61,490 nt of DNA, taken from Methanocellales archaeon (lineage in GTDB: Archaea; Halobacteriota; UBA148; JAUWXC01). The position numbers and the translations under genes were made by a program. The stretch covers positions 1-61,490 of the forward strand of contig JASEEY010000007.1 of the NCBI GenBank assembly GCA_030018435.1, written 5' to 3'. This document shows, piece by piece, positions 1-61,490 of the stretch. The notes below the pieces were generated by a model. That model did not search any database. It saw only the letters and a list, made by a program, of their open reading frames with translations, and was not told the DNA's origin. Within the stretch, counting starts at the first letter, position 1. Each line of letters opens with the position of its first letter.

Positions 1-157
1 TTAGGGTCTCATTAAGATTTTTTATGACCCCAATCAGCTCCTTATAAACATCAACGCCTTTGTAAATTTGATCAAAAGTCAGAGAATGACTAAACCCTTC
101 TGTTAATAAATCCGTCAGATAAATAGGAGTGTCGCATTCGTCAGGTAGGCTCCTAGT

Positions 158-877
158 TTAAGGTTTTGGTTTTAATATTTTGATTAACCTTTCATCATGT
201 TGTTCCAGAACTTTTCCTAATTCAATTGCAAAATCCTTAGGAAAGCCCTTTAAAGATTCGGATATTCTATCATACTTGACGTCCATTATACCAAAATTTT
301 TATTCATTAAATCAAAGTTTAAATTCCCTGCATTTTCTATTCTAGATTGGATTAACTGTTGAACTCCAATTTCCATTCTTTCTTGGTCGGGGTAGATACC
401 TGTTTTAAAATCTTTGAAACTCAATTCCTCAATTTCCTCTTCAGTAGATATACTATAATCATTCACTTCAGGTAAAGGTACGTCCTTGATCACTCTAAGC
501 TGTTTTTGGAGTTCAATTTTGCCTTTTTCTAGTTCTAAAATTTTTAATAACTTGTTAGGATCTTTCTTTTTCGTTTTTTTCATAGATGTTATCATTCTAT
601 CGATTTCTAAAATTCTTCCAGGTAGTTCATCTCTTAGTTTTTTATTTTTTTGAGTTTGTTGTTTTTCTTGTTTTAGCCAATCATAAAACTTCTTAATGTC
701 TTTTTCATCACCTTCACAGATAACATGAACCAATTTATTATTTTGTTTATCGTTCCAAATCTTACCAACTAAGTTATTTACATCAGCAAAATTTTTTATT
801 ATATTCCTAAACCCTACCATCTGAACTCTACCATATATTTCAATTTCAGAATGTAATAACTCAGTTTTATTTATCAT
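158..877 (-). CDS. Acylphosphatase-like domain fused to a coiled-coil protein
   Basis: The first ~65 residues carry the acylphosphatase signature (YGRVQMVGFR, normally GRVQGVGFR) and the following strand/helix pattern that ends in KKFYDWLK. The catalytic Arg of the motif is kept. The remaining ~170 residues are Lys/Glu-rich, with a likely coiled coil at about residues 70-135, and match no domain I recognise. Ordinary acylphosphatases stop near 90 residues, so this is an extended form. I chose ATG at 877 over GTG at 886 because AGGTGATC lies 8 nt upstream. The gene is clearly more AT-rich than the core genes to its right and lies on the element side of the integrase, so it is probably cargo of the integrated element. 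Function inferred only from the N-terminal domain; the substrate is unknown. Confidence 0.6.
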   Translation of the reverse strand: MINKTELLHSEIEIYGRVQMVGFRNIIKNFADVNNLVGKIWNDKQNNKLVHVICEGDEKDIKKFYDWLKQEKQQTQKNKKLRDELPGRILEIDRMITSMKKTKKKDPNKLLKILELEKGKIELQKQLRVIKDVPLPEVNDYSISTEEEIEELSFKDFKTGIYPDQERMEIGVQQLIQSRIENAGNLNFDLMNKNFGIMDVKYDRISESLKGFPKDFAIELGKVLEQHDERLIKILKPKP

Positions 878-1071
878 CACGATCACCTATAACCAACATG
901 TTGGACTTCTTTGCCCTCATATAAAAAAGCGCTCTTCTCTCCCTCGCCACTTGGCTCACTCCCCACTCCCTAGGATGTTGCCAGGCATACCATATGGCCA
1001 TACGGTGCCATATACGTATAAAGGTTGCCCAATAAAGCTGTGATCCCACCATGCTAGACATTTAACCCACT

Positions 1072-2334
1072 TCACACCTCCATCTTCTTGGCTTGCGCTA
1101 TCTCCTTAAGCTCTTCCTCTGGGAGCTTTGCGAGGATCTTTGCTATGGTCTTTTGCATCTCCTCATGTTGCAACAATAGGTTCATTATCTCATCGCGCTT
1201 AACGGTTTCCTCCAATCCTTCCGCCCTATCTTGGAGCGTGATGGCCGTCTTTAGATCCAACACAGCACCACACCTATTACAGAACTTGGCGGTGCCGGCG
1301 TTCAGGGTCATACACCTTGAGCACTTCTTGGGCGTCAGCGCGCTCTCCTCTTTCTTGCTATGCTCCTCTTCCATGCCGTATATCTTGGCAATCGCCTTAT
1401 CGGTGTCTCTGCCAGAGAGGTGGACGTATGTGGATGCCATATTAGAGCCTTGCACCCAGCCAAAGAACTGGTTCATCTGCGCCTCAGTCAGGTGATTGGC
1501 TAAAAACGTTGCCCTGCTATGTCTAAGGGCGTGTGGATTGACGCTTTTCTTGATGCCTGCCCTCTTTCCTAGGACCTGGAGCAATTTCCTTACGCTGGCA
1601 TAGTTAAGGGGCATGTTCTTGTTTGTCGTGCCCAGTCCAAGCCAAAGAGGAGCCTCTGGATCATCTCTAAATGGATGTATGCCCATCCAGTCTGCTAAAT
1701 GTGGCGTGGCTGCGATGATCCTAATCCTGCGCATCCCAGTCTTGCCGTTTACGATTATCTGGGCGCCATGGTCATCGAAGCTGACGTTCTTTATCCTCAA
1801 TGAGCAGAGCTCCCCAACCCTGCAGCCTGCCTCATAGAGCACAAACACCAGCGCCCTGTCTCTCGGGTGCTCGCTTGCCTCGATCAGCCTCTTGATCTCC
1901 TCCTCGGTCAAAATCTCCTCTGGCAGTTTGTTATTATGGTTTCTCATACCCGTCTTGATCCACTTGACTTCTTTGGGGTATTCATCCTCCATACCCCTCA
2001 ACCATCGATAGAAATACTTGATCGCCACCCGGTAGTCGTGCTTAGTCCAATCGGCAAAATTCATCTTTTCAATCTGCATGACGAGGTTTTTTAGGTCCTT
2101 CTCATCAGCGTCCTCAAAGTCCTTTCCCAGCCATTCGGCTAGCTTGAAAAGATGGCGCAGGTATTTTAGAATCCTGGGCTTCTCCAATCCCTTGGCAAAA
2201 CAGTAGTCCTGGAAGTCCAATATGGCCTTCTTATTCTTTTCGGAGATGGCCTTGGTGGTCCTGACTTTCTCCACGTATTTATCCAATCTTCTATCCCAGT
2301 CGTAGATGTCGATTCTATGCCCTTTTCGTGCCAT
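1072..2334 (-). CDS. Tyrosine recombinase (integrase) with C-terminal zinc ribbon
   Basis: A phage-integrase-family site-specific recombinase of 420 residues. The N-terminal SAM-like core-binding domain spans about 15-115 and the catalytic domain about 140-315. Visible catalytic residues (counting from a TTG one codon upstream) are R173 in AGCRVGEL, H269/R272 in HALRH, W294 and the nucleophile Y304 in STYVHLSG. A CxxC...CxxC zinc ribbon (C339, C342, C353, C356) and a short coiled coil follow, an arrangement seen in archaeal integrases. ATG 2334 is preferred; a TTTAAA box about 27 nt upstream suggests a leaderless mRNA. The gene begins ~45 bp from the 3' end of tRNA-Thr on the same strand, the usual place for an integrase at its attachment site, so the element extends leftwards out of the window. 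Confidence 0.93.
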   Translation of the reverse strand: MARKGHRIDIYDWDRRLDKYVEKVRTTKAISEKNKKAILDFQDYCFAKGLEKPRILKYLRHLFKLAEWLGKDFEDADEKDLKNLVMQIEKMNFADWTKHDYRVAIKYFYRWLRGMEDEYPKEVKWIKTGMRNHNNKLPEEILTEEEIKRLIEASEHPRDRALVFVLYEAGCRVGELCSLRIKNVSFDDHGAQIIVNGKTGMRRIRIIAATPHLADWMGIHPFRDDPEAPLWLGLGTTNKNMPLNYASVRKLLQVLGKRAGIKKSVNPHALRHSRATFLANHLTEAQMNQFFGWVQGSNMASTYVHLSGRDTDKAIAKIYGMEEEHSKKEESALTPKKCSRCMTLNAGTAKFCNRCGAVLDLKTAITLQDRAEGLEETVKRDEIMNLLLQHEEMQKTIAKILAKLPEEELKEIAQAKKMEV

Positions 2335-2378
2335 CAATCCTATATAAGGATGCTAAAGGATTTAAACCTTCAGTTCAG

Positions 2379-2450
2379 AGCCGTCGGAGGGATTCGAACC
2401 CTCGACCTGTCGCTTACGAGGCGACCGCTCCACCGCTAAGCCACGACGGC
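2379..2450 (-). tRNA. tRNA-Thr (anticodon CGU)
   Basis: On the minus strand a complete 72-nt cloverleaf folds. The acceptor GCCGTCG pairs with CGACGGC, followed by discriminator U. The anticodon stem GTCGC/GCGAC encloses the loop CTCGTAA, giving anticodon CGT. The T arm is GAGGG-TTCGAAT-CCCTC. No CCA is encoded and there is no intron. The 3' end faces the integrase and is the likely attachment site of the element to its left. Upstream of its 5' end lie two copies of the dispersed repeat and then trm5. Confidence 0.96.
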
Positions 2451-2464
2451 ACCAAAATCGGTCT

Positions 2465-2519
2465 CGTACACTTCGTTTAAGCCGTAACAACGGCGTACAC
2501 TTCGTTTAAGCTACGCGTA
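2465..2519. repeat. Dispersed palindromic repeat, two copies (locus 1)
   Basis: Two copies of CGTACACTTCGTTTAAGC start at 2465 and 2494 (29-bp period); the second continues into TACGCGTA. On the other strand this reads GCTTAAACGAAGTGTACG, the unit seen again near 6994, 12679, 46488 and 54314. It fills the space between the 3' end of trm5 and the 5' end of tRNA-Thr. No coding potential is seen. Confidence 0.8.
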
Positions 2520-2531
2520 TGGACTTAAGAG

Positions 2532-3500
2532 TTATGATGTAACTTGACAATCGACGCAGACTATGTATTTGTGTGGTGCATATGAATGCACCTTTCTGGT
2601 GTTGAGGATCTTGATGCCCACACCAGAATGCGCGGCAACCCCCTGGATGGTGTGGATCGCACCCTCAAGATCGTCTTCATGCCTGATGTCATAGTAATGT
2701 ATGACTCCTTTCGACTTTAGCATCTCAATCGCCTCATTCAGGAACTCACTCGCCGTATGTGGAAGATTCATGATAACCCTGTCAGCGCGTCCTCTCAACC
2801 TAGGGGCCACCTCGCGAACGTCCCCTTGGATTATCTCGATGTTGGTTATGGAGTTCAGCTCCACGTTCTTGCGTAGAAACAGGATCGCATCTGGATTCTT
2901 ATCGATCGCTATTACGCGTTTCGCCCTCTTGGCAATTAAAATCGAGAAAGGTCCTACGCCAGCGAACATGTCTATGACCATCTCATCTGGCTCGACCTGT
3001 GCAGATATACGTGCTCTCTCCGTGGAGAGATGAGGGTTAAAATAGGCACGCTGGAGATCGATCGCATACCTGCAGCCGTGCTCTTTGTAGACGGTTTCCG
3101 TCCTGGGCTCACCTGCAATTATCTTGAAATCACGAACCCTAAATTCGCCGGTTGTGAGCGAAGTAGGACATAAAACGGTCCTCACGTTCTTATGCGTTGC
3201 AAGGATTGCCTTGGCGACGTTCACATCCTCCTCGGCGAGGGTTGCGATATCACCGATGAGCTCATATGATGGAACAAAACCCAAGATGTCTCCTATTGTC
3301 TCGTGTTTTTTCGCCTTTTCGAACCCCTTGGTCACAATTTCCATGCCCGGTGGGATGTTTTTCTCGTTTAATACCGGTAAGTACAAAAACTGGTCATCGG
3401 ACTGAATCTTAAGGGATTTGTCCAAGATGCCGAGTTCAGCTAGCCTCTTGCGAGTTGATTCACCTTTTGCCCTTGGGACCTTTACACACAGGGATTTCAC
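2532..3500 (-). CDS. trm5: tRNA (guanine-37-N1)-methyltransferase Trm5
   Basis: Trm5/Taw22-family class I methyltransferase that uses SAM to make m1G37 next to the anticodon, the first step of wyosine formation in archaeal tRNA-Phe. The 322 residues show the small N-terminal D1-like domain, then the Rossmann domain with SAM loop DMFAGVGPFSI (~177-187), the acidic strand RVIAIDKNP, and the NLPH motif (~247) equivalent to the NPPY-type signature. Length fits the archaeal family. The start is GTG 3500 with GAGG 7 nt upstream. tRNA-Thr lies downstream on the same strand after the repeat block, so co-transcription is possible. Which Trm5 subtype this is (a, b or c) cannot be told by eye. Confidence 0.92.
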   Translation of the reverse strand: MKSLCVKVPRAKGESTRKRLAELGILDKSLKIQSDDQFLYLPVLNEKNIPPGMEIVTKGFEKAKKHETIGDILGFVPSYELIGDIATLAEEDVNVAKAILATHKNVRTVLCPTSLTTGEFRVRDFKIIAGEPRTETVYKEHGCRYAIDLQRAYFNPHLSTERARISAQVEPDEMVIDMFAGVGPFSILIAKRAKRVIAIDKNPDAILFLRKNVELNSITNIEIIQGDVREVAPRLRGRADRVIMNLPHTASEFLNEAIEMLKSKGVIHYYDIRHEDDLEGAIHTIQGVAAHSGVGIKILNTRKVHSYAPHKYIVCVDCQVTS

Positions 3501-3548
3501 AATAAAGCCTCAAGAAAAGATGATCTCACATATAATTAACTGCTCGCT

Positions 3549-3998
3549 TTAGAGGCGAAGTGGTATGCCCTGCGCTGCTTCTTGCTCCTCTGGCGTCTCC
3601 GAGATATACCTGTATTCTCGCTGAGGTCTGCTACCCCGCCGTTCCAAGATGCCGGCTCTATACATCCTACCAAGGTAGGTAGAAACGGTGCTCAATGGTA
3701 TGCGCCCAGAAACACGCTCGTAGTGCGTCTTGGCCTCTTTCGAGGTGAACCAGACGCCCGGATATTCGTATCTCAATAATAGTTTCAGCCGCTCCTTTAC
3801 CGTCAGCGCTTCGTCACCTAGTCGTGCTAGATCCTGCGCAAAGTCCTGGGAGGTGAAACGTGATGAAGTTTCAGCGGGTGTAGGCTGGAAATCCAGAGCT
3901 TCAATCATCTGAAGGACTCTTTCCTTAATGAGAGCGCCCTCGAACGACACGGTAGTTTTCGTGCCGTCGTCGTAGACGATCTCCACATTTATTTTCAT
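3549..3998 (-). CDS. Winged-helix DNA-binding protein, probable regulator
   Basis: No family recognised with certainty. The first ~25 residues (MKINVEIVYDDGTKTTVSFE) look like a small beta unit. The C-terminal half (about 75-135) reads as a winged helix, with a recognition-helix-like stretch RIPLSTVSTYLGRMYRAG followed by a wing (ILERRGSRPQREYRYI). A longer ORF begins at 4049, but ATG 3998 has GGGAGTGAGCG at good distance and starts at the natural domain boundary. The upstream region carries an inverted repeat and several TGTGAA copies, so autoregulation is possible. This is inference from layout, not from a known homolog. Confidence 0.6.
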   Translation of the reverse strand: MKINVEIVYDDGTKTTVSFEGALIKERVLQMIEALDFQPTPAETSSRFTSQDFAQDLARLGDEALTVKERLKLLLRYEYPGVWFTSKEAKTHYERVSGRIPLSTVSTYLGRMYRAGILERRGSRPQREYRYISETPEEQEAAQGIPLRL

Positions 3999-4050
3999 CA
4001 CGCTCACTCCCGGTTCGGCGTCCCATCCCCTCCAGAATGGTGTGTTCAAG

Positions 4051-4112
4051 TTTCATATATCCACACCGTATTGTGGTGTGAATGTGAAACGCTTTTGTGA
4101 ACGACATGTGAA
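4051..4112. promoter_or_regulatory. Inverted repeat and TGTGAA cluster, candidate operator
   Basis: CACACC at 4062-4067 and GGTGTG at 4075-4080 form a perfect 6-bp inverted repeat with a 7-nt spacer. Four direct copies of TGTGAA start at 4077, 4083, 4096 and 4107. The block lies 50-115 bp upstream of the winged-helix gene's likely start, where an archaeal repressor or activator would bind. Confidence 0.45.
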
Positions 4113-4442
4113 TAATAGTAAACAACCCATATATATACTTTTCAGTCGAAATAAGGGTGTAAACTTGTAGATGGTCAATTCAGACATTATACTGTGCTTT
4201 TTAGGCACTAAAAGGCGCTATAATGACTAATTTTGTATTTCACATCACCACAGGCTGTGAATATTCATAAAAATTTCTCTAATTTCTTCTCTTCTTTTTC
4301 CATAAGAAATGAAGGAATTGCTTAATTTATTCTTAACACACTTTTTCACATATTTTAAATAATAATAAGCCTGCTAAGTTGATATCAGCACAAAAATTAA
4401 GGTATTGAGCGTATCTATCCACAGATTTGGTGAACTGGTAAA
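4113..4442. other. AT-rich intergenic region upstream of dphB
   Basis: No gene or RNA is supported here on either strand. It holds an ATATATATACTT stretch near 4129 that could be a TATA box for the minus-strand regulator, one further TGTGAA near 4256, and TATTTTAAAT at 4351-4360 that could serve dphB. The dphB start is preceded by GGTGA about 9 nt upstream. Confidence 0.4.
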
Positions 4443-5222
4443 ATGCTAACATTTGTCGGTGCAGGGTTGTATGATGAGAAGGATATAACGCTAAAGGGCC
4501 TTGGTGCCATCAGGGATGCGGATCATGTTTTTGCCGAGTTTTACACCTCCAAGCTGATGGGGACATCGCTGGACAAAATGGAGCGATTATATGGAAAAAA
4601 GATTCACCTACTAACACGAAAAGATGTCGAACAGAAACCAGAGAAGATACTTGCCTTGGCAAAAGACGAAGATGTGGTCTTTCTGGCAGGTGGAGATGTC
4701 ATGATTTCCACCACACATGTGGATCTCAGGCTTAGAGCAATAGATAGGGGCATCAGAACAAGAATCGTCCACGGGTTGTCGGTGCAATCTGCGGTATGTG
4801 GATTGACAGGATTGCAAAACTATAGGTTTGGCAAGTCTGCCTCCATCGCATTTCCGTACAAAGGACGGACATCAGAGGCACCGTACGATACGATTAAGAC
4901 CAACAAAGAACATAAACTGCATACGTTATTGTTCCTTGATATCGCAGAGAAATGCATGACGGTAAACGAGGCTATTGAGATTCTCCTAGGAATCGAAAAG
5001 GATAGAAAGGAGGACGCGTTCAAAGGAATAGGAGTGGGGATCGCGCGCGCTGGCTCAGAAAATCCGCTGGTGAAAGCGGATTATGTAGAACGGCTCCTAG
5101 AATATGACTTTGGTGCACCGCTCCATATCTTGGTAATCCCTGGGCGCCTGCATTTCCTAGAGGCGGAGGCGCTCATAAAACTCGCCGGTGCGCCCCCAGA
5201 AATAGAAAGTGAAATAATTTAG
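4443..5222 (+). CDS. dphB: Diphthine synthase
   Basis: SAM-dependent methyltransferase of the tetrapyrrole-methylase fold. It repeatedly methylates the modified histidine of elongation factor 2 to give diphthine, the second step of diphthamide synthesis. The 259 residues match the archaeal length. They begin with MLTFVGAGLYDEKDITLKGL, contain the FLAGGDVMISTTH glycine-rich SAM loop (~80-92), and end with the conserved ILVIPGRLHFLEAEAL. Dph6, the amidating last step of the pathway, lies 3 kb downstream in the same gene run, so both may be under common control. Confidence 0.95.
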   Translation: MLTFVGAGLYDEKDITLKGLGAIRDADHVFAEFYTSKLMGTSLDKMERLYGKKIHLLTRKDVEQKPEKILALAKDEDVVFLAGGDVMISTTHVDLRLRAIDRGIRTRIVHGLSVQSAVCGLTGLQNYRFGKSASIAFPYKGRTSEAPYDTIKTNKEHKLHTLLFLDIAEKCMTVNEAIEILLGIEKDRKEDAFKGIGVGIARAGSENPLVKADYVERLLEYDFGAPLHILVIPGRLHFLEAEALIKLAGAPPEIESEII

Positions 5223-5231
5223 AGAGGCGAA

Positions 5232-6716
5232 ATGGTCAGAAAATCGATTGGCGTGATATTTGGAGAGACTACTCCGCTAGAGTTCAAATTTGCCGTTGCA
5301 GATAGCAGAGCCACCAAAAGAGGGGGCTATGTAAAGGTATGGCATGAATCAAATGGTTGGGTGCTTGGACAAGTCGTCTCCATGACCAAATCGAGCGATG
5401 CCTACTCGTTGGATGCCGCGATCAGCGTTGTAAGCGGAGTGAAAATTGCTGAATCTGGAGGGAAAGTGGTGGCAAAGGTAGGCATAATAGGCTCAAGGGA
5501 TGAACAGGGGTTACTGCGTCCACCAAAAACGCCTTTCAATCCTGGAGATAACGTGTATGAAGCAGATAGAGAACTAATCAGATCAGTGCTCGGTCTTGGC
5601 GAAGGGGACATATACCTGGGTTTGTTGGAAGGGCACGACACGCCCGTTTATCTGGATGCAAATAAATTAGTACAAAAGCACTGTAGCATTTTAGCCAGGA
5701 GCGGTAGCGGAAAGTCGTATACTGCAGGCGTTTTGATCGAAGAGCTCTTAGAACAAAACGTGCCGCTCTTGATCATAGACCCACATGGTGAATACGTCTC
5801 TTTAAAGCACGAGAACAGCGACAGGGCACAGCAAAATCTAATGAAAAAATTTGGCATAGAGCCGAAAGGATATGCATCGCAGGTAGTCGTTTACACGCCA
5901 GCCAATCTAACGCTAAACCCCGAAGCAGATAAGGTGTTCCGCTTAGATGGCGTCAATCTCAGCACCAGAAATATAGCCTTGATGCTTCCGACCGAACTCA
6001 GCGACACCCAGATGGGCATCTTACACCAGGCCATAAAGAAGGTGGAAGAGGAAAAAGGACTCTACACGATCGATGATATCATCCTGGCGGTCGGCGAGAG
6101 CAGGAGCAAGGCAAAATGGAGCGTGATCAACTCACTTGAGATGCTCAGAGAGACGGGTATATTGTCCAGTACTCCAACAACGATAGATGAGTTGGTGCAA
6201 AGCGGAACGGCATCGATCATCGACATGAGGGGCATGCCCCCTGACCTGCAAAGCGTCGTCGTTGCACGACTATGTGAGAACTTGTTCGCTGCCAGAAAGG
6301 CAGGGAAGATTCCTCCGGCCATGCTGGTAGTAGAAGAAGGACACAACTTCTGCCCTGAGAGGGGATATGGTAAGGCAGCGTCGACTGATATACTAAGAAC
6401 AATCGCATCAGAGGGGCGAAAGTTTGGACTGGGGCTCACGATAATATCGCAGCGACCTGCACGCATCGATAAGAACGTGCTGTCTCAATGTAATACGCAG
6501 ATCATCATGAAGGTGACAAATCCCAATGATATACAGGCGATTGGCAAGAGCATTGAAGGATTCAGCTCAGAACTTGAAGGAGATATAAAGAGGCTCCCAC
6601 CAGGGGTTGCGTTACTGGTCAGCAACGATATCGAGTACCCCGTTCTTGTTGACGTGCGAATTAGAAGAAGTTTGCATGGAGGACGGTCTATCAGAATTGT
6701 CGGCAGGGGCGCCTGA
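5232..6716 (+). CDS. herA: HerA-family bipolar DNA translocase/ATPase
   Basis: Hexameric FtsK/HerA-superfamily ATPase. In archaea HerA works with the nuclease NurA and Mre11-Rad50 in DNA end resection. Visible features are the N-terminal HAS-barrel-like beta domain (1-120), Walker A ARSGSGKSYT (~155-164), Walker B LLIIDPHGEY (~179-188), and downstream IISQRP and arginine-finger motifs typical of HerA. The length of 494 residues is normal. No nurA, mre11 or rad50 is adjacent in this window, unlike the classic operon. The start lies 9 bp after dphB with GAGAGGCGAA in front, so the two are probably co-transcribed. Confidence 0.9.
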   Translation: MVRKSIGVIFGETTPLEFKFAVADSRATKRGGYVKVWHESNGWVLGQVVSMTKSSDAYSLDAAISVVSGVKIAESGGKVVAKVGIIGSRDEQGLLRPPKTPFNPGDNVYEADRELIRSVLGLGEGDIYLGLLEGHDTPVYLDANKLVQKHCSILARSGSGKSYTAGVLIEELLEQNVPLLIIDPHGEYVSLKHENSDRAQQNLMKKFGIEPKGYASQVVVYTPANLTLNPEADKVFRLDGVNLSTRNIALMLPTELSDTQMGILHQAIKKVEEEKGLYTIDDIILAVGESRSKAKWSVINSLEMLRETGILSSTPTTIDELVQSGTASIIDMRGMPPDLQSVVVARLCENLFAARKAGKIPPAMLVVEEGHNFCPERGYGKAASTDILRTIASEGRKFGLGLTIISQRPARIDKNVLSQCNTQIIMKVTNPNDIQAIGKSIEGFSSELEGDIKRLPPGVALLVSNDIEYPVLVDVRIRRSLHGGRSIRIVGRGA

Positions 6717-6726
6717 GGAATAACTT

Positions 6727-6999
6727 ATGCGCATTCTCGAGGAGAAGGTCAAACACTACAGAGGGCTTCTGGAAAGGGCGATTAAAGATGTAAAGATTGC
6801 GGCATCACAACCATTACGTGACGTTGCCGAGGATTATTTGATGATGGCCAGGTCCTATTATCGAGATGGTGTTCACTTTCAAGAAAAAGGGGATTTAGTC
6901 AACGCACTGGCTTGTCTTAGCTATGGACATGCATGGCTGGATGCTGGTGTGAGGCTTGGCGTATTTGATGTTAGGGATAAAACGCTATGCAAAGCTTAA
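6727..6999 (+). CDS. DUF357 family protein
   Basis: A 90-residue all-helical protein with the DUF357 pattern: AEDYLMMARSYYRDGVHFQEKGDLVNALACLSYGHAWLDAG, a two-helix repeat resembling a TPR-like hairpin. It is conserved in archaea and of unknown function. GAGG lies 8 nt before the ATG. It follows herA by 10 bp, so it is probably in the same transcript. Its TAA stop codon falls inside a copy of the dispersed repeat (GCTTAAGC). Confidence 0.85.
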   Translation: MRILEEKVKHYRGLLERAIKDVKIAASQPLRDVAEDYLMMARSYYRDGVHFQEKGDLVNALACLSYGHAWLDAGVRLGVFDVRDKTLCKA

Positions 7000-7009
7000 G
7001 CTACGCGTG
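6994..7009. repeat. Dispersed repeat fragment (locus 2)
   Basis: GCTTAAGCTACGCGTG, matching the second unit at 2505-2519. It overlaps the stop codon of the DUF357 gene and fills the short gap before the UPF0212 gene. Confidence 0.6.
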
Positions 7010-7030
7010 TTTGCAATTTGAGGGAGAGAA

Positions 7031-7378
7031 GTGGATTATGAAGTAGTATTAGAGGCGGCATGGCCCGTCCAAGATGTAGAAAGTGTAGAGGATGCGATGA
7101 GCGTGGCCATTGCAGAAGCCGGGAAAAAATTGAATCCGAAATTGAGCTATGTCGACGTTGAGATTGGAACGACGATGTGCCCTGCATGCGGGGAGACGCT
7201 AAAGAGCGTATTCATGACGGCTAACACAGCGCTGGTGGGATTGAAGCTTGAGATGAAGGTGTTCAATGCCGAGAACGAAGAGCACGCATCCAGAATAGCG
7301 AAATCCGTGATCGGAAAGGTGCTGAAAAACGTACCGCTGAAAGTAGTAGAGGTTAGAGAAATCGAAAAGCGAGGGTGA
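7031..7378 (+). CDS. UPF0212 (DUF555) family protein
   Basis: A 115-residue protein of an archaeal-only conserved family of unknown function. The CPACGE motif (about residues 48-53) suggests half of a metal site, perhaps completed by dimerisation. The start is GTG 7031 with GGGAG just upstream. It overlaps the start region of the PfkB gene, so the two are translationally coupled. Confidence 0.85.
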
Positions 7379-7380
7379 AC

Positions 7381-8262
7381 ATGAAAACCATCTCGGTTGT
7401 TGGACATGTTGCCTTTGACAATATCTTCAGCGTTCCCAAGTTGCCGGAAACCAACGCGTCAATTCACATCAAGGAGCACGAGCAATTTTATGGCGGAGGG
7501 GCGGCAAATACCGCTGCTGCCATCGCGCGCCTGGGAGGGGATTGCGAGCTCATATCCCCTGTGGGTGCAGATTTCGCCAATTCAGACTACGAAGCCCATC
7601 TCCTGAAATTGGGCGTGAGACTGAATAGGCTTGTACGCTTGAGGGATGAAGAAACCGCTAAAGCGTACATCTTTACCGATGAAAAGCACAATCAGGTCAC
7701 ATATTTCTTTTGGGGCGCATCCAGACGCTTCCCAGAGTTGAGGGCGCCCAAAGCGGAGATGGCGCATCTCGTCACCGCTAGCCCTAAATTCAACGTCAGA
7801 ATGGCACAATCGGCAGACTTCATCTCCTTCGATCCTGGGCAGGATTTAGCGATGTACTCAAGAAAAGATTTGCTATCGATACTTAGCAAAACGAACATAC
7901 TGTTCGCAAACAGGCATGAGATTCGGCGCATATGCAGGATGACTGGTAAATCGTTTTCCGAACTCAAGGAGGAGGTTGAGATGGTGGTAATCACCTATGA
8001 TGTGGAGGGGAGCAAGATTTACGCAGGTGATGTGATCGAGATACCATCCATAAAGGTGCACCCTATCGATCCCACTGGTGCTGGTGATGGATATAGGGCA
8101 GGATTTCTGGTTGGATTAACGAGGAATCACGACCTGGAAACGTGCGGGAAGATTGGCACTACAGTGGCGTCCTTCATCGTTGAGCGAAAGGGTTGCCAGA
8201 CAAATCTGCCCAATTGGAAACAGATGAAAGAACGGTACGAGAAAATATTCGGAGAACTATGA
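7381..8262 (+). CDS. PfkB-family carbohydrate/nucleoside kinase
   Basis: Ribokinase-fold kinase of 293 residues. The N-terminal glycine pair is present as FYGGGAANTAAAIARLGG (~38-55). The C-terminal PfkB signature DPTGAGDGYRAGF (~223-235) holds the catalytic Asp and the anion hole. It phosphorylates a sugar, nucleoside or related alcohol with ATP; the substrate cannot be read from sequence. ATG 7381 was chosen because GAGGGTGA precedes it; GTG 7375 is also in frame. Its stop overlaps the dph6 start (ATGA). Confidence 0.88.
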   Translation: MKTISVVGHVAFDNIFSVPKLPETNASIHIKEHEQFYGGGAANTAAAIARLGGDCELISPVGADFANSDYEAHLLKLGVRLNRLVRLRDEETAKAYIFTDEKHNQVTYFFWGASRRFPELRAPKAEMAHLVTASPKFNVRMAQSADFISFDPGQDLAMYSRKDLLSILSKTNILFANRHEIRRICRMTGKSFSELKEEVEMVVITYDVEGSKIYAGDVIEIPSIKVHPIDPTGAGDGYRAGFLVGLTRNHDLETCGKIGTTVASFIVERKGCQTNLPNWKQMKERYEKIFGEL

Positions 8263-8927
8263 AACTGGCGGCGCTCATCTCGGGCGGCAAAGATTCTTCA
8301 TTTGCCATGTACAAGGCTCTCCAAGAAGGTCATGAGATAACTAATTTGATCGTGATCAAATCTAAAAATCCAGATTCGTATATGTACCATACGCCAAACA
8401 TCCATTTGACTGGGCTGTTCGCAGAAGCGACGGGAATTCCTCTTATCTCCAAGCTCTCATCTGGCGAAAAGGAGCACGAGGTGAACGATTTGAAGATGGC
8501 ATTGCAACACATAGAAATGGATGGTGTCGTGCTGGGAGTGATAGAATCAGAGTATCAAGCATCACGTGTAAGACGAATTTGTAAATCGCTCGGGCTGAAG
8601 ATGTATGCTCCGCTCTGGCATCAAGATCCGGAGGCGCTCCTCAGAGAGATGGCGGATGTCTTGGATGCAATAATCGTTCACGTATCAGCCCTTGGTTTTG
8701 ATGAACGCTGGCTGGGTCGGAAGATAGATGGGCGAACAATAGAAGAGTTAAAGGCGCTAAAAGAACGATATGGAATACATCTCGCTGGTGAGGGAGGGGA
8801 GTACGAGTCTCTTGTGGTGGATGCGCCATTCTTCACAAAGAGGATCGAACTGATCAAAACCAAAAGAGTTTGGCGCGATGATCGTGGCACGCTGAACGTT
8901 TTAGAGGCAACGCTGGTGGGGAAGTGA
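8259..8927 (+). CDS. dph6: Diphthine--ammonia ligase (Dph6, ATP-PPase)
   Basis: N-type ATP pyrophosphatase of the DUF71 family, which amidates diphthine on EF2 to diphthamide using ATP and ammonium. The PP-loop SGGKDSSFA lies at residues ~8-16. The family motif GEGGEYESLVVDAP lies near residue 180. The start is ATG 8259, overlapping the kinase stop (an upstream in-frame extension inside the kinase gene is unlikely). The length of 222 residues matches archaeal members. With dphB upstream, it gives two diphthamide enzymes in this cluster; dph2 is not in the window. Confidence 0.92.
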   Translation: MKLAALISGGKDSSFAMYKALQEGHEITNLIVIKSKNPDSYMYHTPNIHLTGLFAEATGIPLISKLSSGEKEHEVNDLKMALQHIEMDGVVLGVIESEYQASRVRRICKSLGLKMYAPLWHQDPEALLREMADVLDAIIVHVSALGFDERWLGRKIDGRTIEELKALKERYGIHLAGEGGEYESLVVDAPFFTKRIELIKTKRVWRDDRGTLNVLEATLVGK

Positions 8928-8930
8928 AGC

Positions 8931-10685
8931 ATGATTGAAATAGAAGAGCGAACCGCGGAGCTGACTAAATATATCTTTAAGGCTCCGAAGTGGTCATATT
9001 CTCTTCCTTTTTTGCTAATATTCTCGATTATAATAGGAATGGGTGCCCTTAAGTTCGGTCATGGCTGGCTGTGGGGTGCCAAGGCAGGATTGGCGCTAAT
9101 TGGTGCGCCGGCAGTAATTTCTGCAGTACTAACACCCCCCATTGCATTAAAATTTGGCGGCGTCACGACGCTAAACAGGTCCTCGTTGCTCGCGTTGGCG
9201 TGTACGATCGTTATAGGGGTCTTTTGCGGCGCCAGCGCGCTTTTTTCGGTATTGTTGAATGCGTCATTGACGTTTGACGGATATATAATGGCACTGGGCG
9301 TCGTCTTCGCGATGAGAATGTTGGTGTTACTCGGCATATCAAACAAGAGCATTTGGCGGACTTCTCCTCCAGCATCGCTCCAGACGCTGTTTGGTGGAAT
9401 GTTTCTTCTTTTCTACACCCACAGTGAGATCTACTACGTAAACCTAGTGATAGGATGTGCCATATTCACCCTCGCATGCTACTTGTTCGTAAGGTACATT
9501 GATGCGCCTGTGAAAAAGTCATTTGGTGTGAGCGGACTCGATTTCATCAGGAGTTTTATCGCCCTGACGGCTGATGGACGTTCTGAGATGGAGGACTTCT
9601 TTAGGAAAATGGGGGAGGCGGTGGACGTTCCGGTTACCATCCTGAACTTTGCAACGAATGGTAAAAGCAAAGCGACGTTTGTAACAGCCATGGTCCACCC
9701 GGGACCAATGGGGGAGATTGGTGGAGGAAACTTGCCAGTAAAGATTGCGAATAGTTTAGACGGAGTGGTCTTCGTTCCGCATAGCACGGCATATCATGAT
9801 TTTAACCTGGTTTCAGCGACTGAGATTCAAAAAATCATTTCCGCCGCACAGAGTGCGCTAGCTGGGGTTAGGTATGCAGATAAGGGAACCAGATCCATCA
9901 GGGTTAAAAATGGAGATGTCATGATCTTGGGTCAGCGATTTGACGATTCCGTGTTGCTGACGGCAACACAGTCTCCCTTGCCCACAGAGGACATAGAATT
10001 CGCAGTGGGGCTGGCAGCCATATCGGAGGCGAGGGTCAAGGGGGTTAAGCACGCCGCACTTGTAGATGCGCATAACTGCGCTACCGGGAAGAGCAGGATA
10101 ATAACACCAGGGAGCAGGATCTCGTATGAGATTATAAGAGCTGTATCGGATGCGACAGAGCGGTTGTTGGCCATGCCTGAGGGCAAAATCAGGATTGGGG
10201 TATCCAAAAGGGATGCGATGTATTCCATAGAAGAGGGCATGGGAGCCCTTGGAATTAGGGTTGCCGTAGTCGAGGCACTGGGGCAAAAGACCGCCTATGT
10301 GTTGATCGATGGGAATAATATGGTAGCAGGTCTGAGAGAGGCAATCATAAGCGCACTTCCCACCGATGAGACGGAGATCATGACCACTGATACACATGTC
10401 GTGAATATGGCATCTGGAAATAACTTCGTTGGAATGAAAATGGATCGTGATGAGTTGATTAAGACGATTAAAGAAATGACCGATGAGGCAATTGCAGATC
10501 TTGGGCCTGTACAAGTTGGGATGAACACCGAATTTGCTGAAGATGTCATCATCTTTGGTTCCCATAGAACAGCGCAACTCGCGAGTACGGTCAACGCAAT
10601 CATGGCGATGGGTGGTGCTCTCGCCATTTCGATAGTAATCGTGGCTCTTGTGCTCGCCATGCTGGCATTTGCGATGACATCGTGA
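8931..10685 (+). CDS. DUF2070 family membrane protein
   Basis: A 584-residue protein with about six N-terminal membrane helices (roughly 22-200) and a large soluble domain (~215-555). The soluble domain contains MVHPGPMGEIGGGNLP, HSTAYHDFNL and DTHVVNMASGNNFVGM, with conserved His/Asp residues that suggest a metal-dependent or hydrolase-like site. A last hydrophobic helix ends the protein. DUF2070 is archaeal and functionally uncharacterised. The TGA stop at 10683-10685 is in the same frame as the following MFS fragment, so a single stop codon separates the two reading frames. Confidence 0.88.
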   Translation: MIEIEERTAELTKYIFKAPKWSYSLPFLLIFSIIIGMGALKFGHGWLWGAKAGLALIGAPAVISAVLTPPIALKFGGVTTLNRSSLLALACTIVIGVFCGASALFSVLLNASLTFDGYIMALGVVFAMRMLVLLGISNKSIWRTSPPASLQTLFGGMFLLFYTHSEIYYVNLVIGCAIFTLACYLFVRYIDAPVKKSFGVSGLDFIRSFIALTADGRSEMEDFFRKMGEAVDVPVTILNFATNGKSKATFVTAMVHPGPMGEIGGGNLPVKIANSLDGVVFVPHSTAYHDFNLVSATEIQKIISAAQSALAGVRYADKGTRSIRVKNGDVMILGQRFDDSVLLTATQSPLPTEDIEFAVGLAAISEARVKGVKHAALVDAHNCATGKSRIITPGSRISYEIIRAVSDATERLLAMPEGKIRIGVSKRDAMYSIEEGMGALGIRVAVVEALGQKTAYVLIDGNNMVAGLREAIISALPTDETEIMTTDTHVVNMASGNNFVGMKMDRDELIKTIKEMTDEAIADLGPVQVGMNTEFAEDVIIFGSHRTAQLASTVNAIMAMGGALAISIVIVALVLAMLAFAMTS

Positions 10686-11705
10686 GGCTGGTCCGACAAA
10701 GTTGGGAGACGGCTTCCGTTTGTCTCCACTGGTTACGTGGTGTCAGCAGTATCAAAAACACTTCTTGCGCTTTCCGCCACATGGCAGCATGTGCTTGTAC
10801 TCAAACCGTTAGAACGGGTTGATAAGGGGCTGAGAACTGCGCCAAGAGATGCGATTATAGCAGATTCTGACGCTAAAAGAGGCAAAGCATTTGGCATCCA
10901 CAGGGCCATGGATACCAGTGGAGCGATCCTCGGTTCTATACTCGCCCTAATCTTCTTCCTGTATTTTTCTTCAACCAATATGCCGCTCGATGCAATGAGA
11001 AATATTCTCATTATCGCCGGGATTGTTGCGTTTACCGCCATTGTCCCGCTGAGATTTGTAAAGGAGAAAAAGAAAGATGAACATGTGCAATCCTTAAAGA
11101 TTGGATTAAAAAGTTTGCCAAAATCATTCCGTTTGTATGTGATCATAGCCACGGTTTTTGCATTGGGAAACTTCACATACATGTTCCTCATACTCCGCGC
11201 CCGAGAATGCATATCGATAGAGCCGGCAAAGTCGATTGCCCTGGTTCTCCTATTGTACATATGGTTCAACATCGTCTATACGATATTCTCGGTGCCGAGC
11301 GGTGTGCTTTCAGATAGGATTGGAAGAAGTAACGTTCTAGTTCTGGGCTATTCACTCTTTGGTCTAACCTGCGTCGGATTCGCAATTTTCTCCTCAATGT
11401 ATTTGTTCGTCCTTATGTTCGCGCTGTACGGATTGTTCAATGCATTGGTAGAGGCGACACAGCGAGCATTTGCATCGGATTTTGTAGCCGAGAGGCTAAG
11501 GGGCACTGCTTTAGGAACGTTTCACACTGCCATTGGCCTGGCAACCCTGCCGGCAAGTGTGATTGCAGGAGCGCTGTGGCAGTATGTCAGCCCCAGCACA
11601 ACGTTCCTCTATGGCGCAGCAATGGAGTTTTTGGCTGCCGGTCTGCTCGTAGTCACGCGCATAGACATCGATATTGAAAATCAGAACGGACCCGGGGGGA
11701 TTTGA
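10686..11705 (+). pseudogene. 5'-truncated MFS transporter
   Basis: Clear major facilitator superfamily sequence. Reading upstream of the first start candidate (GTG 10737), the frame stays open to the DUF2070 stop and encodes GWSDKVGRRLPF, which is MFS motif A from the loop between helices 2 and 3. Helices 1 and 2 (about 60 residues) are therefore missing. The rest follows the subfamily with ERVDKGLRTAPRDAIIADS. About ten helices remain. No Shine-Dalgarno sequence fits GTG 10737. The ORF's last codons (NGPGGI) are encoded by the opposite strand of tRNA-Arg. This is probably a deletion remnant; a functional 10-helix protein is possible but less likely. Confidence 0.75.
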
Positions 11706-11823
11706 ACCCCCGACATTCGGCTCTCATCCCGCCCTCAAAAAAGGGTTTGTTCAGTTTTGATCAAACTTTTGTTAAAAGTTTGGTTAGAAGGCCGACGCTC
11801 TATCCGGACTAAGCCACGGGCCC
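11687..11823 (-). tRNA. tRNA-Arg (anticodon UCU) with intron
   Basis: On the minus strand the acceptor GGGCCCG pairs with CGGGTCC (one G-U). The anticodon stem is TCGGC/GCCGA, and the T arm is GGGGG-TTCAAAT-CCCCC. The anticodon loop CTTCTA|A is interrupted by a ~62-nt intron at about 11723-11784, at the canonical 37/38 position. The intron contains the hairpin CAAACTTTT-AAC-AAAAGTTTG. Splicing would need the archaeal EndA endonuclease and RtcB ligase, neither of which is in the window. Intron ends are placed by position, not by a modelled bulge-helix-bulge. Confidence 0.93.
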
Positions 11824-11869
11824 ATAGAGAATGCTCTCCATCAAATAATAATCTTTTGGGTCTTCTCGC

Positions 11870-12664
11870 TCACCCATACAGGGGCAGTCCCCGTTCTCCA
11901 ACCTCTGGCTCCTCTGTCTTTCTGACCTGTTCTGCCAATCTCCTGAATCCTAACTCGATGCGCTCTGCCTGCCCCAGTAATTTCTCGGTGTCGATATCCA
12001 CACCATATAATGAGTTTAACACTTTAATGACCTCGACAGCAGCCCTCGGATCTGGGGCTGTGCCATAGGTCTCGCTCAATAAGCAGATCGCTGGAAAATT
12101 ACGCAAACTGCACTCCGTCATAATGCTTCCTGCTATCCCGGCTACGGTGCCCATGCCAAAGATGCTTACCTTACCCTTAAGTTTTTCCAAGACGGAAGGA
12201 GCCGTTGCAACGCCAAATATCCTGTGCCTTTGTTTGGTTCGCTCTCTGATCATTTTTGCTATGTCCGCATCTGATGCAATGGTACCAATGTGCTCATCTG
12301 GCAAGGTAGCGATGCCCGCAATCGACACAAGCTCTCGCGCATTAATCCGCTGCGCCCAATCAACAAGCGCCTTGCTGAGATCGTGTGATATCGTTGGGGA
12401 AATTGGTATATCGGAGACGACTACAATTAATTCGTCTCCTTCATAGATTCTGGCAGGCACATTTACGAGTCCAGCAAATAGCACGGCTATCGGTGGAAAA
12501 AGTTTGGAGTCGATCGATCCTATTTGCCTCAGTTTCAACTGGTCTATGGTATACTGGCTTACGATGTTGCCCACCAGTCCAATGCCAGGGAATCCCGTTA
12601 TCAGGACGGGATTTTTCGATCTGAGTTTCTTGACGATGAAATTTACTTTCTCAGGTTCGTTCAT
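11870..12664 (-). CDS. PAC2-family proteasome assembly chaperone
   Basis: A 264-residue PAC2-family protein. It opens with the glycine-rich strand PVLITGFPGIGLVGNIVSQY (~19-38) and contains GMGTVAGIAGSIMTEC and the C-terminal LLSETYGTAPDPRAA. Archaeal members (PbaA/PbaB type) are related to eukaryotic 20S proteasome assembly chaperones. Length and layout are normal. GGTGG precedes the ATG. The family assignment is firm; a proteasome role here is inference. Confidence 0.88.
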   Translation of the reverse strand: MNEPEKVNFIVKKLRSKNPVLITGFPGIGLVGNIVSQYTIDQLKLRQIGSIDSKLFPPIAVLFAGLVNVPARIYEGDELIVVVSDIPISPTISHDLSKALVDWAQRINARELVSIAGIATLPDEHIGTIASDADIAKMIRERTKQRHRIFGVATAPSVLEKLKGKVSIFGMGTVAGIAGSIMTECSLRNFPAICLLSETYGTAPDPRAAVEVIKVLNSLYGVDIDTEKLLGQAERIELGFRRLAEQVRKTEEPEVGERGLPLYG

Positions 12665-12678
12665 CGCGCCACCACCCG

Positions 12679-12698
12679 CCTAAACGAAGTGTAAGGAC
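12679..12698. repeat. Dispersed repeat fragment (locus 3)
   Basis: CCTAAACGAAGTGTAAGGAC, a diverged single unit of the dispersed repeat, in the divergent intergenic region between the PAC2 gene and the DUF5611-like gene. Confidence 0.5.
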
Positions 12699-12751
12699 AT
12701 AAGTTCATCGATTTGATTAAGGTTTATTAATCGAAGGCGCATTTTAGATTG

Positions 12752-13069
12752 GTGGTACATATTCAGGTGTATACATTTAAAAAAGGCTATAGCGCCGAAA
12801 AGAAACGCATATTAGCAGTTCTAAAGGAGTGTTTTCCGTGCGAAATTAGGGATGATGGGGGCAAACTCACATTGAGTTATGGCGCGATAAAAGAGATGGT
12901 CGTTTGGGTTAATGGAAAACTGCATGTCGATATCAAGCCGAATTTAAACGTAAGCGATGACGTTATCATAGATACCAACAAGTGTTTTCGTGATTTTTTG
13001 GAAAAAGCGACGGGGTATACTGCAAAGCAAAGGGTTAGCATGGCTAAAAAGAAGTGCAAAAATGATTGA
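12752..13069 (+). CDS. DUF5611-like small protein
   Basis: About 105 residues with the pattern VYTFKKGYSAEKKRILAVLKECFPCEI at the N-terminus and WVNGKLHVDIKPN in the middle. This resembles the archaeal DUF5611 family of unknown function. There is no clear Shine-Dalgarno sequence. TTTATTAA at 12722-12729 is a likely TATA box, which would make the mRNA nearly leaderless at GTG 12752 or GTG 12767; TTG 12749 is also in frame. It overlaps the next gene by 8 nt. Confidence 0.65.
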   Translation: MVHIQVYTFKKGYSAEKKRILAVLKECFPCEIRDDGGKLTLSYGAIKEMVVWVNGKLHVDIKPNLNVSDDVIIDTNKCFRDFLEKATGYTAKQRVSMAKKKCKND

Positions 13070-13328
13070 AATCAAGCGAGATAGCCTAGATGAGCGCATC
13101 CTGAAGACCCTTATGGAATGCTATCCAATAACGGTAGCAGAACTTCAGAAGGAGTTGAACCTGTCTAAAAACATACTCTTGCGGAGAATACGGAGTCTGC
13201 AAAGAAGGGGGATTTTGACGTTGGACGTGTTACCAGATAAGAGCTTCATCAGGCTGCTGAGAACGGATTTTCATTTCGTTGGCACGAATGTGATGCAAAG
13301 AAGGGCTTTGAAAAGGAAACATGGATGA
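13062..13328 (+). CDS. Small winged helix-turn-helix protein
   Basis: 88 residues. Positions ~8-58 form a winged HTH: LDERILKTLMECYPITVAELQKEL then NLSKNILLRRIRSLQRRGIL, with a short wing. It is probably a DNA-binding regulator of the size of MarR/Lrp-type minimal HTH proteins. The start is ATG 13062, overlapping the stop of the upstream gene (AATGATTGA); a longer in-frame ORF from 12990 would overlap that gene too far. Co-transcription with the DUF5611-like gene is likely. The target is unknown. Confidence 0.7.
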   Translation: MIEIKRDSLDERILKTLMECYPITVAELQKELNLSKNILLRRIRSLQRRGILTLDVLPDKSFIRLLRTDFHFVGTNVMQRRALKRKHG

Positions 13329-13334
13329 TTGCAA

Positions 13335-16142
13335 TCACTCTATGTAGATCGCCGGCCTGCCCGGAATCGCAAATCTCCTTTTGTTCTGTGGGTCGTAATC
13401 AGCGTTAACCTCTCCTTTTACTCCAATTTCGCGCGCGATAAAGTCCTTGGCCTCTGCAAGTATCGCAGCCTCATTTATCCTCATGCACTCCATCCGCTCT
13501 GAAGTTATCTTCTGAACGAGCGCCGAAACATCCTTGGCTCTTTTCTTCAACTCTGGGTCTTTCATAACCTCTTGTACTGCATCCTTGAGCTCTTTGCCGG
13601 CTGCGATGTCAAGGACCTTCCATTTCCAGTCCTCTGCGGTGTAGATGTATGCAGTCCTCGCGCCCTTTATTCTAGCGACTTCCATGATCTCTTTGATATC
13701 AGAAATGATGCGCTTGATATATTCTTCAGCCCTTTCGACATCTTCATCGATCGCAGATTCGTCGTATTGAGGCCACTCTGCCATGGAGATAAAACCATCT
13801 TTGCCCAGTTTTGCCCATATTTCCTCGCATATGTGCGGCACGAATGGTGCCAAAAGCTTGGTTTGCGTCTCGATGAACCAATCTATCAGTTCCTTGTTAA
13901 ATTCCGCCCTCTTAGCATACCATTTCAGGTGGGTCTGCAGGTCAAAATACCCTTTCTGGATGGCTGTCCTGAACTCTGTAGCCTCCATCGCTTCCGTGGT
14001 TGCTTTGATTGTCCTGTTCACGATCGATTCGAACCATTTATCGATGTATCGGGTATCATTTCTGCCCTTCCTGTAGTTCTCAATAGCAAATTGGGACCAC
14101 TGCGTCAGCTTGGAGCCTATGGACCTGGCAAACTCAGTATCCCAGTTGGGGTCATCGAGGCCCTCATCCCCATACATTAGCGTCAATCTCGTGGCATCTG
14201 CACCATACTTGTCGTGAATCTGCCGCAGGGTGTAGAAATTCCCCTTGGACTTGCTCATCTTGACGCCATCTATCTGAATGAAGCCATTGACGCCAATTCC
14301 ACGCGGCCAGTACTTCTTGGGAAATATGGCGACATGATTGAACAAGCAGAAGGTAAGGTGATTCTGCACGAGATCCTTTCCGGAATTTCTGAAGTCGAAT
14401 GGATACCAGTACTCAAATTCGGACTTCATTTTCTCAAGTAAGGTGAGTGATACGGCGCTTTCCTTGGCGACCTTCTCTGCATCTCCTTTGCCAAAGAATA
14501 CGTAGTCGAAAAATGCATCACCCAGTTTTTCAGCTTTAATGCCATGCTTTTTATCTTCCAGATGATGAGCGATGGTGTAATACGCCATGTAGATCGTGGA
14601 ATCTGACAGGGATTCAATCACCCATTTTTCATCCCATGGAAGAGGGGTTCCAAGGCCAAACTCCCTGGTGCAGGCCCAATCTCTTAACCAGTCGATGACA
14701 TATTCGAACTGGCTTCTAACCTTCTCTGGATAAAGCGTTACATCACGCAGAGCTTCGTGCACTTTTGCCTTCCAATCTGGAACAGAGTAATTCAAAAACC
14801 ACTGATCTGACACGATCTTCACGATACATCTTGTTAAGCAACGACAAATAACGTCAGCTGAGAGGTCATAGAACAACGCAGCTTTGTTCTCCTTAACGAA
14901 ATCTCTTGCAAGGGTTTCTTTGACCCTCGAGACGCTTAGCCCTGCATATTTTCCCGTATTTTTTTTCAGCACACCAGTATGAAACTCCTTTCTGTAAATC
15001 TCCTTCGTCGCCTCCTCTAATTTGGGATCCGTCTGGCTCGTTATCCCCATTTTTTCGATAATTTCAATGGCAGGGTGCTCTCCAAAGTCCTGCACTTTAA
15101 TCAAGGATATTGGCGTTATATCTTTGACAATATCTGGAGATATGCCGTACTTCTGCGGATTCTGCTGAATATCCCTTAAAGCAGCATAGTCATAGGGTGC
15201 ATGCGAAGGAACTGACATTACTACGCCAGTCCCAGCCTCTGGTCCTACGAACGATGCTGGGAGGATAGGCACCTTAGTTCCTGTTACCCTGTTCGTGCAG
15301 GACTTACCCACGAGTTCAACACCCCTCAAGTGTCGCAGCACCCGCACAGCATGTTTTTGTGCCCCCAGTTTCTCGACGGTTTCTTTTGAAACGATCCGGC
15401 GCTCATCGTCGACGTTTGCCTCAACGTAATCTGCATCAGGCCTAATCCACAGGTTTGTAACGCCGAAGGATGTCTCAGGCCTATAGGTCGCGGTTGGCAG
15501 TACAACACCATCTAAGTCGAACTTGATCAAGAACACTTCCTCTGGCGCTACGCCTTCCCCCTCCAGTCTAGCATGATCTCCTACGGGCGAGTTGCACTTT
15601 GGGCACCAGACCACTGGATGTTCGCCCTTTGTGATATAGCCCCCGTCCCTTAACTTGCAGAACTGCCATTTGATGAATGCATCATAGTACGGGTTTAGCG
15701 ATGTGGTGATGAATCTCCTGCGCCAGTCCACACTGATGCCCATGTGTTGTAGGTCCTGCATCGTCTCCTTTGGAAAAAACGAAACCCAATATAGGGGGTC
15801 TGCAAATTTAGGGATCTCTTCCTGCAAGATGCCCATCTGCCTCAGTATCTCAATCTGGCTGGGCTCACGTTCTGCGATTCTCTGCGCTGCAGCGATGATT
15901 GGCGTTCCAGTACAATGGAATGCAAAGGGGAACAACACATTATAACCCCTCATCCTTTTGTATCGTGCAAATACCTCCGCCCTCATCAGGGAGAACGTAT
16001 GCCCAAGGTGGAAAAAACCATTCATGTATGGATAAGGAAAATTTACAAAGCACTTCTTCCTAGCCTCATCCACGTTGGATTCGAAAATCCTTGCCTCTTC
16101 CCATTTCTTCTGCCACTTTCTCTCGATCTGATTTGAATTCAA
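13335..16142 (-). CDS. leuS: Leucyl-tRNA synthetase
   Basis: Class Ia aminoacyl-tRNA synthetase of 935 residues, archaeal/eukaryotic type by length. The HIGH-equivalent is FHLGHTFS (~42-49) and the KMSKS loop is VKMSKSKGNF (~612-621). An editing CP1 domain lies between, with TYRPETSFGVTNLW and GTGVVMSVPSHAPYDYAA. The C-terminal anticodon-binding domain has the archaeal pattern. The start is TTG 16142 with GGAGG 8 nt upstream. It sits tail-to-tail with the small HTH gene (6-bp gap). Confidence 0.97.
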   Translation of the reverse strand: MNSNQIERKWQKKWEEARIFESNVDEARKKCFVNFPYPYMNGFFHLGHTFSLMRAEVFARYKRMRGYNVLFPFAFHCTGTPIIAAAQRIAEREPSQIEILRQMGILQEEIPKFADPLYWVSFFPKETMQDLQHMGISVDWRRRFITTSLNPYYDAFIKWQFCKLRDGGYITKGEHPVVWCPKCNSPVGDHARLEGEGVAPEEVFLIKFDLDGVVLPTATYRPETSFGVTNLWIRPDADYVEANVDDERRIVSKETVEKLGAQKHAVRVLRHLRGVELVGKSCTNRVTGTKVPILPASFVGPEAGTGVVMSVPSHAPYDYAALRDIQQNPQKYGISPDIVKDITPISLIKVQDFGEHPAIEIIEKMGITSQTDPKLEEATKEIYRKEFHTGVLKKNTGKYAGLSVSRVKETLARDFVKENKAALFYDLSADVICRCLTRCIVKIVSDQWFLNYSVPDWKAKVHEALRDVTLYPEKVRSQFEYVIDWLRDWACTREFGLGTPLPWDEKWVIESLSDSTIYMAYYTIAHHLEDKKHGIKAEKLGDAFFDYVFFGKGDAEKVAKESAVSLTLLEKMKSEFEYWYPFDFRNSGKDLVQNHLTFCLFNHVAIFPKKYWPRGIGVNGFIQIDGVKMSKSKGNFYTLRQIHDKYGADATRLTLMYGDEGLDDPNWDTEFARSIGSKLTQWSQFAIENYRKGRNDTRYIDKWFESIVNRTIKATTEAMEATEFRTAIQKGYFDLQTHLKWYAKRAEFNKELIDWFIETQTKLLAPFVPHICEEIWAKLGKDGFISMAEWPQYDESAIDEDVERAEEYIKRIISDIKEIMEVARIKGARTAYIYTAEDWKWKVLDIAAGKELKDAVQEVMKDPELKKRAKDVSALVQKITSERMECMRINEAAILAEAKDFIAREIGVKGEVNADYDPQNKRRFAIPGRPAIYIE

Positions 16143-16186
16143 GGAGTAATCCTCCAGCCCTATCTAGGGTCAACAAAATAAAAGAG

Positions 16187-16795
16187 TTACTCCACCCTGC
16201 CAATCTTGATTAGCGAAAGTAGTGGAACTCCTGCTATGGAATCTAAGCCCTTCTTGTCAATCACAACGGCAATGGCAAGTGGCTCTGCGCCATGCTCCTC
16301 TAGCAATTCCACCGCCTCCTGGGTAGTAGCCCCTGTTGTGACCACATCATCGACGATGATGCATTTTTTGCCCTCAATAGAGGCGAAATTATGGCTAATC
16401 GTTCCCTTGATGTTTTGTTTCTCAGGCTCCCACCGTTGTTTTTTCGGATGAAGGACTGCCAGATCAGCACCCAGCTCTTCCGCAACCAATGTTGCGAAGG
16501 GGATGCCGCTTAAAACGATGCCCACGACGACCTCTATGTTTGCCCCCGGCAGCGATTCCAAGACCATGTCAGAAAGCGCAGATGAGATGAGACTCATCCT
16601 CTGTGAGCTCCTGCCTATTTGGCTCCAGTTGATAAATATGTCCTTTGGCGCCGGAGCTTTCTTCTTTTCAGCCCTTGACAGCAACCAAGTAGCAGTTTCG
16701 CGCGATATGTTAAGCTCATCAGCAATTTCACCTGAACGTAGCCCTTTTCTCTTCAGCTCCATCGCTTCCCTGATAAGATCATCAATACCTCTCAT
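16187..16795 (-). CDS. gfcR: HTH-phosphoribosyltransferase regulator (GfcR/PyrE-like)
   Basis: A 202-residue fusion of an N-terminal HTH (residues ~8-42, GLRSGEIADELNISRETATWLL) and an orotate-phosphoribosyltransferase-like domain. The PRPP loop is CIIVDDVVTTGATTQEAV (~140-157). This is the archaeal 'orotate phosphoribosyltransferase-like' family; in haloarchaea the homolog GfcR regulates sugar catabolism genes. It is therefore more likely a ligand-sensing regulator than a pyrimidine enzyme. It directly follows nob1 (gap of 1 nt), implying an operon. Confidence 0.82.
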   Translation of the reverse strand: MRGIDDLIREAMELKRKGLRSGEIADELNISRETATWLLSRAEKKKAPAPKDIFINWSQIGRSSQRMSLISSALSDMVLESLPGANIEVVVGIVLSGIPFATLVAEELGADLAVLHPKKQRWEPEKQNIKGTISHNFASIEGKKCIIVDDVVTTGATTQEAVELLEEHGAEPLAIAVVIDKKGLDSIAGVPLLSLIKIGRVE

Positions 16796-16796
16796 T

Positions 16797-17279
16797 CTAT
16801 TCCCTCCTCCTGGTTCTTTTCAGTTTGGATCCACAAACCGGGCATATTTCTCCTTGGGCGAAATACCTACCACATCCAATACACCGCTTCTTCCATATTA
16901 AAACATCCATGATTTTATGTTGCACGATTGGCTTTACCTGGATTCCAAGCCGGGATGCTGCATTTTGAATTGCATAGTCATCCGTGATGATGCATGCATC
17001 TTTACCCATATATTGAAGTGCCTTTGCCAATAAATGTATGTCGGTCTCAGACAGCACGTCCATGTCTCCGGTTCTTCTAGCCATTTTAACAACCTCATCG
17101 ATGTAACGCCGTTCTGCCGGCTCCACTCTCATGCCGGCGCTTTTCGCTTGCTCAAAGAGTGTGGTGGATTTCGCGTCCTTCAGCTCCTCCGCCACGCCCG
17201 GCACCGTGACCATCTCTCCTTCTCCTATCCGATACCCGTAGATGAAGACCGAAGCATCTACTATAAATATGGTCATCAT
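16797..17279 (-). CDS. nob1: Nob1-like rRNA endonuclease (PIN plus zinc ribbon)
   Basis: A PIN-domain nuclease (1-125) followed by a zinc ribbon CIGCGRYFAQGEICPVCG (~131-148), the Nob1 architecture that cuts 16S rRNA at its 3' end during small-subunit maturation. Acidic PIN residues are visible in IVDASVFI (D7), VAEELKD, ETDIHLLA and IITDDYAIQ. The length of 160 residues fits archaeal Nob1. It lies upstream of the GfcR-like gene and is divergent from the histone gene. Confidence 0.9.
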   Translation of the reverse strand: MMTIFIVDASVFIYGYRIGEGEMVTVPGVAEELKDAKSTTLFEQAKSAGMRVEPAERRYIDEVVKMARRTGDMDVLSETDIHLLAKALQYMGKDACIITDDYAIQNAASRLGIQVKPIVQHKIMDVLIWKKRCIGCGRYFAQGEICPVCGSKLKRTRRRE

Positions 17280-17348
17280 TTGTTTGATGTGTACGAATAT
17301 CTCATAAATCTAATTCAAGTCGAAAACCCTTCAAAGAGGTCAAAAAAG

Positions 17349-17362
17349 CGAAAACTATATAC
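17349..17362 (+). promoter_or_regulatory. BRE/TATA promoter of the histone gene
   Basis: CGAAAACTATATAC provides a purine-rich BRE followed by a TATA box. It would place transcription start near 17385 and leave a short 5' leader containing the strong Shine-Dalgarno GGAGGTG at 17411-17417. Confidence 0.55.
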
Positions 17363-17422
17363 AGCGCTCCTTAAAATCAATATTAGCCGTTTTTACGGTG
17401 TTTTTTACAAGGAGGTGGGAAT

Positions 17423-17629
17423 ACGACTGAATTGCCAATCGCACCAGTGGACAGAATCGCAAGAAAGGCTGGTGCCGACAGGGTCAGTGATGATGCGAAG
17501 GTGGCGCTAGCTGATATATTGGAAGATTATGGACTTAAGGTGGCAGCAGAGGCCGTGCGCCTGGCAAAACACGCTGGCAGAAGGACCCTAAAAGCGGAAG
17601 ACATTAAATTGGCGGTCCAGAGGCTTTAA
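17423..17629 (+). CDS. Archaeal histone
   Basis: HMf-type histone fold of 66-69 residues. It contains [20 protein letters not shown], the central helix and the ending [18 protein letters not shown]. It wraps DNA as dimers and multimers and has no tails. The first canonical start is TTG 17432, but that omits the conserved xEL before PIAPV and sits 16 nt after GGAGG. The in-frame ACG at 17423 (reading ACG-ACT-GAA-TTG-CCA) is 7 nt after GGAGG and would give the family-typical [10 protein letters not shown] annotate from ACG as the likelier site; TTG is the conservative choice. Confidence 0.9.
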
Positions 17630-18117
17630 AGCCATGTAATAACGCCAATGCTAGCAAACGTTACGATGATACCGGCGATTAGCACGCCGCTGAGAATGGC
17701 TGGAAATGCGTATCTGGCCTTAATACCAAACACAAGAGCGGCGGCGCAACCCGTCCATGCGCCCGTGACCGGTAGAGGGATGGCAACGAACAAAGCCAGA
17801 CCCAATGCACCATATTTTTGAACCGAATTGTTGTATCTGCGTTGCGTCCTGTCAAACAGCCAGTCGAAGAAATGATCAAATACCCTAGCTCGTCTGAGCC
17901 GGGTGGATACAGAATCCAGGAAAAGCGACAAAGGTATGATGGGGAGCATGTTCCCGACCGCTGACAAGAAGTACGCTGTAGCAGGGTCGATGCCGTATAC
18001 CCCTATGGCGATGGGTATCGCAGCCCTGAGCTCGGCTATAGGGGTCATTGCGATTAGGATGATGATGATGCTCGAAGGAAGCGTCTGAAACCATTCCATG
18101 ATATAGGATATACACAT
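17626..18117 (-). CDS. Small multidrug export family protein (COG2426)
   Basis: Membrane protein of 163 residues with 4-5 helices. The family pattern is [39 protein letters not shown] (read as two adjacent motifs) and the later [17 protein letters not shown]2426 is annotated as a putative small multidrug export protein, but transport has little experimental basis. The true start may be ATG 18099 (MEWFQTLP). The gene ends 4 bp inside the histone stop region, tail to tail. Confidence 0.8.
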
Positions 18118-18198
18118 TTTTCCGTCCTTGAAGAATACTTTTGTGAATAAACGTAAATAGTATCTATAGATATCGTTATCTACAGCAAGGTGGATGCG

Positions 18199-19089
18199 AT
18201 GGAGGATAGGATAAAACTCGGGGAGAGAGGCGCTAAGGTCGGTGTCTTTGGTAATATAATACTGTCCATTTTCAAGCTAATTGTTGGGATAGTATCCAAC
18301 AGCACTGCAGTCATAGCCGATTCTATTCATTCTTTCTCAGATCTCGCCACCTCGCTCATGGTCTGGTTTGGAATCAGAATGTCATATAAGCCGCCTGACG
18401 AGCAGCACCCTTATGGGCATGGTGATGTCGAGCCAATCGTGGGTCTGCTAATTTCCATCGTCCTTGTACTGGTTGGATTTGAGTTCGCCAGGCATGCGAT
18501 AAATGAGATTTTTACGGGAGTTGTGGCGCCCATACCGCTGGCAGCATATGCGACCGTATTCGTAATCATATACAAGGAGGGCATGACGAGGTATGTACTG
18601 AACATCGCCAATAGGATTAAAAGTCCAGCCTTGAGAGCGGATGCCCAGCATCACAGGAGCGATGCATACTCGTCTATAGCAGTCTTGGTTGGAGTTGTCG
18701 GGTCAATATTGTATTATCCGATTCTGGACCCACTCGCAGGGGTTGCTGTATCGCTGATCGTCATAAAAATGGGTTTTGATGTTGGTAGAGAGAACGTCCA
18801 ACAACTGATGGGGACGGTTCCTTCGCCAGAGATAAAGGAAAGAATTGAGAGCTTGACTTTGAGTGTTGGGGGAGTGAAAATGGTTCACAATATTCGCATC
18901 CATTATTTTGGGGCGTATGCAGTAGTCGACCTCCATGTATGCGTAGATGAATCTTTGCCGTTGAGTGAAGCTCACAAGATAGCGCATCAGGTGCAGAGAA
19001 AAATAGTCGAAATCCCAGAGATGTCATCTGCCTTAGTCCACATAGAGCCATTTGATGTCCATCATAAAGAAGAGCATATTGAAAAATAA
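18199..19089 (+). CDS. Cation diffusion facilitator transporter
   Basis: CDF-family metal/proton antiporter of 296 residues. Six helices and a C-terminal cytoplasmic ferredoxin-like domain (~205-290) are present. Metal-site motifs are visible: ADSIHSFSD (helix 2), HPYGHGD (loop 2-3) and DAQHHRSDA (helix 5, the usual HxxxD). Zn, Fe or Mn are possible substrates. ATG 18199 is preferred because AAGGTGG precedes it. The gene overlaps the 3' end of convergent thiI by 28 bp. Confidence 0.92.
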   Translation: MEDRIKLGERGAKVGVFGNIILSIFKLIVGIVSNSTAVIADSIHSFSDLATSLMVWFGIRMSYKPPDEQHPYGHGDVEPIVGLLISIVLVLVGFEFARHAINEIFTGVVAPIPLAAYATVFVIIYKEGMTRYVLNIANRIKSPALRADAQHHRSDAYSSIAVLVGVVGSILYYPILDPLAGVAVSLIVIKMGFDVGRENVQQLMGTVPSPEIKERIESLTLSVGGVKMVHNIRIHYFGAYAVVDLHVCVDESLPLSEAHKIAHQVQRKIVEIPEMSSALVHIEPFDVHHKEEHIEK

Positions 19090-20237
19090 TCCTTAAGTGA
19101 CTTTTTGATAAGGGCAAGGACATCCAACCTGGCTTCCGCTTTGCACATATCCTCTATCTTTGCAGACGTCGCCGGATACCGAGGAACCGCCTTGCATTCC
19201 CCCCCAAGAGAAGTTGATATATCAAACGTTCCAATCTTTTTCGCAAGCTCCACTATCTCGGATTTGTCATACCCTATCAACGGATGATAAATTGGAAAGT
19301 TGATGCCAATGGATTCGGCGAGCAGATTCGCAGATGTCTGGGATGCGACCTGCCCAAGCGATGAACCGGTTATGATTCCATGTGATTTTTCCTTCTTCGC
19401 GATCTCGGCAGCGATTAAGTACATCATCCGCTTGCACAGCACGCACGTTAGTTTCGGAGGACAGCGTTCTTTGATGGACTGCAGATTATGACCGTGCGGT
19501 ATTTCATAGACCCTCATGGGATGATTTGGTGCCCATCTCTGCAAGACATCAATGCATCTCAGCACTTTAGTTCTCATCGTATCATCCGAGAACGGGGCAG
19601 TATCATAATACACCGGAATGATTTCACAACCCCTCCTCATCATCAGCCATGCCGCCACAGGCGAGTCGATGCCGCCTGATATTAATGCGACCATCTTGCC
19701 CTGCGTACCAAGCGGCAAACCACCAACGCCCTTGATGATTGTATAATACACATATGCCCTATCCTGCCTAACCTCGATGAATATCTCATGATCCGGCGAG
19801 GTTAGATTCACACTGACGCTGCGATCTTTCAAGCGCTCTGCAACGGCAGCCCCACATACTCTTCCTATGTCCTCGCTGGAGAAAGGATGCTTGCCTGCCT
19901 TATGGGGGCGTATGGCAAAGGATTCCCCCCTGTCAACAATTGCCTCACCAACATCTGTCGCGAGTTGTGCTATCGCGCTAAGTCCTGACTCTGTGGAAAT
20001 CACTGGACTCGTCGAGACCACGCCAAAGACATTTGCCACCACATCGGCAATGCTCTCGTCAGAAGAATGGACGAATATCCTGCCCCAGTCCCTCCTGACG
20101 TTGGAGTATTCCTTCTCGTGAAGTTGAAGCATTGCCTTGATATTGTCAACTAACACCCTTTCATACCTACTACGCACCCTATCGCTTTTCAGCCCGATTT
20201 CGCCATATCTAACCAAGATCGCATTGTAGTTGAGCAT
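19062..20237 (-). CDS. thiI: tRNA 4-thiouridine synthase ThiI
   Basis: A 391-residue protein with the N-terminal ferredoxin-like/THUMP domain (~1-165, ILVRYGEIGLKS) and PP-loop domain (SGGIDSPVAAWLM, ~181-193). It adenylates U8 of tRNA for sulfur transfer. The rhodanese domain of bacterial ThiI is absent, as in archaea. Cysteines remain in CVLCKRMM and in LGGECKAVPRYP. It is divergent from thi4, with 100 bp between the likely start codons. Its role here may be tRNA thiolation, thiazole synthesis or both. Confidence 0.93.
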   Translation of the reverse strand: MLNYNAILVRYGEIGLKSDRVRSRYERVLVDNIKAMLQLHEKEYSNVRRDWGRIFVHSSDESIADVVANVFGVVSTSPVISTESGLSAIAQLATDVGEAIVDRGESFAIRPHKAGKHPFSSEDIGRVCGAAVAERLKDRSVSVNLTSPDHEIFIEVRQDRAYVYYTIIKGVGGLPLGTQGKMVALISGGIDSPVAAWLMMRRGCEIIPVYYDTAPFSDDTMRTKVLRCIDVLQRWAPNHPMRVYEIPHGHNLQSIKERCPPKLTCVLCKRMMYLIAAEIAKKEKSHGIITGSSLGQVASQTSANLLAESIGINFPIYHPLIGYDKSEIVELAKKIGTFDISTSLGGECKAVPRYPATSAKIEDMCKAEARLDVLALIKKSLKDYFSICSSL

Positions 20238-20339
20238 CCTACCTCATATCCTCCTGAGCATAGTTTAATCTTGTGGAAATACCCACAGACATTCCGAAAA
20301 CTAAAAAAGACATGGTATGCATTTGTGCTGTGGGTTAGC

Positions 20340-21095
20340 ATGTTGGACGAGGTAACGATTACAAAAGCGATCGTTGAGGATTTTATGAAAACGTTCGTGG
20401 AGTACACGAACATAGATGTTGCCGTAGCCGGTGCAGGACCGTCCGGCATGGTAGCCGCCAAGTACCTTGCTGATGGAGGGGCAAAGGTAGCCGTTTTTGA
20501 GCGGAAGCTCAGCGTTGGCGGTGGAATGTGGGGCGGGGGGATGATGTTTCCCCGTATCGTGATACAGGATGGAGCGAAACATATCTTGGACGATTTTGAA
20601 ATCAATTACTGGGAGCACAAAGACGGATATTTTCTGGCAAATTCCATAGAAGCAGTGGGAAAACTAGTAAGCAAAACCATCGCTGCTGGCGCTGAGATAT
20701 TTAATCTGATGAATGTAGAGGACGTTGTGATCAGGGATAAAAAGATTGTTGGAGTGGTCATAAACTGGAGTGCTGTCGAGTTGGCGAAGCTGCACGTGGA
20801 TCCCCTGAGCGTTCGCTCCAGAGTAGTCATCGATGGAACTGGACACGAGGCAGAGGTGTGCAGGATTGTGGAGCGGAAAATCCCTGGCGCGCTGAAGGTG
20901 GTTGGTGAAAAGCCCATGTGGGCAGAGATAGGGGAGAGGTTTATCTTAGATGCGACGAAGGAAGTATATCCTGGATTGATCGTCACCGGAATGGCAGCGA
21001 ATGCCGTCGCAGGAAGGCCGAGAATGGGACCCATCTTCGGTGGCATGATGCTTTCCGGCGAAAAAGCTGCAAAACTGGCGTTATCCAAACTGTAG
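20340..21095 (+). CDS. thi4: Thi4-family sulfide-dependent thiazole synthase
   Basis: FAD/NAD-binding Thi4 family, 251 residues. The dinucleotide fold is VAVAGAGPSGMVAAKYLA (~27-44), followed by GGGMWGGGMMFP (~60-71) and the C-terminal TGMAANAVAGRPRMGPIFGGM. At the position of the suicide cysteine of yeast Thi4, the sequence reads KLHVDP with His152. That marks the archaeal, iron-dependent type that takes sulfur from free sulfide and turns over catalytically. An alternative database name is ribose-1,5-bisphosphate isomerase. ATG 20340 is chosen; a longer ORF from 20271 adds a non-conserved 23 residues. Confidence 0.92.
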   Translation: MLDEVTITKAIVEDFMKTFVEYTNIDVAVAGAGPSGMVAAKYLADGGAKVAVFERKLSVGGGMWGGGMMFPRIVIQDGAKHILDDFEINYWEHKDGYFLANSIEAVGKLVSKTIAAGAEIFNLMNVEDVVIRDKKIVGVVINWSAVELAKLHVDPLSVRSRVVIDGTGHEAEVCRIVERKIPGALKVVGEKPMWAEIGERFILDATKEVYPGLIVTGMAANAVAGRPRMGPIFGGMMLSGEKAAKLALSKL

Positions 21096-21158
21096 AGGAT
21101 AGAAAACCTTTAATATGACCTCAATGAGTTAGACTTTTAAAAAGGGGGATGGGATTTG

Positions 21159-21476
21159 ATGAATTACATTGATGTCCTAAATCTGTATTATGTTGGAGCT
21201 GCGGCCATCATTCTGTTTTTTACGTTCTACAGCTTTGTGAGCTTTCGAAGGACCGACAAGAAGATGCTAAAGGCGAGGATTTTCCTAAACGATGACATCC
21301 TAAGCAAAACATGGGCGTATGGCGCAATCATAGGAATGTCATTCGCCGTCCACGAAATCCTCAGCTCGCCTGTGGTCGCCTGCTATATTCCATACCTCTG
21401 CGAGATGATGAAGCTCATCTTCTTAACTGCAGTACTAGGGCTGATATACGAGTGGTACGACTTCGGAAGAACCTAA
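21159..21476 (+). CDS. Three-helix membrane protein of unknown function
   Basis: Not recognised. 105 residues with three hydrophobic helices (about 8-28, 53-70 and 78-95). Between helices 1 and 2 lies a basic loop ([14 protein letters not shown]). GGGGGATGGG precedes ATG 21159, so translation is credible. The C-terminus meets the adenosine-kinase-like gene tail to tail with a 4-bp overlap. Confidence 0.65.
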
Positions 21477-21955
21477 AACTTGTACCCAATCTTTCTCAGG
21501 AACGTCTTCCGCTCCTCTACGTCTTTTTGCGTTTCGATGCCCTTTGCGCTGGCACCGTCGACAACGCCGATTATTGCCCTTCCCGTTTCAGTTTTCGCCA
21601 CCATGACTTCAACCGGATTGGAAGTGGCGCAATAGATGCCGCAAACCTCTGGTGTGCTTTTAATGACGTTCAGCACGTTTATTGGATATGCATCCCGCAG
21701 GAATATAAGAAAGCTATGTCCTGCGCCTATCTCTAGGGCGTTTTCCGCTGCGGCTTTCTTCAGCCCTGGATCGTTGCCCTCGCACCTCACCAGGCAGGGA
21801 CCAGATGCCTCGCAGAAGGCGATGCCGAACTTCGCGTTTGTAACGGTGTTCACAATTGCTTCATACAGGTCTTCCACGGTCTTGATGAAGTGCGACTGGC
21901 CCAGGATTAGATTGGCACCGGATGGCACATCTATTTTAACGGTTTGAACCTCCAT
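21473..21955 (-). CDS. Adenosine-specific kinase family protein (COG1839)
   Basis: 160 residues of the AdenosineKin/DUF355 family. It contains [36 protein letters not shown] and [20 protein letters not shown], ending in [12 protein letters not shown] Pyrobaculum member was crystallised and annotated as an adenosine-specific kinase, but enzymology is thin. ATG 21955 has GGAGG 7 nt upstream and is preferred to the ATG at 21961. Confidence 0.85.
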
Positions 21956-22005
21956 GCACATACCTCCACAAACATATTTTTATCAACGCCCAGCCTTTTA
22001 ATCAT

Positions 22006-23067
22006 ATGCCCATGCCCAAGACGGGAATCATATATCACGATGATTATCTGAAGCACGAGACTGGAGGGCACCCAGAGCGGAAGGAGCGTCTGATTGCTAC
22101 AATGGGATTGCTCAAAAAAAGCAAAGCGTTGGAAAAACTAATGTGCATCACTCCGAAAAGGGCAACCACTGAGCAAATAGGGTGGGTGCACGATGCCCCT
22201 TACATTGAGATGATTCAAGCTCTCTGCCAGAGCGGCGGGGGGATGTTAGATCCTGATACCGTGCTATCACAGGATTCGTATGAGGTTGCAGTTCTCGCGG
22301 CAGGAGGGGTTATCAACGCTGTTGAAGCCGTTATGAATGACTTGAAAAGTGTCTTTGCGCTCATCCGCCCGCCAGGTCATCATGCCGAGGCTTCGCATGG
22401 AATGGGGTTCTGCATATTCAATAACGTTGCGATAGCAACGCGCTATGCTCAAAAACAATATAAAGTGAAAAAAATCCTCATCGTGGACTGGGACGTACAT
22501 CATGGCAATGGCACGCAAAACATCTTTTATGATGATGCTTCGGTTTTATATTTTTCAATTCATCAGAGTCCCTTCTATCCGGGAACTGGAAGCATGGATG
22601 AAATCGGCGCTGATGATGGAAAAGGTTTTACGGTAAATGTCCCACTGCCAGGAGGGATAGGAGATGCAGGATACGTCTACGTTTTTAATGAAATTCTAAT
22701 TCCAATCGCCCTTGAGTTTAGGCCTGAGCTGGTTTTAATTTCCGCCGGGCAGGATGCCCATTTCGCTGATCCCATAGGAGGGATGAGCCTTACTGCAGAA
22801 GGATTTGGGCATATCGCCGGCATAGTCAGATCAATCGCGAACTCAACATGCAAAGGGAGAATAGTTGCAGCGCTGGAAGGAGGATACGACCTAAGTGCGT
22901 TGCCATATTCGGTCTTATCCATCCTCAACGCTTTTGGGGATTTAGGAATAGACATAAAAGAGCCGATGCCTGTTCCATCAGCGCTGAAAGATGAAGTATC
23001 CAGCCGGGTCAGGCAAAGGGTAAAGGAAGTTAAAGAGGCGCAGAAGGAGTACTGGGGTGTTTTGTGA
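22006..23067 (+). CDS. Histone deacetylase/acetylpolyamine amidohydrolase family
   Basis: Arginase-fold Zn hydrolase of 353 residues. It contains HPERKERL (~23-30), the catalytic His pair in RPPGHHAEASHGMGFC, metal ligands in DWDVHHGNGTQ, FSIHQSPFYPGTG, and the loop GGYDLSALPYSVL. All catalytic residues look intact. Such archaeal enzymes may deacetylate polyamines or proteins; histones without tails make a histone role unlikely. The ATG is close to a presumed TATA (ATATTTTTAT), so the message may be leaderless. Confidence 0.9.
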   Translation: MPMPKTGIIYHDDYLKHETGGHPERKERLIATMGLLKKSKALEKLMCITPKRATTEQIGWVHDAPYIEMIQALCQSGGGMLDPDTVLSQDSYEVAVLAAGGVINAVEAVMNDLKSVFALIRPPGHHAEASHGMGFCIFNNVAIATRYAQKQYKVKKILIVDWDVHHGNGTQNIFYDDASVLYFSIHQSPFYPGTGSMDEIGADDGKGFTVNVPLPGGIGDAGYVYVFNEILIPIALEFRPELVLISAGQDAHFADPIGGMSLTAEGFGHIAGIVRSIANSTCKGRIVAALEGGYDLSALPYSVLSILNAFGDLGIDIKEPMPVPSALKDEVSSRVRQRVKEVKEAQKEYWGVL

Positions 23068-23089
23068 GAGTTGTTCTAATTTTGTACTT

Positions 23090-24154
23090 TCATAGCCACA
23101 TTTTTCTCCTGAAATAAACCAACATTGAGATGCCTATAGCAACCATCAAAAGCAAAACTAAAGGATAGCCCCAACGCCACCCGAGCTCTGGCATATACGC
23201 AAAGTTCATTCCATAAATGCCCACCACAAGGGTCAAAGGAATAAATATCGTGGCAATGATCGTCAGTACTTTCATAACTTCGTTCATTCTATTGCTGATG
23301 CTTGAAAGATAAATGTCAAGCATCCCGGAGAGCAAATCACGGAGTGTCTCTATTGTATCGATAACCTGAATTGTATGATCGTAAACATCCCTGAGATATA
23401 TGCCTGTAGTTTCGTGAATTAGGGGTGACTCTCCTCTTTCCAAACTACTAACAACTTCCCTTAAAGGCCAAACCGATTTACGCAAAAATATCATATCTCT
23501 TTTTAAATTGTGAATAGCCTGTAAGGTTTCTTGTGTCGGATTGGTCACCAACTCCTCTTCCATACCTTCTATTTCTTCTCCAAGTTTCTCCAGGATTGTG
23601 AAATAATTGTCAACAACTGCATCTATCAAAGCGTAAGCAAGGTAATCGGACCCCATCTTTTTGATACGACCTTTTCCGCTTCTAATCCTCTCTCTGAGGG
23701 GGTCAAAAATATCGCCTTCTTTCTCTTGGAACGAAATGACGAAATTTGGGCCAAGAATTAAACTGATCTGTTCCGCCTTTATTTCCTCGTCTTTTTCATC
23801 ATAATAAAGCATTTTTAAAACGATAAAGATGTAATCCTCAAAATCCTCCATTTTTGGACGTTGTCCTGTATTTACTATGTCTTCTAAAACAAGTGGATGT
23901 ATGTTGAAATGTTTTCCGATTTTTTCTATGAGTTCCACATCATGGATACCATTTATGTTTATCCACGTTACAGTGGGTTTCTCTTTGAATGGGAAACACT
24001 CCTCGATCTTTTTTGCTTCCTTCTCTAAAAATCGCACTTCATCATAATCTATTATTGTAATGCTCACCTTTGCAACCTTTTTCTCGCCCGCGTGAACGAT
24101 GGTCCCTGGAGGGGTGCCAACCTTTTTTGAGATTTTCTCAATGAATCTGGGCAT
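23090..24154 (-). CDS. corA: CorA magnesium/cobalt transporter
   Basis: A 354-residue CorA with a large N-terminal cytoplasmic domain, long helices (~200-280) and two C-terminal membrane helices. The signature YGMNF (VVGIYGMNFAYMP, ~311-323) closes helix 1. The start is 5 bp after the cca stop, so it is last in the HTH-thpR-cca-corA operon. Confidence 0.95.
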   Translation of the reverse strand: MPRFIEKISKKVGTPPGTIVHAGEKKVAKVSITIIDYDEVRFLEKEAKKIEECFPFKEKPTVTWININGIHDVELIEKIGKHFNIHPLVLEDIVNTGQRPKMEDFEDYIFIVLKMLYYDEKDEEIKAEQISLILGPNFVISFQEKEGDIFDPLRERIRSGKGRIKKMGSDYLAYALIDAVVDNYFTILEKLGEEIEGMEEELVTNPTQETLQAIHNLKRDMIFLRKSVWPLREVVSSLERGESPLIHETTGIYLRDVYDHTIQVIDTIETLRDLLSGMLDIYLSSISNRMNEVMKVLTIIATIFIPLTLVVGIYGMNFAYMPELGWRWGYPLVLLLMVAIGISMLVYFRRKMWL

Positions 24155-24159
24155 TGCGA

Positions 24160-25554
24160 TTAACCCCTCATTCGCCTATATTTCCTAAAATACTTCCTCA
24201 GAAAAATTCTGAAGTCCTTGTCTTCTATCTTGGCGATTTGCGCGTCCTTCAGCACCCTATAGCCCTTTCCAATCGCCTCCGACACGTGCTTTCCCACCCC
24301 GCATGTTTTCAGTTTGGATTTGAGTAAATCTTTCGCTTTGGTGTACTCCCTAGAAATGTCCACAACATATCTGCCGTCCTGAATGTAAGGATGTTGGCTA
24401 GCGTACTTAATTTTAAATTTCTCAGCGTGTATTGATGATTCAACGGGTGGCCCAATGTGCTTTTTAACGTTTGGGAGAGTGGCGACCTCCATCTCCAGCA
24501 GGATAACTGACCTCACACCAGACCAGATGCCACTTCTGAACACCCTGAAATCATTCCTATGAAGCAACTCTTCTATAGACCTGACTGCCTTGTACAATTG
24601 AGGATAGAGTATATCATCCACGACGTTCGGTGTATCAAACACGACGGCAAGCAACTCAGTTTTCCTATGCTTCAACTCCTGTGCGAGTTCCTTGTCAGTG
24701 AGTGGTTTTACTGGAGGAGGGAAAAAGAAGTGAATGCCTGGCTTCTTCAGAAATTCCCTCGACGCATCGACGAAAGTGCAAAAGTTGTCCAGTGATACAG
24801 CAGCTGCAACGTTCCTAGACGGATCAACAGGATCGATGATGACCAGCGGGGTATCGTGCTCGAGAGTCCCGTGATTTTCTATGTCAATTATAACGTTACG
24901 ATGCCATTTGCTCACACTCTGCACTACATCCAGGAAGGAGTTGTATTTGATGATGAGAAGTTCACATAGATATCCGGAGAAGCCCATCGTCTTTAACTCT
25001 GCACCATAAACGCCTATGCCCTTCAGGAATTGTTTGAGCAGGCGTACTTCATCCTCCAATCCCTTAATTTTGTTTTTGACGTATTCATTGTGAAACGGCG
25101 TCCTGTCCACAGCAGACCGTATAGCAGATGGGTCTGAAACGCGGAAGCATGGAACCAGATCGACCCTGTACCCTTGAAATCCCTTCGGGATTACAACCCT
25201 CCCAGATGTTTCATCTGGGATGCCCTCGAAAAAAGCCCTGATATATGGGTGTTCTGCATACCTCTCCTCGTATTTTGGCGCGACTTTTTTGGCTATCCCT
25301 AGCCCTAACGATTCGAGTTCCTCATGTGTTACGGACTCCGGGAACGTGATGAATATATCTAGGTCTCTATCGCCAGAAATCCACGTGTTTCTTGCAGCTG
25401 AGCCGACCAGCAATCCACGTACTTCAACGCCAAGCTCTTTTGCAGCTGCGTCGATTTGAGTGATGATGCGATTGGTCAATCTGTGCAACGCCTTTTCTTC
25501 ACTTTTACTTGGCTTGATCTTTTGCAGCACTTGGGAGCATATTTTTCTGCTCAA
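24160..25554 (-). CDS. cca: CCA-adding tRNA nucleotidyltransferase, archaeal class I
   Basis: A 464-residue template-independent polymerase that adds or repairs the 3' CCA of tRNA. The nucleotidyltransferase motif is GSAARNTWISGDRDLDIFI (~52-70) with the DxD metal ligands. The archaeal tRNA-binding C-terminal domain is complete. Neither tRNA gene in this window encodes CCA, so the enzyme is required. Its start overlaps the thpR stop by 4 nt. Confidence 0.95.
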   Translation of the reverse strand: MSRKICSQVLQKIKPSKSEEKALHRLTNRIITQIDAAAKELGVEVRGLLVGSAARNTWISGDRDLDIFITFPESVTHEELESLGLGIAKKVAPKYEERYAEHPYIRAFFEGIPDETSGRVVIPKGFQGYRVDLVPCFRVSDPSAIRSAVDRTPFHNEYVKNKIKGLEDEVRLLKQFLKGIGVYGAELKTMGFSGYLCELLIIKYNSFLDVVQSVSKWHRNVIIDIENHGTLEHDTPLVIIDPVDPSRNVAAAVSLDNFCTFVDASREFLKKPGIHFFFPPPVKPLTDKELAQELKHRKTELLAVVFDTPNVVDDILYPQLYKAVRSIEELLHRNDFRVFRSGIWSGVRSVILLEMEVATLPNVKKHIGPPVESSIHAEKFKIKYASQHPYIQDGRYVVDISREYTKAKDLLKSKLKTCGVGKHVSEAIGKGYRVLKDAQIAKIEDKDFRIFLRKYFRKYRRMRG

Positions 25555-26090
25555 AATCTCACCTCGTGCAGGGTTTCATAGAGCGGTCCCTCTGGCATCA
25601 ACGTGCTCTTTTTAAATCTGATGTGATCGACCTTCATCCTTCCTATCCTCATATCAGACAGTTCTTTAATCGTACTAATCAAGTGCTCTTTCTGAGTCAT
25701 GGGAAGGCGCTTAACCCTGGCTATGGTCGCGTGCGCCGCGAAACGATCGTTTCTTTCAAATCCCAGCGGCTGAAGTGCTTCCTCCACAGCATTATTCAAA
25801 CGATCAAAGTCGTCCTCTGCGCCAACCCATATTACGTTGATGTGTCTTAGGCTGGGAAATACACCCACGCCCCTGACCTCAGTATCAAAAGGAGATACAC
25901 GCACGCTCTGTAGAGCACTGCGTATCGGCGTGACTTGATGCTCTTCTATGTTTCCCAGGAACTTGATCGTAATGTGCACCTGCTCAGGCTTTACCATTTT
26001 CACATCGTAGTTTGTGAAGTGCTGCTGGAGTTCTGCCACTTTCTCTTTCAGCTCTGCTGGAAAATCCACTGCAATGAAAGTCCTGATCAT
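25551..26090 (-). CDS. thpR: RNA 2',3'-cyclic phosphodiesterase (ThpR)
   Basis: A 2H-phosphoesterase of 179 residues. The two HxT motifs are HITIKFLG (H39, T41) and HATIARVKR (H120, T122). It opens 2',3'-cyclic phosphate ends on RNA and was formerly called 2'-5' RNA ligase. It overlaps cca and the upstream HTH gene by 4 nt each, a tightly coupled operon around RNA 3'-end handling. Confidence 0.93.
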   Translation of the reverse strand: MIRTFIAVDFPAELKEKVAELQQHFTNYDVKMVKPEQVHITIKFLGNIEEHQVTPIRSALQSVRVSPFDTEVRGVGVFPSLRHINVIWVGAEDDFDRLNNAVEEALQPLGFERNDRFAAHATIARVKRLPMTQKEHLISTIKELSDMRIGRMKVDHIRFKKSTLMPEGPLYETLHEVRF

Positions 26091-26668
26091 TCTACTCCCA
26101 ATCTCAGCTGTTGATATCTCAGGTAGAGCCCGCTGAGGTCCACCACTTCCCTTATTACGCCCGCAAGGATTTCTGCCCCGGTCTCTAGGATGGGGTTGTT
26201 CTCCTTGTTGATGAACTCATAGGCAGGATTATCTGATGGGATGTTGATTCTCTTCACCATTGCTCTATATTCCTTTAGATGCGGGTCTCTGGACTTTCTG
26301 GTCCATTCGGTATCCATGGGTGATAGCCCGATCGATATCAACTCCTGTTCAAAGCAAGGTCTTCTGAAGAGCGCGGATAGCACATAAACTCCAACGGCGA
26401 AGCGCTCGTTTCGTTCTATGTCTGGAATGCGCTCCCCTACGAGGGTATATATGTCCTTGCCCTTTCCGCCAACATAAGAGTACACCTTGGAGGGTGGGAT
26501 GTCCTCTTCTACTAAATGCCCTATGTCTCTCAGGGCTCTCAGATATCCCGTCAGGATTAGCCTGTGCTGATCATAGCCTTGTTTCTTGAGCTGGCGGGTT
26601 ATACCACTAATTGAAAGCTTCTTCGTCGCCAGTATCTTGGCCAGAGTGTCATAGAATTTCTGCTCCAT
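26087..26668 (-). CDS. Conserved HTH-containing protein, function unknown
   Basis: Not recognised as a named family. Of 193 residues, the first ~70 look like a winged helix (KLSISGITRQLKKQGYDQ, then RLILTGYLRALRDIGHL with a wing at SKVYSYV). The rest is mostly helical, with a Cys and several conserved-looking charged residues. It is first in the operon with thpR, cca and corA, and divergent from the glutaredoxin-nrdD operon. It could regulate the nrd promoter through the repeats at 26690-26757, or take part in RNA metabolism with its operon partners. Both are inference. Confidence 0.6.
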   Translation of the reverse strand: MEQKFYDTLAKILATKKLSISGITRQLKKQGYDQHRLILTGYLRALRDIGHLVEEDIPPSKVYSYVGGKGKDIYTLVGERIPDIERNERFAVGVYVLSALFRRPCFEQELISIGLSPMDTEWTRKSRDPHLKEYRAMVKRINIPSDNPAYEFINKENNPILETGAEILAGVIREVVDLSGLYLRYQQLRLGVE

Positions 26669-26689
26669 TTCCCCACCGAGATATCAACT

Positions 26690-26757
26690 GATAACAGATA
26701 TGATTAACTTGTTACCAGATCTGATAAAACTTTCTATTTTTTATTACCAAATCTGAT
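26690..26757. promoter_or_regulatory. Three phased operator-like repeats upstream of nrd genes
   Basis: Three related 15-mers: GATAACAGATATGAT (26690), GTTACCAGATCTGAT (26711) and ATTACCAAATCTGAT (26743). Starts are 21 and 32 bp apart, close to two and three helical turns. The middle copy extends to TTACCAGATCTGATAA, a 14/16 palindrome. They lie between the divergent HTH gene and the glutaredoxin-nrdD operon, where a regulator of anaerobic RNR would act. Confidence 0.6.
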
Positions 26758-26805
26758 GTGAAAAATCGTTTTAAAGTGCTACTCATATAAGTTCAAAAGG
26801 TTGTT

Positions 26806-27075
26806 ATGATTAGCTCTAGCACGCTAAAATCAATCAGCCTGGACAAGGATAAAGAAGACGTGGTAGTCTATATCACAGAAAGGTGTCCGAGATGTGAGCG
26901 GTTGAAGCGCTCGTTAGAGTCAGATGGGGTGCATTATAAAGAGGTGGATATGACCACTCCTGCAGCACTCGCTGAACTGAGGGCAAATGGTGTATTCACC
27001 ACATCTGCGCCAGTGCTGAAGATCGGGGAGCGATTCCTCACATCCAAGGAGTTGTTTGGCGAAAAGAGGGGTTAG
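26806..27075 (+). CDS. Glutaredoxin/NrdH-like redox protein
   Basis: An 89-residue thioredoxin-fold protein. VVYITERCPRCERLKRSLE carries the CPRC redox pair, and TTSAPVLKIGERF supplies the cis-Pro region. It directly precedes nrdD, so it probably delivers electrons for ribonucleotide reduction. NrdD in many organisms uses formate, but archaeal and some bacterial types use thioredoxin-family donors. The gene end overlaps or abuts the nrdD start. Confidence 0.88.
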   Translation: MISSSTLKSISLDKDKEDVVVYITERCPRCERLKRSLESDGVHYKEVDMTTPAALAELRANGVFTTSAPVLKIGERFLTSKELFGEKRG

Positions 27076-27076
27076 A

Positions 27077-30000
27077 TTGAGCTCAGATATAAACGTGATC
27101 CAGAAAACACTTGAGGGTGCAGAAGCGCCCACAATGCCCAAGATCAGGACATCGGATGGGCACATCTTAGATTGGGACAGGGAGGCCATCGTCAGACAGT
27201 TGCTGAGGGAGACAAAACTCAGCGAGGAATTTTACGGCATCCCGCCTATCGATGAGGGAACAGCCAGAGAAGTGGCAAAGAAGGCGGAGAAGCGCATCAG
27301 GTCGATGGGGGTAAAATACCTCTCTGGCCCCCTCGTAAGGGAAATCGTAAACGTCATCCTATTGGAAGACTACCACCAGGAATGGCGGAACATTGCCACA
27401 AGGGTTGGCACGCCGGTATACGATGCCCATATGATAGATATAGGAAACGGATTCGAAGCGAATGAGAATGCGAACCTGCAGGACAATGCCGAAACTTCGC
27501 ACAAGAAGAAGGCGGATAAGATTTCAAAAGAGCAGTACCTGTTATTGCTGCCCCCGCACATATCCGATGCATATCTGAATGGAGACATTCACATACACGA
27601 TTTGGAGTACCTTGGAACACGCGGTTTTTGCCAAGATTGGGACCTGCGGTACTTCTTTTATTATGGATTGATGCCGGACGGCTCCGGTACGAAGGCAAGC
27701 GTTGCAGGTCCGGCAAAGAAGGCGGAGGTTGCAATACTGCATGCTGTGAAGGCGTTAGGCAGCGCGCAAACGAACTTTGCAGGAGGGCAAGGGTTCTACA
27801 ACTTCCTTACGTTCCTCGCCCCCTATTTTGAAGGGCTTTCGTATGAGGAGATAGAGCAATTGATGCAGATGTTCGTCTATGAAATGACGCAGATGATGGT
27901 GGCCAGGGGAGGACAAATCGTCTTCAGTTCTGTGCAGCTAACCCCAGGAGTTCCCAGGATATGGAAGGATAAGCCAGTGGTATACAAGGGAAAAGTATGG
28001 AACGGTGAACAGGCGCTACTCAGAACGTACGCCGAGTTCGAGAGGGAGGTTCGGCTGGCGTTTAAAGCGCTGATGAACGTCATGCTGAAGGGGGATTACT
28101 GGGGCAAGCCGTTCAACTTTCCCAAGCCTGAGATTTCCATCGAGCCCGATTTTATGACTGAGGACGAGGAGTTTAACAGAGCCCATCCAGAGTTGCCGAC
28201 CTATGATGAATTGTATGATCTTGCGTTCGAGCTGGCGGCGAAATACGGCTCGCCGTACTTCGATAATCAACTGCCGGAGTACAGGGGCGCCGGAAAAGGT
28301 ATTTCCTGTTATCAATGCTTGGGCAAAGACGAGTTGATACCACTTGTTCAAAACGATGAGATGAAGGTCAAGAAAATTAGTGAGCTATTTGATGATGCAG
28401 CTAAAAATGGTAAGGATGTCGATCCAAACGGCGTTGAATTCGTAGAGCTCAATGGCAGCACGCCGACTGTCAATTTTGAAACACTCGAGGCGCCAATAAG
28501 AGGGTTCAAAGGAGTTATGCGCCAGATGTATAGGGGCAAATTATTAAATATCATACTGGAATCGGGGCGGCGCATAAAGGTCACACCAGACCACCCGGTG
28601 TTTGTGCTCAAAAATGGCGTGTTTACTAAAAAACAGGCAAGAGAGCTTGATATAGGAGACTACATGCCAGTGTTGAAGAGCACAAACTATGAACTGCCAG
28701 CGATCACGTCGATAGATGTTGAAAAAACGTTAAACGATGCAGGATATTCCAAGGAGATTATAGTAAATGAGGGAGAGGTAAACATCAAGCATTCCAAAAA
28801 ACCGGGTTTGCCCAAAAACATTCCGGTCACGGAAGAGCTGGCCAGATTCCTTGGATATTATCTGGCAGAAGGGTGCAGTGACCATAGTGGCAGAAGACAT
28901 ACTGTCCGCCTTTCCTTTGGCAAGCATGAGTCTGAGCTGATCGAAGATGCAGTAAGATGCATTCGAAAGATCGGAATCAAGCCAAAAATCTCGGAAGAAA
29001 AAACGGCTATAAACGTAGTAGTGAACAGTAAATTGTTATACTTATTGATCGATGCATTGGGATGCGGTCATGATGCCCCCAATAAATCCGTGCCAGATCT
29101 TTTGTTCAATGTGGAGCGCGAGTTAGTAGGACCTTACCTAAACTGCGCGTTCAATGGAGATGGAAACATCGATGTTCAAATTAACAGAAGAGGGGCGTAT
29201 GACATTCATGCAAATGGGCTTCGACTGAAAATAATTTCAAGAGACGCTGTGCAGAAGTTAGTTTGGCTGGCACACAGGATTGGCGCACAAATGAACTATT
29301 ACGAGCGCAAACAAACGGTTAAGCATCCACAAACCGGCGACGCGTACGGGCTTACGTCCTATATAGCACGAGTCACATCGCAGGATCAAATTAAGAACTT
29401 CAGCAAGCAGACTGGTTATGGACAAATCGCAATTGTAGATGGTGGAAGAGAGGTTGGGGGATCATTTACCAGAATTCCACTAGAAGAGACGGGGTTGGAG
29501 TACTCCGACCTAAAATATCCCAGTCAATACAGGTCGTCTGGCCATAAGAAGGTAAACAAATCACTGATAGTTGATGGTTCGCATGTACCCATCGTTGAGA
29601 AATTGATTGGTGGAGATGTACATGTCCTCCCAGTTAAGAGGATCGAAGAGGTAGATTATGATGGTTACGTCTACGATCTCGTGGACGTATCGCATACGCA
29701 TAATTTCAGCAACGCCTTAGGGGTAATAACGGGAAACTGTTGCGCCTACCAATTCTCCTCTACGGCTGAGGATGACGAGGACTTCGAGAGAAAACTGCAG
29801 TTCCAAGATGGCAAACATTTCTCCATGGGCGCATGGCAGGTCGTCTCGGTCAACTGTCCCAGGGCGGCGTATAGGGCAGAATATGATGATGAGAGACTGT
29901 TCGGCGAGCTGAAGCGATTGATGGATGTAGCCGTCGAACTCTTCAAGATCAAGAAAAAGTGGATGGACATCATAACCAAGAACAACAGGATGCCATTCGT

Positions 30001-30769
30001 TATACAGCGCCCAAAGGATCCCTTAACAGGCAAGAAGGGTGATGCAGCGGTTTACACAGATGATCTTGTTTACACGATCGGCGTCGTTGGAATAAATGAG
30101 ATGGTTCAACATCACATAGGTGCACAGCTGCACGAATCCCAAGAAGCGTTCAAACTCGCAATAAGAGCGATGACCGAGATGGAGTTCTATGCCAGAGAAC
30201 TAAGTGAAAGACACGACATGAAGATCGCGCTAGCCAGAACGCCTGCTGAAACTACCGCGCAAAGATTTGCTGTAGCCGATCTCTTGCACAGCGATTTTGC
30301 AACCTTTGCCGAAAAGGTCATCAAAGGCGATGTAAAGATGGCAAAAGCCCTCGCGAAAGGGACGAGAGACCTGCCAATTTACTACACCAACGGCACACAT
30401 GTATTTCCAGGTGCAAACATCTCGCTCGTCGACAGGATTGACATCGAACACGCGTTCTTCCCCATTGTGGATGGTGGAAATATCCTGCACATATTTATGG
30501 GCGAATCTACCCCGGATCCAAGAGGTTTAAAGGAGTTCGCCATGAATATCGCAAAGAACACGCAGGCTGGCTATTTTGCGTTCACAAGGGACATGACCCT
30601 CTGTATGGACGATTTCCACGTCGAGGCTGGTTTACATGATATATGCAGTAACTGCGAGTCGGACAACGTCGAGCACCTGTCACGCGTAACAGGTTACATC
30701 CAAGCCGTATCAGGGTGGAACGCTGCCAAGAAGCAGGAGTTGAAGGATAGGGTGAGATATGGGATTTAG
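27077..30769 (+). CDS. nrdD: Anaerobic ribonucleoside-triphosphate reductase with intein
   Basis: Class III RNR, which makes dNTPs by glycyl-radical chemistry without oxygen. It has an N-terminal ATP-cone (~15-100) and a 10-stranded barrel with active-site cysteines. The C-terminal glycyl-radical region is RVTGYIQAVSGWNAAK, preceded by a partial zinc site (CSNC). The host sequence GISCYQ|CCAYQFSS is interrupted by a 474-residue intein (28316-29737); spliced length is about 756 residues. TTG 27077 has GAGG 7 nt upstream; TTG 27056 is also possible and would overlap the glutaredoxin gene. nrdG lies 1.6 kb further on, separated by accessory genes. Confidence 0.95.
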   Translation: MSSDINVIQKTLEGAEAPTMPKIRTSDGHILDWDREAIVRQLLRETKLSEEFYGIPPIDEGTAREVAKKAEKRIRSMGVKYLSGPLVREIVNVILLEDYHQEWRNIATRVGTPVYDAHMIDIGNGFEANENANLQDNAETSHKKKADKISKEQYLLLLPPHISDAYLNGDIHIHDLEYLGTRGFCQDWDLRYFFYYGLMPDGSGTKASVAGPAKKAEVAILHAVKALGSAQTNFAGGQGFYNFLTFLAPYFEGLSYEEIEQLMQMFVYEMTQMMVARGGQIVFSSVQLTPGVPRIWKDKPVVYKGKVWNGEQALLRTYAEFEREVRLAFKALMNVMLKGDYWGKPFNFPKPEISIEPDFMTEDEEFNRAHPELPTYDELYDLAFELAAKYGSPYFDNQLPEYRGAGKGISCYQCLGKDELIPLVQNDEMKVKKISELFDDAAKNGKDVDPNGVEFVELNGSTPTVNFETLEAPIRGFKGVMRQMYRGKLLNIILESGRRIKVTPDHPVFVLKNGVFTKKQARELDIGDYMPVLKSTNYELPAITSIDVEKTLNDAGYSKEIIVNEGEVNIKHSKKPGLPKNIPVTEELARFLGYYLAEGCSDHSGRRHTVRLSFGKHESELIEDAVRCIRKIGIKPKISEEKTAINVVVNSKLLYLLIDALGCGHDAPNKSVPDLLFNVERELVGPYLNCAFNGDGNIDVQINRRGAYDIHANGLRLKIISRDAVQKLVWLAHRIGAQMNYYERKQTVKHPQTGDAYGLTSYIARVTSQDQIKNFSKQTGYGQIAIVDGGREVGGSFTRIPLEETGLEYSDLKYPSQYRSSGHKKVNKSLIVDGSHVPIVEKLIGGDVHVLPVKRIEEVDYDGYVYDLVDVSHTHNFSNALGVITGNCCAYQFSSTAEDDEDFERKLQFQDGKHFSMGAWQVVSVNCPRAAYRAEYDDERLFGELKRLMDVAVELFKIKKKWMDIITKNNRMPFVIQRPKDPLTGKKGDAAVYTDDLVYTIGVVGINEMVQHHIGAQLHESQEAFKLAIRAMTEMEFYARELSERHDMKIALARTPAETTAQRFAVADLLHSDFATFAEKVIKGDVKMAKALAKGTRDLPIYYTNGTHVFPGANISLVDRIDIEHAFFPIVDGGNILHIFMGESTPDPRGLKEFAMNIAKNTQAGYFAFTRDMTLCMDDFHVEAGLHDICSNCESDNVEHLSRVTGYIQAVSGWNAAKKQELKDRVRYGI
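28316..29737 (+). mobile_element. LAGLIDADG intein in NrdD
   Basis: Splicing block A is CLGKDELIPLVQ at the N-terminus with Cys1. Block B is TPDHPVFV, holding the usual Thr-x-x-His. Two LAGLIDADG motifs, FLGYYLAEG and YLNCAFNGDGN, mark a homing endonuclease. Block F is YDLVDVSHTHNFSNALG. The last residues are ITGN followed by the +1 Cys of the host, so the penultimate His is Gly while the terminal Asn is kept. The insertion is beside an active-site cysteine pair of NrdD, a typical conserved-site choice. Confidence 0.93.
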
Positions 30770-30796
30770 GTTTCTTTCCGTAATGGATTGAATCTC

Positions 30797-31648
30797 TCAC
30801 AATATTCCCAGTCTATCCTCCACCCCTCTAAGCTCATCCTTCAACTTGTGCAGTTGCTCCACCTCCTCAAGAGTAATGAATCTAACATGCGGCTGAATCT
30901 CATGAAATGTCCCTTCTAGCAGCTGCCTAACCTTTTCCCGGTCCTCCTCCTTAGCGATAAGATAGAGCTTGCTATTCCACAAATCAAAGGCGTGCTTCAA
31001 CTTGCCCAAGCCCTCTGTCAGGTTCCCGCCTATTTGAATCTCGAAGACATAAGTTGGAGCTCCTCTATCCACTCTCCTCCACGTAACATCTAGCCTTTTA
31101 CCGTCCATCTGGTACTCCTTTTCTGCCACGAACTTCTGCAACCCGCCTATCAACAGGAGCTTTTCCTTCACGCTCTCGTGCAGGGATGGCTTATATTCTG
31201 CAGGAATTTTTCTCAAGGCAGAGCCCACGATGACTGGTTCCCTATATAGTTTATTCACATCTCCTATCAGCACCTCTGCGAGGTCGTCGCCTATCCTCTG
31301 AAACCCCGACCTGACGCGGTGTCTCAGATCGGGATGGATTATGCCCAATCTATTCCATTCCTCTCGACGGAATCTTAAGGTAATGTCGAATTGAAATCTC
31401 AAAGGCCATATAACTCTTCCTTTGGTGCGCTCCTCTGGCCATAACGGCTTATCCTGTTTGAATTTCGAGAGAATTTTGCCGTAACCTACAATCTTACTCA
31501 CGGGTGAGGTGACATAAAAGAAGACGATATCTCCGCTGGCTAACGCTTCCCATAGGTGAGCTTGATTCTGGCGCAAGCCCCAGATATTCCCTAAGTCAAA
31601 AGCCGTTTCCCAGTTCTCAGGTCTCCCTACAACCAGCCAAGAGGACAT
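30797..31648 (-). CDS. EVE-domain protein with PD-(D/E)xK-like nuclease domain
   Basis: About 283 residues. The N-terminal ~140 residues form a PUA-like EVE domain: SSWLVVGRPENWETAFDLGNIWG, ALASGDIVFFYVTSPVSKIVGYG and a later WPLRFQF. EVE domains read modified bases. The C-terminal ~130 residues carry LDVTW then TYVFEIQIGG (D187 and E203-x-Q205), followed by a helix and strand. That pattern fits a restriction-endonuclease fold with Q in place of K. I infer a modification-dependent nuclease. ATG 31648 best fits GGTGATGACG. It is transcribed against its nrd neighbours and separates nrdD from nrdG. Confidence 0.7.
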   Translation of the reverse strand: MSSWLVVGRPENWETAFDLGNIWGLRQNQAHLWEALASGDIVFFYVTSPVSKIVGYGKILSKFKQDKPLWPEERTKGRVIWPLRFQFDITLRFRREEWNRLGIIHPDLRHRVRSGFQRIGDDLAEVLIGDVNKLYREPVIVGSALRKIPAEYKPSLHESVKEKLLLIGGLQKFVAEKEYQMDGKRLDVTWRRVDRGAPTYVFEIQIGGNLTEGLGKLKHAFDLWNSKLYLIAKEEDREKVRQLLEGTFHEIQPHVRFITLEEVEQLHKLKDELRGVEDRLGIL

Positions 31649-31833
31649 CGTCATCACCAAAAGGAGATAATCGCTAATCATTAATATTTTTACCGTTCTG
31701 ACAGGGACGGAATAAACTGGGTGGCAAAGGCACGTATGAGGAATTATTAAGTATACTTGAAGAAGTAAGAAAGAGATTAAGCATCATAGGCTTAACAACG
31801 TGTAATTTAAAAAAAATAAAGGGGTGAAATAAA

Positions 31834-32091
31834 ATGCAATGCAACAACTGTGGAAACAAAAAAGCCTTCAAAGCCATGATTACTGACTACAAACCCTTAG
31901 AAATATGGGAATTTGAAGATGAGAGAGAAATGAAGCGCTATTTCAATCCTGCTGATGGTGAATGTGAAATCAAATTAGCATGCGCAACCTGTAATTCTGA
32001 GGATGTAGATTACGAGAAATTTAAAATTGAAGATTTTTATTCTTATCCGATCGCTCCTCTGAAGAGAGAAAAATTAGAGGGCAAATTTTAG
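31834..32091 (+). CDS. Small double-CxxC zinc-binding protein
   Basis: An unrecognised 85-residue protein with two CxxC pairs (CNNCGNKKAF at the start, CATCNSED near 50), probably binding one zinc. The middle is acidic (EIWEFEDEREMKRYF). GGGGTGA precedes the ATG at good distance. It lies in the accessory block between nrdD and nrdG. Function unknown. Confidence 0.6.
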   Translation: MQCNNCGNKKAFKAMITDYKPLEIWEFEDEREMKRYFNPADGECEIKLACATCNSEDVDYEKFKIEDFYSYPIAPLKREKLEGKF

Positions 32092-32179
32092 TCAATCATA
32101 GACATTTTCAGATAATTTAAAGTCCTGTGAGTGTTAACAGGTCATATCGCATGATTTGCGTGGGACAAATGGTGAGACA

Positions 32180-32392
32180 ATGAAAAAGACATCGATCTTG
32201 TACGCACTCGCAGCGCTGATCTATATTTTATCGTTCATAGCGTTTGTTTTCGGCTTCTACTTACTGTATGGAAGAGATTATAAGGGCGCGGCCTATCTCA
32301 TCTACGGCGGGGTGCTCTTCGCGATTACTCACATAACCCTCGAGAAGACGACCGAGTATGAGCGCAAGACGATAAGAAAGAAGTCAAAATGA
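32180..32392 (+). CDS. Two-helix small membrane protein
   Basis: 70 residues with two hydrophobic helices (about 4-28 and 38-55) and a basic tail (EYERKTIRKKSK) likely in the cytoplasm. GGTGAG precedes ATG 32180. It sits just upstream of nrdG (10-bp gap), so it may be co-transcribed. No family recognised. Confidence 0.55.
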   Translation: MKKTSILYALAALIYILSFIAFVFGFYLLYGRDYKGAAYLIYGGVLFAITHITLEKTTEYERKTIRKKSK

Positions 32393-32402
32393 GCGTGATC
32401 TG

Positions 32403-33161
32403 GTGAGGGTGAACTTCGGCGGTATCGTTCACATATCAACCGTAGACTGGTACGGCAAGGTTGCCATGGTCATATTTTTCAGAGGCTGTCCATTTAGATG
32501 TCCTTACTGCCAGAACTATGCACTCCTGACGGGAAAGAACTTCGTTGATGCAAAAAAGATCGAGGCAGAAATCAAAAAGGCGAGAAAATTTGTAAGCGCC
32601 GTCGTCTTCTCTGGTGGGGAGCCGTTAGCACAGCTCGAACAAATGAGGCATCTGGCAAAATTCGCGAAAGATCTGGGACTTCTCGTCGGCGTGGAAACCA
32701 ACGGATACTATCCTATGCAGCTGAAGGAATTGATAGATGCGAGATTGATTGACAAGGTTTTCCTGGATGTCAAGGCTCCGCTATCCCCAGAGAAATATGA
32801 GAAAGTAGCAGGCATCAGTGATGGAAGTGTCGTCGCCCTGGTGAGACGTTCTTTGGAGGTTTGTAAGAACTTTGACCTAGAGGTTAGGACGACAATTTTC
32901 AAAGGTCTCATCTTCGATGAGAACGATATCAGAGCGATCGCAGAAGAGATGTCTTCATATGGGGATATTCCATACGCGCGCCAGCGCTTAAGCTTCGCAT
33001 ACGTGCTCCAGCAGGGCAGACCTGAGCAGGGATGGAGTGAAGAACTGAAGAAATATGGACCGCCAAGCAGAGAGGAGCTTCTAGACTTGGGCAAGATAGC
33101 GAAAGAATACCTAAAAAACGTGAAAATCAGGACAAAGGAGTTCGGCGAGGAGTCGATTTGA
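32403..33161 (+). CDS. nrdG: Anaerobic RNR activating protein, radical SAM
   Basis: Radical SAM enzyme of 252 residues. CPFRCPYC near residue 30 binds the 4Fe-4S cluster, VVFSGGEPLAQ is the GGE motif, and VETNGYYP and FLDVKAP follow. The opening FGGIVHISTVDWYGKVAMVIFFRG matches the archaeal NrdG-type activase that installs the glycyl radical on NrdD. The start is GTG 32403. Its TGA overlaps the TTG of the UPF0200 gene. Confidence 0.85.
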   Translation: MRVNFGGIVHISTVDWYGKVAMVIFFRGCPFRCPYCQNYALLTGKNFVDAKKIEAEIKKARKFVSAVVFSGGEPLAQLEQMRHLAKFAKDLGLLVGVETNGYYPMQLKELIDARLIDKVFLDVKAPLSPEKYEKVAGISDGSVVALVRRSLEVCKNFDLEVRTTIFKGLIFDENDIRAIAEEMSSYGDIPYARQRLSFAYVLQQGRPEQGWSEELKKYGPPSREELLDLGKIAKEYLKNVKIRTKEFGEESI

Positions 33162-33703
33162 ATATCATTGGCTTTGTTGGCTTGCCAGCATCGGGGAAGA
33201 CAGAAGCGGCCAAGGTGGCGCAAAAACTTGGCATTCCCGTAATTAGAATGGGAGATGTCGTGCGCGAAGAAGTGAGAAGAAGGGGATTGGACATCACCGA
33301 GGAGAACGTTGGGAAAGTGGCGAATGACATTAGAGCCAAGGAAGGTATGGGCGCAATAGCAAAACGCTGCATCCCGCTCATCAAGGCGATGAATAGCGAC
33401 ACAGTTGCAGTCGATGGCTTGCGCGGAGGTGCGGAAGTAGAAGTATATAAGAATGCATTTGATGCGCAATTTACGTTGATTGCAATACTAGCCTCCCAGA
33501 AAAACAGGTTTGCACGCACAATCGCGCGAAAAAGGAGCGATGATGTGGTTGACTGGGAAGGATTCAAACAGAAGGATGAGAGGGAGTTGCGCTGGGGGCT
33601 GGAAAAAGCCATGAAGATGGCGGACATACTAATAGATAACAACGGTACCCTGGAGGAATTTAGAGAGAATGCCAGAGCAGTCCTGGAAGGAATCCAAGGT
33701 TAA
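33158..33703 (+). CDS. UPF0200 family P-loop kinase-like protein
   Basis: 181 residues, an adenylate/dephospho-CoA kinase-like P-loop NTPase of an archaeal family. Walker A is GLPASGKTEAA (~8-18). GDVVREEVRRRG and VDGLRGGAEVEVYK are family-typical. The start is TTG 33158, overlapping the nrdG stop. The substrate is unknown. The next gene, UPF0201, is its usual genomic partner in archaea. Confidence 0.85.
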   Translation: MNIIGFVGLPASGKTEAAKVAQKLGIPVIRMGDVVREEVRRRGLDITEENVGKVANDIRAKEGMGAIAKRCIPLIKAMNSDTVAVDGLRGGAEVEVYKNAFDAQFTLIAILASQKNRFARTIARKRSDDVVDWEGFKQKDERELRWGLEKAMKMADILIDNNGTLEEFRENARAVLEGIQG

Positions 33704-34070
33704 AGTCAGGGTTTGGGCGCCCGTGTATGCAACAGAAAGCGTGGAGCGTGTGAAGAAGGTGGTCACAAACATTTTCCCTGATGCTCGACTCAGGTTTGAG
33801 GAAGATAAACTAACCGGAGATGCCTCCTTGGACAAATTGCAGGAGTTACTCAGGAAACAGAAGATACGCGATTCTGCCAGAACAGTACTCCTCAACTGCA
33901 AAAAGGGAAATAAAATTGAATTCGACCTCAACAAGCAGGTTGCATTTGTGGGCAAAGTAAACTTCGGAAGTAGTTCGCTGGGAAGCATTCACGTAAGCAT
34001 CGAGACTGTGAACCCGGATGAATTGATAGACTGGCTGGCATCTTCGAGTGAGGTAAAACATGAGGATTAG
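33669..34070 (+). CDS. UPF0201 family protein
   Basis: 133 residues of the archaeal UPF0201 family (ferredoxin-like, proposed nucleic-acid binding). It contains VKVRVWAPVYATESVERVKKVV at the start and KQVAFVGKVNFG in the middle. The family normally begins at VKVRVWAPV. No canonical start exists there, so ATG 33669, inside the UPF0200 gene, adds about nine residues. It overlaps the next gene by 11 nt. Confidence 0.85.
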   Translation: MPEQSWKESKVKVRVWAPVYATESVERVKKVVTNIFPDARLRFEEDKLTGDASLDKLQELLRKQKIRDSARTVLLNCKKGNKIEFDLNKQVAFVGKVNFGSSSLGSIHVSIETVNPDELIDWLASSSEVKHED

Positions 34071-34815
34071 TTTTTCCTCTCTGGCTACGAGCAACAACCC
34101 ATTTGAGTGGGTGTATGAGTTAGATGAGATGGGATTTAACGGCTGGGAGATCGTTGGAGAGGGCAAACAAAGCCTCACAGAGGAGATGAGCAAAAAGATT
34201 AGGGAAGTACAGGAGACCACAAATCTGGAGTTCACGGCACATCTACCTTTTTCTGATCTGAATCTCGCGAGCCTAAATCAGGGAATATGGGATGAAACGA
34301 TCAAACAGATGAGCAAAGCCATACAGTCTGTAGGAGGGCTCACGGATCTAGTGGTCTTACATCCAGGGCATCTCTCACCCCTAGGAGTAGAACTGCCCGA
34401 TAAGGCGTGGAAGCAGAACATCGTCGGCATACAAAAACTATGCGACGTTGCGAAGGAATACGGCATCATGGTATGTGTAGAAAACATGCCAGATATCGGA
34501 TTTCTGTTCGGCAAGTTCCCGGAAGAGCTGATCGGCATGGTGGAGAATGTGAAGAGGGAGAACGTTGGCATCGCCCTCGATGTAGGGCATGCAAATCTTG
34601 TGGACAAAGTGGATGCTTTTTTGAAATTAGAGGCAAAACACGTTCACCTGCACGACAATTTTGGTAAGAAAGATGATCATCTTCCACTCGGGAGAGGTAT
34701 GATAGATTGGAAAGCGGTGATGAAAGAATTAAAAGATCACAAGGGCAGGTTTGTCGTCGAGGCTAGAACCCTAGAGGAAGGGGGGGAGAGCCTAAGGTAC
34801 CTAAGACGACTTTGA
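34060..34815 (+). CDS. Sugar phosphate isomerase/endonuclease IV-like TIM barrel
   Basis: A 251-residue AP-endonuclease-2/xylose-isomerase-like barrel. Metal-site residues are visible in AHLPFSD, LHPGH, CVENMP, ALDVGHANL, HVHLHDNFG and VVEAR. It may be an isomerase or epimerase of sugar phosphates; DNA repair endonuclease activity is less likely without the full EndoIV signature. It overlaps the C-terminus of the convergent PhoU/RCK_C gene by 15 bp. Confidence 0.82.
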   Translation: MRISFSSLATSNNPFEWVYELDEMGFNGWEIVGEGKQSLTEEMSKKIREVQETTNLEFTAHLPFSDLNLASLNQGIWDETIKQMSKAIQSVGGLTDLVVLHPGHLSPLGVELPDKAWKQNIVGIQKLCDVAKEYGIMVCVENMPDIGFLFGKFPEELIGMVENVKRENVGIALDVGHANLVDKVDAFLKLEAKHVHLHDNFGKKDDHLPLGRGMIDWKAVMKELKDHKGRFVVEARTLEEGGESLRYLRRL

Positions 34816-35994
34816 CGAGCAAAGTTCAGCCAACCGCTTCTCACCACCGCGCGGTCCTCTGGCAATAATTAAATCTCCTGCCTTAATTGTAGTTTTTCCA
34901 CTAGGGCGATAGACCCATTTATCTGCCCTCCTAATAGCCAGAACGAACATGCCGGTTTCTGTTTCCAGCTGTAGCGCCTTCAACGTCTTCCCATCGACTT
35001 TGGCACCCTCCACTACCTCTATTTTGGTAATGATTTCACCTGATTCGCGAATAGCGAGCATGAATACAGGATGGAGCTCGATATCCCTCAGCACAACATC
35101 CGAGATCTCGTCAGCCGCATCTGAAATGACCTCTGAGGATGTTGCAAGATGCAGCAACCCCCTCAGACTATTCACATCATCGACGTGTTTTGATGCCTCT
35201 AATACCCAGTGCTCTAACTCATACTTCATCTCGTCCATCTGGGCTTCCAATATCTCCACCTCATGCGCGATTTCCTCGCTGTAAAAAAGTAGGGCAGAAT
35301 AAGCAAGCCCAATTGCCAGTTCTGATAGATTCTTCATCTCGATGATGACGTCTACGGCTTTTGCTAAATCACTCAACAATCTCCCCTTCTTAGGAGGCTT
35401 GAGCTCATATTTCTCCCCGGTAGCCAATTTATACAGCCTTGTCACTCCTTCATCCGGTCCCTTGGCGAATAAAACGTCGCCTGCCTCCATGGCCGTCTTT
35501 TTATTGGGATTATACTCCCACTCCGCGTTACGTCTGAGTGCTATGACAACCATGCCTGTCTTCGCTTCCAGTCTGAACTCACCCAACGTTTTTCCCGCAA
35601 GAGGCGAGGCTTCATTAACCCTGACACGTGTGACAGTCTCCTCTGCACTCGGAATCGCAATTTTCAGCTCAGGCGGAAGACCCAATTCCTTGAGCACGAT
35701 ATTTGCAATATCTCCCGCTGCGTTGGACATTTTTTCAGCCGCAGAGGCGATCTGCAACACACCAGAAAGTTCCTCTGCCTCCTCTATACGTCTGGCTCCA
35801 AGCATCGCCGCTATGCGTGCATGATAGCTCAGAACGTCCATCTCCTCCTCAAGCCGAAGCACCTCTTCGGCGATGTCCTTGTCATCATACAGAACAGCCG
35901 AATACGCTAGGTCTACCATCAACTCGGAGATGTCCTTCATGTTCTTCAGAAGGTTTTTCATGCCCTGCGGTTCATATTCGATTTCTTCGACCAT
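34801..35994 (-). CDS. Tandem PhoU-like/RCK_C (TrkA_C) regulatory protein
   Basis: About 397 residues built as an internal duplication. PhoU-like helices (~10-110) precede an RCK_C/TrkA_C domain (~120-205, KTLGEFRLEAKTGMVVIALRR, AGDVLFAKGP). The same pair repeats at ~215-310 and ~320-395 (KTLKALQLETETGMFVLAIRR, AGDLIIARGP). RCK_C domains bind ligands such as c-di-AMP or ions and gate cation channels. It is downstream of and co-directional with two MgtE-like genes, so it probably controls that transporter. ATG 35994 is preferred over 36009. Confidence 0.8.
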   Translation of the reverse strand: MVEEIEYEPQGMKNLLKNMKDISELMVDLAYSAVLYDDKDIAEEVLRLEEEMDVLSYHARIAAMLGARRIEEAEELSGVLQIASAAEKMSNAAGDIANIVLKELGLPPELKIAIPSAEETVTRVRVNEASPLAGKTLGEFRLEAKTGMVVIALRRNAEWEYNPNKKTAMEAGDVLFAKGPDEGVTRLYKLATGEKYELKPPKKGRLLSDLAKAVDVIIEMKNLSELAIGLAYSALLFYSEEIAHEVEILEAQMDEMKYELEHWVLEASKHVDDVNSLRGLLHLATSSEVISDAADEISDVVLRDIELHPVFMLAIRESGEIITKIEVVEGAKVDGKTLKALQLETETGMFVLAIRRADKWVYRPSGKTTIKAGDLIIARGPRGGEKRLAELCSSKSS

Positions 35995-36040
35995 ATCAAT
36001 CCCAATCATTCGCTGTGGTTAATAAATGCTTTTCTCCAAT

Positions 36041-36607
36041 TCATAACACCGCCATTGTGATGACAAACAGTATAAGGATGCCAAACACATCGCAAACACT
36101 GGTAACGATGGGAATCGTCGTATCATCGGGATCTATGCCTTTTTTATATGAAAGAAATGCAGCTAGGATCGTTGTGATGATGACAACTAAGATGAGTAAT
36201 ACTCCTGAGATGGAAGATATTAAAACCATTTTAACCAGACCTACGCTCTTAAAACCCATTAAAACGCAGAATAGGTACCCTAAAATCCCAACCGCAAAGA
36301 ATGAAAGTACGCCAACGATAGAGACGCCAAGCACGTTGCTTCTCAACACATGGTCGGTTGGCGTAAGGCTAACAACACCAAGGTGAAGAGCTGAGGTAAT
36401 CCGAGAGCTGAGTATGGCGCCCAGATTTCCGCCCATACCTATCGTGACCGGGATTAATACGAACAGTCCAGGAAACGTGAACAGGATGTTCTTAAAGGTG
36501 TCGAGGGTCAACCCAGATAAAATTCCGAGGACAGCGCAAAACGTTAGCACGGGGAGTGCAGTTTTCATGATTCTTATGGCATTGTACCTTCTTACTTGTA
36601 ACGCCAA
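36041..36607 (-). CDS. MgtE/SLC41-type divalent cation transporter half B
   Basis: 188 residues with five membrane helices. PGLFVLIPVTIGMGGNLGAI is the MgtE/SLC41 signature, and KKGIDPDDTTIPIVTSVCDVFGI is the second ion-pathway motif. The CBS and N domains of bacterial MgtE are absent. Its start abuts the stop of the companion gene; together the two halves resemble the two repeats of a SLC41 protein. Confidence 0.85.
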   Translation of the reverse strand: MALQVRRYNAIRIMKTALPVLTFCAVLGILSGLTLDTFKNILFTFPGLFVLIPVTIGMGGNLGAILSSRITSALHLGVVSLTPTDHVLRSNVLGVSIVGVLSFFAVGILGYLFCVLMGFKSVGLVKMVLISSISGVLLILVVIITTILAAFLSYKKGIDPDDTTIPIVTSVCDVFGILILFVITMAVL

Positions 36608-37207
36608 CTACACCACCCCCATGATAATTCTTACTGCTATGAAGAGCGCAAGCACCGTAAGTACGTCTCCAGCAGAGGTCACCATAGGTCCCATGACATT
36701 ATCGGGATCAATCCCGTGCTTGAACACCGTGAATGCAAATACCATAACCAGACTAATTAGTATGAATGCTGATAGCGCCCAAACCATCAGAGATATCGCT
36801 ACCAGAGAGATTATGCCAATGCTCTCCCTACCAAGCACCAGCATCGTGACATAAGCGAGAGATGCGATCACAACTGCCATTGTCGCTCCTTCTCCTAGCG
36901 ATGCTGCAACGCTGTGAACAAGGTTCTTATCGCCCCTCAAATCCGGCCTGATGAGACCTTGGTGTAAAGCGGACCCAAGCCTAGAGCCAAAGGCTCCAGC
37001 GATATTGCCCCGTTCGTCCAATAACGGCGGGATTAATACGAGTAGACCCGGAAGGATGCTCAGCGCACCCTCCATGCTTCCGAGTACGACCCCAGCGAAC
37101 ATATCGAATATGATGCATATCAGGAGTGGCAGAGAGGACTGTCTGATGATGAAACGCACGCTAACGTACTCTTCTAAATATTTCGCCCCTTGCTTTTTCT
37201 CCAGCAT
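36608..37207 (-). CDS. MgtE/SLC41-type divalent cation transporter half A
   Basis: 199 residues with five helices. The sequence PGLLVLIPPLLDERGNIAGAFG is the diverged signature, where GGN of half B becomes ERGN. KHGIDPDNVMGPMVTSAGDV repeats the second motif. It is first in the three-gene operon half A, half B, PhoU/RCK_C. Confidence 0.85.
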   Translation of the reverse strand: MLEKKQGAKYLEEYVSVRFIIRQSSLPLLICIIFDMFAGVVLGSMEGALSILPGLLVLIPPLLDERGNIAGAFGSRLGSALHQGLIRPDLRGDKNLVHSVAASLGEGATMAVVIASLAYVTMLVLGRESIGIISLVAISLMVWALSAFILISLVMVFAFTVFKHGIDPDNVMGPMVTSAGDVLTVLALFIAVRIIMGVV

Positions 37208-37286
37208 CTATGGTTTGTATCGCCGATTTCGTATTTAAGTGATTTGAAAAAGAGGCGCCTCTTGGTCGCTCAATAAAAACCCAGCA

Positions 37287-37638
37287 TCATCCTGGTTTTT
37301 CTTCTTTCTCTTCTTCCTTTTTTTCTTTCTTTTTGATCATCTTGGGTTTCTTCCAGGATTCTAGCATCTCTTTTAACTCTTTGATGGGCTCCAGTCTCAT
37401 GATATCTAAAAGGTTTTTCTCAAATAAATCAGTTAGGTCGCCTCAATGAATAAAATAGAGTCTCGCCAGTATGGAAAAAGTGTTCAGCCGCCTTAGCATA
37501 GCCTTCATACATCATCTCGTCCAGTTTCGTGACGGGTCCCAGAACAAACCAGAGAAATGCCACTGCCGCCTTCTCATACGCACCGTTCACAATCCTGTCA
37601 AGTTCCACTGCTGATCTCAGCATGGGTAAAATCCTCAT
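37287..37638 (-). pseudogene. Unknown small protein with probable frameshift
   Basis: From ATG 37638 a 69-residue reading frame (AYEKAAVAFLWFVLGPVTKL, then EGYAKAAEHFFHTGE) ends at TGA 37431-37429. Deleting one C of the CC near 37438 would continue into LTDLFEKNLLDIMRLEPIKE, then a Lys/Glu-rich tail ending at TGA 37289, for ~117 residues. The downstream part has no good start of its own and fills an otherwise empty gap. Unrecognised; either a frameshifted gene or an assembly error. If the frame is correct as given, only the 69-residue protein exists. Confidence 0.4.
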
Positions 37639-37707
37639 TTTCCCCTCTATTTTTGTAAGATTTATAATGATTGAACCTCTGTAAGATATAAAGATTTTGC
37701 ATCTTTC

Positions 37708-38340
37708 CTACACGTGTTTTAAGATGTCCCTGAGATCGCGCACCACGATGGATGCGTGTTTTATCAACTCTGGATCGGGGTTGAAGGCGATGCCCAATCC
37801 AGCGCATTTTAGGAATGTGATATCGTACTTGCTGTCGCCTACGGCAATGCATTTTGCGGTTGGTATGCGCAATTTCCGCATTAGGTTGCAGAGGACTTCA
37901 TCCTTCCTAGCCACATCCACGTTGAATACCTCTTCACCGGTCAGACGTCCTTCTGCATCGCAGACTAAATCGTTCGCCATTACGTGTTCTATTCCTAACC
38001 TGTGTGCAATGCTCCGTGCCAAAACGTTAAGTCCGCCGGTGATAAGGGCGGTTTTTACGCCCCTGTTCCTGAGCTCTTTTATGACTTTAGCTGCATAAGG
38101 CGTCAACTCATAGTTAGATAGCACGTCTGTGATTTGTTGCATCGTGGGTCTAAAGGGAAGCCAAAGAGCTGCGTCTCTGCGCATAAACTCGGCGTAATTT
38201 ATCTTCCCCCCTGCGTACTCTCTCAGATTTTCCCTTGCTTGCTCCATGGTGCCAAAATGCCTGTGCAGTGCTCCCCAAGAATTCCTTTCCTTGACAAGAG
38301 TTCCATCCATATCGAATGCGACAAGTTCATATCGGGGCAT
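37708..38340 (-). CDS. HAD-family phosphatase (phosphoserine phosphatase-like)
   Basis: 210 residues of HAD subfamily IB. Motif I is AFDMDGTLV (~8-16), motif II ALITGG (~97-102), Lys in the region VARKDEV, and motif IV AVGDSKYDITFLKCAG (~165-180). It resembles SerB and related small-molecule phosphatases. The substrate cannot be fixed. Confidence 0.85.
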   Translation of the reverse strand: MPRYELVAFDMDGTLVKERNSWGALHRHFGTMEQARENLREYAGGKINYAEFMRRDAALWLPFRPTMQQITDVLSNYELTPYAAKVIKELRNRGVKTALITGGLNVLARSIAHRLGIEHVMANDLVCDAEGRLTGEEVFNVDVARKDEVLCNLMRKLRIPTAKCIAVGDSKYDITFLKCAGLGIAFNPDPELIKHASIVVRDLRDILKHV

Positions 38341-38347
38341 GATAAAA

Positions 38348-38716
38348 CTACGCCTTTGCCAAAAGTGCTTCTGTCTCCCCCCTTGGTGTGTCCTTGACGA
38401 ATTTATCCTCTAATTTAAAGGCGTAAAAAAAGATGGGTGCCCCTTCTGGAACGTTTCTCCACAGAGACTTATCAATGCATTCTGCCCCCAATTCATCAAC
38501 AAGACCTTGATATGTAGCCGCCTCTATTCTGTAGATGCGTATCGCAAAGTTTTCAAGCGCCTCGCTCTGCTTGTTTCGCACCCTGTAGATGCCCTTGTTG
38601 TAAAACTTATCTGAGATGAACGTGCAACCTCCGCTTTTGAGCGTTTCCTGGATTCTCAGCGGGTCGAGAGGGATTACATGTCCAATCCGATCGATTTCCA
38701 CTTGAAATTCATCCAT
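38348..38716 (-). CDS. Conserved protein of unknown function
   Basis: 122 residues, soluble, no recognised domain. The sequence has alternating strands and helices (FISDKFYNKGIYRVRNKQ, then IRIYRIEAATYQGLVDELG) and ends with a short acidic/basic tail. It lies 7 bp upstream of the HAD phosphatase on the same strand, so they are likely co-transcribed. Confidence 0.6.
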   Translation of the reverse strand: MDEFQVEIDRIGHVIPLDPLRIQETLKSGGCTFISDKFYNKGIYRVRNKQSEALENFAIRIYRIEAATYQGLVDELGAECIDKSLWRNVPEGAPIFFYAFKLEDKFVKDTPRGETEALLAKA

Positions 38717-38759
38717 GCAAGGGAGAAGTTATGGATTGTGCATATTTATAGATTCCGAG

Positions 38760-39674
38760 CTATTTCGGATATGGTATTACGATCTCCATGAATTCCTTAG
38801 CAATGGATGTATTCTTGAAGATTGGTTTTGCTTCCTTCAATAATGGTGTTGGGTCTTCAGAATAGCGCGAGCTGATGTGAACCAACACGAGCTCTTTCAC
38901 GTCCGCCTTGGATGCAACCGTTGCAGCCTCCTTGGCTGTGGAGTGCCCTGATTCAACTGCCCAGTCTTGCAAATCGTCGCTTAAAGTACCGTCATGGATG
39001 AGTAAATTTGCATTCTTCGCTGCCTTTATCACGGCATCACAGGGTCTCGTGTCGCCAGTGTAAACGATCTTTCTCCCTGGTCTGGTTGGCCCAACGACTT
39101 GCTCGGGTTTAATTTCTTTGCCAGCAACGAAGACCGTCTCTCCAGAATGCAGTTTTGAGAACAATGGCCCAGGTGGAATGCCCAATTCAATGGCTCTCTC
39201 CCTATTAAACCTGCCCAGCAATGGCTTTTCCTCTAACACATATCCGAGACTTGGAACGCCATGGTCGGTTTTTATCGTCCTGATCGTATATTCAGGATTT
39301 TCAACGACGTCGCTCGGCTTAAGCTCGTGGTCTTCGATCTTGAAGGTCAGTTTGTAATAGCCCAATCCAATCAGTACGTTAACAAGTTCATGAATCCATC
39401 TGGGTCCGTAGATGTGTAATGGCTCAGTTCTTCCCTGGAAACTCATGGTTTGAATTAGCCCAGGGATGCCAAGAAAATGGTCTCCATGGTAATGTGTGAT
39501 GAAAATAGAGGTAAGGTTCATCATGCCAGTCTTGGCCTTCATCATCTGCTGCTGCGTTCCCTCACCACAATCGAACAAAAGGAGCTCTCCTTTTCTATTA
39601 ACCATGATGGCTGATGGATTTCTATTCGGTGTTGGGAGAGAGCCCCCTGTGCCAAGGAATGTCACCTTGAGCGT
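38760..39674 (-). CDS. rnz: Ribonuclease Z (tRNA 3' endonuclease)
   Basis: Metallo-beta-lactamase-fold endonuclease of ~304 residues that removes tRNA 3' trailers before CCA addition. TFLGTGGSLPTPNRN opens the protein; THYHGDHFLG is the metal motif, with further ligands in YTGDTRPCD and HIS. The canonical start GTG 39665 would begin inside the first strand (TFLGTG) and is 16 nt after GAGG. The in-frame ACG at 39674 gives xLKVTFLGTG, the usual N-terminus, and is 7 nt after GAGG. ATT 39677 is a third option. The gene overlaps the upstream methylase end only through the Shine-Dalgarno region. Confidence 0.92.
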   Translation of the reverse strand, partial: TLKVTFLGTGGSLPTPNRNPSAIMVNRKGELLLFDCGEGTQQQMMKAKTGMMNLTSIFITHYHGDHFLGIPGLIQTMSFQGRTEPLHIYGPRWIHELVNVLIGLGYYKLTFKIEDHELKPSDVVENPEYTIRTIKTDHGVPSLGYVLEEKPLLGRFNRERAIELGIPPGPLFSKLHSGETVFVAGKEIKPEQVVGPTRPGRKIVYTGDTRPCDAVIKAAKNANLLIHDGTLSDDLQDWAVESGHSTAKEAATVASKADVKELVLVHISSRYSEDPTPLLKEAKPIFKNTSIAKEFMEIVIPYPK

Positions 39675-39683
39675 AATATCACC

Positions 39684-40688
39684 TCATTTTCTCAAGACGG
39701 TTATTTGACGAGTTAAACTTTTATGAACTCGTTGCCGATGGCTTTCTGCGATTGTGAAACCGGCACCCTTTGCGATCCTCTCTATAGGAGCCTGTGACAC
39801 CACTATGGCCTTTTTGCCCTGCCTGAGGATGCGATGTGTCTCCTTTAATGAACTATCATATAAATCTTCCAGTGACCTAGCTAGGAACAACGCAGACCTG
39901 CCATATGGTGGATCCATCACAATCGCATCCACTGAGTTGCCTGCCAATCCCAGATTGCAGGCATCGCCAATCACCAACTCGCCACTTATGCCGTAGGTCT
40001 GCAGATTTGTATTGGCGCCAAGTATCATCTTGCGCTGCACATCCACGCCAATGCACCTAGCACCGATCAACCCTGCCTCCATTAGCACACCTCCAGTCCC
40101 GCAGAATGGATCCAACAATGTTTCTCCTTTGCAGATGGAGGAAATATTGACCAAGGCTCTTGCCGTCCTCGGCAACAATACTCCTGGATGGAAAAAGGGT
40201 CTGCGATGTGGACGGCGGTGTTCATACTGCTTCCTATCCACCGAGTACATCAACCTACCAAATATGCACTGGCCCTCAGTAAGGATGAGACGAAATACCA
40301 CATCAGGATTCTCAAGATTGACCCTATATCCTCGCTTGTAAATAATGGCACCTGCCTTCTTCTCCAAGTCAGAGATATTAAGCACGTGCTCCTTGACCTG
40401 TTTGGCTCTAACGCAAAAGGTTTCGTCCTTTTTGAGGTCTAAATCCACAGCGCCAACTAAATCTGCGATTGCACCAAGCTCAACAGGACAAATCCCAAGC
40501 ACCTCTAAGACGTGGTGAGTCATGGCAAGGCGCATTGCAATGGGTGGCACCTTCTCGATTTCAATAACGAACAACTGATCCAAATCGGCGACTTCTTTAA
40601 AGCGGGCGCCAAACGCCTCTAGGCAACCTAAAACCTCTGCTTTGGGTAGCGTTTCATGCTCGCCCGAAAGCTCGAATGCGACCTTCAT
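39684..40688 (-). CDS. tRNA guanine-10 N2-(di)methyltransferase (TrmG10)
   Basis: THUMP domain (~40-155) plus Rossmann methyltransferase. DPFCGTGGVLMEAGLIGA (~189-206) binds SAM and DPPYGRS (~258-264) is the N2-guanine catalytic motif. This matches archaeal TrmG10/Trm11-like enzymes that dimethylate G10. The length of 334 residues is normal. ATG 40688 is preferred to the earlier in-frame start at 40715 because it begins MKVAFELSGEHETLP and lies ~37 nt from the shared TATA box. Confidence 0.88.
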   Translation of the reverse strand: MKVAFELSGEHETLPKAEVLGCLEAFGARFKEVADLDQLFVIEIEKVPPIAMRLAMTHHVLEVLGICPVELGAIADLVGAVDLDLKKDETFCVRAKQVKEHVLNISDLEKKAGAIIYKRGYRVNLENPDVVFRLILTEGQCIFGRLMYSVDRKQYEHRRPHRRPFFHPGVLLPRTARALVNISSICKGETLLDPFCGTGGVLMEAGLIGARCIGVDVQRKMILGANTNLQTYGISGELVIGDACNLGLAGNSVDAIVMDPPYGRSALFLARSLEDLYDSSLKETHRILRQGKKAIVVSQAPIERIAKGAGFTIAESHRQRVHKSLTRQITVLRK

Positions 40689-40718
40689 GATGGCAATATA
40701 TTGCGCACAGACCACTTA

Positions 40719-40732
40719 AGTTTATATAAGAA
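40719..40732. promoter_or_regulatory. Palindromic TATA box shared by tbp and the tRNA methylase
   Basis: AGTTTATATAAGAA contains the symmetric core TTATATAA. It lies ~47 bp before ATG of tbp (plus strand) and ~37 bp before ATG of the divergent methylase (minus strand). No other TATA-like element is visible in the 84-bp gap, so a single box may serve both directions. Confidence 0.55.
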
Positions 40733-40771
40733 CGAAAAAAGTAAAGACCTTTGTGATTTTAGGTGTTGAAC

Positions 40772-41335
40772 ATGTTATCCCTCGTACATGCGAAAAAAAG
40801 CATTAGGATCGAAAATGTTGTAGCATCTACAGCAATAGGGCAAGAAATAGACCTCAAATCGATTGCACGTAGACTTAAAGATGCTGAATATGAGCCAAAA
40901 CGGTTTCCTGGCTTGGTATACAGAACCAAGAACCCTAAAACCGCCGCACTGATATTCAGATCTGGAAAGGTAGTGTGCACAGGTGCGAAGAGCGTAGAGG
41001 ATGTTGCAGGGGGGTTGGAAAAGGTCTTCAAAAAGATGGGGGAGATTGGCATCGATGTCAAAGAAAGCCCAATAACGATTCAAAACATCGTCGCATCCGC
41101 TGATATTGGGGGAGAGTTAAACCTGAATGCAATTGCAATTGGATTAGGTTTGGAAAATATCGAATACGAGCCTGAGCAGTTTCCAGGGCTGGTGTACAGG
41201 TTATCAGAGCCGAGGGCGGTGGTATTACTGTTTGGATCCGGCAAGTTGGTGATCACTGGCGGTAAGAGTATAGAGGATGTCGAGGCGGCAGTGGAAAAGA
41301 TTACCAGGGATTTAGAAGGATTGGATATCTTGTGA
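40772..41335 (+). CDS. tbp: TATA-box binding protein
   Basis: General transcription factor of 187 residues made of two direct repeats: IRIENVVASTAIGQEIDLKS...FPGLVYR and ITIQNIVASADIGGELNLNA...FPGLVYR. Each ends in the SGKVVCTGAKS / SGKLVITGGKS stretch. Saddle-forming phenylalanines are kept in the first repeat (KRFPGLVY) and the second (EQFPGLVY). ATG 40772 has AGGTG 6 nt upstream and is preferred to TTG 40763. The N-terminal extension of about 10 residues before IRIENVV is slightly longer than usual. Confidence 0.97.
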   Translation: MLSLVHAKKSIRIENVVASTAIGQEIDLKSIARRLKDAEYEPKRFPGLVYRTKNPKTAALIFRSGKVVCTGAKSVEDVAGGLEKVFKKMGEIGIDVKESPITIQNIVASADIGGELNLNAIAIGLGLENIEYEPEQFPGLVYRLSEPRAVVLLFGSGKLVITGGKSIEDVEAAVEKITRDLEGLDIL

Positions 41336-41341
41336 TTTGGG

Positions 41342-42030
41342 ATGAGCGAACTACACGATGCATTATTAGAAGCCTATGAGATTTGGGGTGAACGAAGTAG
41401 GAGGTACACGCAGCCTGCATCAAATTATGTTAGAAGCCACCCCAAATCCACTGTAGCCCTAGCGTTCTTGATTGGCGTCATGTGCGGTAGCATATTAAAA
41501 TCTGATATCGCCAAACTACTGACGGTCACCTTGGTCGGTGGAATCCCCGGCGCAATCTCCCTTGGAGCGCTTATGGGGATACATCCAGTTACTTGCTCGT
41601 TGATAGCAGTTGCTGCCAATTTCGTCGTTGCCGCAGCTGCCATAAATTTGCTATATTCTATAGAAAAAGAGCCGAGGATTGCGATGATTATAAGCAGGAT
41701 CAGAGGACATTTTTCTGGCTTCTTAGACCCTTTTATGAAATTTGCCGGTAAGAGGGGTGTTTTTCTTTCTATAGTGCTGTTCACATTTGGCATAGGTCTG
41801 GTGACGGTTTTTATAGTCGATTTGATCAAGGCCGATATGCAGGATGCAAAGAAGGCGATACTACTCGGACTTATCCTTGCTGCGGTTTTCTGGACGACGA
41901 TATATCAGGTCTTGGTGACCGTTGTCCCACCAACAGTCGTATCCATGATAATTGTCGCCATCATACTGCTCATGGTGTTCTATTCCAGGATAAGGGAGTT
42001 GATTACACGTCACTTGAAAAAACATCCTGT

Positions 42031-42034
<4 letters not shown>
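41342..42034 (+). CDS. Polytopic membrane protein of unknown function
   Basis: 230 residues with an N-terminal soluble stretch (1-35) and about six helices (roughly 38-55, 58-80, 84-105, 135-160, 170-195 and 200-220). VGGIPGAISLGALMGIHPVT resembles small exporter-like folds but no family can be named. It is 6 bp after tbp and overlaps the ogt start by 4 nt, suggesting an operon. Confidence 0.65.
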
Positions 42035-42925
<891 letters not shown>

Positions 42926-43681
42926 CTACCGTTTCAACCTAATGCGCACGAGGTCAGAGATGCGCAACTTGAGCAGTCTTGCTGCAACGCCCCCTCTTAC
43001 GGAAATTTCGAGAAAGCGGTGACTTCCAATCGTGATTAATGGTCCAGATGCCTCTGCGTACGTTCTTACGAAGGGCATTCGCTGGCCGCATACCTCCACC
43101 TCGTCACCGTAGTGCATATGTTGCAAGGCAAGTGAGCCTGGAATGTTGGTTATGACGTTCCCGAACGCATCGATATATACGACCTCCCCATCCAGCGCTC
43201 CCTTCGACACCCTGGTTTTGCCAAAATCAAGGTTCACGAAATCGTCTATTGACTTGAATTTTGAAGTATCATAGTCCTTTGATAGACGTGCTGCCACAGG
43301 AGCGAAAACGTCTCTACCATGAAATGTTGCTGACTTTGGTGAAATGACCCTGATCTTATATACGGTAAAATCCCCCAGATTTCTCGCCGCCGGAATCAGA
43401 AGACCGTTGTCTGGCCCAACCAAATATTGCTCGCCGGCTTTAATCACCAGCGCGCGCCTCTCCGTGCCAACGCCCGGATCAATAACTGCTACATGGATGG
43501 TTCTGCCCGGAAATTCCTCGGTAGCATACATCAGCGCGAATGCGCCCGCTCTAATGTTCTGGGGCGGAATGTTATGCGAGATGTCGATGATATGGGCATC
43601 GGGATTAATTTTAAGAATGACGGCCTTCATCAGCGCCGGGTACAAATCCCCGAAATCCGTGAGCAAGGTGATTATGGGCAT
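42926..43681 (-). CDS. SAM hydroxide adenosyltransferase (DUF62)
   Basis: 251 residues of the SAM hydroxide adenosyltransferase/SAM hydrolase family, which splits SAM into adenosine and methionine using activated water. Motifs: ITLLTDFGDLYP at the N-terminus, AVIDPGVGTERRAL, YLVGPDNGLLIPAA and FHGRDVFAPVAA, then DAFGNVITNIPG. All are family-typical. ATG 43681 with GGTG upstream is preferred to 43708. Confidence 0.92.
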   Translation of the reverse strand: MPIITLLTDFGDLYPALMKAVILKINPDAHIIDISHNIPPQNIRAGAFALMYATEEFPGRTIHVAVIDPGVGTERRALVIKAGEQYLVGPDNGLLIPAARNLGDFTVYKIRVISPKSATFHGRDVFAPVAARLSKDYDTSKFKSIDDFVNLDFGKTRVSKGALDGEVVYIDAFGNVITNIPGSLALQHMHYGDEVEVCGQRMPFVRTYAEASGPLITIGSHRFLEISVRGGVAARLLKLRISDLVRIRLKR

Positions 43682-43822
43682 GATTACACCAATTCGTCTT
43701 TCATCCATTTTCGCAATCGCAATAATTAACCAACCTTATTAGCACTTTCGCAGTACTATCTTAATCTTATAATACTAAGTTGAGACTTAAATTAATGGTG
43801 TGTTTTAATCAGAGGGAAGTAG

Positions 43823-45133
43823 ATGTTTGAGATAAGAAATTATAGAACACGAGATCGTAACGCGGTGATCGCGCTTATTTCTGAACTGGAGAAATTTTAC
43901 CCCGATGTTAAAAGTTGGCTTCCCCAAAAAATAGACGGAATAGAACGGGGGAAATAGATTGCTTGGTTGCGGAGATCAACGAAGATATAGCTGGCGTCTC
44001 AATTTCGGCTCCAAAAAATAACAGAGTAGCCAAGTTAATGGTATTCTATCTGAAGGAGGTGTACAGGGGATCTGCAATTGGTCCACATTTATTACGTAAC
44101 ACAATTGAAAAATGGATAAAACAAAGAGTTGGAAGGACCATTGTAACGTTTGCATCCGATGAATTTGACCGTCTTGCACCATTTTTTTAAGAGATATGGT
44201 TTTTTGATAGACGGCATTTCTCCCCAAAGATATCGCTCCGACTTATATGAGATCGTTATGGGAAAAACCTTCCTTTACAAACGAATTTCCGATGAACAAT
44301 TTTCTGAGACAATTCGTAAATATTTGTTTGAACTCCGAGGATTTGAGATCGAAGAGAGTGAGGAGGGTGAGAGTGAATTTATAGCTAGATCAAAATATGG
44401 AGTGCTAGGTTTTTACAAGGAGAGACCAAAAGAGGAATACTTTGTCAAGATCGTTACTTCACCAAACGTCAGTCACGCTGACATAAAGGAGTTTGAGAGA
44501 GAGTTAGACAATTTAGGTATGCAGGGCTTATTTATCTCGTTTCATGGTCTGCCACAAAAAATCGAGCGAATAAACATGATAATTTTAGATGCATACGACA
44601 TAGAAACGCTGTTTTACCCACTCGAACTTATCAAGAGGGGGCGAAAAGCCATTATTTACTCCATCGAAAAAGAATATGCCGATGTTTTAATCCCACAACG
44701 TCAACAGACTGTACTGATCCCAGAGAAACTTTTGTTAAGAACCGACCACGTGTACTATAGGTGGCCAGATAGATACAGAGAACTCAGAAGAGGGGCGCCG
44801 ATCTTGTTTTATGTGTCAGGAGAGGATATACGGGGAGAGGCGAAATTAGTCGAGTATGAGGTTGAGAGCCCGGAAACTTTGTATGAAAAATATGAACGTC
44901 TTGGGGTTTACGGGTTAAGAGATCTCCAAAATATCGCGAAAGGCAAAGGGAGAGTGTTAGCCGTAAAATTTGATTGGTATACAGAATATCCTAAACCAGT
45001 CCCTTATGATAAGGTTAAAGAGATAATACCTAGGTTCAACCCCATAACCGCAAATAAGATAACCTATGACGATGTTATAAAAATCAGGGGATGGGGGGAG
45101 CGTGAGAGCGGTATTACTTTCGATAAAACCTAA
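43823..45133 (+). pseudogene. GNAT acetyltransferase-PUA-like fusion with two frameshifts
   Basis: Three reading frames join into one protein of 436 residues if one G is added to the G5 run at 43947-43951 and one T removed from the T7 run at 44182-44188. GAGGGAAG precedes ATG 43823. Residues 1-~150 are a GNAT fold (MFEIRNYRTRDRNAVIALIS, LMVFYLKEVYRGSAIGPHLL). A middle domain (~150-285) resembles Mrr-type nucleases in strand order but has no clear catalytic triad. The C-terminal ~140 residues look like an EVE/ASCH PUA-like domain (VYYRWPDRYRELRRGAPILF). Without correction the pieces end at TAG 43955 and TAA 44188. It may be a real pseudogene, phase-variable, or a sequencing artefact. Confidence 0.65.
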
Positions 45134-45557
45134 GTATGTAGAGAGAATCTTTTTTTCAAATAAAAGATATGAACTTAGAAGACAAAAACCAGGTTTTAAT
45201 GGTGGTACAACTATTTTGGTATATTCCACAAAACCAGATAGATATATTATTGGGCATTTCAAGTCTGTTGATGTAATTGAAGAAACGATAAAAGAGCTCT
45301 GGAATAAAGTGGAAGCGTATGCTGGCATGAACTATCAAGAATACAGAAATTACTTTAATGGAAACAAACTAGCGTATGCTATTAAAATTGCGGAGCCGGT
45401 CCTGTGGGGCACACAAATATCATTAGAAGATATAAGGTGTGCATACCCGGGCTATAACCCCCCTCAGACATATCATTATCTCGATAGGGATCACCCAGTC
45501 ATAAAAGTAATCAGACAAGTAGGTAAGGAGAATGGCGGAATTCCCTGCATAATCTAA
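45102..45557 (+). CDS. ASCH-domain protein
   Basis: 151 residues. The N-terminal half is a PUA-like ASCH domain: AVLLSIKPKYVERIFFSNKRYELRRQKP, then ILVYSTKPDRYIIGHFK. The basic patch and Glu-Leu-Arg-Arg match the family, which is thought to bind RNA or modified nucleotides. The start is GTG 45102, overlapping the upstream GNAT-PUA frame by 32 nt, so the two form one transcript. The C-terminal ~60 residues (YNPPQTYHYLDRDHPV) are not assigned. Confidence 0.75.
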   Translation: MRAVLLSIKPKYVERIFFSNKRYELRRQKPGFNGGTTILVYSTKPDRYIIGHFKSVDVIEETIKELWNKVEAYAGMNYQEYRNYFNGNKLAYAIKIAEPVLWGTQISLEDIRCAYPGYNPPQTYHYLDRDHPVIKVIRQVGKENGGIPCII

Positions 45558-45561
45558 CAAT

Positions 45562-46479
45562 CTACACCAAATTCCTCAATCCTGCTTCTTCTACTATTTC
45601 CAGCGCTTTCTTCCTTTCGTCACAACTCAAGCGCCTGTTGATCTCGGGATATTGATGAGCCTTATAATATGGCGTATACTGAAACATGAGATTAAACCTC
45701 ACGTTAGGCATATGCTTCGCAATCCACTGAACGATCGGCTTCGTACAGCATTCGAGATGGTTCGGTAGCACGAGATGTCTTACAATAACCTCCGCATCCT
45801 CGTGTGCTAACAGAAAGTTGCGTGTAGTAATGTCCCAGTAGTTGTTTACGTTTGAGTATTTTCTAGCGCACATATCGCTCCCATACCTGAAATCCGCCAA
45901 ATACACATCTATCACGCCACTCAACAACCCCATCGTCTCTCTGGAGCAGTACATGTTGGAATTCCAGACCATGGGCGTGTTTACGTTACATTTATCCATG
46001 ATTTGTAATATGGTATGCAAGTGCGGCGTTGGGTCGCCGCCAACGAAGTTTACATTTCTCGCGCCCTGATGTTTTCTCATACCTATGATCTCTGCCATTC
46101 TCTCCGGCAAAGCGGGCGTTCCTGAAGTTGGAGCAGTCGATATATCCCAGTTCTGGCAGTAGACACATGAAAAGGTGCAACCTGTGAAAAAAATCGTGTG
46201 CGATGGCACAAGCTCGGGCTCCTCGCCATAATGCATAAACTCCGAGGCATAACGAGAGATTGCTTCAACACCACAGTATCCGATTTCGTGCTCCAGCCGG
46301 TTCACACCACAGCGACGTTCGCAGAAATGGCAGTTTCGCAATATTTCATTTGCGTTCCCTATCTTTGTGCTTAGCGATGATGTCCGCTTTGTAAGCAGGT
46401 ATTTCGCTAAACACTTCTCGCTCAAAACGTCAAAGTACCTCTCCAATCCCTGTACTGGCGATATATACAACATACGCAT
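45562..46479 (-). CDS. Radical SAM protein, PflX/COG1313 type
   Basis: About 305 residues. The cluster motif is CTFSCVYCQNWDIS. An extra Cys-rich region precedes it (CHFCERRCGVNR, then GYCG), as in PflA-like activators with auxiliary sites. FVGGDPTPHLHTIL is the GGE-like strand. COG1313 proteins are uncharacterised relatives of pyruvate-formate-lyase activases. The start is uncertain: ATG 46479 is natural, while a longer frame from 46500 is encoded by the dispersed repeat. It lies downstream of lonB on the same strand. Confidence 0.82.
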   Translation of the reverse strand: MRMLYISPVQGLERYFDVLSEKCLAKYLLTKRTSSLSTKIGNANEILRNCHFCERRCGVNRLEHEIGYCGVEAISRYASEFMHYGEEPELVPSHTIFFTGCTFSCVYCQNWDISTAPTSGTPALPERMAEIIGMRKHQGARNVNFVGGDPTPHLHTILQIMDKCNVNTPMVWNSNMYCSRETMGLLSGVIDVYLADFRYGSDMCARKYSNVNNYWDITTRNFLLAHEDAEVIVRHLVLPNHLECCTKPIVQWIAKHMPNVRFNLMFQYTPYYKAHQYPEINRRLSCDERKKALEIVEEAGLRNLV

Positions 46480-46487
46480 TACGCATC

Positions 46488-46553
46488 CGCTTAAGCCCAA
46501 AGGGCGTACGCTACCGCTTAAACGAAGTGTACGCGCAGCTTAAACTTAAGTGT
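46488..46553. repeat. Dispersed palindromic repeat block (locus 4)
   Basis: Contains CGCTTAAGC, CGCTTAAACGAAGTGTACGC and GCAGCTTAAACTTAAGTGTA, diverged units of the element seen at 2465 and 54314. It sits between the 3' end of lonB and the start of the radical SAM gene. Confidence 0.7.
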
Positions 46554-46558
46554 ATGTC

Positions 46559-48439
46559 TCAGTGAGGCACTGCCTTATCCGGTCGTGCAACTCCGATCTT
46601 GGTTTCAGAGGCGAACTTTTCGAGGCGCTTGAACAACCTGCGTTTTCTCCTGCCCACAAGAGCATGCTCAAGAACGTCATTGATCGTCGCCACAGGAGTG
46701 ATCTTGATCTTATCCTTATACCTGTCCTCGATCAGCACGTCGTTCTCATTCGCCTTGGGAATCAATACCGTTTTAATACCGGATTGGGCGGCTGCCTCGA
46801 TTTTATACGTCACTCCTCCAACTGGCAATACCTCGCCCCTAACGGATAAGGAGCCTGTCATCGCAACGCTCTGATCAATGGGGACCCCCTCGAGTGCGGA
46901 TATAACCGCCGCAGCGACAGATATGGATGCACTATCGCCTTCCACGCCTTCGTACGTTCCAATGAACTGGATGTGAATGTCCTTGTTCGAGATATCCTGG
47001 CCAGTGAATTTCTTGAAGAATGCCGAGACGTTTTGCACAGCCTCCCTAGCTATATCCTGAAGCTGACCGGTGGCGATGACTTTTCCCTCTTCCTTTGACT
47101 GGGCAGGCGTCACCTCTGCAACAATGGGGAGCACAACTCCAGACTCACCACCGATGACAGCAAGTCCATTAACCCTGCCGATCTCCGCACCCTTGCTTCT
47201 GAACATCTTGTAATCCGTTCTTTGCTCGAGATATCGATCTGCTACCTGCTGCTCTATGGAGCGGGCCATCTTCTTGGCGTTCCTAACATGCTCGGCCGTA
47301 GTGAGCTCGACGCCTCCTGCTCTAGCAACGTCACCAGCAACCCTAACCAGCCCGCCTAGATCTCTCAGCTTTAGGGTTAACTGACCTTTTCGGCCGGATC
47401 GTCGCCTTGCCTCTAAGATGATCTCCTTGACAGCATCCAAGGTGAAGTGTGGAATCTTTTTGTCTTTCTCCACCTCTTGCGCGACAAATCTGACCAATTT
47501 GCGCCGATTCTCTGGTGTGTCATCCATGGTATCCCGCATGTAGACTTCATAGCCATATCCCTTTACCCTGGAACGTAGCGCGGGATGCATTCCTTCTATT
47601 GCGTCCAGATTGCCGGCAGCCACCATGATAAAGTCACATGGTACGGGCTCTGTTTTAACCATCGCTCCTGAGCTGCGCTCAGACTGTCCGGTGATCGGAT
47701 ACTCACCTTCCTGCAAAGCGGTAAGCAGGCTCTGCTGTGACTCAATTCGTAGGAGGTTAATTTCATCGAGGAAGAGGACTCCTTTATGCGCCTTATGAAT
47801 GTTTCCTGCCTCCACCCTCTCATGAGAGGGTGTCTCAAGCCCTCCCGATTGGAAAGGATCATGTCTTACATCCCCCAACAGGGCGCCTGCATGCGAGCCT
47901 GTAGCATCGATGTACGGAGCAGTATCCTTGCCCTCATTTGATACCAATAGCTTAGGAACAAGTGCTTCTTCTCTTGGTGTGATATACCTGAGCGCGACAA
48001 AGATGAGGACGGCAGCAATAATCCCGAAAAGCAACTGTCCTGTATAGATGGAATACATGATGATTGCCATGACGAATAACATATACATCAAACTGCGCAT
48101 CTGGATTTTTTTCTGCGCCTCTGCCCTGTGAGATTCGACGATCTGCTTTCCTTTCCCGGCTGGAACGACCCTGACTCTTGGATTGTTGGAGTCCTCTGGA
48201 TTATAATAAACCAAAACGTCCTGCAACTCTTCTTTTGGAAGAAGTTCGGCCATAGCCCTGGCTAACATCGATTTGCCCGTACCAGGCGTCCCGATCAGCA
48301 TCACATGGCGGCGCTGCTTGGCCGCTTTTTTGATCACTTCGACCGCGTGCTCCTGACCTATGACTTGATCGACCAAAAGCTCAGGCACCTTGATGTCGCC
48401 GGTCGTGGTTATTTCCAGTCCACCTAAAACATCATCCAT
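46559..48439 (-). CDS. lonB: Archaeal membrane-bound Lon protease (LonB)
   Basis: A 626-residue ATP-dependent serine protease. Walker A is GTPGTGKSML (~48-57). Two membrane helices (~115-153) are inserted within the AAA+ domain, anchoring the hexamer to the inside of the membrane, as in archaeal LonB. Walker B is GVLFLDEINLL. The C-terminal proteolytic domain has the Ser503/Lys546 dyad in EGDSASISVAAA and VTYKIEAAAQ. GAGG lies 6 nt before the ATG. It does general protein quality control, with the PAC2 protein in the window also linked to proteolysis. Confidence 0.96.
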   Translation of the reverse strand: MDDVLGGLEITTTGDIKVPELLVDQVIGQEHAVEVIKKAAKQRRHVMLIGTPGTGKSMLARAMAELLPKEELQDVLVYYNPEDSNNPRVRVVPAGKGKQIVESHRAEAQKKIQMRSLMYMLFVMAIIMYSIYTGQLLFGIIAAVLIFVALRYITPREEALVPKLLVSNEGKDTAPYIDATGSHAGALLGDVRHDPFQSGGLETPSHERVEAGNIHKAHKGVLFLDEINLLRIESQQSLLTALQEGEYPITGQSERSSGAMVKTEPVPCDFIMVAAGNLDAIEGMHPALRSRVKGYGYEVYMRDTMDDTPENRRKLVRFVAQEVEKDKKIPHFTLDAVKEIILEARRRSGRKGQLTLKLRDLGGLVRVAGDVARAGGVELTTAEHVRNAKKMARSIEQQVADRYLEQRTDYKMFRSKGAEIGRVNGLAVIGGESGVVLPIVAEVTPAQSKEEGKVIATGQLQDIAREAVQNVSAFFKKFTGQDISNKDIHIQFIGTYEGVEGDSASISVAAAVISALEGVPIDQSVAMTGSLSVRGEVLPVGGVTYKIEAAAQSGIKTVLIPKANENDVLIEDRYKDKIKITPVATINDVLEHALVGRRKRRLFKRLEKFASETKIGVARPDKAVPH

Positions 48440-48495
48440 CGTTGTCCTCTTTTAAGATTGCAATCTAAAATATAATATCTTTCTGGCCGATATAT

Positions 48496-49809
48496 CTATC
48501 TCTTGAGTGTTTCAAGGGCAAGCGTCAGCACATCCACCACTGACGATACCGGAGGCGCATAACAGGTCTCGATGTGTCGCAGTTGCTCATATGTCACCCC
48601 GCTTTTAATCAGAAACGATAGCGTGTCAATCCTCTCTTTCACACCCTCCTCTGAGATGATTTGTGCGCCAATCAATCGTTCCTCTGCGAATAATAGCTTG
48701 ATGTGTATCTTTTTTGCGCCAGGATAGCAGTGAGCTCTGGTCAATCCCTGTGCCCTTCCTTCAATTGGCGCCAACCCGGCCTGCTTGGCAGCATGTGAGG
48801 TTAATCCAACGGATCCGACTTGAAGACCTGCGATCACTGATACGGCAGGGTTTACGACTGGATCAAACGTTGCATCTCCTCCACAGATATTCTCTGCTAC
48901 AACTCTAGCTTGTTGAATAGCCGTTCCTCCAAGCATGCTGAGGGTGGGGCGGGCAGTTATGTGATGGATGACTTCTACACAGCCTCCTGCCGCATATACG
49001 CTTGTGCTCTTGGTGACGTGCATTGAAGGGTCAACCTGAATGCCCCCTGTTTCGCCAATTTTGATGCCTGCCTGCTTGGCAAGATTGGCGTTTGGTTTTG
49101 CGCCAGGGGACAGGATCACCAGATCAGCGGGGATTATCTCTTTCCCAACAGTAACAAATTCCACATACTCGGGACCGTTAATCGAGCCAAGTGGAGAGCC
49201 TGTGATGACCCTCATGCCCAAACTTTCCAGCTTATTTTGAACGGTGACCGCCATATCTGGATCGAGATACTGAGGAAGTACATATGGAGAGGATGCCACC
49301 ACTGTGGTATTAATTCCAGAGGTGAGAAACGCCGATGCGATTTCAAGGCTTACAGGGTCTGCGCCTGCTACCACTGCGTTTTTCGCGCTTTTCATGGCTT
49401 CCTTAACTTTTTTACCGTCCTCGATGCCTTTAATGAAAAAAACGCCTCTTTTGTCGATGCCTGGTATCTGCGGGATATCGGGAATAACACCGGTCGCTAT
49501 CACGAGTTGGTCATAACCGCGCCTTTCGCCTTCGACGATGACGGATTTATTCTCAAGATCGATGGCAGTGATCTCTGTGTCGATGCGTAGATCGATACCC
49601 TTGTCCTTATAATATGAGAAATCATGCATCATTAGGTCTTCAAAAGATGCAATGTCACCAGACAAAACAAAGGGAGTGTCGCGTGGGGAATAAGCTACAT
49701 ATCGATCTTTGGTAAAAAGCGTTATACTCATATCAGGGTCTTTTTCGCGGACGTATGAGGCAACCAATGCTCCTGCAAGTCCACCACCGATGATCGCAAG
49801 TTCTGACAT
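48496..49809 (-). CDS. FAD-dependent NADH oxidase/CoA-disulfide-reductase-like protein
   Basis: 437-residue pyridine nucleotide-disulfide oxidoreductase family member. The FAD fold is LAIIGGGLAGALVASYVREK (residues 4-23), the NAD region AVVAGADPVSLEIASAFL (~145), and the second FAD motif is STSVYAAGGCVEV. The redox cysteine expected in the YSPCG-type motif is replaced: AYSPRDTPF has Arg43. Another cysteine (CYAPP near 419) could not replace it directly. It is thus a flavoprotein with altered chemistry, perhaps an NAD(P)H oxidase or a non-redox role. Confidence 0.8.
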   Translation of the reverse strand: MSELAIIGGGLAGALVASYVREKDPDMSITLFTKDRYVAYSPRDTPFVLSGDIASFEDLMMHDFSYYKDKGIDLRIDTEITAIDLENKSVIVEGERRGYDQLVIATGVIPDIPQIPGIDKRGVFFIKGIEDGKKVKEAMKSAKNAVVAGADPVSLEIASAFLTSGINTTVVASSPYVLPQYLDPDMAVTVQNKLESLGMRVITGSPLGSINGPEYVEFVTVGKEIIPADLVILSPGAKPNANLAKQAGIKIGETGGIQVDPSMHVTKSTSVYAAGGCVEVIHHITARPTLSMLGGTAIQQARVVAENICGGDATFDPVVNPAVSVIAGLQVGSVGLTSHAAKQAGLAPIEGRAQGLTRAHCYPGAKKIHIKLLFAEERLIGAQIISEEGVKERIDTLSFLIKSGVTYEQLRHIETCYAPPVSSVVDVLTLALETLKR

Positions 49810-49901
49810 GACATCAATTTATTGAACGCCCTGTTTATAATATTGTGCATTAAAGAGCCTAAGTTTTTTAATAATAAAGGCGATTATGTGTAGGGATTAA
49901 C

Positions 49902-50741
49902 GTGAAAATCGTTGGCGGTCCAGCATCACAATTGCTCGCAAGCAGGGTTGCATCCATACTGGGCTGCGAACTTCTTAGGGTTGAGTACAAACGGTTCCCT
50001 GATGGCGAATCGTACGTGCGCGTGCTGGGCGAAATCGATGATGTCTTGATAATCCAGAGCACCGTCACAGATGGCGATTGGATTCGTCTACTACAGTTGA
50101 TCGATGCATGTGAGGATGCAAGCAGGGTTAGAGTGGTAATACCCTATGTTGGATACGCGCGCCAGGACGGTCGAGCACATCCAGGCGAGGCAATAAGCGC
50201 AAGGGCAGTGGCAAAAACCGTTCATGCAGATGAAATTTTCACGGTGAACATCCACAACCCATCCATCCTGAAGTATTTTAGCGGAAATGCACGCGATTTG
50301 GATGCAGCACCTTACATCGGAAAATATGTCAGTTCCCTTGAGCTTAACAAGCCCATCATAATCGCACCCGATGATGGTGCAAAAGCACTGGCGGAGTCCG
50401 CTGCTTCAAACCTCGGCATCGATTTTGATGTTTTGGAAAAGAAGCGGCTGAGTGGCGATGAGGTAGAGATAAGGGCAAAGCACCTTGACGTCGCGGACAG
50501 GGATGTCGTCATAATAGATGATATGATCTCAACCGGCGGAACGATGATGGAGACAATTGAATTACTCAGGAGACAAAAACCGAGCGACATTTACGTGGCC
50601 TGTGTACACCCAGTACTCGTGAGGGACGCAGTTGGCAGACTATTCCAAGCAGGCGCAAAGAAGATCATCGCAACAGACACCATCGAAAAGGGTGTAAGCG
50701 TCGTCAGCGTCGCGCCGCTGATAGCAGAGGCGCTTAGGTGA
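49902..50741 (+). CDS. prs: Ribose-phosphate pyrophosphokinase
   Basis: 279 residues that make PRPP from ribose 5-phosphate and ATP. Family motifs: DGESYVRV, YVGYARQDGRAHPGEAISAR (flexible loop), VNIHNPSILKYF, IIAPDDGAKALAES, and the PRPP loop VVIIDDMISTGGTM. The start is GTG 49902. Length matches archaeal enzymes. Confidence 0.95.
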   Translation: MKIVGGPASQLLASRVASILGCELLRVEYKRFPDGESYVRVLGEIDDVLIIQSTVTDGDWIRLLQLIDACEDASRVRVVIPYVGYARQDGRAHPGEAISARAVAKTVHADEIFTVNIHNPSILKYFSGNARDLDAAPYIGKYVSSLELNKPIIIAPDDGAKALAESAASNLGIDFDVLEKKRLSGDEVEIRAKHLDVADRDVVIIDDMISTGGTMMETIELLRRQKPSDIYVACVHPVLVRDAVGRLFQAGAKKIIATDTIEKGVSVVSVAPLIAEALR

Positions 50742-50763
50742 TGCACACAAGTGAGTCATAGCC

Positions 50764-51456
50764 ATGCTACGCGAGAGGCTTGAGATTCTCAGGGAAAAAG
50801 CACTCCTAGTGGATAAACTCCCAGGGGGGCTAAAATCCGGTCCATTGGAGCGAGAATACCTCGAGCTTGAAAATATGGCAAAGCTAAACCCAGAAGTGGG
50901 CGAAGAGCTTGAGGAAGTATATCTCCTTCTCATCAGGGCTAAATTCGGAAAGATTCAAAAGTTTTCCTTTGCTGGGCTACTGAGAAATCTTCTCATCGCC
51001 TCCGCACTTGCATCGATGGTGGGATGCACAATCATCCTCCTGATTGGCATCGCTACTGGAGCGCTTCGATACATGGCAGCACCGATGATGTCGGCCGTCA
51101 TTGGAGTCACCTCGGCGATATTCTGCCATGAACTTGCACATACGCTGATTGCCGAAAGAGCCTTTGGCATTGTAGGAACGGTGAATGTTTACACGCCGAT
51201 CATGATTGGACTGATACCACGCGTCAGCGAAGAGATCAAAGCATCTCCACACATGAGACTGGCTGCATACACATCTGGACTCATTGCGAACTTAATTTTA
51301 TCCTTTCTCGTCTTAGTTCCATCCAAAATTTTTATGGCAATCGGAATCGTCAATATGCTCGTGTTCATCACGAATTTGATTCCCATCAGCAGGGGATTGA
51401 TCATGACGGATGGGAGACAAATCTTGCGAGAGATCGAATTTTTGAGAGGAACGTAA
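50764..51456 (+). CDS. M50-like membrane metalloprotease
   Basis: 230 residues. After an N-terminal coiled region (1-70) come about five helices. HELAH (in AIFCHELAHTLIAE, ~120) is the zinc motif and NLIPISRGLIMTDGRQI (~205-220) supplies the NP/DG-type third ligand of site-2 proteases. It is probably an intramembrane protease, but the truncated topology makes this moderate. Its stop overlaps the rtcA start. Confidence 0.72.
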   Translation: MLRERLEILREKALLVDKLPGGLKSGPLEREYLELENMAKLNPEVGEELEEVYLLLIRAKFGKIQKFSFAGLLRNLLIASALASMVGCTIILLIGIATGALRYMAAPMMSAVIGVTSAIFCHELAHTLIAERAFGIVGTVNVYTPIMIGLIPRVSEEIKASPHMRLAAYTSGLIANLILSFLVLVPSKIFMAIGIVNMLVFITNLIPISRGLIMTDGRQILREIEFLRGT

Positions 51457-52454
51457 TGCTAGAGATAGATGGTTCGTACGGAGAGGGCGGGGGGCAGATT
51501 CTCAGGACGGCAGTTGCACTGGCTGCCTTGACCGGAAGAGAGACCAAAATTAAAAACATAAGAGCGGGTAGACCAAAACCTGGGTTGGCTCCACAGCACT
51601 TGGAGGCTGTGCGCTGCGTGTCATCGCTGACAGATGCAGATGTTAGGGGATTGACATTAGGATCGACGGAGGTCACATTTGCCCCAAAAGGGATTAAAGG
51701 TGGCAAACATGAAATCGACATAGGCACGGCAGGCAGCATTCCCCTTCTTTTACAGTGCATCATGCCTGCAGCCACACGTGCGGAGAACACCCTTTTCTTG
51801 AGTATAAAGGGCGGTACTGATGTCAGATGGGCGCCATCGATTGACTATTTAAGACACGTCTTTCTGCCGGCAATAGCCAAAATGGGCTATGATGCCGAGG
51901 TTGAGGTTGTCCGGAGGGGGTACTACCCACGCGGTAGAGGGTTGGTCAAAGCCACCATCCGTCCTTCAAAATTAAGGGGAATTGTGTTTACACCCCCGGA
52001 AGAGATTCTAATAAAGGGCATCTCACATAGCTCACGTCTGCCGGAGCACGTCGCACTCAGACAGGCAACGTCTGCCAGACAGATTTTAAGCGGTGCAGGA
52101 TACGATGCCTCGATATCCGCAGAAATCAAAAACTACGAATCCACCGGCAGCGGCATCACGCTCTGGTGCGATAACATCGGTGGATGCGCAATTGGCGAGA
52201 GGGGCAAGCCTGCCGAGGAAGTGGGCAGAGAAGCGGCAGAACCCCTTTTGATGGAGCTAAGCTCGGGTGCGAGCGTTGATGTTCATCTCGCGGACCAGCT
52301 CATACCGTACATGGCGCTTGCAGAGGGAAAATCAAGCGTTACCACAAGAGAGCTTACAGTGCACACGAAAACGAATATCTGGGTGGTGGAGCAGTTTTTA
52401 GATGTAGAGTTTGACGTGCAGGAAAACGAACTCGTCCAGCTCGTTAAGAAATGA
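51456..52454 (+). CDS. rtcA: RNA 3'-terminal phosphate cyclase
   Basis: 332-residue RtcA, which converts RNA 3'-phosphates to 2',3'-cyclic phosphates through a covalent His-AMP intermediate. YGEGGGQILRTAVALA at the N-terminus and HTKTNIWVVEQFL (with the likely nucleophilic His) at the C-terminus are diagnostic. It faces kptA tail to tail with an 11-bp overlap. Both act on RNA ends, linking them to tRNA splicing and repair. Confidence 0.95.
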   Translation: MLEIDGSYGEGGGQILRTAVALAALTGRETKIKNIRAGRPKPGLAPQHLEAVRCVSSLTDADVRGLTLGSTEVTFAPKGIKGGKHEIDIGTAGSIPLLLQCIMPAATRAENTLFLSIKGGTDVRWAPSIDYLRHVFLPAIAKMGYDAEVEVVRRGYYPRGRGLVKATIRPSKLRGIVFTPPEEILIKGISHSSRLPEHVALRQATSARQILSGAGYDASISAEIKNYESTGSGITLWCDNIGGCAIGERGKPAEEVGREAAEPLLMELSSGASVDVHLADQLIPYMALAEGKSSVTTRELTVHTKTNIWVVEQFLDVEFDVQENELVQLVKK

Positions 52455-53073
52455 TTTCTAAAAATGCGGGTGGAATGCTTTCTGACAGGCAGATTTGATC
52501 GCTGACGCTCATTATCTTAATTCCATTTTCCTGTGCTTGTTTGGCATTTACGATTATCACAATGGGCTGCTCAGTCCTATATTCCGCAACTCTGATTGCT
52601 TCATCAAAACTGGTGCTTAAATGGAGATATCTCTGATTGACTGACTTCAGCCCAACCTCGAGCGCTCTGCCTGCCTCTTCTTCTGTCGTGCCATAGTATA
52701 GCTCTGGCAGCTCATTGGGGGGGAAATCCAGATCGACGTTAACGGAGTGTGCATACCTTGCCCTGATCTTGCCCTCTTTTATTTCATACCTTCCCTTGAC
52801 GTCGGATTCGATCAGCGCGAAAAGATATTCCCTATAAAACCACCTGTACCTGTCTTCCAGTGCGGTGATTAAGGATTCCACATCCACCCATCCTTGTTTG
52901 TCCATCTCAAGATGCAACTTTTCTGGGAAATGTCGTAGCGCACCGGACACCATCTTTCCAAGCTGGGTCGTCCTTCTTTCATCCAAAATGTAGCGTCCGA
53001 CCTGGTTGCATTGGCATTTCTCGCCCCTGAAATATCCATGGGTGGGGCACATCCTTATTTGTCCTGTTTCCAT
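52444..53073 (-). CDS. kptA: RNA 2'-phosphotransferase KptA/Tpt1
   Basis: 209 residues. A zinc-ribbon-like N-terminus (CPTHGYFRGEKCQC) precedes the Tpt1 domain with SGALRHFPEKLHLEMDKQGW, YYGTTEEEAGRALEVGL and YLHLSTSFDEAI. It uses NAD+ to remove a 2'-phosphate from RNA. It follows the desulfurase gene by 10 bp on the same strand. Why archaea, which splice by the RtcB route, keep Tpt1 is not settled. Confidence 0.93.
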   Translation of the reverse strand: METGQIRMCPTHGYFRGEKCQCNQVGRYILDERRTTQLGKMVSGALRHFPEKLHLEMDKQGWVDVESLITALEDRYRWFYREYLFALIESDVKGRYEIKEGKIRARYAHSVNVDLDFPPNELPELYYGTTEEEAGRALEVGLKSVNQRYLHLSTSFDEAIRVAEYRTEQPIVIIVNAKQAQENGIKIMSVSDQICLSESIPPAFLEIIS

Positions 53074-53083
53074 TTTTATCCCC

Positions 53084-54262
53084 CTATGTCAAGATTCTGG
53101 TGACGTCTTCAATCACGCTCACCAACGCATCCACCTCTTCCTGTATGTTGTAGAGCGCGAAAGATGCCCTAACAGAGCCGGAAATGCCTAAAAATTGATG
53201 AGCTGGCATGGCACAGTGATGTCCGCTCCTCGTGCAAATTCCATGCTCATCAAGTACCATCGATACGTCATGAGAATTCATCGATGCGACGTTGAATGAA
53301 ACCACCCCTGCCCTTTCTAGCGGACCATAAACCTCGATGTTCGGCAGCTCAGCTAAACGGGATGCTGCATCTCGCGCCAGCGATGTCACGTGATGCTCTA
53401 TGTCGGTTATGCCAACTTTTTCCACATATTCTACGGCAGCGCCAAGCCCTATTACCCCTGGGATATTGGGCGTACCGGGTTCGAAGCATGCCGGCGATCG
53501 ATCCAGTTCAAAGGAGTTCTTAGCGACGGATTTGATGCCTCCGCCTCCTAGATATACGGGCTCTAGTTGCTCTGGATGTTTAACATATAACACGCCAGTG
53601 CCAGGAGGGCCCAACAATCCTTTATGGCCTGAAAATACCAGAAAGTCGCAATCCAGTTTTTTCACGTGCACGGGCATGTGACCGATGGACTGCGCCCCGT
53701 CCACTAAGAGCGTTGCACCGTTCTCATGTGCGATCTTTGCAATTTCTCGAATACTCTGGATCGAGCCGAATACATTTGAGACGTGCGTAATCGCAATCAA
53801 TTTCGTGCGCTCTGTAATCGCTTCCTCTATCGTTCTTGGATTTAGAACACCCTGTCGATCGGACTCGATGACGCTTACTTCAACGCCTTTGGGGCGGAGC
53901 CTGAGCCATGGAAGCAGATTGGAATGATGCTCGAGAATGCTCGTGACGATATGATCACCTTTTGACCATTTCGTCCCTAGGGCGACCATGTTGATGGCTT
54001 CAGTTGCGTTTTTGGTAAAAATCGTCTGGCTCTCCTTTGCGCCTATGAAGTCCGCAACTCGTTTCCGAGCTTCGTCATATCTCTCAGTCGTTTCCCTTGC
54101 GAGTCCATATGCTCCGCGCCCATAGTTGGCGGTGTATTTGAAGAAATACTCGTTCATCGCCTCCACGACCGGCCTTGGAGTCTGCGATGTGGCGGCACTG
54201 TCGAGATAGATGACGTTCTCCAGAACCGGGAAATCTTTCCTGAGTAACATGACATCGTACAT
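53084..54262 (-). CDS. SufS-type cysteine desulfurase
   Basis: 392-residue PLP enzyme (class V aminotransferase fold). ITHVSNVFGS, LLVDGAQSIGHMPV and FSGHKGLLGPPGTGVLY (PLP Lys) are visible; RSGHHCAMP provides the persulfide Cys. It belongs to the SufS/CsdA group that supplies sulfur for Fe-S clusters and thiolation. The true start may be ATG 54250 (MLLRKDFPVL). It is downstream of larE across a repeat array and could feed LarE, ThiI or Fe-S assembly. Confidence 0.93.
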   Translation of the reverse strand: MYDVMLLRKDFPVLENVIYLDSAATSQTPRPVVEAMNEYFFKYTANYGRGAYGLARETTERYDEARKRVADFIGAKESQTIFTKNATEAINMVALGTKWSKGDHIVTSILEHHSNLLPWLRLRPKGVEVSVIESDRQGVLNPRTIEEAITERTKLIAITHVSNVFGSIQSIREIAKIAHENGATLLVDGAQSIGHMPVHVKKLDCDFLVFSGHKGLLGPPGTGVLYVKHPEQLEPVYLGGGGIKSVAKNSFELDRSPACFEPGTPNIPGVIGLGAAVEYVEKVGITDIEHHVTSLARDAASRLAELPNIEVYGPLERAGVVSFNVASMNSHDVSMVLDEHGICTRSGHHCAMPAHQFLGISGSVRASFALYNIQEEVDALVSVIEDVTRILT

Positions 54263-54313
54263 GAGATTGAGAGATGTGTTCTTAGATAAGAAATATGTTA
54301 CGAGTTGATTTTT

Positions 54314-54405
54314 GTACGCGAAGCTTAAACGTAGTGTACGCGAAGCTTAAACGTAGTGTACGCGAAGCTTAAGCCGAAAGGCGTACGCGAAGCTTAAACG
54401 TAGTG
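54314..54405. repeat. Dispersed palindromic repeat array, four units (locus 5)
   Basis: GTACGCGAAGCTTAA begins at 54314, 54336, 54358 and 54383 (spacings 22, 22 and 25 bp). Units 1, 2 and 4 continue into ACGTAGTGTA; unit 3 diverges to GCCGAAAGGC. Each is an imperfect palindrome about TTAA. The last unit supplies the final codons and TAA stop of larE (Val-His-Tyr-Val-stop). No spacers are variable and no cas genes occur, so it is not a CRISPR array. Confidence 0.85.
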
Positions 54406-55170
54406 TACCCGCAGTTTGTGCGAGATGCATTCAAAGCCAATTTCTCTGAACTTTTTTATTATTTCCTCTGTGTTTGCTAGTATGACTTGCATACCATCCT
54501 TAGGCAACTCTATACATGCTGTGTTGCCATGGTGCCTGACTCTTAGATCGGTGATGCCCTTGCTTTGGAGGAATTGTTCCGCCTCCCTTATCTGGTGTAG
54601 TTTCCCCTTCGTGATTCTCTGCCCGTAGGGTATGCGCGTGGCCAGGCAGGACATGGATGGCTTGTTCGCATTGGGTAGATTTAAGCGAGCTGCCATCTCC
54701 CTGACCTCCGATTTAGATACGCCGAAATCGAGCAGGGGTGTGAAAACGTCAAATTCCTTCAGCGCTCTATGACCGGGACGATCCTCACCAAGATCGGATG
54801 CATTGGTCCCATCCATGATGATGCCCGCATCTGCAATCTTTCTCAGTCCTGATAGCATGCGCTTCTTGCAGTGATAACACCTATCAAGGGGGTTTTCCAC
54901 GAATTTGGGGTCGTTAAGCACATCCAATCCAATAATCCTGTGCGGGATTCCTATCCTAGTGGCGATATTCTTCGCATCTTCCAGCTCCCTAGGAGGCAGC
55001 AACCCCGAGTCAATCGTGATAGCGGATGCTTTCTCAGCTAAGGCGTCATAAGCTAAGGAAGCTACGACAGAACTGTCAACCCCTCCCGAGAATGCGATTA
55101 AGACAGCACCCTTCTGCGCAATCGCTTCCCTGATCTCATCCATTTTTTCCGTGATATAATCCGTCTTCAT
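54394..55170 (-). CDS. larE: LarE-type ATP-dependent sulfur transferase
   Basis: 258 residues. The PP-loop is FSGGVDSSVVASLA (27-40). It belongs to the family that adds sulfur to nicotinate-derived precursors for the nickel-pincer cofactor. Three cysteines are present: C98 and C101 in DRCYHCKK and C175 in SCLATR. The one-cysteine form sacrifices its own sulfur; three-cysteine members are thought to hold a 4Fe-4S cluster and act catalytically. larB, larC and larA are not in the window, so another role is possible. Its last codons lie in the repeat array. Confidence 0.88.
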   Translation of the reverse strand: MKTDYITEKMDEIREAIAQKGAVLIAFSGGVDSSVVASLAYDALAEKASAITIDSGLLPPRELEDAKNIATRIGIPHRIIGLDVLNDPKFVENPLDRCYHCKKRMLSGLRKIADAGIIMDGTNASDLGEDRPGHRALKEFDVFTPLLDFGVSKSEVREMAARLNLPNANKPSMSCLATRIPYGQRITKGKLHQIREAEQFLQSKGITDLRVRHHGNTACIELPKDGMQVILANTEEIIKKFREIGFECISHKLRVHYV

Positions 55171-55213
55171 GCCAGCAAAATTATCTATAAGGGTTTAGGT
55201 ATTAATTACTTGC

Positions 55214-56548
55214 ATGAGCTGGAGACCGACTTTTGGAACGAATGGGGTTAGGGGGATCGCAAATGAAGAGCTCACACCTGAGATTGCGCTAAAACTGTGC
55301 TTAAGTTTGGGAACGCTATGTAGTGGAGATATCGCTATAGGAAGAGATACGCGAGTTTCGGGTGAGATGCTCAAGAGCGCTGCCATTTCTGGCCTATTGA
55401 CGACTGGAAACAAGGTCATCGACCTTGGCATTACGCCAAGTCCGGCGATTCAGTATTATGTAAAGAACAACGCTGATGCTGGAGTTATCGTAACGGCATC
55501 GCACAACCCCAAGGAATACAACGGTCTGAAGTTCGTAGATGGCGTGGGTATGGAGTTCAGTAGGGATGGGGAGAAAGAGGTTGAAAAGGTATACGATAAG
55601 GGTGAGTTCAAGAGGGTTAAGTGGGATAGGACCGGCGAATTGATTATAGCCGATGCAATTCCAGACTACAAAAAAGGCATCATGAAACTGATTGATGTCG
55701 AAAAAGTACGAGATAAACGATTCAGGGTAGTTGTAGACCCTGGAAATGGTGCAGCGTGCGGAGTGATGTCTTCTCTGCTGCGTGAACTTGGGTGCGAGGT
55801 AATTGAAATAAACGCAGAGCCGGATGGGGCGTTCCCTGGAAGGCCTCCTGAACCTACCGCTGATGTGTTGGGAGAGCTAATGGCGATGGTTAAAAAGAGC
55901 GGGGCAGACTTTGGTGTTGCCCATGATGGAGATGCTGACAGGGCGGTCTTTGTTGATGAGCGTGGCAAGTTCGTCAGCGAGGACGTATTGCTTGCAATGT
56001 TCACGAAAAGCGCGCTGGAAAAGAAAAAGGGCGTCATCGTAACGCCCGTGAGCTCATCGTCATGCGTCGCTGACGTAGTGGAGCGTTGCAGTGGAGAGAT
56101 CGCTTGGACGCCTGTAGGGAGCATACACGTCGCGAGAAAGATGCTCGAGCTGGGTGCGGTTTTCGGCGGCGAGGGGAACGGCGGTCTGATCTTTCCAGAG
56201 CACCAGTACTGCAGAGATGGTGGCGTAGCAGCGGCAAAGATGCTCGAAATATTATGCGCTGGAAAAACCCTGTCACAGCTCGCGGATGAGATTCCCAAGT
56301 ATTACCACATAAAGGAGAAATTGAGGGGTGAGGATAAAGATGGTGTTATGCAGAAGGTCAAGGGTATCGCCAGGGGCAAGGTGGATACGACCGATGGCGT
56401 GAAGCTCTGGTATGATGATGGCTGGGTACTGGTTCGCGCCTCAGGAACCGAGCCCATCATCAGGATATTCGCGGAGTCAAAATCACAGAAGAGGGCAAAG
56501 GAATTGCTGCAAGAAGGAATTGAGTTGGTCAAACGGGCGAGTGGATGA
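55214..56548 (+). CDS. Phosphoglucosamine/phosphomannomutase family
   Basis: 444-residue alpha-D-phosphohexomutase. The phosphoserine loop is TASHNPKEYNGLK (S96). FGVAHDGDADRAV is the metal loop, GGEGNGG the sugar loop, and RASGTEPIIRIFAE the phosphate loop. It could interconvert glucosamine, mannose or glucose phosphates; sequence alone does not decide. ATGA overlap with the epimerase gene indicates one transcript for nucleotide-sugar synthesis. Confidence 0.93.
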   Translation: MSWRPTFGTNGVRGIANEELTPEIALKLCLSLGTLCSGDIAIGRDTRVSGEMLKSAAISGLLTTGNKVIDLGITPSPAIQYYVKNNADAGVIVTASHNPKEYNGLKFVDGVGMEFSRDGEKEVEKVYDKGEFKRVKWDRTGELIIADAIPDYKKGIMKLIDVEKVRDKRFRVVVDPGNGAACGVMSSLLRELGCEVIEINAEPDGAFPGRPPEPTADVLGELMAMVKKSGADFGVAHDGDADRAVFVDERGKFVSEDVLLAMFTKSALEKKKGVIVTPVSSSSCVADVVERCSGEIAWTPVGSIHVARKMLELGAVFGGEGNGGLIFPEHQYCRDGGVAAAKMLEILCAGKTLSQLADEIPKYYHIKEKLRGEDKDGVMQKVKGIARGKVDTTDGVKLWYDDGWVLVRASGTEPIIRIFAESKSQKRAKELLQEGIELVKRASG

Positions 56549-57444
56549 ATTTGCAGAAGAAGACGATGATCACGGGGTGCAGCGGTTTTATCGGCACCCA
56601 TCTGGTCAGGCGATTGTTAGATGAGGGTTTTCAGGTAAGGGGATATGACCTAAACAAATCGTCGATCGCTTGCCCCAACTTTGAGTTCGTCCAGGGCAAC
56701 ATACTTGATATGGAAAAACTGCGCGAAAGCATGGATGGATGCGAAAGCGTGTTTCATCTCGCAGCCCAGACCTCTGTTCCAAAAGCGACAAAAAACCCAT
56801 TTCACGACTTCAAGGCAAATGCAGAGGGTACCTTCAACGTGCTTCTCGCTGCAAAGGAGTTGGGTGCCAGGGTCATCTATACGTCCACCTCCACGGTTTA
56901 TGGGCTTGCAGATATACCAACCAATGAGTCTCAAACGCTGAAGCCGATCTCATTCTATGGGGCATCCAAGGCAGCGGGCGACCTGTACTGCTTTGCATTT
57001 TACCATACCTTTGGTGTGGATACCGTCATACTCAGATTGTACAACGTGTACGGTCCTGGCAACAGGAAGGGCGTGATGTACGATTTGTTCAAGAAGCTGG
57101 AGCGCGACCCCTCGCACTTAGAGGTCATCGGAACGGGATTGCAGAGGAAGGATTACATCTACATCGAGGATACAGTCGATGTCCTTCTGGTTGCGCATGA
57201 AAAAGGAGCGTCTGGCGAGGCGTACAACGTTGGCAGCGGCATCTCCACGACCGTGAACGAAATCGTGAAAATCATACTTGATATTTTGCAACTGAGCCCA
57301 GAGATCATGTATACAGGCCAATCCTGGAAAGGAGATGTTGTGTCTGCGCAGGCTGATATATCCAAGTTTAAAAATCTTGGGTGGAGCCCAAAAGTCAGCA
57401 TAGAGGATGGAATAAGAAGGACATATGAGTGGATTAAAGATTAG
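56545..57444 (+). CDS. NAD-dependent nucleotide-sugar epimerase/dehydratase
   Basis: 299-residue extended short-chain dehydrogenase. The NAD motif is TGCSGFIGTHLVRRLLDEG (~9-27), and the catalytic pair is YGASKAAGD (Tyr-x3-Lys) with TSTSTVYG upstream. It is like UDP-glucose 4-epimerase or related enzymes for surface polysaccharide or S-layer glycan precursors. It ends 4 bp inside the toxin gene's stop, at the border of the TA island. Confidence 0.92.
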   Translation: MNLQKKTMITGCSGFIGTHLVRRLLDEGFQVRGYDLNKSSIACPNFEFVQGNILDMEKLRESMDGCESVFHLAAQTSVPKATKNPFHDFKANAEGTFNVLLAAKELGARVIYTSTSTVYGLADIPTNESQTLKPISFYGASKAAGDLYCFAFYHTFGVDTVILRLYNVYGPGNRKGVMYDLFKKLERDPSHLEVIGTGLQRKDYIYIEDTVDVLLVAHEKGASGEAYNVGSGISTTVNEIVKIILDILQLSPEIMYTGQSWKGDVVSAQADISKFKNLGWSPKVSIEDGIRRTYEWIKD

Positions 57445-57944
57445 CGGTCTCTACTCATTTGCTCTGCTTCCTCTAGAACCCTGTCGTAAACCGTGATGTC
57501 AATTCTAAAGCCAGAGTCAATCAATTTTTTAAGCAGAACTTTAAATTCACTGAGATCGATTACCCCTTTCTTTAAAGCCTCCAAAAGAACCCCTAACGTT
57601 CCAGTAAAATTAAGTCCGAGGAATTCGGCGGCAATTCTCGCTCTCTTGTCATCCACGATTGTCAAATCAGCTTTTCTCTCAAGGGCTAAAAGCAGTGCAT
57701 GTTCTTCGCCTTTATGGATGTTCAAATCGCTTAAATTTTTGTCGTGTATGTGAATCTCTTCGATTTTTATAAACCCTCTCTTGAGAAAATCGGTGATCTC
57801 TTCAGGAAAATCTGCTTTCTTTGCTACGATCTCTTTAAAAGCAGTCTCTGGTATGTGAATTTCTCCATAAAATGATTTAAGCAGGTCAAGCCTTTTTATC
57901 TTCAAGAGAAAAATTAATGGGGAGGCATTGGATACTACTAGCAC
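57441..57944 (-). CDS. DUF3368 PIN-like toxin
   Basis: 167-residue PIN-fold protein of the DUF3368 type. VVSNASPLIFLLKIKRLDLL opens the domain, HKGEEHALLLALE supplies the central acidic residue, and LTIVDDKRARIAA the third. The last ~40 residues are extra helices. It is probably an RNase toxin. It overlaps the antitoxin stop by 7 nt. Confidence 0.85.
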   Translation of the reverse strand: MLVVSNASPLIFLLKIKRLDLLKSFYGEIHIPETAFKEIVAKKADFPEEITDFLKRGFIKIEEIHIHDKNLSDLNIHKGEEHALLLALERKADLTIVDDKRARIAAEFLGLNFTGTLGVLLEALKKGVIDLSEFKVLLKKLIDSGFRIDITVYDRVLEEAEQMSRDR

Positions 57945-58252
57945 TTTTTAATCCTCTTCAGATCCTTTTCAAGTTCCTGCAGGTCGTAGTTTATGGTTAT
58001 CCCCTTTGAGGATAGAATTTCAATCATTTCCCACAGATTACGCCCCGCTATCTCTGCTGCTTTCCACAGGGAAACTTTACCCTCTTTGTATAGGTCCAAC
58101 GCGTGATCAACCTTGTATTCCTGCAAGGCTTTGTGAATGAGTTTTCTGATAAAGGTTGCCTTGTCTAGGTGCTCTTTTTTTGTGAACTCTTCTATTTCTT
58201 TCACGTCCTCAGGGAAGAGGCGCGTGGATACGGTTATGGCTTTAGTCGTCAT
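57938..58252 (-). CDS. UPF0175-type antitoxin
   Basis: About 104 residues. An N-terminal ribbon-helix-helix-like part (ITVSTRLFPEDVKEIEEFTK) and the UPF0175 HTH (LYKEGKVSLWKAAEIAGRNLWEMIEILSSKG) are visible. It is the partner of the DUF3368 toxin, with typical antitoxin-first order. ATG 58252 chosen; GTG 58261 is also in frame. Confidence 0.82.
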   Translation of the reverse strand: MTTKAITVSTRLFPEDVKEIEEFTKKEHLDKATFIRKLIHKALQEYKVDHALDLYKEGKVSLWKAAEIAGRNLWEMIEILSSKGITINYDLQELEKDLKRIKKC

Positions 58253-58343
58253 TTTTATCACGTCTGCATTTTAATTAAATGTAAACATCTTATTTAAGAC
58301 TTTTGATAAGAGAAATTTAGAAAAAAATTCTGCAAAACGTATT

Positions 58344-58457
58344 TTATTCCCAAGATTCCCTCTCCTTATTGAGGTATTCCTCGGCGACGATGTCTTTTCA
58401 GACCTCCTTGTGTAGCCCTTTCATCATATCAACCAGGCGAGTTAGTGCCTTTTTCAT
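58344..58457 (-). pseudogene. Decayed antitoxin fragment with in-frame stop
   Basis: Minus strand: MKKALTRLVDMMKGLHKEV, stop (TGA at 58400-58398), then KDIVAEEYLNKERESWE and TAA. Changing TGA to TGG restores the V-W-K expected in archaeal VapB-like antitoxin tails of the GxHxEVWKD type, as far as I recall the family. No matching toxin lies next to it. A relic of a further TA pair is the likeliest reading. Confidence 0.45.
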
Positions 58458-58528
58458 CACAATCTTCTCATCTTGATGTCAACGATCATAGAAAAATTTA
58501 ACCGTGAAAATACGTGTTGGTGAGTGAT

Positions 58529-58861
58529 ATGGAATATAAATGCAAATGCGGCGGAGAATTGAAAAAATCGCATACTGAAGTTGAGTTTTACGGTATTGAC
58601 TTTGGGGTCAGAGAGTGCGAAATTTGTGATACATGCAAGACAGAATACCTTAGTGAGGATGTGATAGAGGAAATAGAAAAAGAGATCAAAAAGAGGGGGG
58701 TCTTTGCCTTAGAACGTTCTGTCCATGTCACAAAATCGGGAAACTCGCTCGTCCTAAGACTTCCTCCAGAGATCGTAAAATTCTTGGAAATTCATCATAA
58801 AAGCACGGTTAGATTATTTCCAACAGACAAACACAGATTAGAGGTGGAAGTATTAGAATAG
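58529..58861 (+). CDS. YgiT-type zinc finger/AbrB-fold DNA-binding protein
   Basis: 110 residues. The N-terminal zinc finger has CKCGG and CEICDTCKTEYLSEDV, like MqsA/YgiT antitoxins. The C-terminal half (VTKSGNSLVLRLPPEIVKFL) is a SpoVT/AbrB swapped-hairpin domain. ATG 58529 has GGTGAGTGAT upstream. No toxin gene adjoins it on the plus strand, so it is an orphan antitoxin or regulator. It is the only plus-strand gene of the island. Confidence 0.75.
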   Translation: MEYKCKCGGELKKSHTEVEFYGIDFGVRECEICDTCKTEYLSEDVIEEIEKEIKKRGVFALERSVHVTKSGNSLVLRLPPEIVKFLEIHHKSTVRLFPTDKHRLEVEVLE

Positions 58862-58869
58862 TTTCAATA

Positions 58870-59370
58870 CTACCGTTCAAGTTCATGTAGGATGCCGAGT
58901 AAGACTAAAAAATTAGGATCGCCAGACTTGAACAGCTTTTTTAACATGTGCTCTGCCTCATCACTGGCTACAAGATGTTTCTTAAACCCCCATAATGGGA
59001 GATAACAAACAGAAACACACCTAAGCCCGACCTTTGATGCTGTGCTAATTGCGAGTTTATCATCCAATAAAACCTCTGGTAAATCCAACTGAAGTGCCAG
59101 TGCAATAGCTGCACACTCGCCCATCCCCAACCGTTCCCTTCTAAGAAATGATCTAAAGTACTTCATTCCGATGTCATTCAGCTCTTTCCTCTCGATAAAC
59201 CCCTCTTGTTCCAAAAGATGTATTCGCTGAACGTGTCTTTTCGGCTTTTTATGTTCGTCAAAAACCTCGGTCGGAACATAAATTTTCGAGTATCTCTTCT
59301 TTGCGAGCGATATCAGACGTTCGTCTTTAGGCAAATCGATGATCACAGATGCGTCGGCGGAAGCTTTCAT
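58870..59370 (-). CDS. PIN-domain (DUF3368-like) toxin
   Basis: 166 residues. ADASVIIDLPKDERLISL carries the first acidic residue, MGECAAIALALQLD the second, and VLLDDKLAISTASKVGL the third. Downstream of its antitoxin by 2 bp. A second module of the same general family as 57441-58252 but strongly diverged. Confidence 0.82.
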   Translation of the reverse strand: MKASADASVIIDLPKDERLISLAKKRYSKIYVPTEVFDEHKKPKRHVQRIHLLEQEGFIERKELNDIGMKYFRSFLRRERLGMGECAAIALALQLDLPEVLLDDKLAISTASKVGLRCVSVCYLPLWGFKKHLVASDEAEHMLKKLFKSGDPNFLVLLGILHELER

Positions 59371-59372
59371 TC

Positions 59373-59690
59373 CTAAACCTCGACGTCAAACTCCTCAAGA
59401 AGTAACTTTTTTATGTTTCCGACATCTATTTTTCTGGATACTTCTTTGCTTTCGAGAAAATCGATGAAATCCAGTAGCGGTAACTTTGCGAGCTCTGCTG
59501 CTTTCTGGATAGATACGTCTCCTTTTTTATACAACTCCAATGCCAGTTCTTTTCTTTTCTCCTCGATTCCCATCTCGAAGATTTCTCTGATAATCATTGA
59601 TTTGCCCTTTCTCTCCAATTTCCCCAACTCATCAAGCTCTACCACAAAGTTTTTTGGGACCCTAAAGCCGACATACTCGGTTTTCGCCAT
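59373..59690 (-). CDS. UPF0175-type antitoxin
   Basis: 105 residues. RHH-like start (YVGFRVPKNFVVELDELGKLE) and UPF0175 HTH (LYKKGDVSIQKAAELAKLPLLDFIDFLESK). Pairs with the PIN toxin directly downstream. The shared LYK-GxVSxxKAAE pattern relates it to the antitoxin at 57938. Confidence 0.82.
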   Translation of the reverse strand: MAKTEYVGFRVPKNFVVELDELGKLERKGKSMIIREIFEMGIEEKRKELALELYKKGDVSIQKAAELAKLPLLDFIDFLESKEVSRKIDVGNIKKLLLEEFDVEV

Positions 59691-59754
59691 TTAAATCACA
59701 TGAAAACATTGTTGTCATATAATTTAAAACTATCGCCAAAAGTGTGATCCTCTT

Positions 59755-60024
59755 CTAAAACAACTTTGAAAAATCGTCGTAAACGTTTTTTCTATGTCCA
59801 ATAAACAGAACAACTACCCGTTGATTTTCCTTATCTACTTCATAAATTGCCCTATAATCGCCTATTCTTAGTATCCAAAAGTTAGAGTGTTTTAAACGTT
59901 TACCTCTTTCTCCTGGGAACTCTTCGAGTTTCTTAATTTTGTTTTTTATCCTCTCTCTTGTTTGCTTGTCCAGTTTTTCTAAAAATTCTTTTGCCTTCGG
60001 GTGAAGAAAAACCTTGAATTTCAT
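59755..60024 (-). CDS. relE: RelE/ParE-family toxin
   Basis: 89 residues: FKVFLHPKAKEFLEKLDKQ at the start, FPGERGKRLKHSNFWILRIGDYRAIYEVD and VVLFIGHRKNVYDDF at the end, the RelE fold. It is a ribosome-dependent mRNA interferase candidate. Start ATG overlaps the antitoxin stop (TGATG). Confidence 0.9.
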   Translation of the reverse strand: MKFKVFLHPKAKEFLEKLDKQTRERIKNKIKKLEEFPGERGKRLKHSNFWILRIGDYRAIYEVDKENQRVVVLFIGHRKNVYDDFSKLF

Positions 60025-60242
60025 CAAAGTTCCTCTAATGGAACTAGAATCTCCGGTTTTTCTCTTGCTTCTTCACTTCTTTCTACAAGCATCTTGTAAA
60101 ACTGGCGAGTCTTTTCTCTCTCCTCGTAGAAGGCTATTATGGTTTTAATGGCGTCACTTCTGCTTTTAAACCTGCCTTCGGCAACCCATCGATCTATTTC
60201 CTTAACGGTTTCATCTGGAACCCTTAATTGAACCTGGACCAT
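60024..60242 (-). CDS. Ribbon-helix-helix antitoxin
   Basis: 72 residues. VQVQLRVPDETVKEIDRWV and the turn KSRSDAIKTIIAFY form an RHH domain; the acidic tail would bind the toxin. ATG 60242 chosen among several in-frame starts up to GTG 60251. A perfect inverted repeat lies just upstream. Confidence 0.87.
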   Translation of the reverse strand: MVQVQLRVPDETVKEIDRWVAEGRFKSRSDAIKTIIAFYEEREKTRQFYKMLVERSEEAREKPEILVPLEEL

Positions 60243-60251
60243 TATCATCAC

Positions 60252-60273
60252 TTGTAAACATTATTGTTTACAA
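60252..60273. promoter_or_regulatory. Inverted repeat operator of the RHH/RelE module
   Basis: TTGTAAACA (60252-60260) and TGTTTACAA (60265-60273) form a perfect 9-bp inverted repeat with spacer TTAT, directly before the antitoxin start. It is a fitting site for autoregulation by the RHH dimer. Confidence 0.65.
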
Positions 60274-60374
60274 ATTACTTAAATGCTTTGCTTAGAGAAG
60301 GTGGATTTAGCTAAAACCAAGACACCTGCCCAAGTCTCATTTACTCTGTGATGATCCTAGACCCATCTGTGAGA

Positions 60375-60785
60375 TCAAAGAACATCGATAAGATCCCTGG
60401 TCTTCCAGACTTTTACCTCGTTTTGCCCCTTAAAGTGGTCGTCTTCGCTCCAGATTCCATCGTTCTCAAATGACATGGCTAATGCTAGGAAGGGTGTGTC
60501 ATTTTCGTCAATCTCAGCCATGATCTTCCACGCTTTGGGAATATATTCTGCAAAATCCTCTTTGGATACGATGGTGATGCGATCCATGATGGTGTACAGT
60601 AGAATGTAGAGCTCATCCTCACTAAGACCACTTCTATTGATGATCTCATCTTTGTGCCTCTTCAGCTCGCAGAATACGTAATCTGGTAAATACAATTCGA
60701 GTTCGGGGTTGAGCAAGAGTCTCCTTGTGGCTGAATTTCTGATGAGAGCGGCTATGATGATGTTGGTGTCGACGACCAACTTCAT
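60375..60785 (-). CDS. vapC: PIN-domain toxin VapC
   Basis: 136 residues. VVDTNIIIAALIRNS (first Asp), FCELKRHKDEI, ENDTPFLALAMSF (third acidic group) and GIWSEDDHF (fourth) are the PIN catalytic residues. It overlaps the antitoxin by 4 nt. Probable tRNA or mRNA endonuclease. Confidence 0.88.
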   Translation of the reverse strand: MKLVVDTNIIIAALIRNSATRRLLLNPELELYLPDYVFCELKRHKDEIINRSGLSEDELYILLYTIMDRITIVSKEDFAEYIPKAWKIMAEIDENDTPFLALAMSFENDGIWSEDDHFKGQNEVKVWKTRDLIDVL

Positions 60786-61012
60786 CTGATTAGCTCCCTG
60801 TAGTGCTTGAATATGGCTTTTTTGAGCTTATGATCTAACTCCTTCACATCCTCTTCGGTCAACTTGCTCTTCGCAACTATTTTGTCCATCAGCTCAAGTC
60901 TTCTCGCATAGTCCCACATCGCCCGCCTTGCTATTTCGCTCCACTTGACCTCGCTGTGCTGCTTCACGATGCGATGTAGCTCCTCTGGAATTGCAAGCGT
61001 TATATTAGCCAT
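60782..61012 (-). CDS. vapB: VapB-like antitoxin
   Basis: 76 residues: NITLAIPEELHRIVKQHSEVKW, the common archaeal VapB opening, then EIARRAMWDYARRLELMDK. ATG 61012 with GAGG 8 nt upstream is preferred to 61021. First gene of the VapBC operon. Confidence 0.85.
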   Translation of the reverse strand: MANITLAIPEELHRIVKQHSEVKWSEIARRAMWDYARRLELMDKIVAKSKLTEEDVKELDHKLKKAIFKHYRELIR

Positions 61013-61040
61013 CAGGATCACCTCTCCATAATATGTGAAT

Positions 61041-61056
61041 ACACATATTTATGTGT
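61041..61056. promoter_or_regulatory. Inverted repeat at the vapBC promoter
   Basis: ACACAT (61041-61046) and ATGTGT (61051-61056) surround ATTT; on the minus strand the centre reads as a TATA-like AAAT. It is ~30 bp before the vapB start and suits VapBC autoregulation. Confidence 0.5.
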
Positions 61057-61192
61057 TTTGATAGATTGGGGGGGGTCACGCTTGCTTATGGCAGAGTCTT
61101 TCGTGGAAGAATAAATACGAAAGATAAATCAAAAATAAAGATAGGAAAGAAGGGTGCTTAGTCCCTTCTTAATTTGTGTGTTTTCAGCTCAC

Positions 61193-61490
61193 TCACTCTT
61201 CACGCCTGAGCACCAGATATGCTACTGCAAGCAATCCTACGATTGCAAACACAGCCTCAAATCCTGGTGTCGGTGGTGTTGGCGTAGGCGTTGGCGTTGG
61301 CGTAGGTGTTGGTGTCGGTGTTGGTGTAACCGTTGGCGTCGGTGTTGGTGTTGGCGTAGGTGTCGGTGTCACAACTGCTGGCGTTGGCGAAACAGGGCTC
61401 CTCCAACCCAGTCTTTCTACTGTGGTTGTATCAGTCGCTTCGTTGTCAGTTGCATCAACCACCCTTGCTGTTATGGTGTTGGAGCCAAGT
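61193..61490 (-). CDS. Surface protein, C-terminal part, with PGF-CTERM tail (partial)
   Basis: The 3' end of a gene that continues beyond the window. The frame is open to the edge and reads LGSNTITARVVDATDNEATDT, the end of a bacterial-Ig/cadherin-like repeat. A (Pro-Thr)n linker follows (about 61265-61380), then PPTPGFEAVFAIVGLLAVAYLVL and RREE: the PGF motif, membrane helix and basic end of the PGF-CTERM signal cut by archaeosortase A. The mature protein would be lipid-anchored on the S-layer and O-glycosylated in the linker. The internal ATG-like start is not the true one. Confidence 0.88.
   Translation of the reverse strand, partial: LGSNTITARVVDATDNEATDTTTVERLGWRSPVSPTPAVVTPTPTPTPTPTPTVTPTPTPTPTPTPTPTPTPPTPGFEAVFAIVGLLAVAYLVLRREE
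61265..61380. repeat. Low-complexity Pro-Thr coding repeat
   Basis: Repeated GGTGTTGGCGTA-type hexamers on the plus strand encode alternating Pro-Thr on the minus strand. It is a coding linker of the surface protein, prone to length change by slippage. Confidence 0.85.

Follow-up and report, generated by a model that had tools for sequence, protein, structure and literature searches.

Studies have shown that fusions of a GNAT acetyltransferase with an EVE domain, often carrying an N-terminal PIN domain, nearly always occur with an ASCH gene and form a major class of putative toxin–antitoxin or defence modules; a subclass without the PIN domain has already been described, and by 2020 no module or domain of the class had been characterised experimentally (Bell et al. 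2020, PMC7641849). In the literature that we searched, no later experimental test and no toxicity or defence assay of this class was found. The GNAT/ASCH pair is candidate PDC-M11 in PADLOC, whose candidate systems are mostly unvalidated (PMC12988326). In this study, we analysed such a pair in a stretch of 61,490 nucleotides (the window), which is a contig of a 1.02-Mb draft archaeal genome in 29 contigs, some of them shorter than 1 kb. The MCR alpha gene is absent from this genome, which is 95% complete, and the host is therefore not obviously a methanogen. The preliminary description of the locus had called the architecture of its large protein unusual. The combination of GNAT-EVE and ASCH is one already described; what is unusual is the inserted middle domain in a protein without an N-terminal PIN.

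The large gene had been proposed to lie in three frames that are rejoined by opposite changes in a run of five G and a run of seven T. The sequence and the collinear homologue matches agree with this proposal and with its exact coordinates, and the interval 43823–45133 is a single gene spread over three frames (Table 1). Frame 1 runs from the ATG at 43823 to a TAG at 43955–43957 (44 codons), frame 2 ends at the TAA at 44188–44190, and frame 3 ends at the TAA at 45131–45133. The sequence flanking both breaks is well conserved, with no further stop.

Relatives were sought in 394 genomes of the phylum. Two of the proteins that the search found are intact, with 424 and 429 aa, and a third is truncated and lies close to a contig end; by comparison, the interval in the window measures 1,311 nt (436 aa). 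The genomes with relatives are Methanophagales CR_Bin_179 (L118), ANME-1 GoMg1 and Methanophagales SB_Co_68. Against the 424-aa protein of CR_Bin_179, the first piece matched residues 1–41 (41% identity, E 2e-10), the second matched residues 42–126 (42% identity, E 2e-22) and the third matched residues 122–423 (36% identity, E 6e-56), and the two genes share the position of the initiator methionine. Judged from these alignments, a collinear match of three pieces to one protein is far beyond chance. The fusion is real because the three pieces align collinearly to this one intact protein, and the doubt raised beforehand, that no homologue might join all the parts, is thus removed. The intact fused orthologues, which the preliminary description had suggested looking for beside an ASCH gene, were found in that position in these Methanophagales/ANME-1 archaea. 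The nearest relative of the large protein is only 36–42% identical to it, and no relative carried by a virus or phage was found in IMG/VR or in phage records.

Table 1. Features of the GNAT/ASCH locus in the window (positions are those of the window)
Feature	Position	Strand	Evidence
Species-specific block, 1,850 bp	43714..45563		Similarity to the nucleotide sequences of G052, G059 and G077 stops at 43713 and starts again at 45564
Broken GNAT / Mrr-like / PUA-like gene	43823..45133	+	Three frames; all pieces match one intact protein
GNAT acetyltransferase domain (approximate limits; holds both breaks)	43823..44254	+	Pfam Acetyltransf_1 (middle piece); homologue
G5 run, site of the first frame change	43947..43951	+	Sequence; homologue alignment
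T7 run, site of the second, opposite frame change	44182..44188	+	Sequence; homologue alignment
Mrr-like middle domain lacking the catalytic motif (limits approximate)	44255..44614	+	Profile comparison
C-terminal PUA-like (ASCH/EVE) domain	44636..45091	+	hhalign; Foldseek of homologue model
Intact ASCH gene, 151 aa, GTG start, 32-nt overlap with the large gene	45102..45557	+	PADLOC PDC-M11B, E 1e-31; ZmASCH, E 6e-11

The three parts that had been read from the letters alone were not equally easy to recognise. The GNAT assignment was borne out, as the frame-2 piece by itself exceeds the Pfam cut-off for Acetyltransf_1. So was the PUA-like C-terminus, which hhalign matched to ASCH proteins at 97.7% and to the EVE domain of PIN-GNAT-EVE proteins at 96.1%. 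In a model of an intact homologue, the best Foldseek match of the C-terminus was the ASCH structure of Zymomonas mobilis (ZmASCH); the model had a pLDDT of 57, so that Foldseek matches were used for the two end domains only, and it was too weak for a fold match of the middle domain. A model of the ASCH protein by itself, with a pLDDT of 40, was set aside. When the PDB was searched, the sequence of the third-frame piece returned nothing and the middle-domain profile nothing credible.

For the middle domain, an Mrr_cat profile was built from 20 proteins of the phylum. The domain of the window and Methanophagales proteins scored 31% against it, in register; none of 100 shuffled controls attained this score, and unrelated profiles remained below 2%. 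The counterpart in Methanosarcina-type proteins (L006 and L128) scored 87.6%, and the two forms pooled scored 82.6%. Direct alignment between the two subfamilies gave no significant match, and their common origin is suggested because they occupy the same position and share the Mrr match. The earlier designation of this region as Mrr-like is thus weakly supported for the subfamily of the window and better supported for the Methanosarcina-type counterpart. The catalytic motif D...(E/Q)xK is present as D..EVK in the Methanosarcina-type proteins and missing in the window form and in its relatives L118 and L119. An active Mrr nuclease was rejected, since the catalytic motif is lost in this subfamily.

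The ASCH gene that overlaps the 3' end of the large gene was absent from the preliminary description. Its product is homologous to ZmASCH (PDB 5gus/5guq), and in the cleft Tyr47, Thr49 and Gln127 of ZmASCH are identical, whereas Arg50, Lys53 and Ser128 are conservatively replaced. Single-strand RNase activity has been reported for ZmASCH (PMC5615036). In three Methanophagales genomes, a gene for a 292-aa protein lies 3' of the ASCH gene (7814–8692 in L118); it may be a third component, and it had no Pfam or PADLOC match.

The genes that flank the locus are common to three congeners (G052, G059 and G077), with near-complete synteny shown for G052. Because nucleotide similarity breaks at the same points in all three, the 1,850-bp block occurs in this genome only, among those compared. 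In G052 and G059, the same slot contains MazE-type, DUF4258 and MqsA/MazE-like genes; in G077, it contains MazE-type and PIN-like genes, both judged by eye. The homologous slot lies at 857117–858010 in G052, at 581–1474 in L092 and in L100. As these contents are toxin–antitoxin-like, the cassette sits in a toxin–antitoxin-like exchange slot. The G+C content is 40% in the large gene and 37% in the ASCH gene, against 46.8% in the whole window. The Methanophagales relatives differ in their surroundings: a type IIG restriction-modification gene precedes the large gene there, while no restriction-modification gene lies beside the locus of the window, where the slot is toxin–antitoxin-like. Since the intact relatives adjoin restriction-modification genes, the role of the pair may be restriction-related rather than that of a toxin–antitoxin system.

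Other parts of the window contain genes of related kinds. A low-GC cluster of toxin–antitoxin-like genes occupies 57938–61021 and includes UPF0175, PIN_2, a ParE-like toxin paired with an RHH protein, and a MazE/zinc-finger gene; this last gene has a relative in the exchange slot, the MqsA-like gene. A second EVE-domain protein of 294 aa is encoded at 30797–31681 on the reverse strand (Pfam EVE, E 6.7e-7); its C-terminal half is nuclease-like by eye, and its region had no match in G052 and no PADLOC match. At 27056–30769 on the forward strand, an anaerobic ribonucleoside-triphosphate reductase gene carries an in-frame intein with splicing and LAGLIDADG domains, and this insert is missing in G052.

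Phase variation, recent decay and sequencing error had all been offered as causes of the two breaks. The broken copy is either an accessory gene in ordinary decay or the result of an assembly error. In the latter case, the gene would be intact in the organism, both breaks would be consensus errors of the draft assembly, and the module would be functional. Both breaks lie in homopolymers and are opposite in sign, the sequence on either side is well conserved, and the genome is a draft with contigs below 1 kb. We nevertheless consider this possible rather than probable. In a survey of frame breaks against G052, which covered 672 kb of the 1.02 Mb and conserved genes only, 455 of 461 orthologues were intact and at most 6 were split. 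The intact orthologues contain 79 A/T runs of at least 7 and 410 G/C runs of at least 5, all comparable runs that stay in frame, as does a T7 run at 45150–45156 in the neighbouring ASCH gene. From this survey, the Poisson chance of two breaks in one 1.3-kb gene under random error is about 2 in 10,000. Because frame breaks are rare elsewhere and two fall in one gene, real decay is favoured over random error, and the data suggest that the large gene is truly broken. Of the three causes offered, recent decay thus fared best, and the same survey disfavours sequencing error. Phase variation was rejected: the runs are only 5 and 7 long, the intact relatives do not have the arrangement, and no copy with the other run state was found. 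In a wider form of this idea, slippage of the ribosome or the polymerase at the runs, or switching, would yield some full-length protein. Either run permits re-pairing after a slip of one base, and coding similarity is preserved on both sides of the breaks, but such runs are short for switching and two independent slips would be required, so that we hold this to be very unlikely. It is also very unlikely that the third frame (44150–45133) is used alone, as an Mrr-like/PUA-like protein that lacks the acetyltransferase and is paired with ASCH. This frame is open for 327 codons, within which a TTG and an ATG might serve as starts, and stand-alone EVE genes near restriction systems have been described (PMC7641849). 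Against it, no protein without the GNAT part was found among the relatives retrieved, and by eye there is no clear ribosome-binding site near the internal starts.

Taking these observations together, we are inclined, somewhat beyond even chances, to explain the locus as an acquired (PIN)-GNAT-EVE + ASCH cassette of the PIN-less form, in which the large gene is decaying and which in its intact state would carry out reader-guided acetylation restrained by ASCH. We propose that the two-gene cassette was acquired horizontally into the slot where related species keep toxin–antitoxin-like genes, and that two indels then inactivated the large gene, so that the acetyltransferase would no longer be made and ASCH would stay intact. 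In the intact relatives, the PUA-like domain would probably dock on a particular, possibly modified, nucleic acid, and the nuclease-like domain, being catalytically dead, may supply an extra contact. The GNAT domain would acetylate the docked target, an aminoacyl-tRNA or a base; the nucleoprotein target named in the preliminary description stays a mere proposal. The ASCH protein, translated from its overlapping start, may bind the same class of target and restrain the enzyme. We infer this guided acetylation of nucleic acid or aminoacyl-tRNA from the domains and the context.

In another arrangement of the same two proteins, GNAT would acetylate cytosine in nucleic acid and ASCH would remove the acetyl group. 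It draws on YqfB, an ASCH-domain amidohydrolase that acts on N4-acetylcytidine (PMC6972931), and on base acetylation, a proposal of Iyer et al. that is cited in PMC7641849. We give this writer-and-eraser reading hardly any credence. When the nucleophile Thr24 is placed with the motif that we take to be that of YqfB, the position holds a Glu in the ASCH protein of the window and in its relatives (a comparison of motifs rather than full alignments). The Thr-Lys-Glu triad is thereby broken, and YqfB-type deacetylation by ASCH was rejected on account of this replacement. The partner is related instead to the reported ribonuclease ZmASCH.

The preferred reading, a decaying enzyme beside a retained ASCH gene, has one parallel. 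In a Methanophagales genome (G283; L124, 1501–2147), the large gene has shrunk to a remnant of 60 codons directly 5' of an intact ASCH gene, so that the enzyme is lost and ASCH kept in two genomes, the window included. A pattern in which the partner outlasts the enzyme would be expected of a toxin–antitoxin pair, with only two cases at hand. If true, it would mark ASCH as the antidote.

Modules of GNAT-EVE and ASCH recur across bacteria, archaea and plasmids. For example, a Paenibacillus larvae plasmid has an acetyltransferase/ASCH pair with overlapping genes. On the Nostoc plasmid pCENA543c (L153, 450–2579), a gene encodes a 709-aa GNAT protein whose first GNAT gives way, by eye, to parts that resemble PIN, a second GNAT and EVE; genes for an ASCH relative and an AAA ATPase come next. 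G059 also has PIN-GNAT-EVE with ASCH, at another location. In Methanosarcina-type genomes, a related three-domain protein co-occurs with PIN-GNAT-EVE; it is fused to ASCH in L063 and L128, and it is divergently transcribed beside a PIN-GNAT-EVE/ASCH pair in L129 and L065. Tentatively, and with more doubt than confidence, we speculated that these proteins are a distinct archaeal GNAT/ASCH branch, in which an Mrr-like domain between GNAT and reader replaces the N-terminal PIN. As the forms of the window and of Methanophagales have lost the nuclease motif, acetylation would be their sole enzymatic activity, and the locus shared with PIN-GNAT-EVE in Methanosarcina-type archaea might combine a writer and a degrader. 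A form that lacks PIN and whose nuclease-like domain is dead suggests that acetylation is the effector step, and the locus adds a slot where the cassette alternates with toxin–antitoxin-like genes.

Compared with type II toxin–antitoxin systems, the pair of the window shares overlapping genes and the exchange of cassettes, seen here among four congeneric genomes, and its first gene is larger than usual. With the GNAT toxins of that type it has in common an acetyltransferase whose gene is overlapped by that of a small partner, in a slot that other toxin–antitoxin-like genes can occupy; in contrast, its partner is an ASCH rather than a ribbon-helix-helix protein, and its enzyme is multi-domain and a putative toxin. 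The Mrr-type restriction endonuclease domain (PF04471) resembles the middle domain in the order of secondary structure and in weak profile similarity. The large protein scores only weakly against PDC-M11A. The closest likeness is to the (PIN)-GNAT-EVE + ASCH class, which shares with the locus a fusion of GNAT with a C-terminal EVE/PUA-like domain (split in three frames in the copy of the window), an overlapping ASCH gene in the same operon and, less clearly, a mobile, defence-associated context. Unlike that class, the protein of the window and its relatives L118 and L119 begin with GNAT instead of PIN; the protein of the window has an additional middle domain of about 110 residues, and its C-terminal domain is equally close to ASCH and EVE. 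The broad system is known, whereas the PIN-less form with an Mrr-like middle domain appears to be a new variant of it.
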